From Halorubrum sp. F4 (lineage in GTDB: Archaea > Halobacteriota > Halobacteria > Halobacteriales > Haloferacaceae), in NCBI RefSeq assembly GCF_027257195.1, contig NZ_JAPDFS010000002.1, forward strand, positions 582,750-646,749: a DNA stretch of 64,000 bases. Reading direction: 5' to 3'. A model generated the notes under the pieces. That model searched no databases. It was not told the origin of the DNA and was given only the letters and a program-made list of their open reading frames with translations. Each line of letters starts with the position of its first letter. Position 1 is the stretch's first letter. Shown here piece by piece: positions 1-64,000 of the stretch. The translations under genes and the position numbers were made by a program.

Positions 1-983
1 TCCTCGTGGAGGGGTCTCCAGTCGGCGGCTTCCCGCGGCGGGGCGCACGCGTCGCCGATCGGCTCGTGGCCGCCGGCGTCGAGGTGCACGTCCTCGACGG
101 CGACCCGAACCGGTTCCGGTTCCACCACGCGAAGTACGCGGTCGCCGACGACCGTGCCGTCGTGCTCACCGAGAACTGGAAGGGGTCGGGGACCGGCGGC
201 GAGTCGAGCCGCGGCTGGGGCGTGGTCGCGAACGATCCGGCGGCTGCCGAGGACCTCGCGGCGCTCTTCGAGAACGACGCGACCGGCCCCGATACCCGTT
301 CGTGGGACGCGTTTCGCGAGGAGACGACGTTTCACGGACCGCCGACCGACGGGGATATCGACGGCGACACGGACGGCGCCGACGGCTTCGCGGACGCGAC
401 GGGCCGACCGTACCCCTCGCGGTTCGATCCGCCGGCGCCCGCGCCCGCGGACGTTGAGCTACTCACCGCCCCCGGCAACGCGGGTGACCGACTCGTCGAG
501 CGGATCGATGCCGCAGACGACCGCGTCCTCGCGATCGTCCCGCGAACCGGCGGCCCGGACGGGCGGCTCGTCCGAGCGCTCCGCCGGGCGGCCGAGCGCG
601 GCGTCGACGTTCACCTCCTGGTATCGAACGCGTGGTACGACCGCGAGACGAACCGAGAGCTGGTCGACGCGCTCGCGAGCGAGCCGATCGAGGTCGCCGT
701 CGCGGAGCCGCGCGGTCGGTACGGGAAGGTCCACGCCAAGGGGCTCGTGATAGACGACACCGCGATCGTGGGGAGCCTCAACTGGAACGAGGGGGCGAGG
801 ACGGAGAACCGCGAGGTCCTCCTCGCCGTCGAGAGCGCGAGCGTCGCCGACTTCTACGCCCGGGCGTACGCCGCCGATTGGCGCGGCGGCGGGGTACACC
901 TACCGGTCGGGATCGTCGGGGGACTGGCCGGAACGCTGGCCGTCGCCGGGGCGGTCGCGCGTCGCGAGATCGCGTTCGTCTGA
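1..983 (+). CDS. Phospholipase D-like (HKD) family protein, 5' end outside window
   Basis: The reading frame is open to the left edge, so the start is missing; an in-frame GTG at 6 is probably internal. Two HxKx4D signatures of the PLD superfamily are visible, HAKYAVAD near residue 41 of the visible part and HAKGLVID near residue 243, each followed by a conserved GS/T-x-NW-like segment. Two HKD motifs in one chain form one active site, as in PLD-type nucleases and phosphatidyltransferases. The last 25 residues are a hydrophobic Gly/Ala-rich segment ending in a few charged residues, suggesting a C-terminal membrane anchor. Substrate (DNA or lipid) cannot be read. It converges on the DHH gene 33 bp away. 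Confidence 0.8.
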   Translation, partial: LVEGSPVGGFPRRGARVADRLVAAGVEVHVLDGDPNRFRFHHAKYAVADDRAVVLTENWKGSGTGGESSRGWGVVANDPAAAEDLAALFENDATGPDTRSWDAFREETTFHGPPTDGDIDGDTDGADGFADATGRPYPSRFDPPAPAPADVELLTAPGNAGDRLVERIDAADDRVLAIVPRTGGPDGRLVRALRRAAERGVDVHLLVSNAWYDRETNRELVDALASEPIEVAVAEPRGRYGKVHAKGLVIDDTAIVGSLNWNEGARTENREVLLAVESASVADFYARAYAADWRGGGVHLPVGIVGGLAGTLAVAGAVARREIAFV

Positions 984-1016
984 GTTCGAGGGAGTCCGGA
1001 GGTGTCCGGAGCGTGC

Positions 1017-2987
1017 TCAGTCGTCGTCGATGACGGCGGTCGAGGAGAGCGTCTCGTCGATCTCCGCCTCGGCCATCTTCCCGACGAGCGCGTCGATGAC
1101 GGCCTCGCGGCGGCCCTTCACGAACTTGATCGAGCCGACGACGAGGTGGCCGCCGCCGGAGACGCCCGCCTCGGGGAGCTCCTCGTTCAGCTCGGTCACC
1201 ATCGTCGGAATGTCGAGTCGAACGCCGTCCGAGCGGAGGACGGCGAAATCCGGACCGTAGCCGATCGTAATGACCGGGTCGCCCGTCTCCTGGACCCGCG
1301 TGTCGTGGAGTTCGCCCGTCGTCTTCCCCGGCGCGGGATACGTGAAGCGATGGGCGTACTCGTCGACGTCGATCCGGTAGAGGTGCGCGCCGGAGGCGAG
1401 CCGCTCGTGTTCGACGTGCTCGTCGACCGCCTCGAGCTGGCGGTCCACGTCGCGTTCGGCGCGCTCGGAGAGGAACTCGACGAGCTCCTCGTGGCGTTCG
1501 TGGTCGTCACAGCCGACGTTCAGGGCGTCGTTGACGAGCGTTTTCCCCTCGGAGTAGCGCAGCCAGTGGGCGGCGTAATCGAGCGCCTCGCCGATGTCGA
1601 GGAGGTCGTCCTTCCCGTAGCCGGCGTCGGCGGCGAGATCGACGTAGTCGTCCATCGCCTCCGCCTTCGACCGGTCGGAGAGGCCGGCGACCGCGGGCAC
1701 GTGTTCGAGCTCCTCGGAGAGCGACGGGTCGATCAGCCGCGCGAGCTCGACGCACATCATGCCGGTGGTGACCCGGTAGTCCTCGTCGTGGAGGTACGGG
1801 TTGACGTGGGCGTCGAGAAGCGGTGCGACCGCCTCCGGGTCGGGGTGGTGGTGGTCGACGACCGCGATGGGGATGTCGTAGTGCGTGAGGTTCTCGTAGG
1901 CGGGAACGTCCTCCTCGGTGGACCCGTTGTCGAGCATGAGAAGCAGCGGGAGCTTCCGGCCGTGGCGGGCGCGTCCCTCGAGCGCGAAGTTGAGGTCGCG
2001 GGTGACGTCCTCCATCTCGTAGTACGGGGCCTTGCTCGGGAGTCGCTTGAACAGGTGTCGGGCGGCGTCCGGGTCCTCGTGGACCTCTCGAACGAGTCGT
2101 TCGAGCGCCAGTTGAACCGGTATCGCCGCGCACATCCCGTCGCCGTCGGCGTGGTGGCGGACGCGGATCGGCCGTCCGGCGAGGACGGTTCGCCGGAGCA
2201 GCCGGGCCAACTCGCGGAGGTCGTCGTGGATCGACTCGAACGCCCCCCACTCGACGAGCGGGTCCACGTCGGCCGGCTCGGCCCGTTCGTCGAGCGCCGC
2301 CTCGAACGCCGTCCGGGCCTCCTCGGCGCGATCTCCGGAGAGGGCCGTCAGCGAGTCGACCTCGAGCTGGAGCCCGCCCTCCCGCGTCTCGACCGTCCCC
2401 GAGACGTGGACCATGTCGCCCACCTCGACGGCGGGGTACGCGCGGACGCCCGCCTCCTCGAAGGCGGCACACGAGACGACGCCGGAGGCGTCGGCGACGC
2501 CGAAGATCGTCGGGCCGCCCGTCTGTTTCGTCTGGACGACCTCGCCCTCGACGGTCACCTCGTCGCCGGGGACGAGCCCGCGAACGCGCGAGATCGTCGG
2601 CTCGTGCTCGACGGTCTCGGTCGTGTAGCCGCCCGGGGACGCCTCCTCGAAGGCGACGTCGCCGTTCTCTTTCACCTCGACCAGCCGGACGATCAGCCGG
2701 TCGCCGACCGCGTACTCGCCCGCGAGGTTCGACTCGTGGACGAGTCCGCTCACGGCGTCGGAGACGTCGACGAAGATCCCGTACTCGACGACGCCGTTGA
2801 CGGAGGCGTGATACAACGCGTCGGTCCGTACGTCCTCGAGGGTACAATCGGGCGCGAGATCGTGGACGACGTCTCGGTCGTCGGGTTCGACGTCTCGGTC
2901 ATCGGGTTCCCCCTCCGCCCTCACGGCGTCGGGTTCGGGACTCGAATCGTCCCGCATGCCGGAATCCCCGGCGGTGTGCTCGCTCAT
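1017..2987 (-). CDS. RecJ-like DHH-family exonuclease with S1 and OB domains
   Basis: 656 residues. An S1-type RNA-binding domain lies at about residues 50-115, then an OB-fold at about 135-205, then the DHH phosphoesterase core: [11 protein letters not shown] near 279, LMLDNGS near 350, the namesake VVDHHHPDP near 377, and the DHHA1 signature SGGGH near 610. This order is that of archaeal RecJ/GAN-like proteins, Mn-dependent 5'-3' single-strand exonucleases linked to replication and repair; haloarchaea carry several paralogues and which one this is cannot be told by eye. The start was taken at the ATG giving [10 protein letters not shown]; an internal ATG ten codons later is possible. The N-terminal 45 residues are acidic and probably disordered. 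Confidence 0.87.
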
Positions 2988-3113
2988 ACACGTCGTTCGG
3001 GATCGGAGCGTGTTAAGCTTGTTATCTCGCGCTCGCGGGACCGAGACCGTCGAGGCTCCGAACGGATCGGGGCGTGATCCCGATGAACCGGGACGTGGCT
3101 CGCCGGTCCGGAA

Positions 3114-3123
3114 CCCATATCAA
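3114..3123 (+). promoter_or_regulatory. TATA-like box for the JAMM protease gene
   Basis: CCCATATCAA lies 23-32 nt upstream of the ATG at 3146. This supports a leaderless transcript and the 3146 start over the in-frame ATGs further upstream at 3074 and 3083. Confidence 0.45.
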
Positions 3124-3145
3124 TCGACGGCGAGTGTCTCGAGAC

Positions 3146-3667
3146 ATGCGACTGTTCCGGTCGGACGACCTCCTCGGGATCGCCCGGGAGACGATGGAGT
3201 TCGTCCTCGAGGCCAGCGAGGAGACGCACCCCAACGAGTACATGGGGTTCCTCCGCGCCGACGACGCGGCCGCGCTCGACATCGACCGGGACGGACAGGT
3301 CATCACGGACGTGCTCGTCATTCCCGGAACGGAGTCGAACCCGACGAGCGCGTCGGTCCGCTCGCACATGAAGCCGAACGACATGCGCTCGGTCGGGTCG
3401 GTTCACTCGCACCCGAACGGCGTGCTCCGGCCGAGCGACGCCGACCTCGCGACGTTCGGTCAGGGCGAAGTCCACATCATCGTCGGCGCACCCTACGGCT
3501 GGGGCGACTGGAAGGCGTTCGACAACGAGGGGAACCAGCGCACCCTCGAGGTGCTCGACGTCGAGATGCCCGACGAGCACTTCTTCGATTTCACCCAGGA
3601 GGACATCGACCGCGAGCTGGGCGACGCGAACGACGACCGGGGCGGGTTCCTCTCGTGGCTACGATGA
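3146..3667 (+). CDS. JAMM/MPN+ metalloprotease (desampylase-like)
   Basis: 173 residues from the ATG at 3146 ([10 protein letters not shown]); a longer frame to 3074 exists but has atypical sequence. The JAMM zinc site is complete: the upstream Glu in NEYMGFL (about residue 33), then SVHSHPNG followed by SDAD (about residues 86-98), i.e. E, HxH and distal S/D. Known archaeal relatives such as HvJAMM1 cleave isopeptide bonds of ubiquitin-like SAMP conjugates, so a role in SAMP deconjugation or recycling of thiocarboxylated sulfur carriers is inferred. The stop overlaps the ATG of ribL (ATGA), so the two are probably co-translated. Confidence 0.85.
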
Positions 3668-4092
3668 CGCGGGTCGTCGCGCAGGGGACCTTCGACCTGC
3701 TCCACCCCGGGCACGTCCACTACCTCGAGGACGCCGCGACGTACGGCGACGAGCTTCACGCGATCGTCGCCCGGGGGTCGAACGTCACCCACAAGGCGAA
3801 GCCGATCCTCTCGGACCGGCAGCGACGCGACATGGTCGCCGCGCTCGAAGCCGTCGACGAGGCCCGTATCGGCCACAGAGATGACATCTTCGTCCCGATC
3901 GAGGCGATCGATCCCGACGTCATCGTGCTCGGGTTCGACCAGCATCACGACGAGGCCGCGATCGAGGCCGCGCTCGCGGATCGGGGGATCGACTGCCGGG
4001 TCGAGCGCGCCTCCGGCCGGGAGCCCCGCCACGACGACGAGCTGCTCTCGACCGGCGACATCATCGACCGGGTGCTCGAGCGGCGCGGGTGA
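3664..4092 (+). CDS. ribL: Archaeal FAD synthetase RibL (FMN adenylyltransferase)
   Basis: 142 residues, a compact nucleotidyltransferase of the cytidylyltransferase-like superfamily. The HxGH signature ([13 protein letters not shown]) is at residues 13-17, LSDRQRRDM near 50, and a GFDQHHDE segment near 100 corresponds to the ribL nucleotide-binding region. RibL transfers AMP from ATP or CTP to FMN to make FAD and is the archaeal replacement for the bacterial RibF adenylyltransferase. Length agrees with the Methanocaldococcus enzyme. The ATG overlaps the stop of the JAMM gene; no functional link between the two is known to me. Confidence 0.85.
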
Positions 4093-4170
4093 CGGCGTCG
4101 ATCGGGACGACGGCATCGATCGACGCGGATGAGTCTCGGGACGGCCGGTCCGACCCGCGGAAGCGCGGGA

Positions 4171-4180
4171 CATATATGGG
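4171..4180 (+). promoter_or_regulatory. TATA-like box of the ctaB fusion gene
   Basis: CATATATGGG is centred about 27 nt before the GTG at 4202, the usual spacing for a leaderless haloarchaeal transcript. It decides for GTG 4202 as the start. Confidence 0.5.
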
Positions 4181-4201
4181 CCGGCACCCAAGCCGATCCA
4201 C

Positions 4202-5626
4202 GTGACGATACCTGACCGGTTCCCCGCGGTCCTCGCCGCGACGGCGATGGGCGTATACCTCCTCGTCGTCGTCGGGGCGACGACCTCGCTGACCGACGCC
4301 GCGGCGGCCTGTGGCGGCTGGCCCGCCTGCGGGAGCGGGTACGCGCTCCCCGCGAAGCCGGCGGCCTGGATCGCGCTCGGCCACCGCGCGCTGGCGGCCG
4401 CCGTCGGTGCGTCGGTCGTCGCCTCCGCGGTTCTAGCGTGGCGCGACGGCGCGAGCCGCCGCGTCCGCGGCGCGCTCCTCCTCGCGCTCGCGTTGTTCCC
4501 GGCACAGGCCGGGATCGGCGCGGCCGTCGCCCTCGGCGACGCGTCGCTTTCGGCGCTCGGCGGGACGGTCCCGCTCGGGCTCGTCCATCTCGTACTCGGC
4601 GTGACGATCTTCGCGAGCGTCCTCGCCGCGCTGGCGTGGTGGCTCGAGGCGGCGACCGGCGACGCCGACGACGCGCAGACCGACTTCGAGCCGGGGACCG
4701 ACCACCTGCCCCCGGTCGAGGACGCCCCCGAGCCGTCGGTTCCGACGGCGACGATGCCGCGGCTGCGTGCGACCGCGGCCGCGTACTTCCGGCTGATGAA
4801 GCCGCGCTTGATGTGGCTGCTCTGTCTCGTCGCCGCCGCCGCGATGGCGCTGGCCGGCGGTCCGGGATTTACCCCGCGGGTCGTGGCGGCGACGCTCGTC
4901 GGCGGCGCGCTCTCCATCGGCGCGTCCGGCACGTTCAACCACGTGTTCGAACGCGACGTCGACAGGCGGATGCAACGGACCAACGACCGCCCGCTGGCGA
5001 CCGATCTCGTCCCGGTCCCGCACGCGCTCGCGTTCGGCGGGCTGTTGACGGCCGTCTCTCTCGGATTGTTCTGGACCGTGAACCCCCTGACCGCCGTGCT
5101 CGGGCTGGTCGCTATCGTGTTCTACAGCGTCGTGTACACGCTGGTTCTGAAACCGAACACGGTCCAGAACACGGTCATCGGCGGGGCGGCGGGGGCGCTC
5201 CCGGCGCTCATCGGCTGGGCGGCGGTCACCGGCGAGGTCGGCGGCGGCGGACTGGTGCTCGCGACCGTGATCTTCCTGTGGACGCCCGCGCACTTCTACA
5301 ACCTCGCGTTGGCGTACAAGGACGACTACGAGCGCGGCGGGTTCCCGATGATGCCCGTCGTTCGCGGCGAGACCGCCACCCGGCGGCACATCGTCTGGTA
5401 CCTCGGGGCGACGCTGGTCGCCGCCGTCGCGCTCGCGGCCGTCGCCGACCCGCTCGGCGCGCTGTACGCGACCGTGGGCGTCGCCCTCGGCGGGGTCTTC
5501 CTGTGGACCGTCGTTCGACTCCACTACGAACGGAACGAGTCCGCGGCGTTCCGCGCGTTCCACGCCTCGAACGCCTACCTCGGACTCCTGTTGTTCGCGG
5601 TCGTGTTCGACGCGCTCGTGGTCTGA
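4202..5626 (+). CDS. ctaB: Fusion of half-size heme A synthase (CtaA/Cox15) and heme O synthase (CtaB)
   Basis: 474 residues. The first about 150 hold four hydrophobic helices with single histidines in HRALAA (about residue 60) and LVHLVLG (about 130), as in one half of CtaA. A Pro/Asp/Glu-rich linker (about 152-185) follows, then a UbiA-type prenyltransferase from about 195 to the end. The latter has NHVFERDVDRRM with RT..RPL (first Asp-rich motif, Mg/farnesyl-PP binding) and YKDDYERGG (second motif). CtaB turns protoheme plus farnesyl-PP into heme O; CtaA hydroxylates heme O to heme A. It precedes the ba3 oxidase locus, fitting supply of its hemes. GTG start. Confidence 0.87.
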   Translation: MTIPDRFPAVLAATAMGVYLLVVVGATTSLTDAAAACGGWPACGSGYALPAKPAAWIALGHRALAAAVGASVVASAVLAWRDGASRRVRGALLLALALFPAQAGIGAAVALGDASLSALGGTVPLGLVHLVLGVTIFASVLAALAWWLEAATGDADDAQTDFEPGTDHLPPVEDAPEPSVPTATMPRLRATAAAYFRLMKPRLMWLLCLVAAAAMALAGGPGFTPRVVAATLVGGALSIGASGTFNHVFERDVDRRMQRTNDRPLATDLVPVPHALAFGGLLTAVSLGLFWTVNPLTAVLGLVAIVFYSVVYTLVLKPNTVQNTVIGGAAGALPALIGWAAVTGEVGGGGLVLATVIFLWTPAHFYNLALAYKDDYERGGFPMMPVVRGETATRRHIVWYLGATLVAAVALAAVADPLGALYATVGVALGGVFLWTVVRLHYERNESAAFRAFHASNAYLGLLLFAVVFDALVV

Positions 5627-5646
5627 GCCGGGGAGCGGGGGAGCCG

Positions 5647-5656
5647 TTTTATATCG
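5647..5656 (+). promoter_or_regulatory. TATA-like box of the SelW-like gene
   Basis: TTTTATATCG lies 24-33 nt before the ATG at 5680, so this small gene has its own promoter despite following ctaB closely. Confidence 0.5.
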
Positions 5657-5679
5657 CTCGGGGACCTATCGGAGGACGT

Positions 5680-5922
5680 ATGACACGAGTCGAGATCGAG
5701 TACTGCGTACCGTGCGGCATGCTGGACCGAGCACAGGACGTCTCGCGGGCGATCCTCGAGCAGTTCGGGGAGGGGCTAGAAGAAGTCGCGCTCGTGACCG
5801 GCGACCACGGCGTGTTCATCGTCCGCGTCGACGGTGAGGTCGTCTTCGACAAGGACGAGGACGGCTACGACGTCGACGAGATCGTTCGCGCGGTGAAACC
5901 GCACGTCGGTGCGGCCGCGTAG
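5680..5922 (+). CDS. SelW/SelT/SelH (Rdx) family redox protein
   Basis: 80 residues, ATG start. The sequence opens with a beta strand MTRVEIEYC followed by the CxxC motif CVPC at residues 9-12, the position occupied by Cys-x-x-Sec in mammalian selenoprotein W. The thioredoxin-like fold continues with GDHGVFIVRVDGEVVFDK. Family members are small thiol redox proteins of poorly known function; here both redox positions are Cys, so no selenocysteine is involved. Lying between heme synthase and the copper ATPase, a role in thiol or metal handling for the oxidase is possible but is only inference from position. Confidence 0.8.
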   Translation: MTRVEIEYCVPCGMLDRAQDVSRAILEQFGEGLEEVALVTGDHGVFIVRVDGEVVFDKDEDGYDVDEIVRAVKPHVGAAA

Positions 5923-5986
5923 GCCGGTTTCCCCTCCATCCCCCCGCGCTGCGGATCGGTCGGCGACCACACCGCCCGCGGGGGAA

Positions 5987-5998
5987 ACTAATTATTCC
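5987..5998 (+). promoter_or_regulatory. TATA-like box of the acidic membrane protein gene
   Basis: A short AT-rich block (CTAATTATT) 24-34 nt before the ATG at 6021 stands out from GC-rich surroundings. Confidence 0.4.
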
Positions 5999-6020
5999 TC
6001 GCTGACAAACAGCGGAGTCG

Positions 6021-6752
6021 ATGGCGAGTCACGTCGGGGACGAGTCGGACGCGAGTGGCGGGACACGCGAGGGACTGCGGACGGACGGGAGCGGCGAATC
6101 CCCCGCGACCGACGAGGCCATCCCCGACGAGCGCGGCCCGGAGGAAACGGACCGCTCCGACGGATCCGACGAGTCCGACGAGTCCGACGTGCTCGATTGG
6201 TCCGGGTGGCTGGATCGGACGTGGTACCGCTCGAAGGCCGGAGTCTCGATCGTTGCCCTGGACGTCCTGGCGACCGCGGCCCTCGTCGTCCTGGCGGTCC
6301 TCGACGTCGTCGATCTGTCCGTTGACTCCGGTCGGATCGTTCCGCCGTACGTCCCCGTGTTCAGCCTGCTCGGTGCGCTCGGATTCGTCTTCACGGCGCT
6401 CATCGACGACTTCGACAGTCCGGTCGGCAAGGTGCTCCGATACAACTTTCGCCTGCCCGCCGCGCTCCCGCTCGGGATCGGGATCTTTCTGCTCTCCGAG
6501 GTCGTCATCGGGGAGGCGGCGACCGACGACACCCTCGTCGTCGGATCGGTCTTTCTCGCGGGGCTGTACGTCAACCTCGCGTACAAGCGGCTCGGCGCGC
6601 TGGCGCGTCGGCTCCTTCCAGGCGGCGGCGGGGACGACTCGGATGCGGACGCGGAGGACCGCGACGACTCGGACGCGGAGGATCGCGACGATTCGGGGGG
6701 AGCCCGCCTCGACGGGGATGCCCCCGACGGGGCCGACCGATCCGGAGGGTGA
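6021..6752 (+). CDS. Conserved-type haloarchaeal membrane protein, function unknown
   Basis: 243 residues. The first about 60 are extremely acidic and Ser/Asp rich (repeats of SDESDE), then WSGWLDRTWYRSKAGVSI leads into four hydrophobic segments (about residues 75-95, 112-132, 148-166, 175-192). The C-terminal 45 residues are again a repetitive Asp-rich tail with DRDDSDAED occurring twice. I recognise no enzyme motif. It converges on the copper ATPase 21 bp downstream. The low-complexity ends suggest cytoplasmic, salt-adapted tails. Calling it a gene rests on the promoter box, hydrophobic periodicity and codon bias. Confidence 0.75.
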   Translation: MASHVGDESDASGGTREGLRTDGSGESPATDEAIPDERGPEETDRSDGSDESDESDVLDWSGWLDRTWYRSKAGVSIVALDVLATAALVVLAVLDVVDLSVDSGRIVPPYVPVFSLLGALGFVFTALIDDFDSPVGKVLRYNFRLPAALPLGIGIFLLSEVVIGEAATDDTLVVGSVFLAGLYVNLAYKRLGALARRLLPGGGGDDSDADAEDRDDSDAEDRDDSGGARLDGDAPDGADRSGG

Positions 6753-6773
6753 CCGCCGGATTCGGACCGGTCG

Positions 6774-9239
6774 TCACTCGCCGTCGACGACCGACCGCGC
6801 CGAGTTGCTCACGACGAGCAGGCTGCTCGTCCCCATCGCGAGCGCGGCCAGAAGCGGGTTGAGCGCCCCCGACACCGCGAGCGGGATCGCGATCGCGTTG
6901 TAGGCGAACGCCCACCCGAGGTTCTCCCTGATCCGTCGGTTCGTCCCGGTCGTGACGTCGAACAGCTCCGGGACCGCGGCGAGCCGGTCCTCGAGGAGGA
7001 CGGCGTCGGCGGCGTCCGCGGCCAGGTCGGTGCCGCTCGCGACGGAGACGCCGAGGTCGGCGGCCGCGAGCGCCGGCGCGTCGTTGCTGCCGTCGCCGAC
7101 CATCGCCACCCGCTCTTCCGCGCCGATCCGGCGAACCGTCTCGGCTTTCGCCTCCGGCGGCACCCCCGCGAACGCCTCGTCGATCGCGGGATGCTCCGCG
7201 AAGCGGCGGGCCGCGGCGGCCGAGTCGCCGGTGAGCACGACGACGCGCTTCCCGCGGTCCGCGAGGTCGGTCACGACCGACTCCCATCCCTCGCGGACGC
7301 CATCGCCGACGACGAGGACCCCTCGAACGCGCCCGTCCCAGCCGACGAAGACGGGGACGTTTCCGTCCGCCGTCGCGCGCTCGGCCGCCTCGCGGAGCCG
7401 GTCGGGAAGGGTCCACTCGCGCTCCTCGAGGAGGGATCGGTGGCCGACGACGACGCGGTCGTCGTCGATCCGTCCCTCGACGCCGCGGTCCGTGACGGTG
7501 ACGTCGACCACGTCGTTCGCCGAATCGGTCGAGTCGGTCGGCTCTCCGGCGGCGGGGCGATCCCCCGCAGGACCGCTCGCGGGTTCCGTCCCGCCGTCGG
7601 CGACGGCCGTGGGGTCCGAGGGATCGTTTCCCGCCCGATCCGCGTCGACCGCGTCCGTGATCGCCCGCGCGATCGGGTGGGCGGAGGCGCGTTCGAGCGC
7701 CGCCGCCCGGTCGAGAACTCGCTCGTCGTCCGACCCTCCCTCCTCATCGTCCTCCGCGGTCGTCTCGAGCAACCGCATCTCCCCGTCGGTGAGGGTCCCG
7801 GTCTTGTCGAGCACGACCGCGTCGATCCCGGCGCCGTCCTCGAAGACGGCGTCGGAGACGATCACGATCCCCCGGCGGGCGGCGTCGCGGATCCCCGCCG
7901 CGATCGCGAGCGGCGTCGCCAGTCCGAGCGCGCACGGACACGAGACGATGAGCACGGTGAGCGCGACGAGCGCCGCGTCGGTCGGGGCGCCGCCGAGCGC
8001 CAGCGTGCCCGCGCCGGCGACGACCGCGACCGCGACCACGAGCGGGACGAACACGGTCGCCAGCCGGTCGACGAGCCGCTGTATCCCCGACCGCGAGCTC
8101 TGGATGTCCCAGAGCAGTCGAACGAGGGTGTCGAGCGTGCTCGTCGCCTCGTCGCCTACCTCGACCACGACCGGCGAGTCCGTGACGACGGTGCCGCCGC
8201 GGACCGCGTCGCCGGGGCGTTTCGTCGCCGGGAGCGACTCGCCGGTCACGAGCGCCTCGTCGACCGCGGCGGTCCCCTCCGCGACCGTGCCGTCGAACGG
8301 GACGCGCTCGCCGGGCCTGACGAGCAGCCGGTCCCCCGGCTCGACCACCTCCGTCGGGACCGACTCGCCGGATTCGAGTCGAACGTCCGTCTCCGCGGCG
8401 GTCGTCAGCTCCGAGAGCATCCCGGTCGCACGGGACTTGATCCGTGACTCGTACCCGTTGCCCGCGGTGACGACGAGTATCACGGCGATCGTCACGTCGA
8501 AGTAGAGGTCGGTCCGGCCGAGGAGCATCGCGAGCGTGCTGTACGCGTAGGAGCTGACCGCCGCAAGCGACACGAGGAGGTCCATGTTCGGCCGGCCGGC
8601 CCGCAGGCTCACGTACGCGCCGCGGAGGATCGGATAGCCCGTGTAGAACAGCACGATGGAGGTGAAAAGCCAGATCTGCGTGAACAGGTAGAGCCCGCCC
8701 ACGCCGCCCAAGTCGAGGAGCGGATCGTAGCCGAAGTAGGTGGGGTATAAGAAGAGGACGTACCACAGCATCGCCATCATCCCGAAGAAGCCGCCGCCGA
8801 TGAGGAAGCGAACCACGTCGACGTCGTCGCCCTCGGGTTCGGGGTCGGCCCGGTCGCTCGCGGTGTAGCCGGCGACGGAGAGCGCCTCCGGCAGGTCGGC
8901 GGCGGTCACCCGGTCGGGGTCGTACTCGACGCGGATCGTGTCGGTGGCGTAGCTCGCCTCCGCGGCCGCGACGCCCTCGCGTTCGGCGGCGGTCAACTCG
9001 AGAAAGGACTCGCAGGTCGCACAGTGCATGCCGTCGACGTGGAGGAACGCCGTCTCGCCGTCGAAGTCGTCCGGCGGCTCCGCGTCCGGCGTCCGCTCCT
9101 CGAGGTCCTCGGCGTCCGCCACGTCGTCGAGCGAGCGCGCCACGGCGAGACACCCCTGACAACAGTACTCGCCCTCGACGTCCGGGTCGGTGTGCGGGTC
9201 CGATCCCGTCGGCAGGTCACAGAGGGTACAGTTCGACAT
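6774..9239 (-). CDS. Copper-translocating P1B-type ATPase (CcoI/FixI/CopA-like)
   Basis: 821 residues. Order: an N-terminal Cys-rich segment CTLC...CCQGC (residues 4-30) typical of CcoI/FixI ATPases; an HMA domain with GMHCATC (residues 70-76); eight predicted helices; the TGES actuator motif near 335; the CPC copper site in SCPCALG near 434; the phosphorylated DKTGT near 476; and GDGSNDAPAL near 720. The inserted nucleotide-binding region carries an acidic Pro-rich stretch (about 520-560). FixI/CcoI-type pumps load copper into oxidases rather than only detoxify. Location directly before the ba3 operon, on the opposite strand, supports an assembly role. Confidence 0.9.
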   Translation of the reverse strand: MSNCTLCDLPTGSDPHTDPDVEGEYCCQGCLAVARSLDDVADAEDLEERTPDAEPPDDFDGETAFLHVDGMHCATCESFLELTAAEREGVAAAEASYATDTIRVEYDPDRVTAADLPEALSVAGYTASDRADPEPEGDDVDVVRFLIGGGFFGMMAMLWYVLFLYPTYFGYDPLLDLGGVGGLYLFTQIWLFTSIVLFYTGYPILRGAYVSLRAGRPNMDLLVSLAAVSSYAYSTLAMLLGRTDLYFDVTIAVILVVTAGNGYESRIKSRATGMLSELTTAAETDVRLESGESVPTEVVEPGDRLLVRPGERVPFDGTVAEGTAAVDEALVTGESLPATKRPGDAVRGGTVVTDSPVVVEVGDEATSTLDTLVRLLWDIQSSRSGIQRLVDRLATVFVPLVVAVAVVAGAGTLALGGAPTDAALVALTVLIVSCPCALGLATPLAIAAGIRDAARRGIVIVSDAVFEDGAGIDAVVLDKTGTLTDGEMRLLETTAEDDEEGGSDDERVLDRAAALERASAHPIARAITDAVDADRAGNDPSDPTAVADGGTEPASGPAGDRPAAGEPTDSTDSANDVVDVTVTDRGVEGRIDDDRVVVGHRSLLEEREWTLPDRLREAAERATADGNVPVFVGWDGRVRGVLVVGDGVREGWESVVTDLADRGKRVVVLTGDSAAAARRFAEHPAIDEAFAGVPPEAKAETVRRIGAEERVAMVGDGSNDAPALAAADLGVSVASGTDLAADAADAVLLEDRLAAVPELFDVTTGTNRRIRENLGWAFAYNAIAIPLAVSGALNPLLAALAMGTSSLLVVSNSARSVVDGE

Positions 9240-9305
9240 GGTGGTGGCGTCCGGTTCGTCGGCCGTGGCGGGCCGAGGGCGATTCGAACCGCGGGTGGGA
9301 TGCGG

Positions 9306-9518
9306 TTACGCGTCCTCGATGTCGCTCGGCTCGAGCCTGTCGTCGTCTCCGCCGGGACGAAGGCTGCCGCCGGTGGCGACCCGGAGGCTCGCCCAGATGA
9401 GCACCACGTTGACGAACGTGACGGCGACGACGTACTCCGCGCGCGAGGCGATGTAGGCCGCCGCGGGGAGCACCCCGCCGAGCACCAAGAACACCGCGTG
9501 CTGGAGCGAGAATTCCAT
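9306..9518 (-). CDS. Small two-helix membrane protein next to the ba3 oxidase
   Basis: 70 residues from the ATG at 9518 (MEFSLQHAVF). Two hydrophobic segments (about residues 7-25 and 28-46) are joined by a short SRAEY turn, followed by an acidic tail ending SDIEDA. It lies 66 bp upstream of the copper ATPase on the same strand and divergent from the oxidase operon, so it may be co-transcribed with the ATPase. An appropriately placed TATA-like box at 9541-9550 supports this start over a longer frame running to 9743. Function unknown; an oxidase or copper-pump accessory role is inference. Confidence 0.65.
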   Translation of the reverse strand: MEFSLQHAVFLVLGGVLPAAAYIASRAEYVVAVTFVNVVLIWASLRVATGGSLRPGGDDDRLEPSDIEDA

Positions 9519-9540
9519 ACGAACACGTGTACGGCGGTCA

Positions 9541-9550
9541 CCATATAGTC
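9541..9550 (-). promoter_or_regulatory. TATA-like box for the 9518 gene and copper ATPase
   Basis: Read on the minus strand, GACTATATGG lies 23-32 nt before the ATG at 9518. It forms a divergent pair with the oxidase operon box at 9583-9593. Confidence 0.5.
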
Positions 9551-9582
9551 CAAGCGGATTTTCATACCCCGGGAACGGGTGG

Positions 9583-9593
9583 ATATTATATGG
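9583..9593 (+). promoter_or_regulatory. TATA-like box of the ba3 oxidase operon
   Basis: ATATTATATGG lies 23-33 nt upstream of the ATG at 9616. The 97-bp divergent region between 9518 and 9616 is the obvious place for shared control of copper pump and oxidase. Confidence 0.55.
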
Positions 9594-9615
9594 TTGGCTG
9601 TCCGTAAGCGGACCC

Positions 9616-9789
9616 ATGAGCCGAACCGAGACGACAGGCGCGCCGGCGAACGACGCGGGCGGCGACGAGGAGTTCGACCCCGTCGGCACGCTCGCGCTCA
9701 TCGCCGTGTACTTCGCGATCCTCGTGATCGCATGGGTGTACATCTACTACATCGAGTTCCTCGGCCGTGACCTGGTCGTGGTGGGGTGA
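9616..9789 (+). CDS. ba3-type oxidase small subunit (single-helix microprotein)
   Basis: 57 residues starting MSRTETTGAP. The N-terminal 23 residues are polar, then one transmembrane helix (TLALIAVYFAILVIAWVYIY, about residues 25-44) and a short tail. It is the first gene of the oxidase operon and ends 6 bp before subunit II. Its size and place match the small single-helix subunit of ba3-type oxidases (subunit IIa in Thermus), but sequence identity cannot be tested by eye. Start fixed by the TATA-like box at 9583-9593. Confidence 0.75.
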   Translation: MSRTETTGAPANDAGGDEEFDPVGTLALIAVYFAILVIAWVYIYYIEFLGRDLVVVG

Positions 9790-9795
9790 AACGGA

Positions 9796-10302
9796 ATGCA
9801 CATTCACGCCTACGAGAAGATCTGGCTCGCGTTCGCCATCGTGTTGATCCTGTTGCTCCTCGGATCGGTCACCTACGGCGCGATCGGTCCCGGGGTGGCA
9901 ATGGTCGCCGACAGCGAGCCCCAGATCGACGCGAACGCGCTCGACGAGGACGACCGCTTCGCCGAACCTCGCGTCGAGCAGGTCGGCGAGAACGAGTACG
10001 AGGCGTACGTCGTCGCCTTCCAGTTCGGGTTCGAACCGAGCCCGATCGTGGTCCCCGAAAACAGCACCGTCACGTTCCAGATCACCTCCCGCGACGTGAT
10101 CCACGGCTTCGAGGTGGTCGGGACGAACGCGAACACCATGGTCGTGCCGGGCGAGGTCTCCGAGATAACCGTCGAGGTGGGTGAACCGCGGGAGTACGGG
10201 ATCCTCTGTAACGAGTACTGCGGGGCCGGCCACCACGCCATGGAGGGGAAACTCCACGTCGTCCCGGAGGAGGAGTTCGAGTCCGGGGGTGAGAGCGAAT
10301 GA
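9796..10302 (+). CDS. ba3-type terminal oxidase subunit II (CuA)
   Basis: 168 residues: one N-terminal helix (about 8-30) and an extracellular cupredoxin domain. The binuclear CuA ligands are visible in CNEYCGAGHHAM (about residues 139-150: Cys, Glu, Cys, His, Met), with the remaining His in VIHGFEV (about 102). A single helix instead of two is characteristic of B-type (ba3) oxidases. It accepts electrons, probably from halocyanin, and passes them to heme b in subunit I. Its stop overlaps the start of subunit I (ATGA), indicating translational coupling. Confidence 0.93.
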   Translation: MHIHAYEKIWLAFAIVLILLLLGSVTYGAIGPGVAMVADSEPQIDANALDEDDRFAEPRVEQVGENEYEAYVVAFQFGFEPSPIVVPENSTVTFQITSRDVIHGFEVVGTNANTMVVPGEVSEITVEVGEPREYGILCNEYCGAGHHAMEGKLHVVPEEEFESGGESE

Positions 10303-12119
10303 GCGACGCGCTCGAGGCGGAGGAGACGTTCTACGACGCGTTCCCGGAGGAGGCGAGGGTCGTCCGTGCGGCGCTTCTCGGGTCCTTCCTCGCGCTCACG
10401 CTCGGGGCGATCTTCGGGATCATCCAGACGCTTCACCGGACCGGGCTCTTCCGCGGGATCCTCAGCTCGGCCGACTACTACACCTCCCTCACCGCCCACG
10501 GGGTGTTCCTGGCGCTCAGCTTCACCACGTTCTTCCTCGTCGGACTGTTCACCTGGGCGGTGGTCCGTAGCCTCGACCGACCGCTCGTGAACATCAGGAT
10601 CACCTGGACCTGGTACGCGCTCATGGTCGTCGGGATGACGATGACCGGGATATCGATCCTCGCCGGCTTCGTCGACGCGGTCGACATGAGCGCGGACGTG
10701 CTCTTCACGTTCTACGCGCCGCTTCAGGCGCATCCGATGTTCTACGCCGGTCTCGCCGTCTTCATCGTCGGGAGCTGGCTCGCCGGCGCGGACTGGTTCC
10801 GCACGTGGCTCGCGTGGCGCGAGGACAACCCGGGAGAGCGGATCCCGCTCCAGACGTTCATGGTGTTGACCACCATGATCATGTGGTACATCGCCTCCTC
10901 GGCGGTCGCCGCGTCGGTGCTGATCTTCCTCCTTCCCTGGTCGCTCGGGCTGATCGAGTCGGTGAACCCGACGCTCACCCGGACGCTGTTCTGGTTCTTC
11001 GGCCACCCGGTGGTCTACTTCTGGTTGATGCCCGCGTACCTGCTGTGGTACACCGTGCTTCCGTCGATCGCCGGCGGGCGACTGTTCAGCGACCCCCTCG
11101 CGCGGGTCGTCTTCGTCCTCTTCCTGCTGTTGTCGACCCCGGTCGGCATCCACCACCAGTACCTCGACCCCGGCATCGCCGAGGGCTTCAAGTTCATCTC
11201 GATGACGAACACGATGTTCCTCCTGTTGCCGAGCCTGCTCACGGCGTTCACCGTCGTCGCGAGCGTCGAGTACGGCGCACGCCAGCGCGGCGGCACCGGG
11301 GTCTTCGGCTGGCTTCGATCGCTCCCCTGGCGGGACCCGGCGTTCACCGGGATGATGCTGGCGGGACTGATGTTCGCGGCCGGCGGGTTCTCGGGGATGG
11401 TCAACGCCGGGATGAACATCAACTACATGATTCACAACACGATCTGGGTCCCCGGTCACTTCCACCTCACCGTGGGGACCGCGGTCGCGCTCACGTTCAT
11501 GGCCGCGACCTACTGGCTGTGGCCGCAGATCACCAACAAACCGGTCTACAGCCGATCGATCGGGCTGTTCCAGGTCGTCCTCTGGTTCATCGGGATGGCG
11601 CTCATGTCGAACGCGATGCACGCGCAGGGGCTGCTCGGCGCTCCCCGACGGACGGCCGAGCCGGAGTACTCCGGCTTCGACTACCCGGTCGCGTTCGGCG
11701 GCTTCGAGGAGTTGAACGTCCAGATCGCGATCGGCGGAACGCTGCTGTTCCTCTCGACGGTCCTGTTCATCGGGAACCTCGTGCTCACGATGGGTAATCC
11801 GCGCGTCTCCGGGCTCGCGGAGACGATCCGTCCCGCGCTCTCCGGCCCCGACGACGCCCCCGAGGTGCTCGACGACCTCCGGATCTGGGCCGGGATCGCC
11901 GTGACCCTCGTCGTGCTCGCGTACGCGCTCCCGCTCGCGGCGATCATCAACGACGGCGGGCTGCTCGGTCCCGGCGTCGGGACGTATCCCGTGTGGATCG
12001 ACGCGGCGGTCGGCACGCTGGCGGAGGTCGCCGTACCGGCGGCGTGGTCGCTCGTCGACGCGCTCGCGTTCCTCGGTGCCCGCCTCCTCGATGCGGCCAC
12101 CTCCGGGGTGATCGCGTGA
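10299..12119 (+). CDS. ba3-type terminal oxidase subunit I (heme-copper oxidase, B family)
   Basis: 606 residues with about 13 hydrophobic helices. Key ligands: LTAHGVFLAL (His for low-spin heme, about residue 67), FGHPVVYFWLMP with the CuB His and the cross-linked Tyr four residues on (about 233-237), VGIHHQY (two further CuB His, about 285), and VPGHFHLTVG (high-spin and low-spin heme His, about 387-389). The A-family Glu motif is absent, fitting a B-type enzyme. It reduces O2 to water and pumps protons in the cytoplasmic membrane. Flanked by overlaps on both sides, it is the core of a compact operon. Confidence 0.94.
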   Translation: MSDALEAEETFYDAFPEEARVVRAALLGSFLALTLGAIFGIIQTLHRTGLFRGILSSADYYTSLTAHGVFLALSFTTFFLVGLFTWAVVRSLDRPLVNIRITWTWYALMVVGMTMTGISILAGFVDAVDMSADVLFTFYAPLQAHPMFYAGLAVFIVGSWLAGADWFRTWLAWREDNPGERIPLQTFMVLTTMIMWYIASSAVAASVLIFLLPWSLGLIESVNPTLTRTLFWFFGHPVVYFWLMPAYLLWYTVLPSIAGGRLFSDPLARVVFVLFLLLSTPVGIHHQYLDPGIAEGFKFISMTNTMFLLLPSLLTAFTVVASVEYGARQRGGTGVFGWLRSLPWRDPAFTGMMLAGLMFAAGGFSGMVNAGMNINYMIHNTIWVPGHFHLTVGTAVALTFMAATYWLWPQITNKPVYSRSIGLFQVVLWFIGMALMSNAMHAQGLLGAPRRTAEPEYSGFDYPVAFGGFEELNVQIAIGGTLLFLSTVLFIGNLVLTMGNPRVSGLAETIRPALSGPDDAPEVLDDLRIWAGIAVTLVVLAYALPLAAIINDGGLLGPGVGTYPVWIDAAVGTLAEVAVPAAWSLVDALAFLGARLLDAATSGVIA

Positions 12120-12325
12120 ACTTCGACGTCACCCGCGGCGGGTTGCTCGTCGGGCTCGCGGTCTTCGGGGTCATCGTCTACGAGCTCCGGACGGTTCTCG
12201 ACGCCCTCGGCCTCAGCCTCCCGATCGTTCCGTACATGGCCGGCGTGTTCGTCCTCGCCGGGATCGCGGTCTGGCTCGTGGTGCTCTCCGGCGGCTGGCG
12301 GACCGAACCCGACGAGGCCGGCTGA
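12116..12325 (+). CDS. Small membrane protein of the oxidase operon (CbaC-like)
   Basis: 69 residues from a GTG overlapping the subunit I stop (GTGA). Two hydrophobic helices: GLLVGLAVFGVIVYEL (about 9-24) and PYMAGVFVLAGIAVWLVVLS (about 38-57), then a short polar tail. The tight overlap shows it belongs to the oxidase operon. Haloarchaeal ba3 operons contain a small protein called CbaC; I think this is the same, from position and topology, but did not verify the sequence. Confidence 0.7.
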   Translation: MNFDVTRGGLLVGLAVFGVIVYELRTVLDALGLSLPIVPYMAGVFVLAGIAVWLVVLSGGWRTEPDEAG

Positions 12326-12451
12326 CTCGATAAGGCCCGGCGACGCGACGAGGCCCGACGACGGCCGACGAGTCCGAACGGCTCTGCCACGGCCGAGGTC
12401 GGGCGGGCGATCGACCGGAGCGGTTTTGCCGATCTCTCCCGTCGGTCCGAC

Positions 12452-12697
12452 ATGGATCGAACGCGCGTCGTCGTCCGCTGTGCGGAGTGTTCCTTCGAGG
12501 CGACACACGACCGGCTCCGGTCGGCCCGGGAGAGCCTCGCCGAGCACGAGGCCGAGACCGGTCACGCCGTCGACTGGCGGATCGAGTCGCTCGCGCCGGG
12601 CGTCGAGCGTGCGGGCGAGGACGCCGGCGTGTGCGGCCGCCCGGCGTGTGCCGACTCCGACTCGCCGCTCGTCGATCCGGACGTACCCGACCGCTGA
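12452..12697 (+). CDS. Small zinc-finger-like protein, unknown function
   Basis: 81 residues, ATG start. A C2H2-like pattern is visible: CAECSF at 10-15 and later His residues in AEHEAETGHAVDW (about 32-42), the spacing of many haloarchaeal small zinc-finger proteins. Two further Cys occur at VCGRPACA (about 60-66). The C-terminus is acidic. It has no operon partner: the oxidase operon ends 126 bp before and the TrmB gene converges 36 bp after. DNA binding or protein interaction is plausible; nothing specific can be read. Confidence 0.7.
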   Translation: MDRTRVVVRCAECSFEATHDRLRSARESLAEHEAETGHAVDWRIESLAPGVERAGEDAGVCGRPACADSDSPLVDPDVPDR

Positions 12698-12733
12698 GGT
12701 CGGCGTCGTCGATCGCGGCTGCCGTTCGACCGT

Positions 12734-13540
12734 TCAGCCGAACGAGAGCGCCTCCGCCTCCGCCCATCGCGGCTCGAACTCCTCGCTCACGCTGGCGGCG
12801 AACTCGGCGTCCTTGATGTCGATCATCGCGAAGGGCTCCTCGCCCGAGAGGGGATGTGGCACCTCGATACACACCTCGAGCCCGTCGAAGACGTTGAACG
12901 TCCCGTCGACGCCCGGCGTCGTCCGAACCGAGAATCCCTCGTTGTCGGCGAGTTCGGCGCTGTATCGGCGGCCGACGCTTCGCGGAAGCGCGTCGACCGT
13001 CTCCGGCGACAACAACACCCTGACCTCGACGCCGCGGTCGAGCGCCGCCTCCAGCTCCGCGGTCACTCGCTCTCCGATCGTGCCCAGGTCGAAGCCGGTC
13101 GCGGGTGCGCCGGCGACGACGACCATCCGACGCTCCGCGGTCGCGATCCGTTCCAACAGGAGATCAGTGGCGTCCTCCGCGCCGACGGCGGCCGTCCAGA
13201 ACTCGCCGTCGACGGGGTCGGTGGCGTCGAGCTCGCTCGAGAGCTCCTCGACGACCGACGCGTACTGTTCGGCCCGTGCGTCGAGCTCGCGTCGTTTCTC
13301 CTCGAGCAATCGGTCCAGGGCGGCGTCGGGCTCGATGCCGACGTACTTCTTCGGACGGCTCGCCGCCTGGCTCCGGACGAGATCGTGGCCCTCGAGGCTG
13401 TTGAGCACGTCGTAGATACGACCCATCGGGACCTCGCTGGCCCGCGAGAGGTCCTTCGCCGTCGTCGGCCCGGTCCGCAGCAGGGCGCGGTACGCGCGGG
13501 CCTCGTACTCCGACAGACCGAGATCGCGGAGGGATGCCAT
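12734..13540 (-). CDS. TrmB-family transcriptional regulator
   Basis: 268 residues. The N-terminal winged helix, about residues 5-75, has the TrmB hallmark LGLSEYEARAYRALL..GPTTAKDLS and SEVPMGRIYDVLNSLE. A coiled-coil segment (about 80-115) and a PLD-like C-terminal sugar/ligand domain follow, with VEVRVLLSPETV near 175. TrmB proteins sense sugars or related metabolites and act as repressors or activators. It is divergent from nothing close and could control its own gene or the asparaginase/thioredoxin region; the target cannot be deduced. Codon use is like its neighbours. Confidence 0.88.
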   Translation of the reverse strand: MASLRDLGLSEYEARAYRALLRTGPTTAKDLSRASEVPMGRIYDVLNSLEGHDLVRSQAASRPKKYVGIEPDAALDRLLEEKRRELDARAEQYASVVEELSSELDATDPVDGEFWTAAVGAEDATDLLLERIATAERRMVVVAGAPATGFDLGTIGERVTAELEAALDRGVEVRVLLSPETVDALPRSVGRRYSAELADNEGFSVRTTPGVDGTFNVFDGLEVCIEVPHPLSGEEPFAMIDIKDAEFAASVSEEFEPRWAEAEALSFG

Positions 13541-13561
13541 GCCCCTACGGTGTCGCGGTGT

Positions 13562-13571
13562 CGATATAAAC
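13562..13571 (-). promoter_or_regulatory. TATA-like box of the TrmB gene
   Basis: On the minus strand GTTTATATCG lies 22-31 nt before the ATG at 13540 and is the strongest AT block in this interval. Confidence 0.5.
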
Positions 13572-13662
13572 GCGTCGAAGGTTTACGCTCGTTTCAGCGG
13601 AGGGACGGTCCGACGAGACGCCGACGGCGATCGAGGCATGGATCGCCGCTCGACGACGCGGA

Positions 13663-15339
13663 TCACTCGGCCGTCTCCGCGACGCGGCTCATCAACTCGT
13701 CCGGGGTTGTCGCGGGGGCGGAGACGGCGTCGCCGGCGATCACGACGGCCGATCCCTCGGGGACGGTTCGCGGCGCGGGCGCGTCCTCGCGGTGGGCGTT
13801 CGGGACGACGACCTTCTCGTGGTCGGCGACCCGCCAGGCCGCCCGGTGGAGGTCGCTCCCGGGTTCGGTACCGACGACGATGACGGTCGTTCCGCGGAGC
13901 AACCGTCCCACGAGGCTCCCGTACCCCGCGACCTGTACCCCGAGCCGGTCGGTCGCGCCCGCGAACGACTCGGCGGTCTCGCGGGCGACCGACCGGTAGC
14001 GGTCCTCGCCGGTGAGCGCCGCGAGGTCGACGAGCGCGGACGAGAGCTCCACGTTGCCGTCGAGCGGCCTGAATGGGCGGTCGAGCAGTCCGGCACCGGA
14101 ACGCGGTCCGTCGACGAACGAGCCGTCGACGTGGAGCTCCTCGATCGCTCGGTCCGCGACCGCGCGGGCGACGTCGGCACCTTCGCCGAGCACCCCGGCG
14201 GCACGGACGTACGCGTCCACGACCCGCGAGACGTCCTCGAGGAGGTCGCTCGGGGCGAGGTCGTCGGTCCCGTCGTCGCCGTCCGTGGACCGGTAGTGGG
14301 TCACGAGGCCGGTGTCGAGGTCGATCAGGTCGCGCTCGAGACCGTCGAGGATCCGCTCGGCGTACTCGCGGGCGCGGCCGTCGTCGGTGTACGCCGCGAA
14401 CGCGAGGAGCGCGTCGGCCGAGAGCGCGTTGGCGCCGGCGAAGACGGTGAGGTCGCGACGGGGCGAGTCGAGCTCCGTGCGGTCCTCGGCGGGGGCGGCG
14501 TAGTAGGCTCGCCCGAGCCCCGGACCGAGGCTCCCGCCGACGCCGTAGCCGGTCCAGAGGTCGTCGGTGAGGAAGTCGACGGCCGCCGCGGCGGGCTCGC
14601 GGTACGCCTCCTCGCCGGTGTAGAGGTAGGCGTTCGCGAACGCCCGCGTCACCGCCGCGTTCGTGTCCGCCGGCTTCTCGTAGGCCACGTCGCTCCAGTC
14701 GCGGGTCCCGGCGAACCGGAAGAAGCCGCCGGCGACGTCGTCCGCGAGGTGGTCGCGGACCGCGTCGAGGGTGCGCAGGCCACGGTCGCGGTCGCGTTTC
14801 AACGCGAACTCGACGGTGCGGGGAAGCGGGAACTTCGCGTCGGTTCCCCATCCCGCGTACTCCTCGTCGTACTTGTTCTCGAGTTGTCCGGCGAGGTGGC
14901 TCTCGACCGCCTCGGAGAGCTCGCCGGCCGGCGGTCGGTCGCCGTTCAGCGCGCGCGGGATCCGACCGGCCTCGCGACCCTCCTCGTCCCACATCCGTTG
15001 GACTGACTCGAGCACCTGGCGCATCCCGTCGATGCCGAGGTACCCCGCGCCGGTGAGCAGTTCGCCGTCGGGCGTGAGGAAGGCGGTCGTGGGGAACCCG
15101 CCCATGTTGTACCGCTCGCGGACGCGCGGTCGGCGGTCGACGTCGACTCGGACCGGCACGAACCACTCGTTCACGTTGGCTGCGACCCGCGGCTCGGCGT
15201 AGGTGGTCGCGTCCATCTCGTGACAGCCCTCACACCAGGTGGCCGAAAGCGAGAGGAGGACCGGCAGGTCCCGCTCGTCGGCCTCGGCGAACGCCTCGCG
15301 GCCCCACTCGCGCCACTCGACCCGCGTCGCGTCGGTCAT
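13663..15339 (-). CDS. Thioredoxin-domain protein of the YyaL/DUF255 family
   Basis: 558 residues. N-terminal thioredoxin-like domain (about 1-110) with ATWCEGCHEMD (CxxC at 33-36) and the cis-Pro in GGFPTTAFL (about 79-86). The rest is an alpha/alpha-barrel like part with KYDEEYAGWGTDAKFPLPR (near 160) and GGFFRFAGTRDWSDVAYEKP, typical of the YyaL/SPATA20 family. Bacterial members are about 680-720 residues, so this is a shorter form. The biochemical function of the family is unsettled. It ends 122 bp downstream of the TrmB start on the same strand. Confidence 0.83.
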   Translation of the reverse strand: MTDATRVEWREWGREAFAEADERDLPVLLSLSATWCEGCHEMDATTYAEPRVAANVNEWFVPVRVDVDRRPRVRERYNMGGFPTTAFLTPDGELLTGAGYLGIDGMRQVLESVQRMWDEEGREAGRIPRALNGDRPPAGELSEAVESHLAGQLENKYDEEYAGWGTDAKFPLPRTVEFALKRDRDRGLRTLDAVRDHLADDVAGGFFRFAGTRDWSDVAYEKPADTNAAVTRAFANAYLYTGEEAYREPAAAAVDFLTDDLWTGYGVGGSLGPGLGRAYYAAPAEDRTELDSPRRDLTVFAGANALSADALLAFAAYTDDGRAREYAERILDGLERDLIDLDTGLVTHYRSTDGDDGTDDLAPSDLLEDVSRVVDAYVRAAGVLGEGADVARAVADRAIEELHVDGSFVDGPRSGAGLLDRPFRPLDGNVELSSALVDLAALTGEDRYRSVARETAESFAGATDRLGVQVAGYGSLVGRLLRGTTVIVVGTEPGSDLHRAAWRVADHEKVVVPNAHREDAPAPRTVPEGSAVVIAGDAVSAPATTPDELMSRVAETAE

Positions 15340-15420
15340 GGATCACGCTCGGGTGGGCGGGTGGGTAAGCGCTTCGAGACGGCGGGCGGGATGGAGGCTC
15401 GCGGAGGGCGGAGGGTCCGG

Positions 15421-15465
15421 AAGTGGAGGGTCTGAAAGTGGAAGGTCTGAAAGTGGAGGGTCTGG
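15421..15465. repeat. 15-bp tandem repeat, three copies
   Basis: AAGTGGAGGGTCTGA occurs at 15421-15435, with one change at 15436-15450 and one at 15451-15465, followed by a decayed fourth partial copy. It sits in the short intergenic stretch between two minus-strand genes. Purine-rich on the plus strand; probably slippage-derived. Confidence 0.75.
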
Positions 15466-15498
15466 AAATTGAGGATGGCGTTCCCGGATGTGCCGGGA

Positions 15499-15816
15499 TC
15501 AGGCGTCGGTCTCGTCGGCGCGGCGGTCGTCCGACGTGGCGGACGCGTTCCGCACGTCGGAGGCGGCCGAAACGCCGTACTCGTCGGTCGATCCGGGATC
15601 GTAGTCGTGGCCGAGCGCGAGCGCGACCGCGTTCGCGGCCAACAGTCCGACGAAGATCAGGCCGTTGGTTCGGTCGAGCCCGGCGTACAGCAGGAACGGG
15701 TAGCCGACCGGGATGACGATCGCCGCCCAGAACGCCACGGCTCTGACGGTGCGGCTCATCCGCTCCGCGAGGGGGAGCGTGAGGGGGATCCGTTCGAGGG
15801 GGACACGGGTGGACAT
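15499..15816 (-). CDS. Small two-helix haloarchaeal membrane protein
   Basis: 105 residues from the ATG at 15816 (MSTRVPLERI); a longer frame from 15846 would place the start inside the TATA-like box at 15844-15853. Two hydrophobic segments (about 28-46 and 50-67) are separated by GLDRTN; the second contains GLIFVGLLAANAVALALGHDYDPG. The C-terminal tail is polar and Asp/Ser rich. No catalytic motif. It lies upstream of the YyaL gene on the same strand but 159 bp away, so linkage is uncertain. Confidence 0.7.
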   Translation of the reverse strand: MSTRVPLERIPLTLPLAERMSRTVRAVAFWAAIVIPVGYPFLLYAGLDRTNGLIFVGLLAANAVALALGHDYDPGSTDEYGVSAASDVRNASATSDDRRADETDA

Positions 15817-15843
15817 CTGACGTTTCCCCCAACGGGTGGTACC

Positions 15844-15853
15844 CACATATAGC
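15844..15853 (-). promoter_or_regulatory. TATA-like box of the 15816 gene
   Basis: On the minus strand GCTATATGTG lies 28-37 nt before the ATG at 15816. Confidence 0.45.
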
Positions 15854-15930
15854 CCGCCGAGGGTTCGGCGTAATTCACACCTTGTACCGTGTTTCGCGAC
15901 GTTTCAAAACCGTCTCAAAAAGCAGTAAAA

Positions 15931-15940
15931 AGTTCATAAG
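15931..15940 (+). promoter_or_regulatory. Orphan TATA-like box in an AT-rich patch
   Basis: AGTTCATAAG sits in the most AT-rich 70 bp of this area (about 15885-15960), 20-29 nt before an ATG at 15960 opening a 31-codon frame (MGLVIDSTRRR...) that stops at 16055. It may drive a leader peptide or small RNA upstream of the asparaginase gene. Confidence 0.3.
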
Positions 15941-16110
15941 CAGATTTGGAGATTCTTTCATGGGTCTCGTGATCGATTCCACCCGACGGCGGATTCGGGT
16001 CGAACGAGATCCCCGGGAGAGTGGAACGAGGGGCGACAGTCGAACCGCGGAGTGACGCCCTGCCTGCCGAGGGGCGAAGCGATTTACTCCTGCCGCGGCC
16101 ACCGTCGGCC

Positions 16111-17166
16111 ATGGGAAGCGACGAGACCAGCGGGAGCGGAGAGCCCGGAAACGAAAAGCGACCACACGTGTGTGTCGTCGCCTGCGGCGGAACGATCGCG
16201 TCGGAGCCGGGAGACGACGGTGCCGCGCCGGCCAAGACGGGGTCGGACCTCGTGTCGGCGGTCCCCGGCGTCGAGACGTACGCGACGGTGTCGGCCCGGG
16301 AGGTCTGTTCACAGCCGGGGTTCGACGTGCGGTGGCGCGACGTGTTCGCGACCGCGGCCGCGGCGCGGGAGGCGGTCGAGGAGGGCGCGGACGGGATCGT
16401 CGTCACCCACGGGACCGACACGCTCGCGGACACCGCCTACGCGCTCGACGTGTTGACCGACCTGCCCGCACCGGTCGTGGTGACGGGCGCACAGCGTCGC
16501 CTCGACGAGCCCTCGAGCGACGTGCCGGCGAACCTGACGCTCGCGGTCCGGGCGGCGGCCGACGACCGGTTCGCGCGCGGCGTCCACGTCGCGTTCGACG
16601 ACGAGCTTCACGCCGGCCGCGACGTGGTGAAGGGCCACAGCAACGCGCTCTCGACGATGACCTCTCCGGCGGCGGCTCCGATCGCGACGTTCACCCGCGC
16701 GGCCTCCGACCTCGTCCGCGAGCCGCGTCGGAGGGTCGCGGTCGACCCGCTCTGTGGACCGGAGGGGCCGATCGATCCCGCGGACCCGGCCGCGGCGGCC
16801 GACCGCGTTCCCGAGGTCCCCGTGATCCACTCGGGGACGGGGGCCACCGCGGCGGGGATCGAGCGCGCCCTCGCCGCCGACGTGGGCGGGATCGTGATCG
16901 AGGGGACGGGGCTCGGGAACGCCACGGCCGCGATCGGCGACGCCGTCGCGGAGGCGGTCGACGAGGTACCCGTCGTCGTCGCCGGCCGGCCCGCCGGCCC
17001 GACCGAACCGGTGTACGGGACGCCGGGCGGGGCGGTCACGCTCGCGGACCACGGCGTCGTCTTCGCCGGAAACCTCCCGGCGGCGAAGGCCCGCGTCGGG
17101 CTGGCGCTCGGGCTGGCCGCCGGCGTCGGGCGGGAGGACCTCCCGCGGGTCTTCGGGCGACCGTAG
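16111..17166 (+). CDS. L-asparaginase (type II-like)
   Basis: 351 residues from the ATG at 16111; the frame extends to 16021 but that part is Arg/Pro-rich and unlike the family. Catalytic signatures: VVACGGTIAS (first Thr, about residue 27) and VVTHGTDTLADTA (Thr-Asp pair, about 100), followed by VVVTGAQR (about 124) and a Lys in VVKGHSNAL (about 175). The reaction is L-asparagine to aspartate plus ammonia. GatD of the archaeal amidotransferase is related but is normally longer and paired with gatE, which is not nearby. A TATA-like CGATTTACTC at 16079-16088 precedes this start. Confidence 0.85.
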   Translation: MGSDETSGSGEPGNEKRPHVCVVACGGTIASEPGDDGAAPAKTGSDLVSAVPGVETYATVSAREVCSQPGFDVRWRDVFATAAAAREAVEEGADGIVVTHGTDTLADTAYALDVLTDLPAPVVVTGAQRRLDEPSSDVPANLTLAVRAAADDRFARGVHVAFDDELHAGRDVVKGHSNALSTMTSPAAAPIATFTRAASDLVREPRRRVAVDPLCGPEGPIDPADPAAAADRVPEVPVIHSGTGATAAGIERALAADVGGIVIEGTGLGNATAAIGDAVAEAVDEVPVVVAGRPAGPTEPVYGTPGGAVTLADHGVVFAGNLPAAKARVGLALGLAAGVGREDLPRVFGRP

Positions 17167-17291
17167 CGGATCGTCGGATCCACAGCGGATCGCCCGATCC
17201 GGATGGCGCGCCGCCGCCGGCGACGCGGGTAGCACAGAGAGCCGTTTGTGCCTCCACGAAGCCCTTATCCGGCACCGTCGTATCGGCGGGT

Positions 17292-18500
17292 ATGAAACGG
17301 GCCACTCGACGATCGACGCTCCGCGGCATCGGGAGGGCGGCCGCGACCGTCGGAACCGTCGGCATTGTCGGGTTCGCGGGCTGTCTCGGCGGATCGCCGC
17401 CCGGGTCCAACGACGGGAACGGCACGGACGACGGGAACGGCGGAAGCGACGCCGACCCGGAAACGACGATCCATCGGGTCGGCGGCGCGCTCTCCGGGCC
17501 GGCGTGGCGGCGGACGGAGCGGCCGGGGTTCGCGACCCTGTTCACCGACCGCACCGCGGTCGAGTGGCTCCTCGGGGACGCGCGTCCCGAGACGCTCGAT
17601 TTCGTCGAGGGGACCGACTTCGAGGAGTCGGTTCTCGCATACGTCGAGTCGGTCGGCCGGAACACCTGCGAACGACTCCTCGAGTTCGCGGACGTCGACG
17701 TCGACGGGAGGACCCTGACCGCGGACGCGACGGTGGTCGACACCGCCGACGAGGACACCGCGTGCGGCGAGGCGATCACCTACTCCGGGGCGTTCCTCCG
17801 AGTCACGGCCGACCCGCTGCCGGAGAAGGCTCGGATCGCCGTGACGGACGGACGGGGCGAGACCGCCGAACTGACCGGCGAGGACGGCGTCCGCGACCCG
17901 GCGGCGCTCCGCGGATCCGTGCGGCCCGACGGCGACCCGCCGAACGTCCCCGCGCCGCTCGACTGTCCGGACGACGCCTTCGAGCGGCATCCCTCCTCCT
18001 CCGACGACGTGAACTGGGGGTCGGGCGGCGGCGTCGACGGCGATTCGGGGCTCGAACTCCGGGTCGTGAATCCCGAACGCGAGGAGGCAGGCGACGATCC
18101 CGTCGGTACGGACGACGCCGACCGCGCGGACGACGCCGACGAGGGGGGCGGACCCCTGCGGTTCGATCGGGGCGACCCGTTCCGCGTCGAGATGACGAAC
18201 GTCTCCGCGCGGCCGGTCGGCGTCGGCAACCACGCCAAGTACACCCTCGAGGTGGAGGCCGAGGACGGGTGGACCGACGTGCGCGGGAGCGACGACGGCC
18301 GCTTCGAGTACACCGACGAACTGGTCTCGACGAGGCCGGGCGAGGTCGTCGAGTGGTCGTTCACGATGGACGAGGAGGGGGTGGTTGCCGACCACCCGAA
18401 CGGCGACCTCCGGGTGTGTCCGGACCTCGAGCCCGGACGGTATCGGTTCGTCTTCTTCGGCGCGGACGAACTCGCCGTCGCGTTCGACTTCGTCGGGTGA
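17292..18500 (+). CDS. Tat-type lipoprotein, function unknown
   Basis: 402 residues. The N-terminus has twin arginines (TRRSTLRGIGR), a hydrophobic stretch and the lipobox GFAGC (Cys at about residue 31), followed by a Gly/Asn/Asp-rich linker, so it is exported by Tat and lipid-anchored on the cell surface. No enzyme motif is visible. Two pairs of Cys (NTCERLL and DTACGEA, about 116 and 156) could form a disulfide. A second half from about residue 250 has beta-rich text (LRVVNPERE...FRVEMTNVSARPV) resembling a C-terminal immunoglobulin-like domain. It converges on the thioredoxin gene. Confidence 0.8.
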   Translation: MKRATRRSTLRGIGRAAATVGTVGIVGFAGCLGGSPPGSNDGNGTDDGNGGSDADPETTIHRVGGALSGPAWRRTERPGFATLFTDRTAVEWLLGDARPETLDFVEGTDFEESVLAYVESVGRNTCERLLEFADVDVDGRTLTADATVVDTADEDTACGEAITYSGAFLRVTADPLPEKARIAVTDGRGETAELTGEDGVRDPAALRGSVRPDGDPPNVPAPLDCPDDAFERHPSSSDDVNWGSGGGVDGDSGLELRVVNPEREEAGDDPVGTDDADRADDADEGGGPLRFDRGDPFRVEMTNVSARPVGVGNHAKYTLEVEAEDGWTDVRGSDDGRFEYTDELVSTRPGEVVEWSFTMDEEGVVADHPNGDLRVCPDLEPGRYRFVFFGADELAVAFDFVG

Positions 18501-18521
18501 GGTCGAAATCGGACCGAGGCG

Positions 18522-18989
18522 TCAGGCCGCGTTGCTCGCGATCGCCGTCTCGAGGGTGGTTCGGTCCTGTGCGCCGACGAACCGGTCGACCGGCTCGCCG
18601 TTCGCGTACACGAGGAACGTCGGCACGCCCCGAGCGCCGAGTTGCTGGGCCAGCCCGGGCAACCCGTCGACGTCGACCTTCGCGACGACCGCGTCGGTCT
18701 CGTCCGCGAGCGACTCGACGGTCGGCTCCATCATCTGACACGGGCCACACCAGTCGGCATAACAGTCCACGAGCACGACCTCGTGCTCGCCGACGAGCCG
18801 CTGGAACTCCTCGGCGCTTCCGACCTCGACCGGATCGCTCGGCGTTTCGTCCCCGACGTCGACCGCACCGTCGCCGCCGGATCCCCCGTTCGCCTCGCCC
18901 TCGAGCCGTTGGCGAAGCTCCCGACGCTTTCGCTCGCGGATCCGCTCGCGTTCGCTCGGTTCGGAGTCGCCTCGATCGGATTCGCTCAT
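18522..18989 (-). CDS. trxA: Thioredoxin with a charged N-terminal extension
   Basis: 155 residues. Residues 1-50 are a highly charged extension with a basic-helical stretch (ERERIRERKRRELRQRL) and a Gly-rich linker; the thioredoxin fold follows with YADWCGPCQMM (CGPC at about 81-84) and cis-Pro in GVPTFLVY (about 122). It is a general disulfide reductase. The Asp/Trp context DWCGPC is canonical. TATA-like box at 19008-19021 supports the start. Confidence 0.9.
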   Translation of the reverse strand: MSESDRGDSEPSERERIRERKRRELRQRLEGEANGGSGGDGAVDVGDETPSDPVEVGSAEEFQRLVGEHEVVLVDCYADWCGPCQMMEPTVESLADETDAVVAKVDVDGLPGLAQQLGARGVPTFLVYANGEPVDRFVGAQDRTTLETAIASNAA

Positions 18990-19007
18990 ACGGTAGTATT
19001 GCGTGTT

Positions 19008-19021
19008 CTAAACAATATAGA
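19008..19021 (-). promoter_or_regulatory. TATA-like box of the thioredoxin gene
   Basis: CTAAACAATATAG on the plus strand, read CTATATTGTTTAG on the minus strand, lies about 20-32 nt before the ATG at 18989. Confidence 0.45.
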
Positions 19022-19050
19022 TTGCGGTCGGCGAGGTTCGGGTGCCGGAG

Positions 19051-19060
19051 GTATATGGTG
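19051..19060 (+). promoter_or_regulatory. TATA-like box of the FMN-binding protein gene
   Basis: GTATATGGTG lies 21-30 nt before the ATG at 19081 and decides for that start over an in-frame ATG at 19042. Confidence 0.45.
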
Positions 19061-19080
19061 ACACGCGCCGTAGACGAGGT

Positions 19081-19533
19081 ATGGGCGACATCGACGCGGT
19101 CCGCATGGACGACGACGAGCGCGACGAGTTCCTCGGACGGTCCGGAACCGGCGTCATCTCGCTCGCGACGCCCGGGAACGAGCCGCCACACAGCGTCCCG
19201 GTCTCCTACGGGTACGACCCGATGGAGTCCGTTCTCTACTTCCGACTCTCGGTCGGCCCGGATCGAACGAAGGGCGAACTCGACGACCGCGAGGCCACGT
19301 TCGTGACCTACGGCGAGGACGACGGTCGCTGGCGAAGCGTCGTCGCGAGCGGCCGACTGGTGTCGACGACGGACGAGAGCGTGGCCGAGGAGACCATCGA
19401 GGGACTCGAGCGAACCGGCAGGATACCGATCGTCGACGTCTTCGGCGAGCCCACGAGCGAGGTGACCTTCGCGTTCTACCGGCTCGATCCGGAGCGGTTC
19501 ACGACTCGCGTCGAGCGGCCGATGGATCCGTGA
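19081..19533 (+). CDS. Pyridoxamine 5'-phosphate oxidase-like FMN-binding protein
   Basis: 150 residues. A split-barrel flavin fold is suggested by GVISLATPGNEPPHSVPVSY (about 24-43) and LYFRLSVGPDRTKGEL, the RTK segment matching the FMN phosphate-binding loop, then VTYGEDDGRWRSVVASGRL. Haloarchaeal genomes carry many such small proteins, mostly uncharacterised reductases or oxidases of the PPOX class. Substrate unknown. Single gene, convergent with pilC (45 bp between stops). Confidence 0.82.
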   Translation: MGDIDAVRMDDDERDEFLGRSGTGVISLATPGNEPPHSVPVSYGYDPMESVLYFRLSVGPDRTKGELDDREATFVTYGEDDGRWRSVVASGRLVSTTDESVAEETIEGLERTGRIPIVDVFGEPTSEVTFAFYRLDPERFTTRVERPMDP

Positions 19534-19578
19534 GGGCGGGGGCGTCCGAGCCGACAGTCGACACGACCGCTCGGGCGC

Positions 19579-21588
19579 TCAGATCTGTCCGACGGCGACG
19601 AAGCCGACGTAACAGGCCGCCACCAGCACGCCGGAGTGTAGGAGCGCCCCGTACCTGCCGCGCGCGGCGGCCCCCGCGAACCAGCCCGACGCGAGCATCG
19701 TCGCCTGCGCGACCACGTAGAGACGGAACCGCTCCAGTTCGGGGTGGACGATCGCCGGATCGAACGGTGCGTCGAGTGCCGCCGCGAGCGCGAGCAGACG
19801 GTCCGTCTCCATCACGCCGGCGTTGATCGCGGCGACGGCGGCGCCGACCGACAGGGCCGCGACCCACCCGACCACGACGTACCGGCGCATCGCCTCGCGG
19901 AGCGCACGCTTCTCGTGGGTCAGCCGGTCGACCTCGACCTGGAGCGTCTCGAACACCTCGTCGACGGTGCTCCCGGCGTTCAACGCCCCGGCGACCAGCC
20001 CGATCGTCCGGACGGCGAGGGGCGTCCCGACGCGGTCGACGAACCGGTCGAGCGCCACGACACGCACGTCGCTGCCGGCGGCGGAGGCGTCACGAGGGGC
20101 GACGGTCGGGTCGGCGTCGTCCGCGTCGGATGCACCCTCGGCGGCGGTCGTCAGCGAGAGGTTGAACGCGAGGTCCGCGACGTCGTCGGTCAACACTCCG
20201 AGGTCCGTCTCGCGGGCGGCGGTCGCGACGGCCTCGGGAAACGGGCGGCCGACGGAGGCGTGCGCGGAGACCGCGTAGACGAAGTCGGCGACCCGGCGGT
20301 CCTTCGCGTCGTCGATCCGTCCGCGCCGGGCAGCGACCAGCCCGACCGGGAGCGCGAACGCGACGTACGCCAGAAGCGAGACGTTCACGAGCGGGTACCC
20401 TGCGTACGCGAGAGCCACGGCCACGGCCGCCGCGGGGACGGCCGCGACGAGCGACGCGCTGGCCGGGTTCGACGGCGCGGACGCGAGCACTCCGCGGAGG
20501 CTCCCCGGACGGCGGTAACTCGTGCGAGAGTCGACGGGGCGGAGCGCACCGGTGGCGGCGATGCCGACGAGTCCGACCGCGAGCAGGAACCCGACGGACG
20601 CGTAGACGGCGACCGCTCGCGGCGAGACGGTACCGACCGGCGTGTCGACCAGCCGCGAGAGGTCGGGGGCGAACACGCTCGTCACCGTGACGGCGACGAC
20701 GAGCAGCGCGGGCAACACGAGCACGAACACGAACAGCTCCGCGATCGGTTTCAGGTATCGCCGGGCCCGCGTCCGGGCGTGTTCCTGTCGATGCGCCAGG
20801 AGGCGGCTCTCGGTGCGGAGGAACTCCGCGAGCGCCTCGTCGCCCGCCGAGACGTGCTGGCGGAACTTCAGGAGGAACGGCGCGAGGAGGTCCCGCGAGG
20901 GCGTGTCGCGGGCGACGCGGCGGAGCCCGGCGTCGAGACTCCCCGTCAGTCGTGCCGCGTTGAGCGCCTTCCGAAACGACACGGCCGCGCCGCCGTAGGC
21001 GTCGTTCTCGGCGACCTTGGCCACGAGCGTTCGAGCGTCGTCGCTCCCCGAGGAGAGCGCGTCGAGGTACCGGACCGCTCCGGGGAGCGTCCGCTCGATC
21101 CGCGCCCGGCGCGCGGAGACCAGCCACCGGAGGTAGAGCCCGCCGGCATGGACCGTCGCCCGCTTGGCGAGGAGGCCCGTGACCGCCGACAGACCGACCG
21201 CGAGCGCGACCGGGGGTGGCGTGGGAACCGCGAGCGACACGCGCGTATCGAGGCCGTCCGCGAGGGCGGTCGAGACCTCGGGAGCGACCGCGCTCGCGAG
21301 GAGAACCGCCGGGAGGGCCGCCGCGAGACCCACGACCCAGGAGAGCGCGTACGTCCGCGCGAGGTACGTCTCGAAGTCCGTCGACGGGTCCGCCCCGCGG
21401 TAGCGCTGTCTATCGACGTCGTGGCGACGGTCGTCGGCGTGCCGGGCGAACAGCGCGTGGAGGACCCGATCGAATCCGGCGAGCCCGTCGAATCCCTCGA
21501 GCCCGGCGGGTCCGGAGGATCGCGCGTCGCCGGCTCCGGTTCGGGTCTCCCGTTCGACGCGAGCCGATCCCCGCGTGTCGCCGCTCAC
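19579..21588 (-). CDS. pilC: Archaeal type IV pilus membrane core protein PilC (T2SSF domains)
   Basis: 669 residues. Two type II secretion F domains are visible as an internal duplication: VRYLDALSSGSDDARTL...FRKALN..RLTGSLDAGLRRVARD (about 165-215) and VADFYAVS-like VADFVYAVSAHASVGRPFPEAV (about 435-455), each followed by helical hairpins; about nine hydrophobic segments in total. PilC/TadC/FlaJ-type proteins form the membrane platform on which prepilins assemble. The N-terminal GTG/ATG region overlaps the end of pilB by 4 bp, so the two are one transcription unit. No prepilin gene follows immediately. Confidence 0.88.
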   Translation of the reverse strand: MSGDTRGSARVERETRTGAGDARSSGPAGLEGFDGLAGFDRVLHALFARHADDRRHDVDRQRYRGADPSTDFETYLARTYALSWVVGLAAALPAVLLASAVAPEVSTALADGLDTRVSLAVPTPPPVALAVGLSAVTGLLAKRATVHAGGLYLRWLVSARRARIERTLPGAVRYLDALSSGSDDARTLVAKVAENDAYGGAAVSFRKALNAARLTGSLDAGLRRVARDTPSRDLLAPFLLKFRQHVSAGDEALAEFLRTESRLLAHRQEHARTRARRYLKPIAELFVFVLVLPALLVVAVTVTSVFAPDLSRLVDTPVGTVSPRAVAVYASVGFLLAVGLVGIAATGALRPVDSRTSYRRPGSLRGVLASAPSNPASASLVAAVPAAAVAVALAYAGYPLVNVSLLAYVAFALPVGLVAARRGRIDDAKDRRVADFVYAVSAHASVGRPFPEAVATAARETDLGVLTDDVADLAFNLSLTTAAEGASDADDADPTVAPRDASAAGSDVRVVALDRFVDRVGTPLAVRTIGLVAGALNAGSTVDEVFETLQVEVDRLTHEKRALREAMRRYVVVGWVAALSVGAAVAAINAGVMETDRLLALAAALDAPFDPAIVHPELERFRLYVVAQATMLASGWFAGAAARGRYGALLHSGVLVAACYVGFVAVGQI

Positions 21589-24140
21589 GGCGCGCCTCCG
21601 GGTCGGGCGTCGCCGTCGTCCTCCTCGGCCGGTCCGCCGGGACCGCTCGCGTGTCGCATCGATCGCGCGGCGCGTTCGACGGTCGCGGCCTCGTCGGCCC
21701 GGAGGTCGGCGAGGAACTCGAACAGCTCGTCGAAGTCCGTGAGACCGTCGCGGACGAGGTATTCCACGTACCGGTGTTTGGCGGCGAACTCGGTTTCGAC
21801 CGCGTCGAGGTCGCGGTCGGTCCGCTCGGCGAGGCGCGCAAGCGCGTGGAGCCGCCTGCCGCCGTCGGGATACGAGCCCGCGGCGTCAGCAGTCGGCGCG
21901 CCGTCCATCCGGAACCCGCCCGCGGGGTCGCGCCACGCGACCGTGTTGTAGTGGATGGCCGTGTCGTCGCGCTCCACGACGCCGGCCCCGCCGTGTTTCG
22001 GGTCGCCGGTCCGGCTCCGGGTCGCGGCCGGATCGAGCGCGTCGTACTCGGCGGGCGAGAGCGGCTCGACCGCCTGCGCGACGTACCGGTCCCCGCCGAC
22101 CTGTCGCGGGAAGACCACGAGATCGACCTCCCGGAGCAGGTACGGTGGGAGTCCCCGCTCTATCGCGCGATTGACGAGCGTCTCCACGTCGGCGGCGTGC
22201 GTGGTGCCGACGACCCCGTGGCCGGTGTTCACCGTCTCGGCGAACGTCTCGAAGCTGGCGGGCGTGTTGATCTCGGCTATCACCTCGACGTCAGGATTGA
22301 GGTAATTGGCCTCCGTCATCAGCGTCGCCATGCTCACCGCCTTGTAATCGTTCTCGTGGTCGCGGGTCGTCAGCGCCACGCCGGTCTCGTGGGGGAGTCG
22401 CACCTCGCGGGAGCCCTCGTCGATGGAGATCGGGCGGTCGTCGAAGGGGATGAAGGGCATGTGGGCGTTCATCAGCGTCGTCTTGCCCGCCCCCGTCGGT
22501 CCCGCGAAGAGGACGACGCCGCGGTGTTCGTACAACAGCCAAAGCAGGGTGACGAGCTCAGTCGAGAGCGCGTCGCGGGCGATCAGGTCGACGGGCGTCA
22601 GCGGGTCGGCGGCCTGCTTCCGGATCGAGACGTGCGGGCCGTCCGCGGAGATGACCGGCAGCGCGACCGCACACCGGACGGTCTCCGGGACGTCGTCGAC
22701 GTCGAGGTTGACCTTCGCGGAGGGCGTCGAGGCGTTCAGCTCCACGCCGTCGCGGGCCGCCAGTCGCGTGACGACGTCGACGAACCGCGACTCGTCCGTG
22801 AACGCGAGGTTCGTCGGGATCCGGCCGACGCCGGCGAGCGGATCGAGCCCGCGCCGGTCGTCCGCGGCGGCATCACCTCCGGCCACGGCGTCGTCGTCTC
22901 CACCGACCCCTCCGCCGGCCCTTCCGGCCATCGCGTGGCCTCCGAGAGCCATCGCGTCGGCGTCCCCGTCGGCCGCCGCATCGCTCCCGCTCGCCGCCCC
23001 CGACAGCACCGCGGGACGGGGAACGACCTTCACGCGCTCGCCGACGCGGTTGGCCTCGACGTCCTCCAGATGCGGGTCACGGATCGGGACGGTGAGGACG
23101 CCCTCGCCGACGAAGTCGCGGAGCACGTAGTAGACGAGGTCGTCGAGTCGATCGGCGGCGTACGTCGGATCGACGCTCGGGGTAACCAGGCCTCGATCGG
23201 CGAGGACGCGCCGGGCGCGGTCGCGGACGGTCGCCACCCATCCCCGCGGGGAGGAACCGCCGGCGAGCCGGCGCGAGAGGTACCGGCGAGCGTGCTCGGC
23301 GACGAACGCGGTCCGGTCGTCTATCAGTCGATCCACGGGAGTCTCCCAGATCCGGCGCTCGCAGTCGCGGATCAGCGCCTCGTCGCCCGGGAGGAGGTCG
23401 GGCTCGAGCGCGGCGTACTTGGTCTCGAAGGCGTCGGATCCGAGCAGCCGCTCGCGGTAGATCACCACGTCGACGGGGTAGCCGGCGAACTCGACGGCGT
23501 ACCGCGCGAGCCGCTCGCCGGCGACGCGCTCGACGTACTCGGCGTCGGCGTCGATCCCCGTCTCGAGCGGGGCGAACGCGTCCGTGTGGACGACGAGCTC
23601 GCGGTCGTCGCCGACGTCGGCGACCTCGATCCGGCCGTCGAGCGCGACCGGCGTGAGGTCGCCGAACAGCCGGAGCTCACACAGCGCGTGGTGGTCGATC
23701 CGGCGGCGAGCGGCCGCGGTCGCCGAGAGCAGGCGATCGAGCACCCGCTCGTACTTCGGCTCGAACCCCGCGTCGGCGCGCTCGACCGCGCCGGCGCGGG
23801 TGAGCGGCCGACGCCCGCGGGCCGCCGAGAAGTGGTCGCGGACGGTCCGGAGCGCGCGCTCGTCGGCCGGCGAGAGGGGCGGTTCGCGGACGTCGTAGCC
23901 GAACCGGCCGCCGTCGCGTTCGCGGATCGTCGCGACGACGCCGGGCGCGGACTCGTACTGCGCGCGGACGTCCGGGGCGTACCAGGCTTCGGGGTCGTCG
24001 GGCGGGACCGGCGCCGGAACCGAGGCGTCGTCGTCCTCGGAGCCGCCGCCGATCCGCAGGGTGGGACTCGTCACGTCTCTGCGCTCGTCTGATCGACTCG
24101 AGTCCGACGATCCGACATAACTATTCTCCTTTACTGACAT
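21585..24140 (-). CDS. pilB: Archaeal type IV pilus assembly ATPase PilB (GspE/VirB11 family)
   Basis: 851 residues. The secretion ATPase core occupies about 350-720: Walker A GPTGAGKTTLMNA near 546, an Asp box around RPISIDEGSREV (about 570), the Walker B/His box VEVIAEINTPASFE and GHGVVGTTHAADVETLVNR (about 615-650). The first about 330 residues are the N-terminal domain found in halophile PilB, interrupted by a Gly/Ala/Asp-rich low-complexity insertion (about 385-425). It powers pilus subunit extrusion in adhesion. An inverted repeat (24145-24160) sits directly upstream of the ATG. Confidence 0.9.
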   Translation of the reverse strand: MSVKENSYVGSSDSSRSDERRDVTSPTLRIGGGSEDDDASVPAPVPPDDPEAWYAPDVRAQYESAPGVVATIRERDGGRFGYDVREPPLSPADERALRTVRDHFSAARGRRPLTRAGAVERADAGFEPKYERVLDRLLSATAAARRRIDHHALCELRLFGDLTPVALDGRIEVADVGDDRELVVHTDAFAPLETGIDADAEYVERVAGERLARYAVEFAGYPVDVVIYRERLLGSDAFETKYAALEPDLLPGDEALIRDCERRIWETPVDRLIDDRTAFVAEHARRYLSRRLAGGSSPRGWVATVRDRARRVLADRGLVTPSVDPTYAADRLDDLVYYVLRDFVGEGVLTVPIRDPHLEDVEANRVGERVKVVPRPAVLSGAASGSDAAADGDADAMALGGHAMAGRAGGGVGGDDDAVAGGDAAADDRRGLDPLAGVGRIPTNLAFTDESRFVDVVTRLAARDGVELNASTPSAKVNLDVDDVPETVRCAVALPVISADGPHVSIRKQAADPLTPVDLIARDALSTELVTLLWLLYEHRGVVLFAGPTGAGKTTLMNAHMPFIPFDDRPISIDEGSREVRLPHETGVALTTRDHENDYKAVSMATLMTEANYLNPDVEVIAEINTPASFETFAETVNTGHGVVGTTHAADVETLVNRAIERGLPPYLLREVDLVVFPRQVGGDRYVAQAVEPLSPAEYDALDPAATRSRTGDPKHGGAGVVERDDTAIHYNTVAWRDPAGGFRMDGAPTADAAGSYPDGGRRLHALARLAERTDRDLDAVETEFAAKHRYVEYLVRDGLTDFDELFEFLADLRADEAATVERAARSMRHASGPGGPAEEDDGDARPGGAP

Positions 24141-24144
24141 GTAA

Positions 24145-24160
24145 TTTCAGCCCGCTGAAA
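24145..24160. promoter_or_regulatory. Inverted repeat at the pilB start
   Basis: TTTCAG-CCCG-CTGAAA, a 6-bp perfect inverted repeat with a 4-nt spacer, ends 5 nt upstream of the pilB ATG (minus strand) and 80 nt before the divergent FtsZ-like gene. It could be an operator or an RNA hairpin in the pilB leader. Confidence 0.35.
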
Positions 24161-24239
24161 CGCGGCGATCCGCGGGCCATCGATCCGGGACGTCAGAGCC
24201 CGAAGAGGTTTGTCGTCGGGGGCGGAACCGGAGCGGTAG

Positions 24240-25148
24240 ATGCTCTCGGGCGAGGACCTCAGGCGGCGGGCCGCCGCGCTCGACGGCTCCGTGGTCGTCT
24301 GCGGGATCGGCGGGGACGCCGGCGTTCCCCCCGGGAGGTTCCCCGGCGCTCGCACCGCGACGATCGGGGAGCTCCTCGGGGAGGGCGGGAGCGGAGACGC
24401 CGACGATCACGACGCCATCGAGCCCGATGCGGTCGCCGCCGTGCTGGTCGTCGTGGGTTCGTCCCTTGAGGCGGATCGGGTGCACGACGCGCTCGACGAA
24501 CTCGGCGCGCTCGACGCGTTCATCGTCGCCGTCGCCCCGGCGGGCGTCGCTCCCGAGTCGCTGGCGGCGGTACGCCGACGAGTCGACGCGACGCTACTCG
24601 CCGGAGAGGGAGGTCCCGTGGAGGCGATCCGGACGTTCCTCGAGGCGGTGCAACGCCCCGGCTTCGTCAACCTGGATCTGGCCGACGCCCGGACCGCCCT
24701 CTCGATCGGCATCGCCGCGGTGGGGATCGGAACGGCGGGAACCGACGGGTCCCCGACCGCCGACCGCGACGCGCCCGCGCTCGCGGTCGACGAGGCGTTC
24801 GATCGGTTGCCGGAGGGCGTCGATCCCGCGGACGCGAGCGCCGCGCTCGTCGACGTGGTGGTCGATCCGGAGACCAGCATCGCCGCCGCGACCGACGCGA
24901 TCGCGGCGGTCCGCGAGCGGATCGACGCGGACGCGAACGTGATCTGGGGCGGCGCGGTCGACGAGTCCGTCGAGGACGAGATCGGCGTCCGGGTCGTCGT
25001 CGCGGACGTCGAGTACGCCCCGCCGCTCGCCGGCGGCGACCCCTGTCCGCGTTGCGGGAACCCGCTGTCGACGTACGCGTTCGGCGCGCGCGAGACGCTC
25101 TCGTGTGACGGCTGCGGCTACTCCGGAGTCGCGGTCCGTCGGGGGTGA
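24240..25148 (+). CDS. FtsZ/tubulin-superfamily-like protein lacking GTPase motifs, with C-terminal zinc ribbon
   Basis: 302 residues. From about 70 to 265 it reads like the later part of FtsZ: LGALDAFIVAVAPAGVAPESLAAVRRRVD..LLA, then FVNLDLADARTAL...GIGTAG (FtsZ: N-D-FADVRT...GIG), and finally ERIDADANVIWGGAVDESVEDEIGVRVVVA, very close to the FtsZ C-domain strand-loop (DANIIWG..ID..L.DEIRV). The glycine-rich T4 loop (GGGTGSG) is absent: its place reads VVVGSSLEAD. The C-terminus has two CxxC pairs (CPRCG, CDGCG, about 264-290), a zinc ribbon. GTP binding or hydrolysis is therefore unlikely. Divergent from pilB. Function unknown; membrane or cytoskeletal scaffold is inference. Confidence 0.7.
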   Translation: MLSGEDLRRRAAALDGSVVVCGIGGDAGVPPGRFPGARTATIGELLGEGGSGDADDHDAIEPDAVAAVLVVVGSSLEADRVHDALDELGALDAFIVAVAPAGVAPESLAAVRRRVDATLLAGEGGPVEAIRTFLEAVQRPGFVNLDLADARTALSIGIAAVGIGTAGTDGSPTADRDAPALAVDEAFDRLPEGVDPADASAALVDVVVDPETSIAAATDAIAAVRERIDADANVIWGGAVDESVEDEIGVRVVVADVEYAPPLAGGDPCPRCGNPLSTYAFGARETLSCDGCGYSGVAVRRG

Positions 25149-25233
25149 GGCCGACGCCGGGACTCTCCGCGACCGACTGGCCGCCGACCGCCGACCCCCA
25201 GTCCGGAACGACCGCCCACGACGATCATCATGA

Positions 25234-25250
25234 ACGAATGTTTTATTCGT
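25234..25250. promoter_or_regulatory. Inverted repeat overlapping the dehydrogenase TATA box
   Basis: ACGAAT-GTTTT-ATTCGT, a perfect 6-bp inverted repeat, embeds the TATA-like TTTTAT (25241-25246) that lies 26-31 nt before the ATG at 25272. A repressor bound here would block TBP. Confidence 0.5.
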
Positions 25251-25271
25251 CGGTCGACGCCCAGGTAGGGT

Positions 25272-28200
25272 ATGGCGACCGATCCGGCGCAGGGCGAGGA
25301 GTTCGCGTTCGACACGTCGGCGGCGGCGCTCGGCCACGACCGGCCGGACGTGCCCGCCTACCGGGCGCTCGCGTCGGACCTCCGCGAGCGCGTCGACGGC
25401 GAGGTCCAGTTCGACGAGTACGCACAGGTGCTGTACGCGACCGACGGCAGCATCTACGGGGCGCGCCCCGCGGGCGTCGTCTCGCCGCGGTCGGTCGAGG
25501 ACGTCCGGGAGGCGATGCGGGTCGCCGCCGACCACGGCGTGCCCGTGCTCGCGCGCGGCGCGGGCTCCTCGCTCGCCGGCCAGACGGTCGGACCCGGCTG
25601 TGTCGTCCTCGATTTCTCGCGACACATGGACGGGATCGTGGCGGTCCGTCCCGACGACCGCCGCGCCGTGGTCGAGCCGGGCGTCGTCCAGGACCGCCTC
25701 GACGACCGCCTCGCGGAGGACGGGTTGAAGTTCGCGCCCGATCCCGCCTCCTCCGCGCGGGCGACGGTCGGCGGCGGGATCGGCAACAACTCCACGGGCG
25801 CACACTCGGTCCGGTACGGGATCACCGACGCCTACACCGAGGAGCTGACGGTGGTGCTCGCGGACGGTTCGCTCATCCACACCCGCGAGGTCGTCCTCGA
25901 CTCGCCCGAATACGAGGCGATCGTCGCGGGCGAGGAGGGCGGCGAGCGGGAGGCGGCGCTCTACGAGACGGTGCGCGGGCTCGTCGAGGAGCACGAGGCG
26001 GAGATCGAGGAACGGTACCCGACGCTCAAGCGGTCGGTCTCGGGGTACAACCTCCACAAGGTCGTCTACGAGAACGACGCGGGCGAGGAGGTCATCAACC
26101 TCTCGAAGCTGTTCGTCGGCGCGGAGGGAACGCTCGGCGTCGTCGTCGAGGCGGAGGTGTCGCTCGTCACCCGCCCCGAGGAGACGGCGCTGGCGCTGTA
26201 CCCCTTCGACTCGCTTCAGGCGGCGATGCGGGCGGTCCCGGAGGCGCTCGAGTTCCCGGTGAGCGCAGTCGAGCTGATGGACGACGAGGTGTTCGGGCTC
26301 GCGGCGGGCTCCCCGCAGTTCGCGGAGTACGCCGAGCCGATCCCCGACCGCGCCGCGGCGGCGCTGATGCTCGAGTGGGACTCCGAGCTGGTCGACGACT
26401 TCGAGGCGGCGGTCGCCGAGACGAACGCACGCTTCCTCGAGGGAGGCGACGCCTTCGACGTCATCGAGGCGTACGCCGAGTCGGAACAGGCCGACCTCTG
26501 GAACCTCCGGAAGGCGGCCATCCCGCTCCTCATGAGCATGGAGGGCGACCCGAAGCCGTACCCGTTCATCGAGGACGCGTCGGTGCCGCCCGAGGAGCTC
26601 GCGGAGTACGTCGGCGAGTTCGAGGACGTGCTCGACGCGCACGACACCTCCGCGGCGTACTTCGCACACGCCGGGAGCGGCACCCTCCACATCCGCCCGA
26701 TCCTCTCGCTGAAGGAGGAGGAGGGGATAGAGAGGATGCACTCCATCTCGGAGGACGTCACCGATCTCGTGTTGGAACACCACGGTGCGTTCTCGGGCGA
26801 GCACGGCGACGGACTCGCCCGCACCGAGTTCAACCCGAAGATGTACGGCGACGAACTCTGGAGCGCGTTTCAGGAGCTCAAGTCGGCGTTCGACCCCGAG
26901 TGGCGGCTGAACCCCGGGAAGGTCGTCTACGTCGACGACGAGACCGCCGCCGAGCGGGGCTATCCGGAGACCGCCGCGGACACGGACATGCGCGAACACC
27001 TCCGCTACGGGGCGGAGTACCAGTCGATCGAGCCGCAAACGACGCTGGACTTCGACGACGAGGGCGGGTTCTCCCACCTGGTGGAGCTGTGTAACGGCTG
27101 TGGCACCTGCCGGGAGACCGACTCGGGCGTGATGTGTCCGACCTACCGCGCCTCCGGCGAGGAGATCCAGACGACGCGTGGGAGGGCCAACATGCTCCGG
27201 GCCGCCATCAGCGGCGACCTCGACGACGACGAGATCCACTCCGACCGCTTCCAGTCGGAGGTGCTCGACCTCTGTGTGGGGTGTAAGGGATGTAAGAGCG
27301 ACTGCCCGACCGGCGTCGACCTCGCGAAGCTGAAGGCGGAGGTGAAACACGAACACCACGAGACGGAGGGCGCGGGGCTCCGCGAGCGGCTCTTCCGCGA
27401 CATCGATCGCCTCTCGGCGATCGGGAGCACGCTCGCGCCGCTGTCGAACGCGGCGACGAAGCTCCCCGGGACCCGACGGCTCATGGACGCCCTCGTCGGC
27501 ATCGCGCCCGACCGCGAGCTGCCGACGTTCCGCTCCGAGAGCTTCGAGGAGTGGTTCGCGTCGCGTGGCGGCTCGACGATCCCTCCCGCGGACGCGACCG
27601 ACACGGTCGTGCTCTTTCCGGACACCTACACGAACTACAGCTATCCGGCCGCCGGGAAGGCCGCCGTCGCGGTGTTGGAGGCGGCGGGAGTGCGCGTCGA
27701 GGTTCCCGACGACCTCGCGGCCTCGGGCCGGGCCGCCTTCTCGACCGGCTTTCTCGACGTGGCCCGCGAGCGAGCCGAGGCGAACGTCGAGGCGCTCGCC
27801 CCGCACGTCCGGGAGGGGGCGTCCGTCCTCTTCGTCGAGCCCTCCGACGCGGTGATGTTCCAGGACGAGTACCTCGACCTCCTCGACGGCGAGGCCGTCC
27901 GGGCGGTCTCGGCGGCCGCCTACGGAGTCTGTGAGTACCTCGACGTCGGGCGGGTCGACGACCGGTTGACGTTCGACGCGCCGGCCGAATCGCTGACCTA
28001 TCACGGCCACTGTAACCAGAAGGCGACGGACAAGGACCACCACGCGGTCGGCGTGCTCAGACGCGCCGGCTACGAGGTGAACCCGCTCGACTCCTCGTGT
28101 TGCGGGATGGCCGGCTCGTTCGGCTACGAGTCCGAGCACTACGACCTCTCGAAGGCGATCGGTCGGATCCTGTTCGACCAGGTGGCGGAGAGCCCCGGGG

Positions 28201-28337
28201 AGACGGCCACCGCGCCGGGCGCGTCCTGTCGCTCGCAGCTCGGAGACCGCGACGGGGAGTCGACGCCGCCACACCCGATCGAGAAGGTCGCCGAGGCGGT
28301 GACCGGGGCGGCGAACGCGACCGCCGCCGGCGATTGA
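25272..28337 (+). CDS. FAD-linked oxidase / Fe-S fusion (D-lactate or glycolate-type dehydrogenase)
   Basis: 1021 residues, a GlcD-GlcF style fusion. FAD_binding_4 domain (about 60-280) with GVPVLARGAGSSLAGQTVGPG; FAD-oxidase C domain (about 290-560) including YFAHAGSGTLHIRP and SGEHGDGLAR; two ferredoxin-like clusters, CNGCGTCRET.. near 606 and CVGCKGCKSDCPTG near 668; then CCG (heterodisulfide-reductase-like) motifs HGHCNQKA near 910 and SSCCGMAGSFG near 943. It oxidises a 2-hydroxyacid and passes electrons to quinone. D-lactate is most likely, but D-2-hydroxyglutarate or glycolate cannot be excluded. Single gene; promoter contains an inverted repeat. Confidence 0.88.
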   Translation: MATDPAQGEEFAFDTSAAALGHDRPDVPAYRALASDLRERVDGEVQFDEYAQVLYATDGSIYGARPAGVVSPRSVEDVREAMRVAADHGVPVLARGAGSSLAGQTVGPGCVVLDFSRHMDGIVAVRPDDRRAVVEPGVVQDRLDDRLAEDGLKFAPDPASSARATVGGGIGNNSTGAHSVRYGITDAYTEELTVVLADGSLIHTREVVLDSPEYEAIVAGEEGGEREAALYETVRGLVEEHEAEIEERYPTLKRSVSGYNLHKVVYENDAGEEVINLSKLFVGAEGTLGVVVEAEVSLVTRPEETALALYPFDSLQAAMRAVPEALEFPVSAVELMDDEVFGLAAGSPQFAEYAEPIPDRAAAALMLEWDSELVDDFEAAVAETNARFLEGGDAFDVIEAYAESEQADLWNLRKAAIPLLMSMEGDPKPYPFIEDASVPPEELAEYVGEFEDVLDAHDTSAAYFAHAGSGTLHIRPILSLKEEEGIERMHSISEDVTDLVLEHHGAFSGEHGDGLARTEFNPKMYGDELWSAFQELKSAFDPEWRLNPGKVVYVDDETAAERGYPETAADTDMREHLRYGAEYQSIEPQTTLDFDDEGGFSHLVELCNGCGTCRETDSGVMCPTYRASGEEIQTTRGRANMLRAAISGDLDDDEIHSDRFQSEVLDLCVGCKGCKSDCPTGVDLAKLKAEVKHEHHETEGAGLRERLFRDIDRLSAIGSTLAPLSNAATKLPGTRRLMDALVGIAPDRELPTFRSESFEEWFASRGGSTIPPADATDTVVLFPDTYTNYSYPAAGKAAVAVLEAAGVRVEVPDDLAASGRAAFSTGFLDVARERAEANVEALAPHVREGASVLFVEPSDAVMFQDEYLDLLDGEAVRAVSAAAYGVCEYLDVGRVDDRLTFDAPAESLTYHGHCNQKATDKDHHAVGVLRRAGYEVNPLDSSCCGMAGSFGYESEHYDLSKAIGRILFDQVAESPGETATAPGASCRSQLGDRDGESTPPHPIEKVAEAVTGAANATAAGD

Positions 28338-28443
28338 GAGGGGCAGCGGCCGCGGCGGCGAACGCGACGATGGCGGATGACGGCGCGCGGGGAACCGGCG
28401 CGACGGACGACGGGGCTTTGCCGCTGCCGACCCTCCTCGCGGT

Positions 28444-28890
28444 ATGCCGAGCGTCAGCGACACCCACATCGAGAACCGCCAGCGCGTCCAGCCGACCCAC
28501 ACCAACAACTACGCGTCCGCGCACGGGGGCAACGTCGTCAAGTGGATGGACGAGGTCGGCGCGATGTCGGCGATGCGCCACGCCGGCGAGACGTGCGTCA
28601 CCGCGAAGATCAGCGAGCTCGACTTCAAGCGCCCGATCCCGCAGGGGGACACCTGCGTGATCGAGTCGTACGCGTACGCCGCCGGCCGGACCAGCGTACG
28701 CGTCCGTCTCCGGGCGTTCCGCGAGTCGCCCCGAACCGGCGACCGGGAACTGACGACGGACTCCTACTTCGTCTTCGTCGCCGTCGACGCGGACGGGTCG
28801 CCGACGCCCGTCCCCGAACTCACCGTCGACGGGGAGCGCTGCCGAAGGCTGCGCGACGACGCGCTCGCGGCGGAGCCCGACGAGAAGTAG
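28444..28890 (+). CDS. Acyl-CoA thioesterase (hotdog fold)
   Basis: 148 residues. The text VQPTHTNNYASAHGGNVVKWMDEVGAMSAMRHAG is the hotdog signature of YciA/BACH-type acyl-CoA thioesterases, with the Asp in MDEVGA as the likely catalytic residue and HGG in the long helix. LDFKRPIPQGDTCVIESY fits the following strand. It hydrolyses acyl-CoA; chain length unknown. The N-terminus MPSVSDTHIENRQRVQP is a normal start. It follows the dehydrogenase by 106 bp; no clear promoter seen. Confidence 0.85.
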   Translation: MPSVSDTHIENRQRVQPTHTNNYASAHGGNVVKWMDEVGAMSAMRHAGETCVTAKISELDFKRPIPQGDTCVIESYAYAAGRTSVRVRLRAFRESPRTGDRELTTDSYFVFVAVDADGSPTPVPELTVDGERCRRLRDDALAAEPDEK

Positions 28891-29120
28891 TCGCCGCCGG
28901 GAGGAAGGAACGCCCACGGATCGCCGGGAGTCGATCGCGACGACTCACCGCGGACGGTTCGCCGAAACGGCCGACCGAAGCGATCCTTCGAGAACGGCCC
29001 TTCGAGAGTGATCCTCCGAATACGGCTTATCGAGAATGTTCGATGTAGTGTACGGCAGGTATGAACGGATAAGGCCGAGACTGCTAACGAACCGACTACC
29101 GAGGGAGAAACGACCACAAC

Positions 29121-29160
29121 ACTAAAGTTAAATCGAGATATACCAATATGTATGTCGATA
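29121..29160 (+). promoter_or_regulatory. Promoter and candidate ArsR operator of the CC-protein/permease operon
   Basis: An AT-rich block holds a TATA-like TAAAGTTAAAT (29123-29133), 19-29 nt before the ATG at 29152. An imperfect inverted repeat ATCGAGATATAC...GTATGTCGAT spans 29132-29159 and overlaps the start, a suitable site for autoregulation by the downstream ArsR protein. Confidence 0.4.
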
Positions 29161-29256
29161 CTCAACCGGCTGTTCGGCGACGGTGAAACGGACGAAAGCT
29201 GCTGTGACGTTCGTATCGAGGAGGTAGGATCCGACTCCGGCGAGGACGAGGCGTGA
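29152..29256 (+). CDS. Cys-Cys microprotein at the head of an ArsR/permease operon
   Basis: 34 residues: MSILNRLFGD-GETDESCCDV-RIEEVGSDSG-EDEA. The vicinal CysCys at 17-18 followed by DVRIEEV is the only conserved-looking part, a candidate ligand for a thiophilic metal or metalloid. Its stop overlaps a GTG that can start the ArsR gene (GTGA), which argues that it is translated. It has a TATA-like box at the right distance. Similar short CC proteins beside metal permeases occur in haloarchaea as far as I recall; not verified here. Confidence 0.6.
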   Translation: MSILNRLFGDGETDESCCDVRIEEVGSDSGEDEA

Positions 29257-29684
29257 CGGAACGAACGACTCGAGAGAACTCATCGAACATGTCCAATCAA
29301 TCCAACGGCGAACGCGACGGAACCGGATCGGCGAGCGCGACGCTCGGACGGCTCGAGGAGGAGGCCTGTTGTGAGGGATCGGTCATCGACGATCGTCGAC
29401 CCGATCCGGAGACGGTCGCGAACGAGGAGGCGGTGTTCAAGGCGCTCGCGAACGAGAAGCGGCTCGCGGTCGTCCACGCGCTCCGTGACGGCGAGCTCTG
29501 CGCCTGCGACCTGGAGGCCGTCCTCGACGCGCCGCAGTCGACGGTGGCCACCCACCTCCGGAAGCTCCGCGACGCGGGGATCGTCCGGACGCGCAAGGAC
29601 GGCAAGTGGACCCACTACCGCATCGCCGACACCGCGAGCCTCCAGCTGATCGACCTGGCCGCCGCGCTGGGGGAGGAACGGTGA
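29253..29684 (+). CDS. ArsR/SmtB-family metal-responsive regulator
   Basis: 143 residues from the GTG overlapping the microprotein; an ATG at 29289 (131 residues) is an alternative. Winged helix at about 60-135: VFKALANEKRLAVVHALRDGELCACDLE, QSTVATHLRKLRDAGIVRTRKDGKWTHYRI. The ELCACDL motif puts two Cys in helix 3, the metalloid/metal site of ArsR (ELCVCDL). An extra CysCys (EEACCEGS, about 38) lies in the N-terminal extension. It probably represses its own operon until As(III), Sb(III), Cd or a similar ion binds. The stop overlaps the permease GTG start. Confidence 0.88.
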   Translation: MTERTTRENSSNMSNQSNGERDGTGSASATLGRLEEEACCEGSVIDDRRPDPETVANEEAVFKALANEKRLAVVHALRDGELCACDLEAVLDAPQSTVATHLRKLRDAGIVRTRKDGKWTHYRIADTASLQLIDLAAALGEER

Positions 29685-30652
29685 TCCCGCCGGGCACCGA
29701 GGCGGCACTCGCCGACTCCTGGGAGTACTTCGTCCACCTCGCGGTGGTCCTCACGCCGCTCTTCCTCGGCGCCTCCTTCCTCGTCGGCCTCGCCCAGGAG
29801 TACCTCCCGCCCGAGCGCGTCGAGACGCTGCTCCGCTCGCGGGACCACGGCAGCGGAAACGTCCTCGCGGCGGGTTTGGGGGCGGTGACGCCCTTCTGTT
29901 CGTGTTCGACCGTTCCCGTGCTCGCGGGGCTGTTGGGTGCGGGCGCGCCCGTCGGCATGTCGTTCTCCTTCCTTCTGGCCTCGCCCATCGTCAACTGGAT
30001 CGCGGTGCTGCTGCTGTTCGGGCTCTTCGGCCCCGCGGTGACGGTCGCGTACGTCGTCGCGGCGCTCGCGTGTGCGATCGTGGGCGGACTGATCGTCGGC
30101 ACGCTCGACCTCGACCGCTACGTCAAGGACGTCCGGATCACGGCCGGCGGGCGGGAGGTGGCGACCGACGGCGGGACGGCGACGTCCGGCTGTGGCTGCG
30201 GCGGAGCGACCACCTCCTCGCGAACCCACGGCGAACGGGTCTCGGCGGCCGGCCGCGGGGCGCTGTCGTTCTTCCGCGACACGCTCCCGTACCTCCTCCT
30301 GGGGATGACCATCGGGGCGCTGATCCACGGGGCGATCCCCGCGGAGGCGCTCCAACGGGTCGCGGGACCGGGGAATCCGCTCGCGACGCCGCTCGCGGCG
30401 CTCGCGGGCGCGCCGATCTACGTGAGCCTGAGCGGCATGCTGCCGATCGCCCACTCGCTCACCGAGGCGGGGATCCCGATCGGGACGGTGATCGCGTTCG
30501 TCATCGGCGGCGCGGGGATCAGCATCCCGAACCTGATCCTGTTGAACAAGCTGTTCGAGCGCCGGCTGTTGGTCATCTACGCGACCACGGTCGTCACGAT
30601 CGGCGTCGTCGTCGGCGTGAGCTTCAACACGGTGCTCGCGGGGCTCCTCTAG
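29681..30652 (+). CDS. COG0701 (DUF318) permease, thiophilic ion or thiol-linked export
   Basis: 323 residues, GTG start overlapping the ArsR stop. Two repeats of four helices each: the first holds GAVTPFCSCSTVPVLAGLLGAGAPVG (about 65-90) and LLASPIVNW, the second GAPIYVSLSGMLPIAHSLTEAGIPIG and GGAGISIPNLILL. Between them is a Cys-rich loop SGCGCGGAT (about 167-173). COG0701 permeases occur with ArsR regulators and some export methylated arsenicals. The CSCST motif plus loop cysteines point to a soft metal or metalloid. Third gene of a tightly overlapping three-gene operon. Confidence 0.87.
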   Translation: MIPPGTEAALADSWEYFVHLAVVLTPLFLGASFLVGLAQEYLPPERVETLLRSRDHGSGNVLAAGLGAVTPFCSCSTVPVLAGLLGAGAPVGMSFSFLLASPIVNWIAVLLLFGLFGPAVTVAYVVAALACAIVGGLIVGTLDLDRYVKDVRITAGGREVATDGGTATSGCGCGGATTSSRTHGERVSAAGRGALSFFRDTLPYLLLGMTIGALIHGAIPAEALQRVAGPGNPLATPLAALAGAPIYVSLSGMLPIAHSLTEAGIPIGTVIAFVIGGAGISIPNLILLNKLFERRLLVIYATTVVTIGVVVGVSFNTVLAGLL

Positions 30653-30732
30653 AGCGCGGAGCTTCCGGACCACGAGAACATCCATCGCCGCTTTCTCCGG
30701 GCTTTTGGCTCGAGAGCCCGAACGGCAAACCG

Positions 30733-31746
30733 ATGACGTCCACGCTCGACGAGATGGACCTCGAGTTCGTGAAGCTCGACGGCACCGGCCTGTACACCAG
30801 CGAGCTCCAGTTCGGCACCTGGCGGTTCGGCAAGGAGAACGAGGCGGGCGAGATAGAGATCGGCGAGGAGCGAGCCCACGAGCTCCTCGACGCGTACGCC
30901 GACGCCGGCGGGCGCTACGTCGACACCGCCGACGTGTACGGCGGCGGCACCTGCGAGGAGTGGATCGGCGACTGGCTCGAAGGGCGCGACCGCGAGCGCT
31001 ACACGGTCGCCTCCAAGATCTACTGGCAGATCCGCGACGACGACCCCAACAGCCGCGGGACGAACCGCAAGAACCTCCGCCACCGCCTCGACGCGCTGCT
31101 CGACCGGCTCGGCACCGACTACGTCGACGTGCTCTACATCCATCGCTGGGACGACGCGACCGACGCCCGCGACATGATGAAGACGCTCAACGGGTTCGTC
31201 GAGTCCGGGAAGGTCCACTACCTCGGCGCGTCGACGCACCGACCGAACGCCTGGAAGGTCGCCCGCGCGAACGAGATCGCCCGCGCCGAGGGATGGGAGC
31301 CGTTCACCGTGCTCCAGCCGCGGTACAACCTCGTCGACCGCGAGGTCGAGGGGGACTACCTCGAGTTCGCCCGCCAGCAGGGGCTCGCGGTCTGCCCGTG
31401 GAGCCCGCTCGGACAGGGCTTCCTGACGGGCAAGTACGACCGCGAGGAGGACCTCCCGGAGGACTCGAAGGTGGCGTCCTCGAGCCAGTTCCGGGACGCG
31501 TACCTCACGGCCGAGAACTTCGACGTCCATGACGAGCTCGACGCGGTCGCCGACGAGGTCGACGCCTCTCCCGCGCAGGTCGCGCTCGCGTGGCTCGCCC
31601 ACCGCGACGGCGTCACCGCCCCGATCGTGGGCGCACGAACCGTCGACCAGCTCGAGGAGAACCTCGCGGCCGCCGAGATCGACCTCTCCGACGAGCAGGT
31701 CGATCGGCTCACGGACGCGAAGGCGAGCCCCTACGAGGGGCTGTAA
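30733..31746 (+). CDS. Aldo/keto reductase
   Basis: 337 residues. An (alpha/beta)8 barrel oxidoreductase with the family landmarks: LQFGTWRFG (about 26), DTADVYGGG (Asp and Tyr of the catalytic tetrad, about 60-66), the Lys in TVASKIYW (about 90), and His in LYIHRWD (about 137). The NADP-binding region shows PWSPLGQGFLTGKY (about 222) and PIVGARTVDQLEENL near 300. Substrate unknown; closest in style to voltage-channel-beta-like AKRs of haloarchaea. It converges on hisH, 15 bp apart. ATG at 30733 is the first in a good context. Confidence 0.88.
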   Translation: MTSTLDEMDLEFVKLDGTGLYTSELQFGTWRFGKENEAGEIEIGEERAHELLDAYADAGGRYVDTADVYGGGTCEEWIGDWLEGRDRERYTVASKIYWQIRDDDPNSRGTNRKNLRHRLDALLDRLGTDYVDVLYIHRWDDATDARDMMKTLNGFVESGKVHYLGASTHRPNAWKVARANEIARAEGWEPFTVLQPRYNLVDREVEGDYLEFARQQGLAVCPWSPLGQGFLTGKYDREEDLPEDSKVASSSQFRDAYLTAENFDVHDELDAVADEVDASPAQVALAWLAHRDGVTAPIVGARTVDQLEENLAAAEIDLSDEQVDRLTDAKASPYEGL

Positions 31747-31761
31747 GGCGAGGCCGTCGGA

Positions 31762-32421
31762 CTACCGTTCCGCGCAGTACTCGACGAAGTTCCGAAGGAT
31801 TCGGAGGCCGGTCTCCCCGCTCTTTTCGGGGTGGAACTGCGTGCCGAAGACGTTGCCCGCCTCGTTGGCGACGACCGCCGGGAAGTCGACGCCGTGGTCG
31901 GCGGTCGCGACCACGGCGTTCGGGTCGTCGGGTTCGGCGTAGTAGGAGTGGACGAAGTAGGCGTACTCTCCGTCGACTCCCTCGACGATCGGGTGATCGC
32001 GTTCGACCGACAGCTCGTTCCAGCCCATGTGCGGGACCTTGCGGTCCACGTCGAACCGGACGTTGGTTCCGGGGACCAGATCGAGACCGGTCACCTCGCC
32101 TTCCCCCTCGTGGTCGGCCTCCTCGCTCGAGGTGAGGAGCATCTGCATCCCGAGACAGATCCCGAAGAGCGGCCGTCCGGCGTCGGCGTGGTCGGTCAAC
32201 GCCTCCCGCAGCGGGCCGGCGTTCTCCATCCCCTCGCGGAACGCGCCGACGCCGGGGAGGACGACGCCGTCGGCCGCGGCGAACGACTCGGGGTCGTCGG
32301 TGATCTCGACCGCCGCGCCGGCGCGCTCGAGTCCGCGGGTGGCGGACCGCAGGTTTCCGAGCCCGTAGTCGACGAGGACGACGTCCGCCAGCGTCTCCGC
32401 CGGCGGTTCGAAGGTGCTCAT
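31762..32421 (-). CDS. hisH: Imidazole glycerol phosphate synthase glutaminase subunit HisH
   Basis: 219 residues. A class I glutamine amidotransferase: DYGLGNLRS near the N-terminus, nucleophile Cys in LFGICLGMQML (about 84), and the His/Glu pair in GTQFHPEKSGE (about 198-200). HisH supplies ammonia to HisF in histidine synthesis. No other his gene is adjacent, as is common in haloarchaea where his genes are scattered. Length matches the family. Start MSTFEPPAETLADVVLVDYG. Confidence 0.93.
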   Translation of the reverse strand: MSTFEPPAETLADVVLVDYGLGNLRSATRGLERAGAAVEITDDPESFAAADGVVLPGVGAFREGMENAGPLREALTDHADAGRPLFGICLGMQMLLTSSEEADHEGEGEVTGLDLVPGTNVRFDVDRKVPHMGWNELSVERDHPIVEGVDGEYAYFVHSYYAEPDDPNAVVATADHGVDFPAVVANEAGNVFGTQFHPEKSGETGLRILRNFVEYCAER

Positions 32422-32497
32422 ACCATCCCTCGGAGGGGGACGGAAAAATCGGTTTCCCTTGGGGCAGTCGGTCGGTGGAAACGACGCGTCGGACGGC

Positions 32498-33574
32498 CTA
32501 CTTCAGCATCGACTCCGCCATCCGGTTCGGGAACCCGGTGATGAGCTCCCAGATGCTCATCTCGACGTCGTCGGAGCGGAGCCGCGACCGGAGCCGCTGG
32601 CTGAACAGCTCGACGGAGATGATGAGGAGGAATATCGCGAGCAGCGTCGCCATCATGTTGGTGAACCGCAGCAGGTTCTGTTGGGAGGTGAGGACGTAGC
32701 CGAGCCCGCCCGCGCCGATGACCCCGACGGTGACGCCGATCCGGACGTTGATCTCGAAGATGTACAGCGTCCACGCGATGAAGGCCGTCCGAACCTGACT
32801 CAACATGCCGAAGAAGACGATCTGCGGCTTGCTCGCGCCCGTCGTCCGCATCGCCTCGATCGGGCCGTCCTCGATCTCTTCGAGCTCGTCGACGAACAGC
32901 CGGCCGAGGTTCCCGATCGTGTCGAACGCGATCGCGATCGCGGCGGAGGAGGGGCCGAGCCCTAAGAACGGAATGAAGATGAGCGTCCAGATGATCGCCG
33001 GGATCGCGCGGATGAACGACATCGTGCCGCGAAAGATGAAGTTGAACGGGAACGGCGTGACCCGCTCGGATCCGAGCGTGCCGAACACTAACGCGAACGG
33101 GAACCCGATGACCGTCCCGACGAATCCCATCGCGAGCGTGATCCCGGCCTCGCCGAAGATCTGGAAGATCCCGAGCTCCTGGAAGAAGAACACGTAGACG
33201 TCGACCGGGTTCGGCGGGATCTGGAACAGTAACCCGCCGATCTCGGGGTCGTACAGGAGGTTCTCCTGGATGATGAACTCGAGGTATCGCCCGACGTCGA
33301 GAAACGGGAGCACGCCGAAGTAGTCGGTGAGCGGGAAGAACCCGGTCAGCGAATCCCTGAAGGTCCCGAGTCGCGCATCCGGGTCCAAAAGCTCCGTCGC
33401 GGCGAACGCCTGGAGGGTCGCGAACGCGAGGAACGCGAACAGTCCGGTCCAGCCGATCGCCCGGCGGCGACGCGTTCGCTTGATGTTCTCGAACTGTTCG
33501 GTGATGCGGCTTGGAACGTCGTCGGCTCCGTCCGATTCGATCGTCCCGTCCTGCTCCGTCGTATCTGTGTTCAC
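32498..33574 (-). CDS. phnE: Phosphonate-type ABC transporter permease PhnE
   Basis: About 358 residues from the GTG at 33574 (VNTDTTEQDG). A frame to 33637 exists but would overlap phnC by 41 bp, so the GTG 22 bp after phnC is preferred. After an Arg-rich cytoplasmic segment (RRRRAIGW) there are about six helices; the EAA-type cytoplasmic loop is EDGPIEAMRTTGASKPQIVFFGML (about residues 245-270 of this form). PhnE forms the membrane channel for the phosphonate-class ABC importer with PhnC and PhnD. Third gene of the operon in the order phnD-phnC-phnE. Confidence 0.88.
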   Translation of the reverse strand: MNTDTTEQDGTIESDGADDVPSRITEQFENIKRTRRRRAIGWTGLFAFLAFATLQAFAATELLDPDARLGTFRDSLTGFFPLTDYFGVLPFLDVGRYLEFIIQENLLYDPEIGGLLFQIPPNPVDVYVFFFQELGIFQIFGEAGITLAMGFVGTVIGFPFALVFGTLGSERVTPFPFNFIFRGTMSFIRAIPAIIWTLIFIPFLGLGPSSAAIAIAFDTIGNLGRLFVDELEEIEDGPIEAMRTTGASKPQIVFFGMLSQVRTAFIAWTLYIFEINVRIGVTVGVIGAGGLGYVLTSQQNLLRFTNMMATLLAIFLLIISVELFSQRLRSRLRSDDVEMSIWELITGFPNRMAESMLK

Positions 33575-33596
33575 TCGTGTATCAGCTCCGTTCTCG

Positions 33597-34388
33597 TCAC
33601 GACTGTGCGACGCCGTCGACCGCGGCGTCGGCGTCAACGTCTCCGTCGTCGCTCACGAACATCCCCTCGGTGTCGATGTCGCCGTAGAGGTCGTCGATGA
33701 CGTCGATAGTCAGTTCGTCCCTGTAGCCGTCGAACACCTTCTTCCCGTCGCGGAGCCCGATGAAGCGGTGGCCGAACTTCCGTGCGATGTTCACCTGGTG
33801 GAGGCTACAGAAGGTGGTCAACCCTCGGTCCTCGGAGGCGCTCCGGAGGTATCCCATGACGCTCTGGGCGCTGCCGGGATCGAGGCTCGCAACCGGCTCG
33901 TCCGCGAGGAGAACTTCCGGTTGCTGGACGAGCGCGCGGGCGATCCCGACGCGTTGTTGTTGACCACCGCTCATGCTTCGCGCCTTCTGTTCGGCCTCGT
34001 CGAGCAGTCCGACCGTGTCGAGCGCGTCGAGCGCGCGATGTTTCTCGTCGTCGTCCTGTAGCTGTAACACGCTGGAGAGGAATCCGGAGCGGTGGACGCC
34101 GCCGGAGAGCGAGTTCGAGTACGCCGTCATGTCGCCGATGATGTTGTGCTGTTGGAAGATCATCGCGACCCCGGGACGCGGATCGACCATCGGCTCGCCG
34201 GCGATCGTGATGGAACCCTCCGTCGGCGAGAGCAGTCCGCTCAGCGTCCGTAGTAGGGTCGACTTTCCGGAGCCTGAGACGCCGAGAACGATGACGAACT
34301 CTCCTTCGGGGACCTCGAAGGACACGTCGTCGAGCGCGACCGTGTCGCCGAACCGTTTCGTGAGACCGTCTACATCGATGTAAGTCAT
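33597..34388 (-). CDS. phnC: Phosphonate-type ABC transporter ATPase PhnC
   Basis: 263 residues. Walker A GVSGSGKST (about 36-44), Q-loop in IFQQHN, ABC signature SMSGGQQQRVGIARAL (about 138-153), Walker B EVLLADEPVASLDP, and switch His in FCSLHQVN (about 196). An acidic C-terminal tail (about 25 residues) is halophile-specific. It hydrolyses ATP to drive import through PhnE. Begins 25 bp after phnD. No C-P lyase (phnGHIJ) genes follow, so the imported ligand may be a phosphonate, phosphite or phosphate ester. Confidence 0.92.
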   Translation of the reverse strand: MTYIDVDGLTKRFGDTVALDDVSFEVPEGEFVIVLGVSGSGKSTLLRTLSGLLSPTEGSITIAGEPMVDPRPGVAMIFQQHNIIGDMTAYSNSLSGGVHRSGFLSSVLQLQDDDEKHRALDALDTVGLLDEAEQKARSMSGGQQQRVGIARALVQQPEVLLADEPVASLDPGSAQSVMGYLRSASEDRGLTTFCSLHQVNIARKFGHRFIGLRDGKKVFDGYRDELTIDVIDDLYGDIDTEGMFVSDDGDVDADAAVDGVAQS

Positions 34389-34413
34389 ATCGAGAGAATG
34401 AACGGACCGTCGC

Positions 34414-35499
34414 TCAGAGGTCCGCCCAGTCGAGTCCGAGCTCCTGACCGAGCTCGGCGACCGGGTCGAAGTCCTCGACGGTCGCCTCCACGACGCCGCT
34501 GAACCAGAGTTCGTGGTCCGAGACCAGCTCGACCTCCCGTAACTGTTCCTCGGACAGCTCCTCTTCGTCCATCTCGAGGAGTTCCGGATCGACGTTGAGC
34601 GCCTCGGCGATGTCCGCCTGTGAGTCGTGTTCGAACGCCTCCTGCGGGGCGTCGATCATCAGCTGTCGGAGGTCGTCCTTGAGGGACTCCTCCCACGCGG
34701 CGTTGCTCACGATCGGTGCTCGCGGGATCGGATCGGAGACGGCAAGCAGCTGAAGCTCGGGGTCGCGTTCACCCGCGCCGTCGTACTCGGCGGAAACGTC
34801 GACGAAGTCCTGGGACATCTCGTCGAACTGCTCCTGGGGAACGTGTGCGGCCGTCGAGAACGCACCCGTCCCCGCGGCGGCGATCCGGTCGTCCTCGATG
34901 AGCTGTTCCCGTGCGGTCGTGTGGTCCGAAGTCCGAAGATCGAAGTCCTCCGGCGAGCCGCTCGGCGCGCTGCCGATGTCCAACCCTGCCTGTCGGAGCA
35001 TCAAGAGCGGGAACAGCGTCCCGGAGACGGAGGTCGGCGCCGCGGACGCGACGACCTCGCCCTCGAGGTCCGCTAGCGACTCGATGTCGCTGTCCGCTCG
35101 CGTCGTGATGAGCGAGAAGTACTGTTCCGCGCCGTAGGCCACTCGCATTCCGGTCACGTCGAGCTCTTCGGGGATCTGCGCGACCGCACCCGGGGAGGTG
35201 TCCGCGAAGATCCGGTCACCCTCCTCCGCACGACGGAGCTCCTGTGCCGTCCCGGAGTAACTCGCGGTCGGCTGCTCGACGATCTCCACGTCGGCTTCCG
35301 ACTCGAGGTACTCGAAGAGGGGTTGGTACTGGACCTGAATGTCGATCTCCTCTTCGGCCGGGTTCATGACCCAGGTCACTTCCGTCGCAGAGCTTCCGAT
35401 GTCACCGGTGCCGGAACACCCGGCGAGTGCGGTTACGCCGCCCGCCCCCGCTGTCTTGACAAACGTCCGCCGGTTCGCCGACCACCTGTTGTCGGACAT
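34414..35499 (-). CDS. phnD: Phosphonate-type ABC transporter substrate-binding lipoprotein PhnD
   Basis: 361 residues. Tat signal with RRTFVKTAGAGG and lipobox LAGC (Cys at about residue 28), so it is exported folded and anchored by lipid. The mature part shows the PhnD/TauT-like periplasmic-binding fold: VQYQPLFEYLESEADVEIV near 60 and LEGEVVASAAPTSVSGTLFPLLML near 155. The C-terminal 45 residues are unusually acidic. First gene of phnDCE. A TATA-like AT patch lies near 35523-35540. Confidence 0.88.
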   Translation of the reverse strand: MSDNRWSANRRTFVKTAGAGGVTALAGCSGTGDIGSSATEVTWVMNPAEEEIDIQVQYQPLFEYLESEADVEIVEQPTASYSGTAQELRRAEEGDRIFADTSPGAVAQIPEELDVTGMRVAYGAEQYFSLITTRADSDIESLADLEGEVVASAAPTSVSGTLFPLLMLRQAGLDIGSAPSGSPEDFDLRTSDHTTAREQLIEDDRIAAAGTGAFSTAAHVPQEQFDEMSQDFVDVSAEYDGAGERDPELQLLAVSDPIPRAPIVSNAAWEESLKDDLRQLMIDAPQEAFEHDSQADIAEALNVDPELLEMDEEELSEEQLREVELVSDHELWFSGVVEATVEDFDPVAELGQELGLDWADL

Positions 35500-35606
35500 A
35501 CAGGCGGGTGTTTCGCTCTCGTGACTAATCGTTTTCTATGTTTTCCACCGATATCGCCCCTGAAAACCATACTCACACGGATTCGATCCGATCGACCGAC
35601 GGACCG

Positions 35607-36266
35607 TCAGAACTCGCCGAGCCGCGACTGGCCGCCGGAGCCACCGTCGTCGTCCGAGACGATCCCGCACAGTGCGCCCGCCCGGGCGATCGTCTCGAAG
35701 AATCCCTCCCGCTGGCTCCGGTCGTACAGCGTCGCCGCCGGATGGACCGACAGCAGGACTCGCCGGGAGGTCCCGCCGATCCTGGCGTCGACGACGTCGC
35801 CCGACTCGGACGTGATCCCCACCGATCGGTCGAGGAGGTGTTCGCTCGGCACCTTTCCCAGCGTGACGATCAGTTCGGGGTCGAGCCCGCCGATCTCCGC
35901 CTCGAGATGGCCGCGACAGTTGGCCAACTCCTCGGTCGTCGGGTCGCGGTTCTCCGGGGGACGACACCGCACGCAGTTCGTGATCCGAACGTCGGCGCGC
36001 GCGAGCCCCGCGTCCCGCAACGCCTCGTCGAGGACGTCGCCGGAGCGCCCGACGAACGGCTCCCCCCGCTCGTCCTCGTTCGCGCCGGGCCCCTCGCCGA
36101 CGAGGAGCAGATCGGCGTCAGTCGGGCCGACGCCCTCGACGATCCGGCTCCGCGACTCGACCAGCGCCGGACACCGCTGGCAGGACCCCACACGCAGGTC
36201 CGCGTCGAGCGTGCCGTCCGCGTCGACGCCGCCGCCCGCAACGTTCCCGTCTCCGTCCTCGCTCAT
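35607..36266 (-). CDS. Uracil-DNA glycosylase, family 4 (Fe-S)
   Basis: 219 residues from the ATG at 36266; an ATG nine codons upstream (36293) is an alternative. The 4Fe-4S cysteines are visible as CQRCPALVESR (about 29-32) and CVRCRPPENRD plus NCRG (about 100-118). Active-site motifs are GEGPGANEDERGEPFVGRSG (about 57-76) and SVHPAATLY (about 183). It removes uracil from DNA to start base-excision repair. In motif 1 the family-4 GEAPG reads GEGPG, a small change. It precedes nothing in an obvious operon; phnD lies 107 bp downstream. Confidence 0.88.
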   Translation of the reverse strand: MSEDGDGNVAGGGVDADGTLDADLRVGSCQRCPALVESRSRIVEGVGPTDADLLLVGEGPGANEDERGEPFVGRSGDVLDEALRDAGLARADVRITNCVRCRPPENRDPTTEELANCRGHLEAEIGGLDPELIVTLGKVPSEHLLDRSVGITSESGDVVDARIGGTSRRVLLSVHPAATLYDRSQREGFFETIARAGALCGIVSDDDGGSGGQSRLGEF

Positions 36267-36315
36267 GGCCTCGACTGCGAGTGCCGGAGACATAAGTCCG
36301 AACGATCGTCGGCGG

Positions 36316-37704
36316 TCACTCCCGCCTCGTGACGACGACCGCCCGGAGGTCGTTCACGTTCGTCCCGGTCGGGCCGGTCCGGAGCAGCGCGTCGGCCTCC
36401 GCCAACAGCGGGGCCACGTCGTGCCGGGAGAGCGCGTCGCGCGCGGCCGGCGTCGAGAGCGTCGCGGCGTCCACGATCCCGCCGGCGGCGTCGCTCGCCC
36501 CGTCGATCCCGTCGGTGTCGACGCTCGCGACGACCACCCCCTCGCGTTCGAGTTCGATCCCCGCGCTCGCGACGAACTCCGCGTTCGGTCCGCCGGAGCC
36601 GGTCTCGATGGGGTCGCCGTCCGTCCCCCCCGTGAGCGTCACCGTCGTCTCCCCGCCCGTGAGCAACACCGCGGGCGGGGCGACCGGACGGCCGTCGACG
36701 ACGCACGCCTCGGCCAGCGCGGCGTGCTCCCGACCCGCGTCACGGGCCTCGCCGACCACGTCGTCCGCCAGGACGACCGCGTCGTATCCGCGGTCGGCCG
36801 CGGCAGTCGCGGCCGCGTCGAGGGCGGTCCGCGCGTTGCCGACCACGAACGTCCGGGTCCCGTCGAACGCCGGATCGCCCGCGGCCGGCGTCTCGGGACG
36901 CTCGCCGTCGGCCCCCGCACGGAGGCGATCGCGAACCGTCGCCGGCGCGTCGATCCCGTAGCGCTCCAGGGTCGCGAGCGCGTCGTCGTACGTCGACGTG
37001 TCGGGGACGGTCGGGCCGCTGCCGATCACGGCGGGGTCGTCGCCGACCACGTCGCTCACGGCGAGCGTCACGACGGTGGCAGGGGCCGCGATCCGGGCGA
37101 GCTGCCCGCCCTTGACCGCCGAGCAGTGTTTCCTGACGGCGTTGATCTCATCGATCGACGCGCCGCAGGCGAGCAGGGCGTCGGTGAGTTCACGGAGGTC
37201 GTCGACGCCGATGGGGGCGGCCGGCGCGGCGAGGAGCGCGCTCGCGCCGCCCGTGACGACCGCGAGGACGAGGTCGTCGGGGCCGGCGGCCGCCGCGACA
37301 TCGACGATGCGTCGTGCGTGCTCGACGCCACGCTCCGTCGGGAGCGGGTGGTCGCCGGGAAGGACGTCGAACGGACGTTCCTCCTCCGATTCTCCCGGCT
37401 CGTCGGCGATCACCACCCCGCCGTCGAGTCGGTCGCCGAGTCGGTCCGCGAGCGCGGCCGCCGTTCCTTCGGCGGCCTTGCCGGCCCCGACGAGCCGGAC
37501 CGTCTCGTACGCGTCGAGGTCGTACTCGCCAATCGTTCCGTCGACGCCGGCGACGCGGAGGGTCCCGCCGGCCACTGAGACGGCGTCGGCGACGACGTTC
37601 TCCGGGAGCGCGGCCTCGATCCCCGCGGCGAGGCAGTCGAGCGCGACGCCGTGAGCCGGGGTCCGGGCGATCCGCTCGCGGTCGCGGAAGGTCACGTCGG
37701 TCAT
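36316..37704 (-). CDS. Glycerate 2-kinase (GckA, MOFRL family)
   Basis: 462 residues from the ATG at 37704 (MTDVTFRDRE); the frame continues 24 codons upstream but without family-like sequence. Family landmarks: VRLVGAGKAAEGTAAALADRLG (about 65), VTGGASALLAAP (about 145), INAVRKHCSAVKGGQLARIA (about 185), VLLTGGETTVTLTG (about 350) and the C-terminal MOFRL core with DTDGIDG.SDAAGGIVD (about 400). It phosphorylates glycerate to 2-phosphoglycerate, linking non- or semi-phosphorylative sugar breakdown or serine/glycerate use to glycolysis. Fifty bp separate it from the UDG gene. Confidence 0.88.
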   Translation of the reverse strand: MTDVTFRDRERIARTPAHGVALDCLAAGIEAALPENVVADAVSVAGGTLRVAGVDGTIGEYDLDAYETVRLVGAGKAAEGTAAALADRLGDRLDGGVVIADEPGESEEERPFDVLPGDHPLPTERGVEHARRIVDVAAAAGPDDLVLAVVTGGASALLAAPAAPIGVDDLRELTDALLACGASIDEINAVRKHCSAVKGGQLARIAAPATVVTLAVSDVVGDDPAVIGSGPTVPDTSTYDDALATLERYGIDAPATVRDRLRAGADGERPETPAAGDPAFDGTRTFVVGNARTALDAAATAAADRGYDAVVLADDVVGEARDAGREHAALAEACVVDGRPVAPPAVLLTGGETTVTLTGGTDGDPIETGSGGPNAEFVASAGIELEREGVVVASVDTDGIDGASDAAGGIVDAATLSTPAARDALSRHDVAPLLAEADALLRTGPTGTNVNDLRAVVVTRRE

Positions 37705-37868
37705 GCCGAAGGCGTGATCGGCGGGACACAAATAGCCGTACATTGGTCGGACGGCTCGCCGGATGGACGTGAACACGACCGAATCCGCCGATCCACACGT
37801 CTCTCCTTCCGGACCTCAGCGGTGTCCGGACCCGACACGTTATGTGCTAACAGCCGAACATAGGGTAG

Positions 37869-39482
37869 ATGGAGGACCCGCCACCGACCCCTTCCGAAGG
37901 AACACCCGCCGACCGCGACGAGGGGAGCGACGCCCCCGACCGGGAGACGGTCGTCCGCCGGGCGTTGGGCGGGGCCGTCGTCGGCGCGGCGTGGCTCGCG
38001 GGGCTGTTCGCCGCCGCGCCGCTCGTCGGCGGGTTCGGGATCGAGCCGGTCGCCGAGGCGGTCATCGCCGTCTCGCCCGGCTGGCTCTCGACGATCGCGA
38101 TCGATCTGCTCGGGTTCTACGCGACGCCGACGCTCGTGGCCGCCCTGGTCGTCGGGGGCGTCGCCGCGAGCGCGGCCGTCGGGGTCCTGGTCCCGATCGC
38201 GGTCGAACGGGCGGGGAAGCCGTCGATCGGGGAGCGACTCCGGGCGAGGACCGGCACCGCGGTCGCGGCGGTCGCCGTCCTCGCGACCGTACCGCTACTG
38301 CTCGCCGCCGGGGCGACACCCTCGGGCGGTTTCGTCGTCGGGACCCTCGTCGCTGTCGGACCGCCGGCGCTCGTCGCCCGCGGACTCCCACGGACCGACC
38401 GACTCCGGGGGCGCCGTGGGTTCCTCCGGCGCGTCGGCGGGCTGTCGGTCGCCGGGGGCGTCCCGCTCGCTGGGCTCCGATTGGTGTTCGACCGGCTGGG
38501 CGGGCCGGAGGAAAGCGAGCGCGTGGGCGCGCCGCTGGAGCGATCGGTCTCGCCCCCGACGGGGGATCCCGCGTTCGACTTCGGCGGGATGCCGCCGGCG
38601 GTCACCTCGCCGGCCGAGCACTACGTCGTCGACGTCAACGTGAACCCGCCGATACTCGACCCCGAGGCGTGGAGCCTCGACGTCGACGGCGCGGTCGCGG
38701 AGCCGTACTCGCTCGCGTACGACGACCTCGTGGGACACGAGGATCGCCTCGAGCAGACGACGACGATGGTGTGCATCTCCAACGAGGTCGGCGGCGACCT
38801 GATCGGGACGGCCCACTGGACGGGGGTCCAGCTGTCCGACCTCGTGGCGGCGGCGGGGCCCGCGGAGGGCGCGGTCGACGTGGTCACGCACGCGGCCGAC
38901 GGGTACAGCGAGGCGATCCCGATGGGGATCGTCGAACGGGAGGACGTCCTGATCGTCTACGGGATGGGCGAGCGAACGCTGGAGACGGAGCACGGGTTCC
39001 CGGCCAGACTGCTCGTCCCCGGCCGGTACGGGATGAAGATGACGAAGTGGATAGAGCGGATCGAGGTCTCGGGCGTCGACCACGAGGCCTACTGGGAGGA
39101 CCGCGGCTGGGACGAGGAGGCGGTCGCCAACACGATGTCGTACGTCCGGACCGGAAAGCGCGACGGCGACCGGATCGTCGTGGGCGGCGTCGCCTTCGGC
39201 GGGTTGGAGACCGGGATCGAGGAACTGGCGGGCGTCGAGGTCAGCGTCGACGGCGGGGAGACGTGGAACGAGGGTGAACTGGAGGAGCCGATCGCCCCGC
39301 ACGCGTGGCGCCGCTGGCGGTACGCGTTCGACGCACCCGACCGGAGCGAGTTCGACGTCATCGTCCGCGCGGTCCGGCGCGACGGGACGGTCCAGACCGA
39401 GGAACGGACGGGACCGCGCCCGGGCGGGTCGACGGGGTGGCACCGGACGACCGTCGAGGTCGAACCGAACTCAGGGGGGTAA
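37869..39482 (+). CDS. Molybdopterin-dependent oxidoreductase fused to a four-helix membrane domain
   Basis: 537 residues. Residues 1-175 hold about four hydrophobic helices with no histidine, so no b-heme ligands like those of YedZ. A twin-arginine-like RRGFLRRVGG near 180-190 precedes another hydrophobic stretch. The sulfite-oxidase/MsrP-type domain (about 230-460) has the Mo-ligand Cys in TTMVCISNEVGG (about 302), and LTVHAADGYSE-like VTHAADGYSEAIPM near 340, LLVPGRYGMKMTKWIERI near 380; a dimerisation-like beta domain closes the chain. It probably reduces or oxidises a small S or N substrate outside the membrane. TATA-like CGTTATGTGC at 37838-37847. Confidence 0.83.
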   Translation: MEDPPPTPSEGTPADRDEGSDAPDRETVVRRALGGAVVGAAWLAGLFAAAPLVGGFGIEPVAEAVIAVSPGWLSTIAIDLLGFYATPTLVAALVVGGVAASAAVGVLVPIAVERAGKPSIGERLRARTGTAVAAVAVLATVPLLLAAGATPSGGFVVGTLVAVGPPALVARGLPRTDRLRGRRGFLRRVGGLSVAGGVPLAGLRLVFDRLGGPEESERVGAPLERSVSPPTGDPAFDFGGMPPAVTSPAEHYVVDVNVNPPILDPEAWSLDVDGAVAEPYSLAYDDLVGHEDRLEQTTTMVCISNEVGGDLIGTAHWTGVQLSDLVAAAGPAEGAVDVVTHAADGYSEAIPMGIVEREDVLIVYGMGERTLETEHGFPARLLVPGRYGMKMTKWIERIEVSGVDHEAYWEDRGWDEEAVANTMSYVRTGKRDGDRIVVGGVAFGGLETGIEELAGVEVSVDGGETWNEGELEEPIAPHAWRRWRYAFDAPDRSEFDVIVRAVRRDGTVQTEERTGPRPGGSTGWHRTTVEVEPNSGG

Positions 39483-40079
39483 CGAGTCGTCCGGGATCGC
39501 CTCCCGGTGGGCGCTGGCCGCGATCGACGCGACCCGGAGGGGTTCGGGCCGGCGAAACCCCTCGCGAACGAGGGATCGAACGATCGCGGCGGCGCGGTCG
39601 TCGTCGATGCCGACGGCGCGAACGAAGAGGGGAGCCGCCGAGCCGGACTCCGGATCCGCCGCCCCGGAGTCGTCGAGCGGGACCCGCCGCCGGGGCGGCA
39701 ACGACCGATAGACGGCCAGCCGCTCGGCGAGGTCCTCGCCGTCGAACGCCCCGTGGAGCGCGGGCTCGAGTCCTGGACTCGCCTCGTAGCTCACCGCGGA
39801 AACGGGACGGTCGAGTTCCTCGTGGAGCCGGCAGAGGTCGACGAGGTTGAACCAAGCGGGCGCGACGCCGGCGAGACAGAGGTGTCGGACGTCCTCGCGA
39901 CCCGACTCGGCGACGAGGTCGACGATGGCGTCGGTGGCGTCGCTGCCGCCGACGGTACACGCCCCGTAAGCCAATCCGTCGAGAGCGTCGTCGGACCTGA
40001 GAATCGCGCCGGCGATCCGACTCACGCGGTCCCCGTCGGAGAAGGCGACGCCGAGCGTCCGGCTCGGTAGGTCACTCAC
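39471..40079 (-). CDS. DUF99 (UPF0215) protein, endonuclease V-like fold
   Basis: 202 residues. Hallmarks of DUF99: LGVAFSDG near the start, TVGGSDATDAIVDLV (about 42), VRHLCLAGVAPAWFNLVDLCRLHEEL (about 63-88) and RPVSAVSYEAS. The family shares an RNase-H-like fold with endonuclease V; catalysis has not been shown to my knowledge. The 3' end overlaps the end of the convergent molybdopterin gene by 12 bp. Start ATG at 40079. Confidence 0.82.
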   Translation of the reverse strand: MSDLPSRTLGVAFSDGDRVSRIAGAILRSDDALDGLAYGACTVGGSDATDAIVDLVAESGREDVRHLCLAGVAPAWFNLVDLCRLHEELDRPVSAVSYEASPGLEPALHGAFDGEDLAERLAVYRSLPPRRRVPLDDSGAADPESGSAAPLFVRAVGIDDDRAAAIVRSLVREGFRRPEPLRVASIAASAHREAIPDDSLPP

Positions 40080-40097
40080 GACGCTGCGGACTCGCCG

Positions 40098-40280
40098 TCA
40101 CGTCTCCTCGGATTTGATCTCCTTGAGCCGGTCGAGCAGCTCGTCGTTCGACGCGCCGGGCTCGTACTCGACGGACCCGTCGTGGGTCTCCTGGGCGGCT
40201 TGGACCCCGTCGTCGTCGTCGAAGTCCGCGTCCAGGTCCTGATTCTCCTGTTCGGATTCGTCGTAGCTCCCGAAGCCCAT
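40098..40280 (-). CDS. DUF5786-like small acidic protein
   Basis: 60 residues, MGFGSYDESEQENQ at the start, then an Asp-run and a C-terminal helix NDELLDRLKEIK. This is the style of the haloarchaeal DUF5786 family, short, very acidic and almost universal in the class, with unknown function. A strong TATA-like box 26-35 nt upstream suggests efficient leaderless expression. It ends 18 bp before the DUF99 gene starts and may be co-transcribed with it. Confidence 0.85.
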   Translation of the reverse strand: MGFGSYDESEQENQDLDADFDDDDGVQAAQETHDGSVEYEPGASNDELLDRLKEIKSEET

Positions 40281-40305
40281 TGTACATGGATGTAGAATAC
40301 CGTAG

Positions 40306-40315
40306 CGTATAAATC
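40306..40315 (-). promoter_or_regulatory. TATA-like box of the DUF5786 gene
   Basis: On the minus strand GATTTATACG, at the expected distance before the ATG at 40280. Confidence 0.55.
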
Positions 40316-40410
40316 CCGGGGCGGGTTAGGCTCAAGGCTATCGCTCCAGAGAGGTTCACCGGTCGCCGTCGGCGCACACGTTTTTGTCCGACGGGACGGG
40401 TACTGTGTAC

Positions 40411-41037
40411 ATGGAGCCGATCACCGTCACCGCCGACGCCGAGGCGTTCACCTGTAACGCGTACCTGGTTCCCGGGGAGGCTACTACCCTCGTCGACGCG
40501 GGGACCATGCCGGGAGTCACCGACGTCATCGCCGAGCACGTCGACGAGCTCGATCGCGTCGTGCTCACGCACCAACACCACGACCACGTCGGCGAGCTAG
40601 ACGCCGTCCTCGACCGGTTCGAGCCACGACTGCTCGCGGCCGCCGACCACCCGCGCCGAGACGTGGCGATCCGCGACGGCGACGAGGTGCTCGTCGGAAG
40701 CGAGCCGTGTACGGTCGTGGAGACGCCCGGCCACGCCGACGACCACGTCTCGCTGGTGGGCGAGGAGCGCGTCTACACCGGCGACGCGGTCGTCTACAAC
40801 GACGGCGCGTTCGAGGACGGCTCGTTCGGCCGGACCGACATGGCCGGCCAGTCGCGCGAGCGCCTGATCGAGAGCCTCCACGCGCTGCTCGACCGGCTCC
40901 CCGACTCGGTCGAGGCGATGTACCCGGGTCACGGCGACCCCTATCGAGCGAGCGAGGGGTCGGACACGGTCCGAGAGGTGATCGAACGCGCGACCGAGCG
41001 GGCCGAGCGACGCGAGCCGAAGTACCCGGACGAGTAG
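40411..41037 (+). CDS. Metallo-beta-lactamase-fold hydrolase
   Basis: 208 residues from the ATG at 40411; the 27 nt before it contain no better start and a TATA-like GTTTTTGTCC sits about 27 nt upstream. Zinc motifs: LTHQHHDHVGEL (HxHxDH, about 53-58), the third His in ETPGHADDH (about 110), the bridging Asp in YTGDAVV (about 129), and the last His in MYPGHGDPY (about 172). It is of the glyoxalase-II-like hydroxyacylglutathione hydrolase branch; in haloarchaea the true substrate is unknown. Confidence 0.87.
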   Translation: MEPITVTADAEAFTCNAYLVPGEATTLVDAGTMPGVTDVIAEHVDELDRVVLTHQHHDHVGELDAVLDRFEPRLLAAADHPRRDVAIRDGDEVLVGSEPCTVVETPGHADDHVSLVGEERVYTGDAVVYNDGAFEDGSFGRTDMAGQSRERLIESLHALLDRLPDSVEAMYPGHGDPYRASEGSDTVREVIERATERAERREPKYPDE

Positions 41038-41086
41038 CGGCTTTGCGGCACGCGTTCTTAAGTGTCACACGGACGAACCGGTGGAC

Positions 41087-42598
41087 ATGGACCTGTCGAC
41101 GGCGGTCACCGCTACCGTTTCGACCCTCCGACGGCGACCGGCGGATCTCCTCCCGTTCTACTTCCTCGGAACGGCCGTCCCCGTCATCGCCCGCACCGCC
41201 CTCCTCCTCGCGCTCGCCGGCGCGTACCTCCACGCCGAACTCACGGGCGGGATCGACGCCGTCCGGGACGCGCTCGCGGAGGCCGACCTGACGCCGCCGA
41301 ACCTCGAAGACCCGGAGGCCGTGGAGCGGTGGGCCGAGGGGCTGGTCCCCGCGTTCGAACCGCTCGTCTCGCCGACCGCGGTCGCGATCGTCGTCGCGGG
41401 AGTGGCCACGGCCGTCCTGATCTCGGTTCTCGCGTACGCGGCGGTTTCGGCCGGCCAGATGAGCGCCGTGGCCGCCAGACTCCGGAGCAAGCGGGGGTTA
41501 ACCGTGGGGATCGCCGGCGTCCGGGATCGCTGGCTGACGTTCCTCGGACTGTACGTCGCGGAACTCCTGTTGTGGCTGGGCGTGGTCCTGCTCACGAGCG
41601 TCGCCGTCGGCGTCGCCGCGCTCGTCGGCGGCCCGCTGGTCGGGGCCGTCGTCGGGCTCGGGGCGCTCCTGGTCGGCGGCGCGGCGCTGGCGCTCGTCCG
41701 GATCGTCTTCGCGTTCGCCCCCGCGGCGATCGTCGTCGACGACGCCGGCGTGTTCGGCGCGGTCGAGGGCGCGGGCGGGTTCGTCCGCTCGAACCCGGTC
41801 GACGCCATCGCCTACCTCGTCGTCGCCGTCGGCGTCCTCGTCGCGATCTCCTCGGCCGCGTCCGCCCTGGCGTTCCTCGGCGGCGGCGCGGTCGTCGCGC
41901 TCGCCAGCGCGGTCGTCGCCGCGCCGGCGCTCGACCTCCTGAAGACCGTCCTCTACGGCGACCACCGCGGCGCGGTCGATCCCGTCGACCCGCCGGAGGC
42001 GAGCGTCCGTGCGCAGTTCACCGGCGGAGTCCGTCGCAGCATGGCCGAGACGCGCGTCTTCGTCCGGCGGACGCCGGGCACCCACCTGCTCGTCGTCGCC
42101 GTCGGCGTCGCGGGCGGCGTCGCGGGCTGGATGCTCGCCGAGCCGTTCGTCGGGGTCGTCCCGACCTCGATCGAGGCGCGGCTCGCGGGGCATCTCCCGC
42201 CGGCCGCCGCCCTCGAGTTCTTCGGGAACAACTGGACGGTGACGATCGCCACGGCGTTCGGCGGGATCGCGCTCGTCCTCCCCGCGCTCTCCTCGATCGC
42301 GTTCAACGGCCTCGCGCTCGGCGCGGTCGCCGCGCTGGAGGGGAACCTCCCCGCGCTCGTCGCGTTCGTGATCCCGCACGGGCTCCTCGAGATCCCGGCG
42401 ATCGTCGTCTCGGGCGCGCTCGGGGTCCGGCTGGGCGTCGTCGCCTGGCGGGCGTTTCGGGGGCGGCTGAGCCGCGTCGGGTTCGCGGACGCGGTCGAGA
42501 ACGCGTTCTGGGTGACCGTCGGGATCGGCGTCGTCCTCGCGGTCGCCGCCCTCATCGAGGGCTTCTTCAGCCCGTACTACTGGCGTCCGTTCCTCTAG
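41087..42598 (+). CDS. SpoIIM-like (stage II sporulation protein M family) integral membrane protein
   Basis: 503 residues from ATG 41087 (GTG at 41081 also possible); a TATA-like TTCTTAAGTG at 41054-41063 fits either. About 11 hydrophobic helices. The C-terminal 180 residues have the SpoIIM/DUF95 text: FFGNNWTVTIATAFGGIALVLPAL, FNGLALGAVAALEG, and AFVIPHGLLEIPAIVVSGALG with the conserved PHG..E motif (about residue 437). The N-terminal half is a separate YciC-like six-helix region with an SVAVG-rich core. Members are found in archaea without sporulation; role unknown, possibly membrane organisation. Confidence 0.8.
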   Translation: MDLSTAVTATVSTLRRRPADLLPFYFLGTAVPVIARTALLLALAGAYLHAELTGGIDAVRDALAEADLTPPNLEDPEAVERWAEGLVPAFEPLVSPTAVAIVVAGVATAVLISVLAYAAVSAGQMSAVAARLRSKRGLTVGIAGVRDRWLTFLGLYVAELLLWLGVVLLTSVAVGVAALVGGPLVGAVVGLGALLVGGAALALVRIVFAFAPAAIVVDDAGVFGAVEGAGGFVRSNPVDAIAYLVVAVGVLVAISSAASALAFLGGGAVVALASAVVAAPALDLLKTVLYGDHRGAVDPVDPPEASVRAQFTGGVRRSMAETRVFVRRTPGTHLLVVAVGVAGGVAGWMLAEPFVGVVPTSIEARLAGHLPPAAALEFFGNNWTVTIATAFGGIALVLPALSSIAFNGLALGAVAALEGNLPALVAFVIPHGLLEIPAIVVSGALGVRLGVVAWRAFRGRLSRVGFADAVENAFWVTVGIGVVLAVAALIEGFFSPYYWRPFL

Positions 42599-42691
42599 AC
42601 CGCCCTGCGATCGACTCTCCATCCGAGACACGCTCCGTCTCGCGACGGCCGACCACACGTTCAAGTCGGTCGAGCGCGAATCCTGACCCGT

Positions 42692-43132
42692 ATGACCCGA
42701 CGCGATCCCTTCAGCGACATCGAGGAGCTGTTCGAGCGCATGGACCGCGAACTCGGGAAGCTCGGAGCGGGTCTGGACGTCCCCGCCTCCTCGAACGTCT
42801 CCGTCGATCTGATCGAGACCGACGAGGAACTGACCGTGCTCGCCGACCTCCCGGGGTTCGACGACGACGAGATCAGCGTGGAGCTCAGAGACGAGACGCT
42901 CACCGTCGCGGCGACGCCGAGCGGTGCGGAGGAGGACGACGTCGACGAGGCCGACGACGATCGATACCACCTCCGCGAGCGACGTCACGGGGCGATCTCC
43001 CGGCGGATCCCGTTGCCGGCGGCGGTCGAGCCGGACGCCGCGACCGCCGCGTACGACGCCGGCGTGCTCACGGTCACCCTACCGAAGCGGTCCGCGTCGG
43101 AAGAGAGCGGTCACCGTATCGACGTCAGCTGA
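42692..43132 (+). CDS. hsp20: Small heat-shock protein Hsp20 (first of tandem pair)
   Basis: 146 residues. N-terminal RRDPFSDIEELFERMDREL, then the alpha-crystallin domain: VSVDLIETDEELTVLADLPGFDDDEISVELRDETLTVAA (about 35-75), a DDVDEADDDRY insertion, and RRIPLPAAVEPDAATAAYDAGVLTVTLPK (A-x-x-x-n-G-V-L, about 105-133). Dodecameric or larger ATP-independent holdases. Followed 121 bp later by a second Hsp20; TATA-like GTTCAAGT about 27 nt upstream at 42659-42666. Confidence 0.9.
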   Translation: MTRRDPFSDIEELFERMDRELGKLGAGLDVPASSNVSVDLIETDEELTVLADLPGFDDDEISVELRDETLTVAATPSGAEEDDVDEADDDRYHLRERRHGAISRRIPLPAAVEPDAATAAYDAGVLTVTLPKRSASEESGHRIDVS

Positions 43133-43214
43133 CAGAGGTTCCGACCGAGGTTCCGACCGGTTTCCGACCGAGATCGGAACGTAGCACGCCTGGCGCTAGC
43201 AACCGTCCATCGCC

Positions 43215-43224
43215 GTTTAATACC
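43215..43224 (+). promoter_or_regulatory. TATA-like box of the second Hsp20 gene
   Basis: GTTTAATACC, 30-39 nt before the ATG at 43254. So the second Hsp20 has its own promoter. Confidence 0.45.
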
Positions 43225-43253
43225 TCAGCGCGCCTTTCAGAGGGTGATCAGCA

Positions 43254-43679
43254 ATGAACAGATCCAATCCCTTCGAGGAGATAGAGCAGTTCTTCGGGCG
43301 AACGCCGTTCGGCGAGGAATGGACGGGGAAACGGGAGCTCCGAACCGCGGACGTCGACGTGGCCGAGTACGACGACGAGGTCGTCGTGATGGCGGATCTG
43401 CCCGGCTACGACCGCGAGGACATCGACGTCCACGCCGACGACGGCCGGCTCACGATCCGTGCCGAGCGCGACGCCGAACGCGAAACCGAGGACGGAGAGA
43501 CCGAGCACCGCTATCTCCGCCGTGAGCGGCGTCACGAGTCCGTGACTCGGACGATCGACCTCCCGAGCGGCGTGGACCCGGAGGGCGCGGTGGCGACGTA
43601 CCGGAACGGCGTCCTCACCGTCACGCTGCCCAGCAAGCGGGACGACGGCGAGGACGGCCACCGGATCGACATCGAGTAG
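43254..43679 (+). CDS. hsp20: Small heat-shock protein Hsp20 (second of tandem pair)
   Basis: 141 residues starting MNRSNPFEEIEQFFGRTPFG. The alpha-crystallin domain is clear: DVDVAEYDDEVVVMADLPGYDREDIDVHADDGRLTIRAERD (about 30-70) and RTIDLPSGVDPEGAVATYRNGVLTVTLPS (about 100-128). The ends (GHRIDIE versus GHRIDVS in the first copy) show they are paralogues, though the N-terminal regions differ. Two Hsp20s side by side followed by two isoaspartate repair genes suggest a protein-quality cluster. Confidence 0.9.
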   Translation: MNRSNPFEEIEQFFGRTPFGEEWTGKRELRTADVDVAEYDDEVVVMADLPGYDREDIDVHADDGRLTIRAERDAERETEDGETEHRYLRRERRHESVTRTIDLPSGVDPEGAVATYRNGVLTVTLPSKRDDGEDGHRIDIE

Positions 43680-43840
43680 AACGCCGGACCGACGCCGATC
43701 GGAACCGTTTGATCCGAACCGTTCCGTTCGACAGATTTCGGCGACGTATCACGGATCGGACCCGCCACGGGGCGGATCCGCCCGAACTCCCTCCGTTTTT
43801 CGTCGACAGATTCTCCACCGCCGGAGTGTTAGTGTATGTC

Positions 43841-44521
43841 ATGGACGACGCCGACTACGACGCGGAGCGTCGACGGCTCGTCGAGCACCTCCGGCGGCGG
43901 ACCGACGTGAGCGACCGGGTCCTGTCGGCGATCGCCGCGGTCCCCCGACACGAGTTCGTCCCGGAGGAGGATCGCGGACGCGCGTACGCGGACCGGCCGC
44001 TGCCGATCGGCCACGGGCAGACGATAAGCGCGCCGCACATGGTGGCGGTCATGACCGACCTCCTCGAGGTCGCCACCGGCGATCGGGTGTTCGAGATCGG
44101 CACGGGCTGTGGCTATCACGCCGCCGTCGTCGCCGAGATCGTCGGCGACGGGAACGTCTACAGCGTCGAGTACGTCCCGGAGCTCGCCGACGCCGCCGGG
44201 GAGCGTCTCCGGCGGTTAGGGTACGACGTGACCGTTCGATCCGGGGACGGCCGGACCGCGTTCGAGGACCACACGCCGTTCGACGCGGCGTACCTGACCT
44301 GCGCCGCTCCCGAGGGCGTCCCCGACGGGATCGCGGAGCGAGTGCGCGAGGACGGCCACGTCGTTGCCCCTGTGGAGTCCGGCGCGCGCGCGAACGGGCT
44401 CCTCGGCCGCGCCGTCGGAGGCCGTTCCGGCGGGAGTCAGCGACTCGTCCGCCTGACCGTCCGCGACGACGGCGTCGACCGCGAGGACCACGGCGCGGTG
44501 CGGTTCGTCCCGATGAAGTGA
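43841..44521 (+). CDS. pcm: Protein-L-isoaspartate O-methyltransferase
   Basis: 226 residues from the ATG at 43841; in-frame GTGs at 43826 and 43832 would fit a TATA-like CGTTTTTCG better, so the start is uncertain by up to five codons. Family motifs: AVPRHEFVP (about 30), PIGHGQTISAPHMVAVMTDLL (about 53-73), SAM-binding VFEIGTGCGYHAAVVAEIVG (about 83-102), DGRTAFEDHTPFDAAYLTCAAPEGVPD. It transfers methyl from SAM to isoaspartyl residues, starting repair of aged proteins. Its stop overlaps an in-frame GTG of the next gene. Confidence 0.92.
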   Translation: MDDADYDAERRRLVEHLRRRTDVSDRVLSAIAAVPRHEFVPEEDRGRAYADRPLPIGHGQTISAPHMVAVMTDLLEVATGDRVFEIGTGCGYHAAVVAEIVGDGNVYSVEYVPELADAAGERLRRLGYDVTVRSGDGRTAFEDHTPFDAAYLTCAAPEGVPDGIAERVREDGHVVAPVESGARANGLLGRAVGGRSGGSQRLVRLTVRDDGVDREDHGAVRFVPMK

Positions 44522-44571
44522 TCCCCCGAGCGGAGCGTGCGGTTTTAGACCACGGACCACCCAGAACGGGC

Positions 44572-45384
44572 ATGGACGAAGCGGCGCTCCGGGCGGACAT
44601 GATCGAAGGGCTCGAACACCAGCTCGGCGAGCCCCTCGGGGCGGCGGTGCTGTCGGCGCTCCAGGCGGTCCCTCGAGAGGCGTTCGTGGACGACACGCCA
44701 TACGCGAACGACGCGAGCGAGGAGGCGGGAACGCGAGCGCTCGCGCCCGCGACCGTCGCGCGGATGCTCACGGCGCTGGGCGCCGAGGACGGCGACGACG
44801 TGCTCGTCGTCGGCGCGGGGATCGGTTACACGAGCGCCGCGCTCGCCGAGATCGTCGGGGCACGTCACGTCCACGCGATCGACATCGACCGACGGGCCGT
44901 CCACCTCGCCCGCTCGAACCTCGCGGACGCGGGCTACGGCGCCGTCCTCGTCGACCGCCGCGACGGCGCGAGCGGGCTCCCGGAGTACGCGCCGTACGAC
45001 CGGATCCTCGTCGAGGCGGCCGTCGTGACGCCGCCGCGGGCGCTTCGCGATCAACTCGGAACGGACGGGCGGATCGTGTACCCGCGTGGGGCCGCGGACC
45101 AGACGATCGCCGCCATCGAACCGGGCGAGGACGCGTCGTCCGAAACCGGCGACGAGGGGGCGACCGGAACCGACCGCCGGAGGAGGGACGACCCCGCGCC
45201 CGACGGCTTCGCGACCGTCGAGGAGGCGGGTCCCGCGCGGCTTCGCCCGATGCTCGTCGACGGCGAGCAGGCTGGCGTCGAGCGGAACCGGACGCGCCGC
45301 GAGGACGCCGAGTTCGCCGAACGGGGATACTTCGCGAAGACCGGCTGGGAACAGGAGTGGATCGACTGGGACGACCGGATCTGA
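44572..45384 (+). CDS. Diverged protein-L-isoaspartate O-methyltransferase paralogue
   Basis: 270 residues from ATG 44572 (MDEAALRADM); a GTG at 44518 overlapping the pcm stop would add 18 residues, but a TTTTAG-containing box at 44543-44550 favours 44572. The SAM loop VLVVGAGIGYTSAALAEIVG (about 78-97) and QAVPREAFVDD are kept, yet the substrate-binding QTISAPHM segment of the first copy is replaced by EAGTRALAPATVARML. A 25-residue acidic insertion (about 185-210) and a C-terminal WEQEWIDWDD follow. It may methylate a different substrate; activity on isoaspartate is doubtful. Confidence 0.75.
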   Translation: MDEAALRADMIEGLEHQLGEPLGAAVLSALQAVPREAFVDDTPYANDASEEAGTRALAPATVARMLTALGAEDGDDVLVVGAGIGYTSAALAEIVGARHVHAIDIDRRAVHLARSNLADAGYGAVLVDRRDGASGLPEYAPYDRILVEAAVVTPPRALRDQLGTDGRIVYPRGAADQTIAAIEPGEDASSETGDEGATGTDRRRRDDPAPDGFATVEEAGPARLRPMLVDGEQAGVERNRTRREDAEFAERGYFAKTGWEQEWIDWDDRI

Positions 45385-45399
45385 TAACCGGCGTCGACC

Positions 45400-45882
45400 C
45401 TACTCCGAGACGACGAGCACCTCGGTGTTACTGCGGTCGTCGACGAAATCGCTTCCCGCGGGCGGTTTGACGTCGATGGAGAGCGTCCCGTCGAGCTGGT
45501 TCGGTCCCAGCTTCGGCGACACGTCGACGCTTGCTATCCCGTCCTCTCCGGACTTCGCGGTGGCGAGTCCGTCCAGCCGCGCGGAGCCGCCGCGAACGAT
45601 CACCGTCGCGTCCGAGACGCGGTTCCCCTCCGGATCGACGACCGCGACGTCGAGCGTCTGTGACCCCGGCGACGTCACCTCCGGTTGTGGCTGTGCGTCC
45701 ACCTCCGTCGACGAGAGACCGTCGATGTCGCCGATCATCCCCATCATCACGCTGAGACTCGCGACGCCGACGACGAGCGCGATCACCAGTCTGACCGGTA
45801 ACCCCTCGATCGCGCGGCGGTCGGCGAGAAACGATCCGGCATGCGTCTCGGGCATCGACGTGTCCGACTTCGAGTCGAGCAT
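45400..45882 (-). CDS. DUF7382-like prepilin-type exported protein
   Basis: 160 residues. An N-terminal polar segment is followed by DRRAIEGLPVRLVIALVVGVASLSVMMGMIGD: a basic residue pair then a single hydrophobic helix (about 30-50), as in archaeal class III signal (prepilin-like) sequences. The remainder is a beta-rich carboxypeptidase-regulatory-like domain with VAVVDPEGNRVSDATVIVRGG (about 85-105) and LDGTLSIDVKPPAGSDF. It resembles what I recall as DUF7382. Divergent from the HerA-like ATPase gene. Confidence 0.65.
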   Translation of the reverse strand: MLDSKSDTSMPETHAGSFLADRRAIEGLPVRLVIALVVGVASLSVMMGMIGDIDGLSSTEVDAQPQPEVTSPGSQTLDVAVVDPEGNRVSDATVIVRGGSARLDGLATAKSGEDGIASVDVSPKLGPNQLDGTLSIDVKPPAGSDFVDDRSNTEVLVVSE

Positions 45883-45903
45883 ACGACCGGTGGCCGCGGA
45901 TTA

Positions 45904-45913
45904 GGATATAAGG
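45904..45913 (-). promoter_or_regulatory. TATA-like box of the prepilin-like gene
   Basis: On the minus strand CCTTATATCC, 22-31 nt before the ATG at 45882. Confidence 0.5.
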
Positions 45914-45972
45914 AGTCGGTGTACGGAGACCGAACGCCGCGGGAGCCGCATCGAACGCACCGCCACACGACA

Positions 45973-45982
45973 CCTTATATTC
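45973..45982 (+). promoter_or_regulatory. TATA-like box of the HerA-like ATPase gene
   Basis: CCTTATATTC, 21-30 nt before the ATG at 46003. Nearly the same octamer (CCTTATAT) as the divergent box, which suggests matched expression. Confidence 0.5.
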
Positions 45983-46002
45983 GGTAGCGCGCGATCCCCC
46001 GC

Positions 46003-47106
46003 ATGAACGTACTCGGACGTGCCGACGCGGAGATCGGGTCGGGGACGCGCTCGCCCGCGACAGTCCGTCTCGGGTCCTTTCTGGCGCGAGACGGGAGCGA
46101 CGGTGCGGCCGTCGGGATCGACGCCGACTCTCCGCACGCGGCGGTGGTGTTCGGGAAGCGCGGCACCGGAAAGTCGTACACGCTCGGGGTCCTCGCGGAG
46201 GGGCTCGCGGACGCGACCGGCGTGGCTCCCGTCGTAGTCGATCCGATGGGCGTGTTCGGCGGGCTGACGGAGGCCGGGGGACGGGTCCTCGAGCCGGTCG
46301 TTCGGCCGACCGCGCTCCCGGCCACGGTCTGGCCCGACCTCCTCGGGCTCGATCCCGCCGGCGGCCCCGGGAGCCTCCTGTGGCGGGTCGTCGCCGACGC
46401 GGTCGAAGCGGCGGAGGACGACGGGACCTCCCCGTCGATCGAGTCGCTTCGGTGGGCCGTCTCGGAGGCCGACGCTCCCGATCGGACGCGTCGAGCGGTC
46501 CGGAACCACCTCCGATTGGCCGAGTCGTGGGGCGTCTTCGACGCGACGGCTCCGCCGGTCACGTCGCTCGCCGCGAACGGCGATCCCGCGGTGCTCGATC
46601 TGTCCGGCGTTCCCGAGGCCGCTTCCGGGGCGGTCGTTCGCGCGGTCGCCCGCGGGTTGTACGACGCGCGGGTGGACGGGAGCGTCGACCGGCTTCCCTG
46701 GCTGCTCGTCGACGAGGCCCACGCGTTCTTCGACGGCGTCGCCGATCCGGCGCTGTGGACGCTGTTGACGCGGGGGCGTGCGCCCGGCGTGTCGCTCGTC
46801 TGTGCGACCCAGCGCCCGAGCGCGTTGCCGAGCGTCGCGGTCTCGCAGTCCGACCTCCTCGTAGCACACCGGCTCACGGCGGGTCCGGACGTCGACGCGT
46901 TGGCGACGGCGGAGGCGACGTACCTCGACGACGACCTCGCCACCCGACTACCGACCGGAACCGGCGAGGCGCTCGTCGTCGACGACGCGAGCGAGACGGC
47001 CCACACGGTCCGCGTGCGGGAGCGGCGAACGCCACACGGCGGCGGAGATCCGCGCGCCGGCGACACGAAGGCAGCACGGACCGAAGGGACGGGACGAACC
47101 GGATGA
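46003..47106 (+). CDS. HerA/VirB4-like P-loop ATPase (DUF87-type)
   Basis: 367 residues. N-terminal barrel-like part with the phrase RLGSFLARDG, then Walker A VVFGKRGTGKSYTLGVLAEGL (GKRGTGKS at about 49-56), Walker B in LPWLLVDEAHAFFD (about 232-245), sensor-like LVCATQRPSALP (about 264) and an Arg near AVSQSDLLVAHRL. Such ATPases are DNA translocases or membrane-associated motors of conjugation and pilus systems. Length is about right for a single HerA-like domain; no NurA nuclease is adjacent, so it is not the recombination HerA. C-terminal 20 residues are low complexity. Confidence 0.8.
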   Translation: MNVLGRADAEIGSGTRSPATVRLGSFLARDGSDGAAVGIDADSPHAAVVFGKRGTGKSYTLGVLAEGLADATGVAPVVVDPMGVFGGLTEAGGRVLEPVVRPTALPATVWPDLLGLDPAGGPGSLLWRVVADAVEAAEDDGTSPSIESLRWAVSEADAPDRTRRAVRNHLRLAESWGVFDATAPPVTSLAANGDPAVLDLSGVPEAASGAVVRAVARGLYDARVDGSVDRLPWLLVDEAHAFFDGVADPALWTLLTRGRAPGVSLVCATQRPSALPSVAVSQSDLLVAHRLTAGPDVDALATAEATYLDDDLATRLPTGTGEALVVDDASETAHTVRVRERRTPHGGGDPRAGDTKAARTEGTGRTG

Positions 47107-47182
47107 ACGCCCCGCCGGACCGAGCGAGGGCGTGGCCGATACACATCACAACGCCCAACCCGATCCGCTCGGTGACACGGAC

Positions 47183-47530
47183 ATGGAACGGACGATCTTC
47201 GGGGTCGGGCTCGTCGCGCTCGGCGGGTTCGTCGGCGCGCTGGCACGGCACGGCGTCGACGTCGCCGCCGGCGACGTGACCGGATTCGGCACGCTCGTCG
47301 TGAACGTCGTCGGATCGTTCGCCCTCGGGTACCTGGTCACGCGGACGGTCGGTCCGCGAACACGGCTCCTCGTCGGGACCGGCGTGATCTCGTCGTTCAC
47401 CACGTACAGCACGTTCGCGACCGATGCGGTCACGCTCGGAACGGTCGCCGGAACTACCTACGTCGCCGTCAGCTACGGGCTCGGGTTCGCGGCCGCGCTC
47501 GCCGGTCTCGCCGTCGGAGGGCGACGATGA
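47183..47530 (+). CDS. crcB: Fluoride channel CrcB, first subunit
   Basis: 115 residues from ATG 47183; a GTG at 47132 in frame would add 17 polar residues. Four helices with GALARHG (about 20), the pore text VVNVVGSFALGYLV (about 40-53), and FTTYSTFATDAVTL (about 74-87), the family signature with Thr/Ser and Phe lining the fluoride path. The last codons overlap the start of the second crcB (ATGA), which implies a heterodimer as in other two-gene Fluc systems. Function: exports fluoride passively. Confidence 0.9.
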   Translation: MERTIFGVGLVALGGFVGALARHGVDVAAGDVTGFGTLVVNVVGSFALGYLVTRTVGPRTRLLVGTGVISSFTTYSTFATDAVTLGTVAGTTYVAVSYGLGFAAALAGLAVGGRR

Positions 47531-47889
47531 CGCCGGTGAGCCCGTTCATCGGGGCGCTCGCGGTCGGCCTCGGCGGCGCGGCGGGCGCGACGTGTCGCCA
47601 CCTGGTCGGACTCGCAGTTTCCGGCCGCCGGTCGCTCGTGATAGTGAACACCCTCGGGAGCCTCGCGCTCGGTGCCGTGCTCGCCGCACCGGTCGGCTCC
47701 CTGATCGCCCTTTCGCTCGGCGTCGGGTTCTGCGGCGCGTTCACGACGTTCTCGTCGTTCGCGGTCGAGACGGTCACGACCGCCGAGAGCGGGGAGACCG
47801 GCGTCGCCGTCGGGTTCGCCCTCGGCGTCCTTCTCGCATCGATCGGTGCGGTCCTCGTCGGATCGACGCTCGTGCTCGCGGGGACGTAG
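47527..47889 (+). CDS. crcB: Fluoride channel CrcB, second subunit
   Basis: 120 residues, ATG overlapping the previous stop. Same fold: GGAAGATCRHLVG (about 16-28), VNTLGSLALGAVL (about 40-52) and FCGAFTTFSSFAVET (about 68-82). The asymmetric sequences of the two copies suit an antiparallel dual-topology heterodimer. No fluoride riboswitch (crcB motif) was recognised upstream of the pair. Confidence 0.9.
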   Translation: MTPVSPFIGALAVGLGGAAGATCRHLVGLAVSGRRSLVIVNTLGSLALGAVLAAPVGSLIALSLGVGFCGAFTTFSSFAVETVTTAESGETGVAVGFALGVLLASIGAVLVGSTLVLAGT

Positions 47890-47999
47890 AACGGGGGAGA
47901 GAACGGACGGCGTGCGATCCCCGAGGACGGCGTCTCGTGACGACGACGGGAGCCGAACGGAGCGACAGTTACAGGGCGGACGGAACCGTACGAGACGAC

Positions 48000-48326
48000 G
48001 TGAACGACGACGCCGACGGATCGACGGCGCCCCCGGGTGAGGACGGCGAATCCGGGATCGGCGATCCGACCGAGACGGACGCACCGAGCGGCGTCGCCGA
48101 CGTCGACTTCGCGGACCTGTCGCTGCCACAGCGGCTGTTCGTCGCGGCCGTCCAGAACCCGACGCGGGGCGTCGTGATCGCGGTGCTGTTCGCGTTCGCG
48201 TTCTCGTTTTACATCGCGCTCTGGATGGCGTTTCCTCGGGTCGGCGCGCTGTTTTCCGCCGTCGGCGTCGTCGTCGTTCTCGTCCTACTCGGGATATACT
48301 ACCTGGTAGGTCACGTCCTCGATTGA
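48000..48326 (+). CDS. Small acidic protein with two membrane helices, unknown
   Basis: 108 residues from the GTG at 48000; a GTG at 47937 would add 21 residues, but a TTACAG-like AT patch about 30 nt upstream favours 48000. The first about 45 residues are Asp/Glu/Ser rich; two hydrophobic helices follow (AVLFAFAFSFYIALWMAFP about 57-75 and FSAVGVVVVLVLLGIYYLVG about 82-103) separated by RVGALF. The segment LSLPQRLFVAAVQNPTRG before them looks conserved. No function can be assigned. Confidence 0.65.
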   Translation: MNDDADGSTAPPGEDGESGIGDPTETDAPSGVADVDFADLSLPQRLFVAAVQNPTRGVVIAVLFAFAFSFYIALWMAFPRVGALFSAVGVVVVLVLLGIYYLVGHVLD

Positions 48327-48366
48327 TCCGGGTTCGTCCGCGGTCGACTCGGGTTCCGTCCCGATC

Positions 48367-49731
48367 TCAGGGATGGGGTTCGTAGAACTCCCGGAGTTCC
48401 CTTCCGAACCGGTCGGCGAGCGTCGCCACGGCGTCGCCGACGAGGACGTCGCGATCCGCGAACGCCGGCTCTATCTGCGCGCCGAGCGCGATGTCGCCGG
48501 CTGCGTCGCTCTCGAGGTACTCGCGGACCGTCGTGAACTCCCGTTCGCGCTCGACGACGTATCGGTCGCCCTCGATGAACGGCCCGTAGGTGTCCGGGTC
48601 GACGTCGTCGGCGTACGACTCGTAGAACCGGTCGGCGTGTTTCCGCACGGCGACCGGCGGGCCCTCGTGGCGCTCGACCGCCGGCCGGGTCGGCGTCTCG
48701 ACCTCGACGTACAGGGCCGCCCGTTCCCGGTCGTCACCGACCATCGCCCGCGAGCGGAGCGCGTCGAACCCGCGTTCGTCGAGCCCGCGAACGGTCCCGT
48801 CGAGCGACCGGCGGAGCTGGGGCCACAGCTGGTCGTCGACGACGTCGGGAGCGTCGAGGACGACCGCGACCGGCGTCGTCTCGCGTCTATCGAGGTGGTC
48901 ACGGACCGCTCCCGCGTCGAGCGGATCGGCCGTCCGCGGTTCGAACAGCCCCTCGCGGGGGTTCGCGATCAGGTCGCGGGCGTAGTGTTGGAACCGCGCC
49001 AGATTCGCCGACGACAGCACCGCCGCGACGTTCCGCGTCGGGTCCGTCGGGTCGACGACGACGAGCGGGTCCTCGAACGTCCGTTCGGCGTGACCCTCCG
49101 GATCGAACTCCATCGGCGGATGCCAGCTCCGGGCGGACTCGACGAGCGGGCGGAACCCACCGAGCTCGGCGACGAGCAGCTCGGTGAGGTATCCCGAGAA
49201 GCCCTCGGTCCGGAGGTCACTGCCGTACGCGCCGATCCCCTTCAGGAACGCCTTCGCGAGGACCACGTCGCCGGCGAGGTCGTCGTCGAGCCGCGCCGAG
49301 AGGTACGCATCGTGGAAGGGAGTGCGGTCGACCGCGGAGATCAACTCGCTCGCCTCGTCCACGTCGTGACAGGGGACCAGATCGACGTCGAAGCCGTCGT
49401 ACGTCCCCTTCACGTAGGGGTGTTCGGCGTACTCCTCGTGGCCGTCGGGAAGGACCGCGTGGCCCACCGCGAGCCCGTACTCCTCGAGCTGCTCGCGGTC
49501 GATGTCGGCCGGGAATCGAACGAAGAGGTCGATGTCACGATCGCCGGAGACCCACGTCCCGCGTGCGGTCGAACCCACCCGGACCACGTCGGCCTCGACC
49601 GGGAGGTCGTCGATCGCCGCCCGGGTGCGCTCGGTCAGCTCGACGGCCGTCTCCCGAAGCCGTTCGCGTTCCTCCGCGTCCGGGAGGACGCGAGCGCGGA
49701 CGTGCGACAGCACCGCGTCGAGGTCGGCCAT
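48367..49731 (-). CDS. cca: tRNA CCA-adding enzyme (archaeal class I)
   Basis: 454 residues. Nucleotidyltransferase core: VRVGSTARGTWVSGDRDIDLFVRFP (GS..RGT and DxD, about 52-72), with the third carboxylate in YDGFDVDLVPC (about 115). LTELLVAELGGFRPLVESARSWHPP (about 190) and VVDPTDPTRNVAAVLS are typical of the archaeal enzyme. It adds CCA to tRNA 3' ends, needed because neither tRNA gene near 50 kb encodes CCA. Length matches archaeal cca (about 440-460). Sits upstream of, and divergent from, tRNA-Asn. Confidence 0.93.
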   Translation of the reverse strand: MADLDAVLSHVRARVLPDAEERERLRETAVELTERTRAAIDDLPVEADVVRVGSTARGTWVSGDRDIDLFVRFPADIDREQLEEYGLAVGHAVLPDGHEEYAEHPYVKGTYDGFDVDLVPCHDVDEASELISAVDRTPFHDAYLSARLDDDLAGDVVLAKAFLKGIGAYGSDLRTEGFSGYLTELLVAELGGFRPLVESARSWHPPMEFDPEGHAERTFEDPLVVVDPTDPTRNVAAVLSSANLARFQHYARDLIANPREGLFEPRTADPLDAGAVRDHLDRRETTPVAVVLDAPDVVDDQLWPQLRRSLDGTVRGLDERGFDALRSRAMVGDDRERAALYVEVETPTRPAVERHEGPPVAVRKHADRFYESYADDVDPDTYGPFIEGDRYVVEREREFTTVREYLESDAAGDIALGAQIEPAFADRDVLVGDAVATLADRFGRELREFYEPHP

Positions 49732-49852
49732 ACGCCGGCTTCTCGCGGTCCGTCCGAAAGCGTGTCGGTCGTCGTGGGAGGAGAGCGGGTCACCGGTCCG
49801 AGTCGGGCGGAAACGAAAGCCCTATCAAATCCAGTCGAGTATCCCGAACTGA

Positions 49853-49962
49853 GCCGAAGTAGCTCAGTTGGTAGAGCGCCTCGCTGTTACGACGGTCGGT
49901 GGACGGTTCCCCCGAACGTCACAGTCACGAGGCGGTCCCAGGTTCGAGTCCTGGCTTCGGCG
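49853..49962 (+). tRNA. tRNA-Asn(GTT) with a 37-nt intron
   Basis: Acceptor stem GCCGAAG/CTTCGGC, D stem GCTC/GAGC, anticodon stem CCTCG/CGAGG with loop CTGTTA-A, T stem CCAGG/CCTGG; discriminator G at 49962; no encoded CCA. Anticodon GTT at 49886-49888. The intron 49890-49926 lies after tRNA position 37, the canonical site. Its ends form a perfect bulge-helix-bulge: 3-nt bulge TCA, 4-bp helix CTGT/ACAG, 3-nt bulge TAC, then intron helix GACG/CGTC. Confidence 0.92.
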
Positions 49963-50024
49963 CTTCCTTTCCACGTTTCTAAGTACAACCACGCGTCTTG
50001 TACGATGACGACTCGAAGCGTCGT

Positions 50025-50489
50025 ATGTCGCGTTTCGAGCAGTACGATCGGCTCGGAGAACCGCAGAAACGTGGACAGGCCACGGAGGCGATCGTCACGG
50101 CGGAGCTGATCGCCCGCGACGTTTCCGTACTCACGCCGGCGTACGACAACGAACCGTACGATCTCGTCGTTAAGATCGACGACGAGTTCTATCGGCTACA
50201 AGTCAAAACGGCGTACGATAGCAAAAACGATGGTGCGGTGGAATTCCGAACCCGGAGCGTCCGGACCAAAAGCGAGGGATACGAACGGGAGGGCTACGAC
50301 GGGAAGATCGATTTCTTCGCCGTCTTGAACGTTCGAACAGAGGAGGTGTATCTCGTTTCGATCGAAGACGCCGGAGCGGCAGCGACCACGATCCGGTACG
50401 AACCCGCCGCGAACAACAACCGGTCGAACGTCAACTGGCACACGGAGTACCGACTCGATACGGTCCTCGCCCGGATCCGATCGGAGTAA
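50025..50489 (+). CDS. PD-(D/E)XK endonuclease of the group I-intron-associated (I-Ssp6803I-like) family
   Basis: 154 residues from ATG 50025 (MSRFEQYDRL); a TTG at 49998 is upstream in frame. Catalytic pattern: TEAIVTAELIARDVSV (Glu, about 22), YDLVVKIDDEFYRLQVKTAY (Asp at about 46, then Q-x-K at about 58-60), i.e. E...D...(Q)xK. The opening phrase FEQYDRLGEPQKRGQATEAIV is what I recall as typical of haloarchaeal PF11645-type proteins. It is less GC-rich than neighbours. It lies 62 bp after an intron-bearing tRNA and 44 bp before another tRNA, as expected for a free-standing homing-type nuclease, but it is not inside an intron. Confidence 0.75.
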   Translation: MSRFEQYDRLGEPQKRGQATEAIVTAELIARDVSVLTPAYDNEPYDLVVKIDDEFYRLQVKTAYDSKNDGAVEFRTRSVRTKSEGYEREGYDGKIDFFAVLNVRTEEVYLVSIEDAGAAATTIRYEPAANNNRSNVNWHTEYRLDTVLARIRSE

Positions 50490-50533
50490 TGCGGTAATCT
50501 AAAGAACGTCCCTCGTATATCGGGGATCGACGC

Positions 50534-50609
50534 GGGCCTTTAGCTTAGTCTGGCTCAAAGCTCTCCGCTCATAACGGAGCGATCGCCGGTTCAAATCCGG
50601 CAAGGCCCA
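50534..50609 (+). tRNA. tRNA with CAU anticodon, probably tRNA-Ile2
   Basis: GGGCCTT/AAGGCCC acceptor, D stem GCTT/AAGC, anticodon stem CTCCG/CGGAG with loop CTCATAA (CAT at 50570-50572), T stem GCCGG/CCGGC, discriminator A. No intron. In haloarchaea elongator tRNA-Met is known to carry an intron (Haloferax volcanii), and initiators look different, so an intronless CAU tRNA is more likely Ile2 (agmatidine-modified C34). Elongator Met cannot be excluded. TATA-like GTATATCGG at 50515-50523. Confidence 0.85.
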
Positions 50610-50636
50610 CTTCTCGCGGCTCGCGAATTCCGTCCG

Positions 50637-51503
50637 CTACTCCAACAGCTCCCCCAGCTCGTTCACGTCCGGGAGCACCGCGTCGGCACCGGCGTTGGCG
50701 AACTTCTCCCGTCCCGACTCGCCCGTGAGCCCGCCCGTGAGCACGCCGATAGCGTAGTAGACGCGCTCGCCGTCCTCGCGGTCCGCGTTGCGGGCGGTCC
50801 GCACGTCGTCGAGGGTGTCGCCGGCGAACGCGATCCGGTCGGCGTCGAACCGCTCGGCGAGTTCGACGAGCGCCCGCGGATGCGGCTTCCCCTCCTCCCA
50901 GTCGTCCATGGTGAACCGGTGACGATCGGGGACGTCGAGGCCGACGCGGTCGAGCGCGATCTCGGCCTCCGCGGCGGGACGTCCCGTCAACACGCCAACG
51001 TCGAACCGCTCGGTCAACGCGTCGATCGTCGCCGGCTCGACGAGCGTGGGCTCGTCGTGGATGTAGCCCGTCGTCGCCACCGGCGGGTCGCCGCCCTCGA
51101 GCTCGCGGTACAGCTCCTCGCCGAGGTACAGCGCCTGGAACACGGCGTGGAGGCGGTCGGTGTCCCACTGGTCGCGGACCCGCGCCTGTGCGACGTCGGG
51201 AAGGTCGGCGACGACGCGTTTCGCCGCCTCCAGTCCGCCCGCCTCGTCGGCGGCGATCCGGTTCGTGAAGGTCTCGACGTCCATCCGGAGTCCTTCGCGG
51301 CGGGCTACCACGAAAAGCGCGGCCGCGTACGTCAGCTCCCAGTCGTTGTTGAACCCGCCGGCGTCCTTGAACGACTGGATCGCCTCGCGGTCGATCGTCC
51401 TGCCGCACACGCGGTCGACCGACTCGATGATCGCCCGGCGGTAGGAGTCCGCGACGTCGACCAGCACTCCGTCGATATCGAGCACGACAGCGTCGACCTG
51501 CAT
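50637..51503 (-). CDS. HAD-superfamily hydrolase (TIGR01548-like)
   Basis: 288 residues. HAD motif [17 protein letters not shown] (nucleophile Asp at about 9, Asp at 11), motif [13 protein letters not shown] (about 178), the Lys in [10 protein letters not shown] (about 212) and motif [11 protein letters not shown] (about 233-240). A helical cap of about 150 residues contains [19 protein letters not shown], which is characteristic of the archaeal TIGR01548 group. Phosphatase substrate unknown. It converges on the CAU tRNA 27 bp away. Confidence 0.83.
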
Positions 51504-51606
51504 ACCCGTAGGCCGGCAGGGGGAGAAATGAACGTTCGGGTTCCCGCGGTTCGCTCCGCGGACGGCGCTCCCGACCGCGGAGGGTCGTCGCGTCCACGGA
51601 AACCGA

Positions 51607-52098
51607 TCACGGGGAAGGATCCGCGATCGAGCGTGCGACGTACAGCGTCGTATCCGGCAGCGACCGGCGTTCGACGGGGACGACCGGCTCCTCGAACCCG
51701 AGCGTGGTGAACAGGCAGGCGGCGTCGAGTCGGCGCGCCAACGCGACGGTGGGACGTTGAAGCTCCGCCGGGAGGCGGCGGGCGTACACCGCGTCGACCC
51801 CGTCGCTCGTGCCGAGCGAGGACGAGGGGTCGGGCGCGTCCGCGAGCACGACCACGTCGCCGTGGCGGACGCGAAGCGAGCCCCGAGGAACCGTATTCGC
51901 GTCCTCGGTCGATCCGGCCACGTGATCGTCCCCGCCGCTACCGTCGATCGCGACGTCGGCGACGTCGATGGCGGTCACGTCACGACCTCGATCGGCGAGG
52001 TCCTCGGCGACGCCGAGGCGGTCGCCGCAACCGACCTCCAGGAGCCGGTCGAACCGCTCGAGTTCGGCCACGAGCGCACGACGTGAGGTAGATGCCAC
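51607..52098 (-). CDS. UPF0146 family protein, Rossmann-like
   Basis: 163 residues from the GTG at 52098 ([10 protein letters not shown]); the frame goes on far upstream only as antisense sequence of the archaemetzincin gene. [29 protein letters not shown] (about 18-46) is a methyltransferase-like SAM loop; [45 protein letters not shown] (about 101-145) is the UPF0146 hallmark. A region of low similarity (about 50-80) is Asp/Gly rich. Role unknown. Divergent from amzA; 39 bp between starts. Confidence 0.82.
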
Positions 52099-52104
52099 GG
52101 CGGG

Positions 52105-52114
52105 AGGTTTATGA
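52105..52114 (+). promoter_or_regulatory. TATA-like box of archaemetzincin gene
   Basis: AGGTTTATGA lies 24-33 nt before ATG 52138 and includes the ATG at 52111, which makes that ATG an unlikely start. Confidence 0.45.
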
Positions 52115-52137
52115 CCGCGGCGGGCAAAAGTCGTTCC

Positions 52138-52659
52138 ATGCTCGTGGACATCGTGCCGGTCGGGGAGGTTTCCCCGCGAGTGAAGCGGGAGGCCTCCGCG
52201 GTGCTTCGGTCGGTGTACGACTGTGACGTGACGGTCCACGACGACCAGGAAGTCCCGGAGACCGCCTACGACGACGGCCGAGGACAGTACCGGGCGGAGG
52301 ACCTCATCGAGGTCGTCGGCCGCGTCGGCGGCGGCGAGAAGAACATCGGGATCACGCCGCGCGACCTCTACTACCGACGGCGGAACTACGTGTTCGGGTT
52401 GGCGTACCTCAACGGCAGCGGCTCCGTCATCTCGACGCACCGGCTCCGAACCTCCTCGGACGGCGGCGTGTCGACGAAACCCGCGATCGACGTGTTCGCG
52501 GACCGCGTCCGCAAGGAGGTCGTCCACGAGATCGGCCACACCCTCGGTCTGGAGCACTGCGACAACAGCAAGTGCGTGATGTCCTTTTCGCCCACGGTCC
52601 GCGAGGTCGACGTGAAAGAGGAGAACCTGTGTGGGACCTGTTCGCGGCTCGTTCGGTGA
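52138..52659 (+). CDS. amzA: Archaemetzincin, zinc metalloprotease
   Basis: 173 residues from ATG 52138 (MLVDIVPVG). The zinc motif HEIGHTLGLEHC (HExxHxxGxxH, about residues 130-141) is followed by the conserved Cys set CDNSKCVMSFS and CGTC (about 141-168) and the Met-turn VMSF, all diagnostic for archaemetzincin (M54). These Cys bind a second zinc ion. Physiological substrates are unknown. No signal peptide, so cytoplasmic. Confidence 0.93.
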   Translation: MLVDIVPVGEVSPRVKREASAVLRSVYDCDVTVHDDQEVPETAYDDGRGQYRAEDLIEVVGRVGGGEKNIGITPRDLYYRRRNYVFGLAYLNGSGSVISTHRLRTSSDGGVSTKPAIDVFADRVRKEVVHEIGHTLGLEHCDNSKCVMSFSPTVREVDVKEENLCGTCSRLVR

Positions 52660-52770
52660 GGCTCGGCATCGATGGCCACGTCGGCCGTCACCGATCACCG
52701 CACCTGCCGACGGATCGTTCCGACCCGTCCCGCCGGTAGAGGTAAACCCCGTCCGATCCATATCCGAGGT

Positions 52771-53070
52771 ATGGCCGCAAAGTCGGAGTACCGCGACCGG
52801 CCGGACGTCCAGGTCGCGCTGCTCGACGCGCTGGTCGACCGCGGCGACGAGGGGATGACCGTGTTGGAGCTCCGGGCGGCCGTCGACGCCGACATCGACG
52901 CGGTCGAGGACGCGCTCGCCGCGCTGAAGGAGGACTCGCTCATCACGGTCGAGAGCGGCGACCGCGTCCGCGTCTACCCCCACGACCGGGTCGTCCCGGA
53001 CGCCGAACCGAACGAGGCGGAACCGACCGGCGGGCTCCTCGAGGGCCTCAGAGAGCGGCTCGGGTTGTAG
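52771..53070 (+). CDS. Small winged-helix protein (DUF6432-like)
   Basis: 99 residues from ATG 52771 (MAAKSEYRDRPD); a TATA-like GGTAAACC about 27 nt upstream supports it. VQVALLDALVDRGDEGMTVLELRAAVDADIDAVEDALAALKEDSLITVESGDRVRVYP (about 13-70) has the helix-turn-helix plus wing pattern. C-terminus is a short acidic linker and an amphipathic helix. Haloarchaeal family of putative regulators, targets unknown. It precedes the YgfZ gene by 79 bp. Confidence 0.8.
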   Translation: MAAKSEYRDRPDVQVALLDALVDRGDEGMTVLELRAAVDADIDAVEDALAALKEDSLITVESGDRVRVYPHDRVVPDAEPNEAEPTGGLLEGLRERLGL

Positions 53071-53149
53071 GTCGAAAACGGGCCTCCGCTTCGAGGAGAG
53101 ACGATCCACGAACCGCGACCTTTTGGCCGTGCCGCGACTCGGTACGGCC

Positions 53150-54301
53150 ATGACGCTCGTCTCCGACGCCCACGCCGGTCACGGTGCGGTCTACCGCGAC
53201 CGCGGGGGCAGACAGGTCGTCGACCACTACGGCAAGCCCGCCCGCGTCGGGAAGGCAGTCAGAAACGTCGTCGGTGCGATCGAGATGGGATACGGCGTGC
53301 TCTCGGTCACGGGCGACGACCGGGTGGAGTTCGTCGACAACGCCGTCAGCAACCGCGTTCCCGCCGAGGACGGTCGCGGCGTCTACGCGCTGTTGTGTGA
53401 CCCGCAGGGCGGGATCGAGACGGACATGTACGTCTACAACGCGAACGAGCGGCTGCTCGTCTTCGTTCCCCCCGAGCGCGCCGGTCCCGTCCTCGAGGAC
53501 TGGTCGGGGAAGGTCTTCATCCAGGACGTGGAGATCGAGGACGTCTCCGACGAGTTCGGGGTGTTCGGCGTTCACGGCCCGAAATCGACCGAGAAGGTCG
53601 CCTCGGTGCTCGGCGGGCCGGGCGCGCCCGAGGAGCCGCTGACGTTCGTCCGCGGGTCGATGGTCGACGCCGGCGTCACCGTGATCGCGTCCGACTCGCC
53701 GCTCGGCGAGGAGGGCTACGAGGTCGTCTGTGCGGTCGACGACGCCCCCGACGTCTTCGACACGCTCGTTAACCGCGGACTCAACGCCGCCCCGTTCGGC
53801 TACCGGACGTGGGACGCGCTGGGCCTCGAGGCGGGGACGCCGCTCTTCGAGCACGAACTGGAGGGGACGCTCCCGAACGTCCTCGGGATCCGGAACGCCC
53901 TCGACTTCGAGAAGGGGTGTTACGTCGGCCAGGAGGTCGTCTCCCGCGTCGAGAACCAGGGCCGACCCAGCCGCCGGCTCGTCGGGATCTCTCTCGACGG
54001 CCTCGTCGACGACCTCGCCGACGTCGACGGGGACGCGGACCCCGAGGGCGTCGACGACCGCCTTCCCGACCCCGGTGCGGCCGTCTTCGAGGGCGACGTG
54101 GCCGTCGGCGAGGTGACCCGTGCCGCGGTCGGTCCCGCGGTCGAGGCGCCGATCGCCCTCGCGTTCGTCGACTTCGACACGGCCGCGAAGGCGGTCACCG
54201 TGCGCGTCGACGGTGAGGAGGTCGCGGCGACCCGGACCGACCTCCCGTTCGTGGAGGGAAGCGCCCGCTCCGGGCGGCTCCCGACGTATCCGGAGGAGTG
54301 A
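53150..54301 (+). CDS. YgfZ/GcvT-like folate-binding protein
   Basis: 383 residues from ATG 53150. GcvT fold: VEFVDNAVSNRVPAEDGRGVYALLCDPQGGIETDMYV (about 60-95), the FGVHGPKSTEKV segment, AAPFGYRTWDALGLEAGTPLFEHELEGTLPNVLGIRNALDFEKGCYVGQEVVSRVENQGRP (about 205-270). The KGCYxGQE motif marks the YgfZ branch, which supports Fe-S enzyme maturation with tetrahydrofolate or an archaeal analogue; catalytic Asp of true GcvT aminomethyltransferase is not evident. Alone, no gcv genes nearby. A hairpin lies 78 bp downstream. Confidence 0.82.
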   Translation: MTLVSDAHAGHGAVYRDRGGRQVVDHYGKPARVGKAVRNVVGAIEMGYGVLSVTGDDRVEFVDNAVSNRVPAEDGRGVYALLCDPQGGIETDMYVYNANERLLVFVPPERAGPVLEDWSGKVFIQDVEIEDVSDEFGVFGVHGPKSTEKVASVLGGPGAPEEPLTFVRGSMVDAGVTVIASDSPLGEEGYEVVCAVDDAPDVFDTLVNRGLNAAPFGYRTWDALGLEAGTPLFEHELEGTLPNVLGIRNALDFEKGCYVGQEVVSRVENQGRPSRRLVGISLDGLVDDLADVDGDADPEGVDDRLPDPGAAVFEGDVAVGEVTRAAVGPAVEAPIALAFVDFDTAAKAVTVRVDGEEVAATRTDLPFVEGSARSGRLPTYPEE

Positions 54302-54378
54302 GAACCGAGATCGAACCGACGCCGTTGCGGTGGCGCGCCCGGGAGCGGGCCCTCGGCCCGCGACCGGACCGCGAGGGA

Positions 54379-54410
54379 GTCGGCTCGGCGTTTGAAAACG
54401 CCGAGCCGAC
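54379..54410 (+). terminator. Strong inverted repeat / hairpin after the YgfZ gene
   Basis: GTCGGCTCGGCGTTT (54379-54393) and AAACGCCGAGCCGAC (54396-54410) form a perfect 15-bp inverted repeat with a 2-nt centre. It could be a terminator for ygfZ or an end of a dispersed element; no U-run follows. Confidence 0.5.
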
Positions 54411-54582
54411 GAGGCTGGGGAGGCGTGAGGCGCGGTTGCGGTCGCGGAGGGTAGGACTCGAAGGGGTAGCCGTGACCCCCGTGAGCACGTAGATCCCGTT
54501 CGTGGAGGTTCGTTCCAGTGTTCGTAGCGAGGATCACCGAAGCAGTGAGAGCCGCGTGTTCATGGTCGTTACCGGGACTCCC
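54411..54582. repeat. Possible dispersed Halorubrum-type intergenic repeat
   Basis: The block beginning GAGGCTGGGGAGGCGTGAGG and containing a GGTAGGACTCGAAGGGGTAG segment looks like repeated intergenic sequence I recall from haloarchaeal contigs, not a gene: frames are short and closed. Only one copy is seen in this window, so the repeat status is a guess. Confidence 0.3.
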
Positions 54583-55830
54583 TCATCCGCCATCCCCGTC
54601 CTTTTCCTTTCGACGTTGAACGGGTTCGCCTAGACACCGACCCGTCACCAGAAACCCGAGGCCAGCGACGAAGCACGTGACGGCGATCAACGGGAACATG
54701 GACTGAACCCCGATCCGGGACGCCAACGCTCCGAACAACACCGGACTGATCGCACCACCCAACCCCGAAGCGGTCTGGACGATGCCGAACAGACTCCCGC
54801 TGAACTCCCGTTCGGAGTACTCCGAGGCCAACGTGTTCACCACCGGCAACGACGCGTAGACGGCCACCCCTAACAGGAAGAACCACCCGAACAACACCAC
54901 GGCCGACGTCGGAACGAAGGCGGTCGCCACGATGAAGCCACCGGCACCGAGAAACGTGGCGGTCAGCAGGTCGAGTCGGTCGAACCGGTCGGCCAGTGCC
55001 CCGAACCCGACCGTCGAGAGGGCACTTCCGGCGAGGAACAGAAAGAACATTCCGTTGGCGATACCCGTCGACAGACCGGTGCGGGCAACGACGTACGACG
55101 TGAAATACGTTCGGACCCCGTAGGACTGGAGGGTGAACAGCAACTTCGCCAGAAAGAGCCCGAGAACCCACCACGCGAGTGGAATTCGCGTCACCTCCCA
55201 GACGTCGGTGAGGAGTCGTTTGAAACCCCGCCGTTCGGCCGAGCCGGACTGCGATGTAGTGGTCGTCGCCGATGGGGTATCCACCGACGAAAGCGGCTCC
55301 ATTAGGAGAGCGAACGCGCCCGCATACAGGAGGCCGACCCCGGCGGTGACGCCCAGTGCGATCCGCCAGTCGGTCACGACCGCGAGACCACCGATGAGGA
55401 CCGGCGCGAGCATGTTCCCGAACATCCCCGCGAGTTCGTGGATCCCCATCGCCTTTCCCTCCGTTTCGGCTCCTTCGATATCGCTGATGAGGGACATCCC
55501 CGCAGGGTGGTAGGTACTCCCTCCAGCGCCGGAGAGTGCGACCCCTCCGAGCAGTACCGGATAGGACGGGGCGACACTCGCAAGCGTCATTCCGGTACCC
55601 ATCACCGCCATCCCGACCGTGATGAGACGGGACTGCCCGAGGCGGTCGGCGACGGCCCCGGCGGGGAGTTGTAAGGTCGCATACATGGAAAAGAAGACGG
55701 TGACGAGCAGTCCAGCGCGAGTGTACGAGAGGTCGAACTCCGAGATGAGAAGCGGGAGGATCGGCAACAACGGCGAAACGATGGCCACGGGAGCCATGAC
55801 CCATCCCGTTCGATCGCGTTCGTCGACCAC
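54583..55830 (-). CDS. MFS transporter
   Basis: 415 residues from a GTG at 55830. About twelve hydrophobic helices, with MFS A-motif GAVADRLGQSRLITVG (about 57-72) and the equivalent GALADRFDRLDLLTAT after helix 8. An AGASTYHPAGMSLISD-like region (SGAGGSTYHPAGMS, near 100) and the central loop of about 25 residues (Ser/Thr-rich) divide the halves. Substrate unknown; the HPAG motif recalls fosmidomycin/sugar-type exporters. Codon use is visibly less GC-biased than in neighbours. It follows the PiT gene by 15 bp on the same strand. Confidence 0.82.
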   Translation of the reverse strand: MVDERDRTGWVMAPVAIVSPLLPILPLLISEFDLSYTRAGLLVTVFFSMYATLQLPAGAVADRLGQSRLITVGMAVMGTGMTLASVAPSYPVLLGGVALSGAGGSTYHPAGMSLISDIEGAETEGKAMGIHELAGMFGNMLAPVLIGGLAVVTDWRIALGVTAGVGLLYAGAFALLMEPLSSVDTPSATTTTSQSGSAERRGFKRLLTDVWEVTRIPLAWWVLGLFLAKLLFTLQSYGVRTYFTSYVVARTGLSTGIANGMFFLFLAGSALSTVGFGALADRFDRLDLLTATFLGAGGFIVATAFVPTSAVVLFGWFFLLGVAVYASLPVVNTLASEYSEREFSGSLFGIVQTASGLGGAISPVLFGALASRIGVQSMFPLIAVTCFVAGLGFLVTGRCLGEPVQRRKEKDGDGG

Positions 55831-55845
55831 GCTCGCTCGGCCCGA

Positions 55846-57024
55846 TCACAACACGAACCGCACGCCCGAGTAGACGCCGAACCCGAGCACCAGCGACCCG
55901 ACGAGCGACGCGACCCACGCGAGCACGGTGTACCCCATCTTCGAGCGGCTCACGCCGGCGTCGCCGGCGGCGTATCCCGCGCCGACGATCGCCGAGACGA
56001 TGATCTCGTTGAACGAGACGGGGATCCCGAACGCGACCGCGGTCTGGGCGATGGCGAACGACGGAATGAGTGCGGAGATCGACCGCCTCGGTCCCATCGA
56101 GGCGTAGTCCTGTGAGATCGCCTTGATCATCCGCGGCGCGCCGGTCCACGACCCGGCGAGCAGGCCGACCCCTCCGCCGACTAGCAGCGCCCAGAGAGGC
56201 ACGCCCACGTCGGAGAAGATCGGGACGAGCGGCCCGATCGCGAGGCCGACCTGCGAGCCGCCGGCCGAGAACGCCACGAGCCCGCCCATCGCGAGCAGGA
56301 ACCGACGCTGTGCGCCCGCGCGGTCGCGTCCGACGTCGACGTAGACCGCGGCGGAGACGACCGCGGCCACGGCGGCCGTCACGGCGAGGACGCCGGCGGA
56401 ACCGGGAACGCCGATCGCGACTCCCGCCGCCTCGGCGATCGACGCCTGTTCTCCCTCGGGGCCGAGCAGCGCGAACCCGACGTTGGCGACGATCGCGCCG
56501 ACCACGCCGGCCAGCGCCGCGGTGAGCGCGCGCTCCGGGAGACGGTCGCCGATCAGCAGCCGGGCGACCCCGTAGGCGATCCCGCCGCCGACGAACGGGG
56601 TAAGCACCCACAGCGTGAGGATCTCGGAGTACTTCGGCCACGCGGGGTCGCCGCCCATCGCGAGGCCGACGCCGACGACCGCGCCGGTGACGGTGAACGC
56701 GGTGGCGATCGGGTAGCCGGCGAAGACGCCGATGGCGACGAGCACCGCGGCGGTGACGAGCGCGACGATGGCGGCGGTGGCGGTGAGCGTGACCCCGCCG
56801 ATCAGCTCGGTTCCGACCGCTTCCGTGACGTTCGCTCCCTGGAGGATCGCTCCGAGGAGCCCGAGGACGCCGACGACGAGGCCGGCACGCATCACGGAGA
56901 TGGCGTTGGCTCCGACGGCGGGGGCGAACGGGGTCGACCCGGAGGAGCCGGCGCCGATGGACCACGCCATGAAGAGACTGGCGGCGCCGGCGACGAGGAG
57001 CGTGAGCGTCGTGACGACGACCAT
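55846..57024 (-). CDS. PiT-family inorganic phosphate transporter (first copy)
   Basis: 392 residues. Two inverted PiT repeats: N-terminal MAWSIGAGSSGSTPFAPAVGANAIS (about 19-43) and C-terminal AFSAGGSQVGLAIGPLVP (about 255-272), which replace the more usual GANDvANA; middle loop DVGRDRAGAQ is short. About eleven helices. PiT carriers import phosphate (or metal-phosphate) with H+ or Na+. Starts 2 bp after a 42-codon membrane gene, so both are probably co-expressed. Confidence 0.85.
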   Translation of the reverse strand: MVVVTTLTLLVAGAASLFMAWSIGAGSSGSTPFAPAVGANAISVMRAGLVVGVLGLLGAILQGANVTEAVGTELIGGVTLTATAAIVALVTAAVLVAIGVFAGYPIATAFTVTGAVVGVGLAMGGDPAWPKYSEILTLWVLTPFVGGGIAYGVARLLIGDRLPERALTAALAGVVGAIVANVGFALLGPEGEQASIAEAAGVAIGVPGSAGVLAVTAAVAAVVSAAVYVDVGRDRAGAQRRFLLAMGGLVAFSAGGSQVGLAIGPLVPIFSDVGVPLWALLVGGGVGLLAGSWTGAPRMIKAISQDYASMGPRRSISALIPSFAIAQTAVAFGIPVSFNEIIVSAIVGAGYAAGDAGVSRSKMGYTVLAWVASLVGSLVLGFGVYSGVRFVL

Positions 57025-57026
57025 CG

Positions 57027-57155
57027 TTATCGCTGCCCGTCCTCGTAGCCCTCACGCAGTCCCATCAGGGTACGTCGGACGAGGAGGAAACCGAAGAAGA
57101 ACAACCCGAGCAGACCGACGAGAACGAGCACGAACAGCGGCTCGACCGATATCAT
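57027..57155 (-). CDS. 42-residue single-helix microprotein before the PiT gene
   Basis: 42 residues: MISVEPLFVL, then VLVGLLGLFFFGFLLV (one helix, about 8-26), RRTLMGLREGYEDGQR. The positive-inside Arg cluster after the helix and the 2-bp distance to the PiT start argue for a real gene. Such small proteins are often conserved beside haloarchaeal phosphate carriers as far as I recall. A weak CGCCTAACT box lies about 27-35 nt upstream (57182-57190). Confidence 0.6.
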   Translation of the reverse strand: MISVEPLFVLVLVGLLGLFFFGFLLVRRTLMGLREGYEDGQR

Positions 57156-57597
57156 ACACGGAGATCCGTCGGCACGGAGTTAGGCGTTTCGACCCGCTGA
57201 CCCGGCGGAGGGACCGCAGATACCTCTCCTCGACGTCACTAAAACGCGTTTTTGTGCCTCGAACACCTATAATACGGTACCCGGGCAATACGCAAGTGCG
57301 ACCCCCGCTTCGGCCCTCCGCCGAGTACCGCTCGACGCCGGTACCCGGGAGTCCCCCCCGCAACCGAGGCGCACGTCCGCCCTCCGTCCGTTCGGACGAT
57401 CCCCCGTCGTCCGAGCGGTCGACGTCTCCGGGACGACGCCTCCTGGACGGCGGTCGTTCCCCCGACGACCGTCCGTCCGATCGGGCCGAGGCGGGGAGTC
57501 GCGGTCGTCCGTCCCCACCCGTCCGACCGATCCCCCTCCGTCGAGACGCGGGACGGACGCGTGTACTCTTCTGCTCGATTCGTCCGTCCTCACACGG
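57156..57597. other. Gene-free region with promoter-like elements
   Basis: This 442-bp interval separates the microprotein/PiT/MFS unit from the phosphoesterase and has no plausible coding frame. It has several promoter-like AT patches (CTAAAACGCGTTTTTG around 57239-57254 and CTATAATACGG at 57267-57277), two copies of GGTACCCGGG (near 57278-57287 and 57341-57350), and a C-rich plus strand from 57300 on (runs such as GTCCCCCCCG). A small non-coding RNA here is possible; no structure was recognised. Confidence 0.4.
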
Positions 57598-58107
57598 CTA
57601 TCGTTCGATCCGGAACCGGTCGAAGACCTCGCCGTCAGGCGTGACGAGTCGGCCGTCGAGCCCGTCGTCAGCCGACTCGAGTTCCGCGTGAGCCGGTCGG
57701 TTTCCCCGCGGCTGGGCGTGACTTCCCGGGTTCAGGATCGGGACTGCGGTCGAGTCGTCGAATCTCGGTCGGTGGCTGTGGCCGCAGATCACGGCGTCGG
57801 CGTCGCGGCCGCGAGCGAGCATGACGAGCCCGGTGTCGCCGCTCCGGTGTCTGTGCGTCACCGCGAACCGGACGCCGCCGAACTCGACGGTGCGGACATC
57901 GGGCAGTCGGTCCCGGATCGTCGCGCCGTCGTTGTTGCCGAACACGGCACGGAGGGAGTCCGTCGCCCGTTCGAACGCGTCGAGGACGGGCTCCCGATAG
58001 AAGTCGCCCGCGTGGACGACGAGATCGGCGCTCTCGACCGCCTCACGGGTCCGTCCGCGGAGCTTCGGGTCGTCGGTACTGTGAGTGTCCGAGAGGACGA
58101 CGAGCAT
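57598..58107 (-). CDS. YfcE/MJ0936-type metallophosphoesterase
   Basis: 169 residues. Metal-binding motifs of the calcineurin-like fold: LSDTHST (about 5-9), HAGDFY (about 31-34), VFGNNDG (about 54-58), VTHRHRSG (about 82), CGHSHRP (about 107-111). It is of the small phosphodiesterase branch (YfcE/MJ0936), acting on model phosphodiesters; natural substrate unknown. In the GH(T/S)H motif the third position is Ser. Single gene, TATA-like CGCTTAACCG about 25 nt upstream (minus strand). Confidence 0.88.
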   Translation of the reverse strand: MLVVLSDTHSTDDPKLRGRTREAVESADLVVHAGDFYREPVLDAFERATDSLRAVFGNNDGATIRDRLPDVRTVEFGGVRFAVTHRHRSGDTGLVMLARGRDADAVICGHSHRPRFDDSTAVPILNPGSHAQPRGNRPAHAELESADDGLDGRLVTPDGEVFDRFRIER

Positions 58108-58203
58108 GTCATTCGGTTCCGACGCACGGCGGTTAAGCGTCGCGGGCGAGTCGGACCGGAGGGGTCGGTCGGACCAGCGACGGCCGGCGGAGAAGCCTCG
58201 TGC

Positions 58204-59814
58204 TCACCGGATCGTCAGCAGTCGCCGGAGGATGTCGCCGTACGCGGGACGCGTTACCAACACGCCGATGAGCACGCCGAGGATGGTGAAGATCGCGAAC
58301 CCGGAGAGGTCGCCGAGGCTCAACACCATGAGCGGCGACATGGCAACGATCGTCGTCGCCGCGGCCGCGCCGATCACCCAGAACGCCCGGCGGAACCGCG
58401 AGTCGAACACCGTCCGGGAATTGACCTCGCCCTCGCTCATCACCTCGTCGGCGATGATAACGAGGTCGTCGACCCCGGTGCCGACCACGGCGATGAAGCC
58501 GGCGATGACCGCGAGTTCGAGCGGGTACCCCACGAGCGCCGCGAAGCCGAGCAGCGCGTACACCTCCGCGAGCGCGGTGACGATCATCGGCAGCGCCACC
58601 TTCGGCTCGCGGTAACGGAGGAACACCATTCCGGCGACCGCGAACACGGCGAAGATACCGGTTATCGCCGAGTAGAGCCGGAAGTTCTCCCCCTGCGAGG
58701 CCGAGATGGTCGAGGACGTTCCCTGTCCGCTGATGTCGAGTTCGGCGGGAAGTGCGCCGGCACGCAGGTTGATCGAGATGGTCTGGGCGTCCGAGAAGGA
58801 GGTGGTCGTCAGCCGGAAGTTACCGCTGTCGGCCCAGCTTCCCTCCGCCATGCTCCGGGCGAGGCCGTCGTCCATCCCGAACGCGTTGACGACCTCGCCG
58901 TCGACGACGAGCAGCAGACAGGAGTCGCTGCCCTCGCCGAGCGCGTCCGTCTCCATGTCGTAGTTACAGCGCGCGCCGCCCGAGGAACTCGCGACGCCGT
59001 ACTCGACGGCGGCGTCCTGGAATCGGTGGGCGGGCGACCGCTCCCCCTCCGGGGCCTCGTTGACCACGGAGACCGGGACGTACGCGCCCGCGGATCCCTC
59101 GCGTCGGCTCGCGGTCCCGATGTCCTCGAAGTCGTCCTGGATCAGCACGTCCTCCTCGAGAGCCGTCCCGTCGTCGGCCGACGAGTCGGGATAGGCGATG
59201 GCGATCTGGACGGTCCCGCGCTCCTCGAGGAGGTCGATCACGTCCTGGCGTCCCTGTCCGGGGACCTCGATCAGGAGGAAGTACTCGCCGGTGATCGACT
59301 GGACCTGCTGAACGCTCCCGCCGGAGAGGCCCGCCTCGTTGATCTTGTCCTGAATGACCTGCTCCGCGGCGTCCCGGCTCTCCTGTGTCACGCCGCTTCT
59401 GATCCCGTCGTAGGCATATCCCGAGGCGTCCATCGCCGCGCGGAACTCCTCCTCGCTCACGGAGGCGTCCGTGACCTCCACCTCGCCGCCCTCCTCAGTG
59501 GTTCGGACCGCACTGACGTCGCGCGCGGAGGTTCCGTCCAACCCGGCGGCGACGTCGCTCGCGACCTGCGAGGGGTTCTCGCCGTCGAACACCACGTCCG
59601 TCGCGGTGTATCCGAGAAGGGGCGCTCGAACTCGCGTCCCGCCCGCCAGATCGAGGCCGTACTGGAGGTTCGTGATCCCCTGCGTCGCCTCGTCGGCCGA
59701 TTCGCCCGGGGCCGTCTCGGGGCCGAACTGCGGAGCGAAGAGCGCGACCGTCGCGCCGAGCACCACGACGACGAGGAGCAGCACCCGCCAGTTCTTCTTT
59801 ATCGGCTCGAACAT
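58204..59814 (-). CDS. secD: Protein-export membrane protein SecD
   Basis: 536 residues. First helix near 10-30; the SecD DLAGGTRVRA motif (D-GG, about 54-60, D2/D1 head); large extracytoplasmic domain with FLLIEVPGQGRQDVIDLLEERGTVQIAIAYP (about 180-205); then FRLYSAITGIFAVFAVAGMV and helices with the conserved VVGTGVDDLVIIADEV (about 440-455). With SecF it uses the proton gradient to assist later steps of translocation. The ATG overlaps the stop of secF by one base. Length fits archaeal SecD. Confidence 0.93.
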   Translation of the reverse strand: MFEPIKKNWRVLLLVVVVLGATVALFAPQFGPETAPGESADEATQGITNLQYGLDLAGGTRVRAPLLGYTATDVVFDGENPSQVASDVAAGLDGTSARDVSAVRTTEEGGEVEVTDASVSEEEFRAAMDASGYAYDGIRSGVTQESRDAAEQVIQDKINEAGLSGGSVQQVQSITGEYFLLIEVPGQGRQDVIDLLEERGTVQIAIAYPDSSADDGTALEEDVLIQDDFEDIGTASRREGSAGAYVPVSVVNEAPEGERSPAHRFQDAAVEYGVASSSGGARCNYDMETDALGEGSDSCLLLVVDGEVVNAFGMDDGLARSMAEGSWADSGNFRLTTTSFSDAQTISINLRAGALPAELDISGQGTSSTISASQGENFRLYSAITGIFAVFAVAGMVFLRYREPKVALPMIVTALAEVYALLGFAALVGYPLELAVIAGFIAVVGTGVDDLVIIADEVMSEGEVNSRTVFDSRFRRAFWVIGAAAATTIVAMSPLMVLSLGDLSGFAIFTILGVLIGVLVTRPAYGDILRRLLTIR

Positions 59815-60695
59815 CAGCGTTTCACCCCCTCGAACTTGTACCAGCGTAACAGCGCCACGTTCAGCAGGTACGTGTTCATCAGGTCCGCACAGAGGCCGAT
59901 CGCGAGGATGATCCCGATGTCACGTAAGAGTCCGATCCCGAATATCGTCGCGACGATCGCCATGACGATCATCGCCGCCATGGAGGTGACCGTCATCGTC
60001 ACCCCGGTCCGCATCGCGCGGTTCACGGACTCGTAGAACTCGCCGGTCCGACGCAGCACGGAGTTGTTCAACAGGATGTCCGAGTCGACGCTGTACCCGA
60101 TGATCATGAGGAGGGCCGCGACGATTCCCAGCGTCATTTCGATGCCGAGCAGGTTCATCGCGGCGACGGGAATGACCAGGTCCGAGAACGCGGAGGCGAC
60201 GACCGCGACGGAGGGAACGAACGTCCGGAAGAGCGCGAACACGAGCACGCTCATTCCGAGGAACGCGAGCCCGAGACCGAATATCGCGGTCCGTGCGGTG
60301 TCCGTGGCGAAGCTCGCCGACACCTGGTCTATCGCCTCCGTCTCGAGCTCCGCCGCGGCCGCCTGCTCCTCCAAGTCGCTCGCGAGCCCGTCCGGGTCGT
60401 CGTCGGCCGCGCGGAAGGTCACGACGTACACGTCGTCGGCCGGGATCGATCGGATCGAGTCCGGAGCGGGGTCGAACGCCGTCTCGATCCGTTCCTCGAC
60501 GTCCCCGCCGTCGTCGGCGATCCGGAGCTCGACGCCGCCGGTGAACTCCAGCCCGAGCGTCGCCGGCGCGCCCGTGACCGCGTACCAGCCGCCGATGACG
60601 ACGATCGCCAACGCGAGCACCGCGAGCGGCACGAGCACGAGCTGCCGGTTCGAGTACTCGGTGTAATCGACCTCCGGTACCTCGATCGCTGTCAT
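59814..60695 (-). CDS. secF: Protein-export membrane protein SecF
   Basis: 293 residues. Helix 1 (about 20-42), then LGLEFTGGVELRIAD (about 51, the FTGG motif of SecF), a soluble P1-like domain, and five helices including MIIGYSVDSDILLNNSVLRR (about 195-215, the conserved D..LL..N..L) and GLCADLMNTYLLNVALLRWY at the end. Partner of SecD in the same operon, gene order secF-secD, as common in haloarchaea. A TATA-like box lies 23-32 nt upstream (60718-60727). Confidence 0.93.
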   Translation of the reverse strand: MTAIEVPEVDYTEYSNRQLVLVPLAVLALAIVVIGGWYAVTGAPATLGLEFTGGVELRIADDGGDVEERIETAFDPAPDSIRSIPADDVYVVTFRAADDDPDGLASDLEEQAAAAELETEAIDQVSASFATDTARTAIFGLGLAFLGMSVLVFALFRTFVPSVAVVASAFSDLVIPVAAMNLLGIEMTLGIVAALLMIIGYSVDSDILLNNSVLRRTGEFYESVNRAMRTGVTMTVTSMAAMIVMAIVATIFGIGLLRDIGIILAIGLCADLMNTYLLNVALLRWYKFEGVKR

Positions 60696-60717
60696 GAGAC
60701 GGGTTCGTCCGTGAGCC

Positions 60718-60727
60718 CGAATAAGCC
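60718..60727 (-). promoter_or_regulatory. TATA-like box of secFD
   Basis: On the minus strand GGCTTATTCG, 23-32 nt before the ATG at 60695. Confidence 0.5.
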
Positions 60728-60776
60728 TTCTTATCTCCCTAGTCGGTCGAAAACGCGGATCCGGGCCGGCTTCGAT

Positions 60777-61247
60777 TCAAGGCAGATACCGCACGCTGAG
60801 AACGCCCGGCTCAGCGCGGATCTCGACGCGATTCACGCCGAGCCTGGCGGCCCGCGAGAGCGTCCCTTCACGGTCCGAGAGCACGTCCGCGGCCGCCTCC
60901 TCGGTCGCGTCCTCGGGCGGGGACAACACGTGTATCTCGCCGACGCCGGCCCGCGGTTCGCGGGTCAACTCGCCCGTCGGGAGGTCGGCGGCGAGCTCGC
61001 GTTCGTGAACCGTCGGGGGCTCCTCGCTCCGCTCGAGCGAGAGCGACCGTCGTTCCTCCACCTCGATCACTCGGTAGGTGACCTCCATCGGCGGGTCCGG
61101 CGCGACCGTCGCCTCGACGGCGTCGTCGACCGCCAGTCCGGGATTCGAGCTCAGCGTGTGGACCTGCCCGTCGTGAGCGTCCTTGAGCACCGCGGAGTCC
61201 GCCTCGACGTGGGTGACGAGGAACGTCCCCTCCTTTTCGTCGGTCAT
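60777..61247 (-). CDS. DUF5812-like haloarchaeal protein
   Basis: 156 residues, MTDEKEGTFLVTHVEADSAVLKDAHDGQVHTLSSNPGL at the start; two similar beta-rich segments, the second with VTYRVIEVEERRSLSLERSEEPPT. The C-terminal third (LPTGELTREPRAGVGEIHVLSPP, SRAARLGVNRVEIRAEPGVLSVRYLP) suits the family. Haloarchaea-specific, function unknown. It lies 8 bp before (in gene order after) the membrane protein ending at 61256, so they are probably one operon. Confidence 0.8.
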   Translation of the reverse strand: MTDEKEGTFLVTHVEADSAVLKDAHDGQVHTLSSNPGLAVDDAVEATVAPDPPMEVTYRVIEVEERRSLSLERSEEPPTVHERELAADLPTGELTREPRAGVGEIHVLSPPEDATEEAAADVLSDREGTLSRAARLGVNRVEIRAEPGVLSVRYLP

Positions 61248-61255
61248 GAGCCGGA

Positions 61256-61804
61256 TTAGGTCGTCGATCCATTTCCGGGTTTCGAGCCGTCCTCGCCGCC
61301 GCTCCGGAGTCGATAGTGCGTCCAGAAGACGACCGCGGCGGCGAGGACGGGGAACAGCGCCCCGGCCGGCCGGGGGAGCGCGTACAGCGCCGAGAGCAGC
61401 ACGGACTCGGTCGGGTCACGCAGGTCCGCGGGCGCGGTGACGATCAGCCCGAGGTACAGCGAGGCGAGAAAGAGAAAGCCCGCGTACGCCAGCTTCCGGT
61501 CGTAGCCGACCGCGACGGGGAGGTCACGCCGGTGCCGGCGGGCGACGAAGAGCAGCGGCGCCAGAAGCGGGGCGACCGCGGCGAACCCGAGGACCACGTA
61601 CAGCGACCGCGTGAACAGGTACGTCCCGCTCGGGACGCCGGCGGTCTCGGCCATCCAGACGACGAGCGCGAGCGTCACGACGAGCGCGATGGTCGCGGTC
61701 GCCAGCGCGCCGATCACCCCGTAGACGCGCATCGTCCAGGAGTCGGTGTTGCGGATCGCGTACGGGACCGCGCCGAACACCCCCCGATAGCTGTCGGTCA
61801 TCAC
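61256..61804 (-). CDS. Four-helix haloarchaeal membrane protein, unknown
   Basis: 182 residues. A short N-terminal part (RGVFGAVPYAIRNTDSW) and four hydrophobic segments: about 25-50, 64-90, 105-125 and 145-163, separated by Arg-rich and Asp-rich turns (ARRHRRDLPVAVGYDRKL). The C-terminus is Gly/Asp/Ser-rich and soluble. No known motif. It is the first gene of the pair with DUF5812. A start at codon 2 (ATGATG) is also possible. Confidence 0.75.
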   Translation of the reverse strand: MMTDSYRGVFGAVPYAIRNTDSWTMRVYGVIGALATATIALVVTLALVVWMAETAGVPSGTYLFTRSLYVVLGFAAVAPLLAPLLFVARRHRRDLPVAVGYDRKLAYAGFLFLASLYLGLIVTAPADLRDPTESVLLSALYALPRPAGALFPVLAAAVVFWTHYRLRSGGEDGSKPGNGSTT

Positions 61805-61876
61805 GCGCCCTTGGACCGACGACCGATTAAACCCCTCGTCCGCGAGGTTTTACACCCCGGAAAGCGATCGACGACC

Positions 61877-62485
61877 GTGGGCCTCTACGACGCGTATCTC
61901 GCCGTTCGCCACCGACTTCACGAGGGGGATCCGCCCGAGCACGTCGCGATCGTCATCACCGAGCGCGACCTGCTCGCGGACGGCGCGTTCGACACCCTCG
62001 TCGCCGCGCTCGGCTGGGCGTTCGATTACGGCGCCGAGCGGGTAACCGTCTCCGTCTCGGTGCTCGACGAGGCGGTGGTTCCCTCGCTCGTCCGGGAGCT
62101 GCGGGACCTGGACGCGCCGCGGCCCATGTCGATCCGCGGCCCGGACGACACCGAGTCGGCGGACGCTCCGATCCGCGTGAACGTCGGCCTCGGCGGGAAA
62201 GCCGAGTTCGCCGCCGCCGTCCGCGATCTCGCCGCCGACGTCGACGCCGGCGAGTTACGGCCCGAAGGGATCGACGAGGCGGCCGTCACGGACCGGCTGG
62301 TGTTCCCGACGGAACCCGACCTCGTGATCAAGACCGGCGCGGAGCGGCTCTCCGACTTCGCCATCTGGCAGTCGGTGTACGCCGAACTCTACTTCACCGA
62401 CGTGAACTGGCGGGACTTCAGGCGACGGGACTACCTGCGAGCCGTCCTCGACTTCCAGGACCGACAGCGAAGGTTCGGCCGGTAG
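61877..62485 (+). CDS. Degenerate cis-prenyltransferase (UppS-like) lacking the catalytic Asp
   Basis: 202 residues from GTG 61877 (a TTTTACACC box at 61849-61857 is 20-28 nt upstream). The C-terminal half matches undecaprenyl/polyprenyl diphosphate synthases: PDLVIKTGAERLSDFAIWQSVYAELYFTDVNW (about 155-185; family RTG.ERLSNF..WQ.AYAEL.F). But the N-terminal DGNxRW motif, with the catalytic Asp that binds Mg-FPP, reads HVAIVITERDLL, and the FS.EN.R motif is missing. Thus likely inactive alone, like the NgBR/Nus1 partner of heteromeric cis-prenyltransferases. A catalytic partner would be elsewhere. Confidence 0.75.
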   Translation: MGLYDAYLAVRHRLHEGDPPEHVAIVITERDLLADGAFDTLVAALGWAFDYGAERVTVSVSVLDEAVVPSLVRELRDLDAPRPMSIRGPDDTESADAPIRVNVGLGGKAEFAAAVRDLAADVDAGELRPEGIDEAAVTDRLVFPTEPDLVIKTGAERLSDFAIWQSVYAELYFTDVNWRDFRRRDYLRAVLDFQDRQRRFGR

Positions 62486-62528
62486 ACGGACGTCGACGTC
62501 GATCCCGCCGGTCGAACCGAAGGTCGCC

Positions 62529-63707
62529 TCACCAAACGAACCGGAACAACAGCCCGAACGTGACGAGCGCGCCGATCGTCGAGAGCAGCGGGACGACGTT
62601 CTGTAACACCACGATCCGGGCGGTCGTCGACGGGTTGAAGAGGTCCGCCGCCGCCGGGATGTCCGCGGGGTCCTCCTCGCCGATGTCCTCCGGCTCGTCC
62701 CCGGGTTCGTCCGCCTTCAACGCGCCGACGGAGACGTTGGTCTCCGCGCCGCCGCGGATCCCCTCGCCGACGGTGACCGTTCGGGTCGCGCGACCCCAGC
62801 CGAGCCCGACGATCGACATCGTCGCGATGATGACGAACGAGGCGGGGATCCCGATCGCCGAGAGGCCGACGACGATCCCCGAGGAGACGACGGCGACGAC
62901 GATCGCGGCCGTGAGCGGGAGGTCGGTGATGTCGTTGCCGAGGGTGTCGAGGGTACGACGCGCGATGGTGAACGCCCCGACGGCGACCGCGCCGCTCCCG
63001 AGCAGGATCATGGGGTTCATGTCGACGGCTCCCGCGCCGACGAGTGGCGCAATGGCGTTCGCGATGTTCGAGGTACCGGAGGAGAACGCCATCAGACAGC
63101 CGATGGAGACGACGACCACCGCCCCGCCGATCTCCCTGCGGGTCGTGTTCGGGCCGGGAATCGGCTGTGGAACGATCCCGGACTGGTCGAACTCGAGGAG
63201 CGGGCCGTCAGTGCTCTCGATCGCGACCCACTGGTTGATCCGCGGGTAGAAGTATCGGCCGATGACGCCGGACACCCAGAAGCCGATGATCGGCGCGACG
63301 ATCCACCAGACCGCGATCTCGCCCATCACGCTCCAGTCGAGGCTGCCCGTCGCGATCCCGAGCCCGGCGATCGCGCCCACCGCCGTCATCGACGTCGACG
63401 CCGGCACGCCGTAGTAGTTGCCGACGAACAGAGCCCCACCGATGAAGAAGAGCACGACGATGCTCGTTTCGAGCGTGAACACGCCGCCGCGCGTGACGAG
63501 CTCGCGACCCAGCGTGTCGACCACGCGCCGCCCCAGCGTTCCCGCGCCGATGAAGAAGAACACCGACATCAGGGCGGCGGCCCCGACCTTCGAGAGCACG
63601 CCGGAACCGACCGCGGGACCGAACGCCGGTCCCGTCGTCGAGCCGCCGACGTTGTATCCGACGAAGACCGTGACGGCAAGTCCGACGATGAGAAGCAGCT
63701 CAACCAT
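62529..63707 (-). CDS. PiT-family inorganic phosphate transporter (second copy)
   Basis: 392 residues. Repeat motifs FVGYNVGGSTTGPAFGPAVGS (about 15-34) and MAFSSGTSNIANAIAPLVGAG (about 208-228), the second closer to GANDVANA than the first copy at 55.8-57.0 kb. A cytoplasmic loop carries an acidic segment with PGDEPEDIGEEDPADIP (about 340-356). About eleven helices. Same length as the first copy, so an old duplication. Single gene; TATA-like CGGTTAAGCC at 63732-63741. Confidence 0.85.
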   Translation of the reverse strand: MVELLLIVGLAVTVFVGYNVGGSTTGPAFGPAVGSGVLSKVGAAALMSVFFFIGAGTLGRRVVDTLGRELVTRGGVFTLETSIVVLFFIGGALFVGNYYGVPASTSMTAVGAIAGLGIATGSLDWSVMGEIAVWWIVAPIIGFWVSGVIGRYFYPRINQWVAIESTDGPLLEFDQSGIVPQPIPGPNTTRREIGGAVVVVSIGCLMAFSSGTSNIANAIAPLVGAGAVDMNPMILLGSGAVAVGAFTIARRTLDTLGNDITDLPLTAAIVVAVVSSGIVVGLSAIGIPASFVIIATMSIVGLGWGRATRTVTVGEGIRGGAETNVSVGALKADEPGDEPEDIGEEDPADIPAAADLFNPSTTARIVVLQNVVPLLSTIGALVTFGLLFRFVW

Positions 63708-63731
63708 ATAGTCGAACGAAGCACACTGTCA

Positions 63732-63741
63732 CGGTTAAGCC
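63732..63741 (-). promoter_or_regulatory. TATA-like box of the second PiT gene
   Basis: On the minus strand GGCTTAACCG, 25-34 nt before the ATG at 63707. Confidence 0.4.
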
Positions 63742-63913
63742 GTCCGTTTTCCGGAAAGATACGCCGGCTGCGGCGGGACGAAACGACCGATCGAGACTCC
63801 CTCGATGGCGAGCGATGGAGCCGCGAGTAGCGAACAGTCGACCAATTGATCTCTCTCAGTGTTTTGGGAAAAGCACCGGCCGAGACTCTCGTGAGTGAAA
63901 CGAACGGGAGTCA

Positions 63914-63954
63914 GGCCGGTGGACTTTCGAGCGCAGCGAGAAAGTGCACCGGCC
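63914..63954. repeat. Hairpin repeating the 3' end of tRNA-Gly
   Basis: GGCCGGTGGACTTTC (63914-63928) pairs with GAAAGTGCACCGGCC (63940-63954) with one mismatch, around an 11-nt loop. The right arm is the 3' end of tRNA-Gly. A direct 13-nt copy GCACCGGCCGAGA of the same tRNA end is at 63873-63885 (tRNA copy at 63946-63958). Candidate attachment site remnant or processing signal. Confidence 0.55.
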
Positions 63955-64000
63955 GAGATTTGAACTCGGGTTGCAACCATGGCAAGGTTGCGTGATACCA
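63945..64000 (-). tRNA. tRNA-Gly(GCC), 5' part outside window
   Basis: On the minus strand the visible 3' part has anticodon stem CAACC/GGTTG with loop TTGCCAT (anticodon GCC at 63981-63983), T stem CCGAG/CTCGG with loop TTCAAAT, and acceptor CCGGTGC plus discriminator A at 63945. No encoded CCA, no intron in the visible part. Confidence 0.9.

Follow-up and report, generated by a model that had tools for sequence, protein, structure and literature searches.

A haloarchaeal FtsZ-family protein with a collapsed GTPase domain and a zinc ribbon, a candidate regulator of FtsZ

The window (the whole stretch of 64,000 nucleotides of Halorubrum sp. F4 DNA analyzed here) encodes a protein of 302 amino acids, given the working name PFZ, that by its sequence is almost certainly a degenerate paralogue within the FtsZ family. 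Sequence comparison indicates that half of the interface by which FtsZ binds FtsZ is kept (the side bearing loop T7) and half is erased (the side that binds the nucleotide), and a zinc ribbon stands where the FtsZ tail would be. Our favored reading, to which we assign a probability of about 0.5, is that an FtsZ paralogue, most like FtsZ1, has turned into a one-faced, non-polymerizing regulator of FtsZ. Because the GTPase domain that defines FtsZ is not recognized in it, PFZ is filed here in the FtsZ superfamily and not as FtsZ, hence the description FtsZ-derived pseudo-GTPase with a zinc ribbon.

Results

Gene and domains

The gene of PFZ (24240..25148, forward strand, as are all its features below) begins with ATG, immediately preceded by an in-frame TAG (24237-24239). 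The ORF list of the window supplies the two neighbors, both outside the system considered here. Upstream, on the reverse strand, is the gene named pilB in the first-pass annotation, which would encode the type IV pilus ATPase (21585..24140). The two ORFs are divergent, as that annotation had said, and 99 bases apart. Downstream, on the forward strand, is a gene (25272..28337) whose product is presumably an FAD-linked oxidase resembling D-lactate dehydrogenase.

The first-pass annotation, which had only the sequence and a list of its open reading frames to go by, described an FtsZ C-terminal domain, a T4 glycine loop replaced by VVVGSSLEAD, and two C-terminal CxxC pairs. All three were borne out. 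The Pfam FtsZ_C domain (PF12327) matches residues 157-257 (24708..25010) with an e-value of 7.8e-11 (42.6 bits, cut-off 27), and it matches all 30 intact copies of the family considered below. The NCBIfam ftsZ model (TIGR00065) matches residues 128-258 at 8.1e-16, with a score (58.3 bits) below its equivalog cut-off of 295.2. The best phmmer match in the PDB is an FtsZ, 1w58 (3.7e-12, residues 127-258), that of M. jannaschii. Among the models of Pfam and NCBIfam, those of FtsZ match PFZ and none of CetZ or tubulin does. In alignment, VVVGSSLEAD (residues 70-79; 24447..24476) stands opposite VFVTAGLGGGTGTG of FtsZ1, at the position of the FtsZ T4 loop GGGTGTG, and the T4 glycine loop is absent. 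The CxxC pairs, C269/C272 (CPRC) and C289/C292 (CDGC), belong to a zinc ribbon at residues 266-293 (25035..25118), matched by the Pfam model zf-FPG_IleRS (residues 266-292, 2e-5, above cut-off) and, below cut-off, by two other zinc-ribbon models at the same place.

A scan of the organism's own genome with the FtsZ GTPase domain (PF00091) found six places, PFZ not among them, while a scan with FtsZ_C did match the PFZ locus. The six are read as FtsZ1, FtsZ2, three CetZ-like paralogues, and one match below cut-off.

Extent of the family

A search with the window protein found PFZ in 16 of the 53 genomes of its own genus, one of them carrying a remnant. Across the class, sampled at one genome per species, 392 genomes of Halobacteria were scanned with a first profile of 20 rows and then with a C-terminal profile, giving 30 intact copies and the one remnant, distributed over 6 of 86 genera. 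The boundary is clear: with the C-terminal profile, the remnant scores 7.3e-23, and the next matches in the 392 genomes, from 1.9e-12 on, are stretches whose likeness is confined to the zinc ribbon. A scan of the phylum, sampled in the same manner, found PFZ in 6 of 294 genomes, every one of them in its own order. The PFZ family is thus bounded and haloarchaeal.

Named records were scanned with a single pattern, taken from the IWG region. Fifteen of the best 80 of 174 relatives fall in the PFZ family: ten from Halorubrum, one from Halobellus captivus, three from Natronomonas, and one from Halomicroarcula. Halorubrum aidingense JCM 13560 and Halorubrum cibi DSM 19504 are among the organisms named by the scan, and the best 80 include no Haloferax. 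The other 65 of these 80 serve as a control and read as ordinary FtsZ. The T4 motif is present in 62 of the 65 (the exceptions are two truncated frames and a GGGTATG), and a double-CxxC ribbon is present in none of them. A viral or plasmid origin was considered and rejected, as tblastn gave no match to the family in 50,697 phage and 72,556 plasmid records; one viral contig, set aside, matched query residues 44-72 only, which are the zinc ribbon.

Every genome with an intact copy (n=30) has three matches to the family profile at E <= 1e-20. These are read as two FtsZ proteins and PFZ, so PFZ is not a replacement for FtsZ, and its patchy distribution (31 of 392 genomes) indicates that it is dispensable. 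One genome of the same genus (G254), in which the window protein finds no PFZ at E 1e-19, has five matches at E <= 1e-20. The surplus may be either extra FtsZ paralogues or contamination (listed at 4%).

The remnant was left out of all alignments, and one further intact member (L107) was placed in a single one (A4).

A collapsed GTPase domain

PF00091 matches none of the 30 intact copies at an E of 0.01, and one might therefore ask whether the N-terminal domain (residues 1-125; 24240..24614) derives from FtsZ at all. A domain of unrelated origin was rejected on comparison of profiles. When the family profile of the N-terminal domain alone was compared with all PDB chains, the five best matches were FtsZ (E 0.001-0.016), followed by a designed binder (0.045). 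In hhalign the domain is colinear with that of haloarchaeal FtsZ (84.9%, E 6.4e-6), as is to be compared with 99.7% (E 2.3e-25) for the full family profile, and the profile of alignment A2 finds FtsZ in the PDB at 2.3e-36 over profile positions 4-247. Isolated Pfam matches, among them Asparaginase_C (0.00024) and TPR_10 (0.026), each in one of the 30 copies, were discarded because they are not family-wide.

What is left of the domain may be described in the terms, and with the approximate element limits, customary for FtsZ structures. Most rows of the family alignment retain strands S1, S4, S5, and S6. Absent are most of H1, H2-S3, H3, and the T6/H6 stretch, along with about half of T5 and about half of the nucleotide-side half of helix H7; the absence is common to many copies for the N-terminal half of H7. 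Loops T1, T3, and T4 are partly present but rewritten. For example, strand S1 and the remnant of T1 read VCGIGGDA in PFZ (residues 20-27; 24297..24320), aligning with VVGCGGAGGN of FtsZ1. Over loops T1-T6 (gaps counted as mismatches), the identity to FtsZ1 is 9% for the PFZ family, as against 64% for FtsZ2. Neither the T1 motif nor GGxTG occurs in any of the 30 copies, which also answers the objection that the first-pass annotation had raised against itself, that homologues with an intact T1 or T4 loop had been misaligned; a search for such cases among the 30 found none. From these comparisons of sequences and profiles, the N-terminal domain of PFZ appears to be a collapsed FtsZ GTPase domain, with core strands left and nucleotide loops gone.

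A conserved T7 face

The other side of the protein presents a different picture. The T7 (synergy, catalytic) loop, GFVNLDLAD (residues 141-149; 24660..24686), carries the triad N-x-D-x-x-D (N144, D146, and D149), invariant in 30 of 30 copies and equivalent, as mapped by motif, to N208, D210, and D213 of Staphylococcus aureus FtsZ. In PMC8936486, from which the contact regions of the GTPase-activating face were also taken, D210 and D213 are described as holding the precatalytic water and N208 as bridging to the ions of the nucleotide; the changes N208L, D210N, and D213N each suppress assembly. The strand S9 region, ANVIWGGAV (residues 232-240; 24933..24959), contains two more residues invariant in the family alignment, W236 and G237.

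For comparison of PFZ with FtsZ, 17 loci were tried, 10 of which yielded a sequence by motif (7 were used in alignment A5, 4 in the comparison of segments, and 10 in the tree). In T7, the identity to FtsZ1 is 71% for the PFZ family, as compared to 67% for FtsZ2. For the face as a whole (T7, H8, S9, and H10), the identity is 42% in both cases, and for the remainder of the C-terminal domain it is 30% for the PFZ family and 44% for FtsZ2. The signal in the face comes mostly from T7 and S9; H8 (32%, against 38% for FtsZ2) and H10 (26%, against 35%) show no special conservation. Only 7 of the 111 columns in the C-terminal domain are invariant, and three of them are the T7 residues. The chance of finding the triad among the invariants is 1.6e-4 over the 111 columns, or 0.0023 over the 46 columns conserved in FtsZ, as defined by four FtsZ sequences (three FtsZ1 and one FtsZ2). 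The retention of T7 and S9 is only partly independent evidence, since few parts of any FtsZ are better conserved than these two.

The invariant catalytic triad indicates FtsZ as the partner of PFZ, and we consider the odds even that PFZ acts on FtsZ through T7. It may be instead that PFZ has left the world of FtsZ, T7 and the C-terminal domain persisting as a stable fold and the ribbon and N-terminal domain doing an unrelated job, such as sensing a ligand or DNA. A T7 loop can be kept for the sake of folding, and T7 of S. aureus FtsZ, according to PMC8936486, coordinates a K+ ion inside a single subunit. The variable gene context and the patchy presence of PFZ would also fit such a job, as would the loosely held N-terminal domain (below), but against it stands the invariance of the catalytic N, D, and D in a domain where so few columns are invariant. 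We regard this explanation as unlikely.

As to which FtsZ gave rise to PFZ, the C-terminal domain is 36% identical to FtsZ1 and 28% to FtsZ2. Moreover, several distant members of the family start with MTTDEEL...VLGCG, to be compared with MTDEEL...VVGCG of haloarchaeal FtsZ1, suggesting an FtsZ1-like ancestor. In a tree of the C-terminal domain, one branch (support 99/98) separates the PFZ family from the ten FtsZ rows. The exact root is uncertain because of the long branches at that split, which drew a warning from the program.

Selection and decay

Ratios of dN to dS were calculated by the method of Nei and Gojobori for 13 hand-chosen pairs, which share sequences and are not independent. Over the full length of the gene, the ratio ranges from 0.14 to 0.57, and over the C-terminal domain from 0.15 to 0.47. 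The N-terminal domain ranges more widely, from 0.12 to 0.91, and exceeds the C-terminal domain in 9 of 13 pairs; within the genus of the window it lies between 0.44 and 0.91 in eight of nine pairs and is 0.37 in the ninth. The zinc ribbon ranges from 0 to 0.59, a value reached in one pair; the other 12 do not exceed 0.36. This looks like the pattern of a working gene whose N-terminal domain is loosely constrained. Conservation in 30 intact copies (that of the window included), combined with purifying selection, puts the family beyond chance.

Could PFZ nonetheless be an FtsZ pseudogene in decay, without function? One copy has indeed decayed. The remnant (G205, contig C51, 658-1056; loci L023 and L052) has two in-frame stops and has lost its N-terminal half, and it still sits between pilB and the dehydrogenase gene, so that we see in it a loss that is probably recent. 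The relaxed N-terminal domain might be taken in the same sense. That the family as a whole is decaying is hardly credible, given intact frames in 30 copies from six genera, T7 triad and zinc ligands invariant in all, and the range of dN/dS over the full length.

The zinc ribbon

The ribbon (CPxC...CxxC) is found with its four cysteines in 30 of 30 copies. It occupies the place of the FtsZ C-terminal tail, which takes part in anchoring by SepF. SepF is described as the anchor of FtsZ in archaea in PMC8178401. Perhaps PFZ is an adaptor, a terminal or side subunit on FtsZ filaments whose ribbon recruits DNA, a membrane protein, or an enzyme, assembly going on uninhibited. The invariant cysteines and the low dN/dS of the ribbon in most pairs agree with this, as does the occurrence of ribbon-only stretches in many haloarchaeal genomes, which suggests that a binding module was probably added to PFZ. 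Against it, no gene near PFZ is common to all clades in the 30 regions considered, and in one pair the ribbon reaches the ratio of 0.59. We find the adaptor doubtful. That PFZ caps or brakes filaments, and is not an adaptor, is possible, if a little short of an even chance.

The ribbon-only profile matches in Halobacteria (e.g., G246:C1:406065-406163) often lie in short open frames, some 60-70 amino acids long, and the fused ribbon may have come from such a stretch.

Gene neighborhood

The first-pass annotation supposed that PFZ might regulate the adjacent pilus machine and proposed a survey of pilB neighborhoods across haloarchaea. The regions and genomes covered here gave no sign of linkage conserved beyond one subclade. 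In the clade of the window (seven intact copies, including that of the window, plus the remnant), PFZ is flanked by pilB and the D-lactate dehydrogenase-like gene. In terms of the 20 regions fetched, pilB is next to PFZ in six with intact copies and in the one with the remnant, to which the window is to be added, all of them in one subclade of the genus; neither pilB nor the dehydrogenase gene is present in the other 13. Seen from the side of pilB, the gene is present in 47 of the 53 genomes of the genus, as compared to 16 of 53 for PFZ. Where the sequence upstream of pilB extends to 1 kb or more (13 loci of the genus), six loci, all from the same subclade, have both PFZ and the dehydrogenase gene, and seven have neither. 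Membership in a type IV pilus regulon, which conserved linkage to pilB would have indicated, was accordingly rejected.

A scaffold that works with PilB and PilC, as proposed for pilus-linked CetZ2, has in its favor the adjacency seen in the one subclade and a published linkage of cetZ2 to the pilB2/C2 regulons (PMC9856176). The absence of pilB from 13 regions and of PFZ from seven pilB loci weighs against it, along with the fact that PFZ is matched by models of FtsZ and not by those of CetZ or tubulin. The scaffold is very improbable. Of the original proposal, what survives is an FtsZ relative that has lost its GTPase motifs and become fused to a zinc ribbon; its connection to pili does not.

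The search for a partner covered 30 regions, with ORFs chosen by length and acidity. No neighbor is common to all clades among the ORFs listed. Some of those listed are repeated in two to four clades, most of them at a distance of kilobases from PFZ: one about 80% alike in Natronomonas-type regions and L053, oxidoreductase-like ORFs in BolA/fumarase-type regions and L054, a transporter-like pair in L045 and L243, and others that are generic (ABC, sensor, UspA-like), all these names being provisional. L240 holds a piece 44% like the dehydrogenase of the window. The recurrences are read as chance or the effect of family size. In one case (G306), the only one among the 30 regions listed, an ORF that reads as FtsZ1 (L243, 13751-14926) lies about 4.5 kb from PFZ.

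Discussion

How might a one-faced, non-polymerizing FtsZ paralogue regulate FtsZ? In FtsZ filaments, each subunit lends its T7 to the GTPase site of the following one, and monomers, it is argued, join by their GTP face (both from PMC8936486). PFZ would dock, by its T7 face, on the GTP face of FtsZ1, whether that FtsZ1 is a monomer or the last subunit of a filament. Lacking a nucleotide face of its own, PFZ would permit no further subunit to follow. It would then either hold monomers back from assembly or cap a filament at the end that exposes the GTP face. The hydrolytic water is positioned by residues of T7, so PFZ might also act as a GTPase-activating subunit, with the zinc ribbon perhaps tethering or regulating it. 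Taken to its full extent, this would make PFZ an anti-subunit that completes, in trans, the FtsZ1 GTPase site, fires hydrolysis, and terminates or disassembles the filament, the ribbon serving as a handle for control or targeting. We offer so specific a mechanism tentatively and think it rather less than likely. If it is true, PFZ would be, to our knowledge, the first GTPase-activating cap to have come from FtsZ. Archaeal FtsZ has few known regulators.

Capping is not without precedent. MciZ of Bacillus is a peptide unrelated to FtsZ. As described in PMC8936486, it caps and shortens FtsZ filaments, much as is proposed for PFZ, but it binds the bottom, T7-bearing face of FtsZ, whereas PFZ would use its own T7 to bind the opposite, nucleotide face. 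The best functional analogue, so far as an analogy can go, is ARC3 of chloroplasts, which PMC5877594 presents as a chimera derived from FtsZ; it carries an additional domain and is a negative regulator of FtsZ ring assembly. ARC3 is a plant protein and its added domain is different; the likeness is drawn from that description.

Closer to home, PFZ aligns colinearly with haloarchaeal FtsZ1 and FtsZ2 across the FtsZ fold as far as the tail, and shares with them FtsZ_C, the T7 motif, and the WG motif of S9. It differs from both in lacking the T1-T6 nucleotide loops and the FtsZ tail, in having the ribbon, and in standing on a separate side of the tree. FtsZl1 and FtsZl2 (Makarova and Koonin 2010, PMC2875224) resemble PFZ in being divergent members of the superfamily that occur alongside normal FtsZ. 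Both are described there as retaining a nucleotide-binding core, in FtsZl1 as far as helix H5, which PFZ does not retain, and FtsZl1 has no recognizable FtsZ C-terminal domain, which PFZ has. By that description, FtsZl1 is close to a mirror image of PFZ.

The first-pass annotation knew of no described family with this architecture, and we likewise found none in the open-licence literature. A survey of archaeal tubulin-superfamily proteins speaks of "non-canonical" members with a patchy distribution (PMC9856176), and so PFZ may have been sighted earlier without being named. One large FtsZ/tubulin phylogeny began from PF00091 (PMC9871819). Surveys of this kind would be expected to miss PFZ, and similar half-FtsZ proteins may therefore exist elsewhere. 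With half of its FtsZ interface erased, PFZ offers a natural means of testing how T7 activates the hydrolysis of GTP and which end of the filament grows.

CetZ is of the same superfamily as PFZ, and some cetZ2 genes lie beside pilB/C (PMC9856176). The three CetZ-like paralogues in the genome of the window match PF00091 and not FtsZ_C, the reverse of PFZ. One of these (L005; contig C34, 44669-45082, reverse strand) has GVGGAAGGG as its T4 loop in place of GGGTGSG and matches PF00091 with only 51 bits, possibly another weakened nucleotide site.
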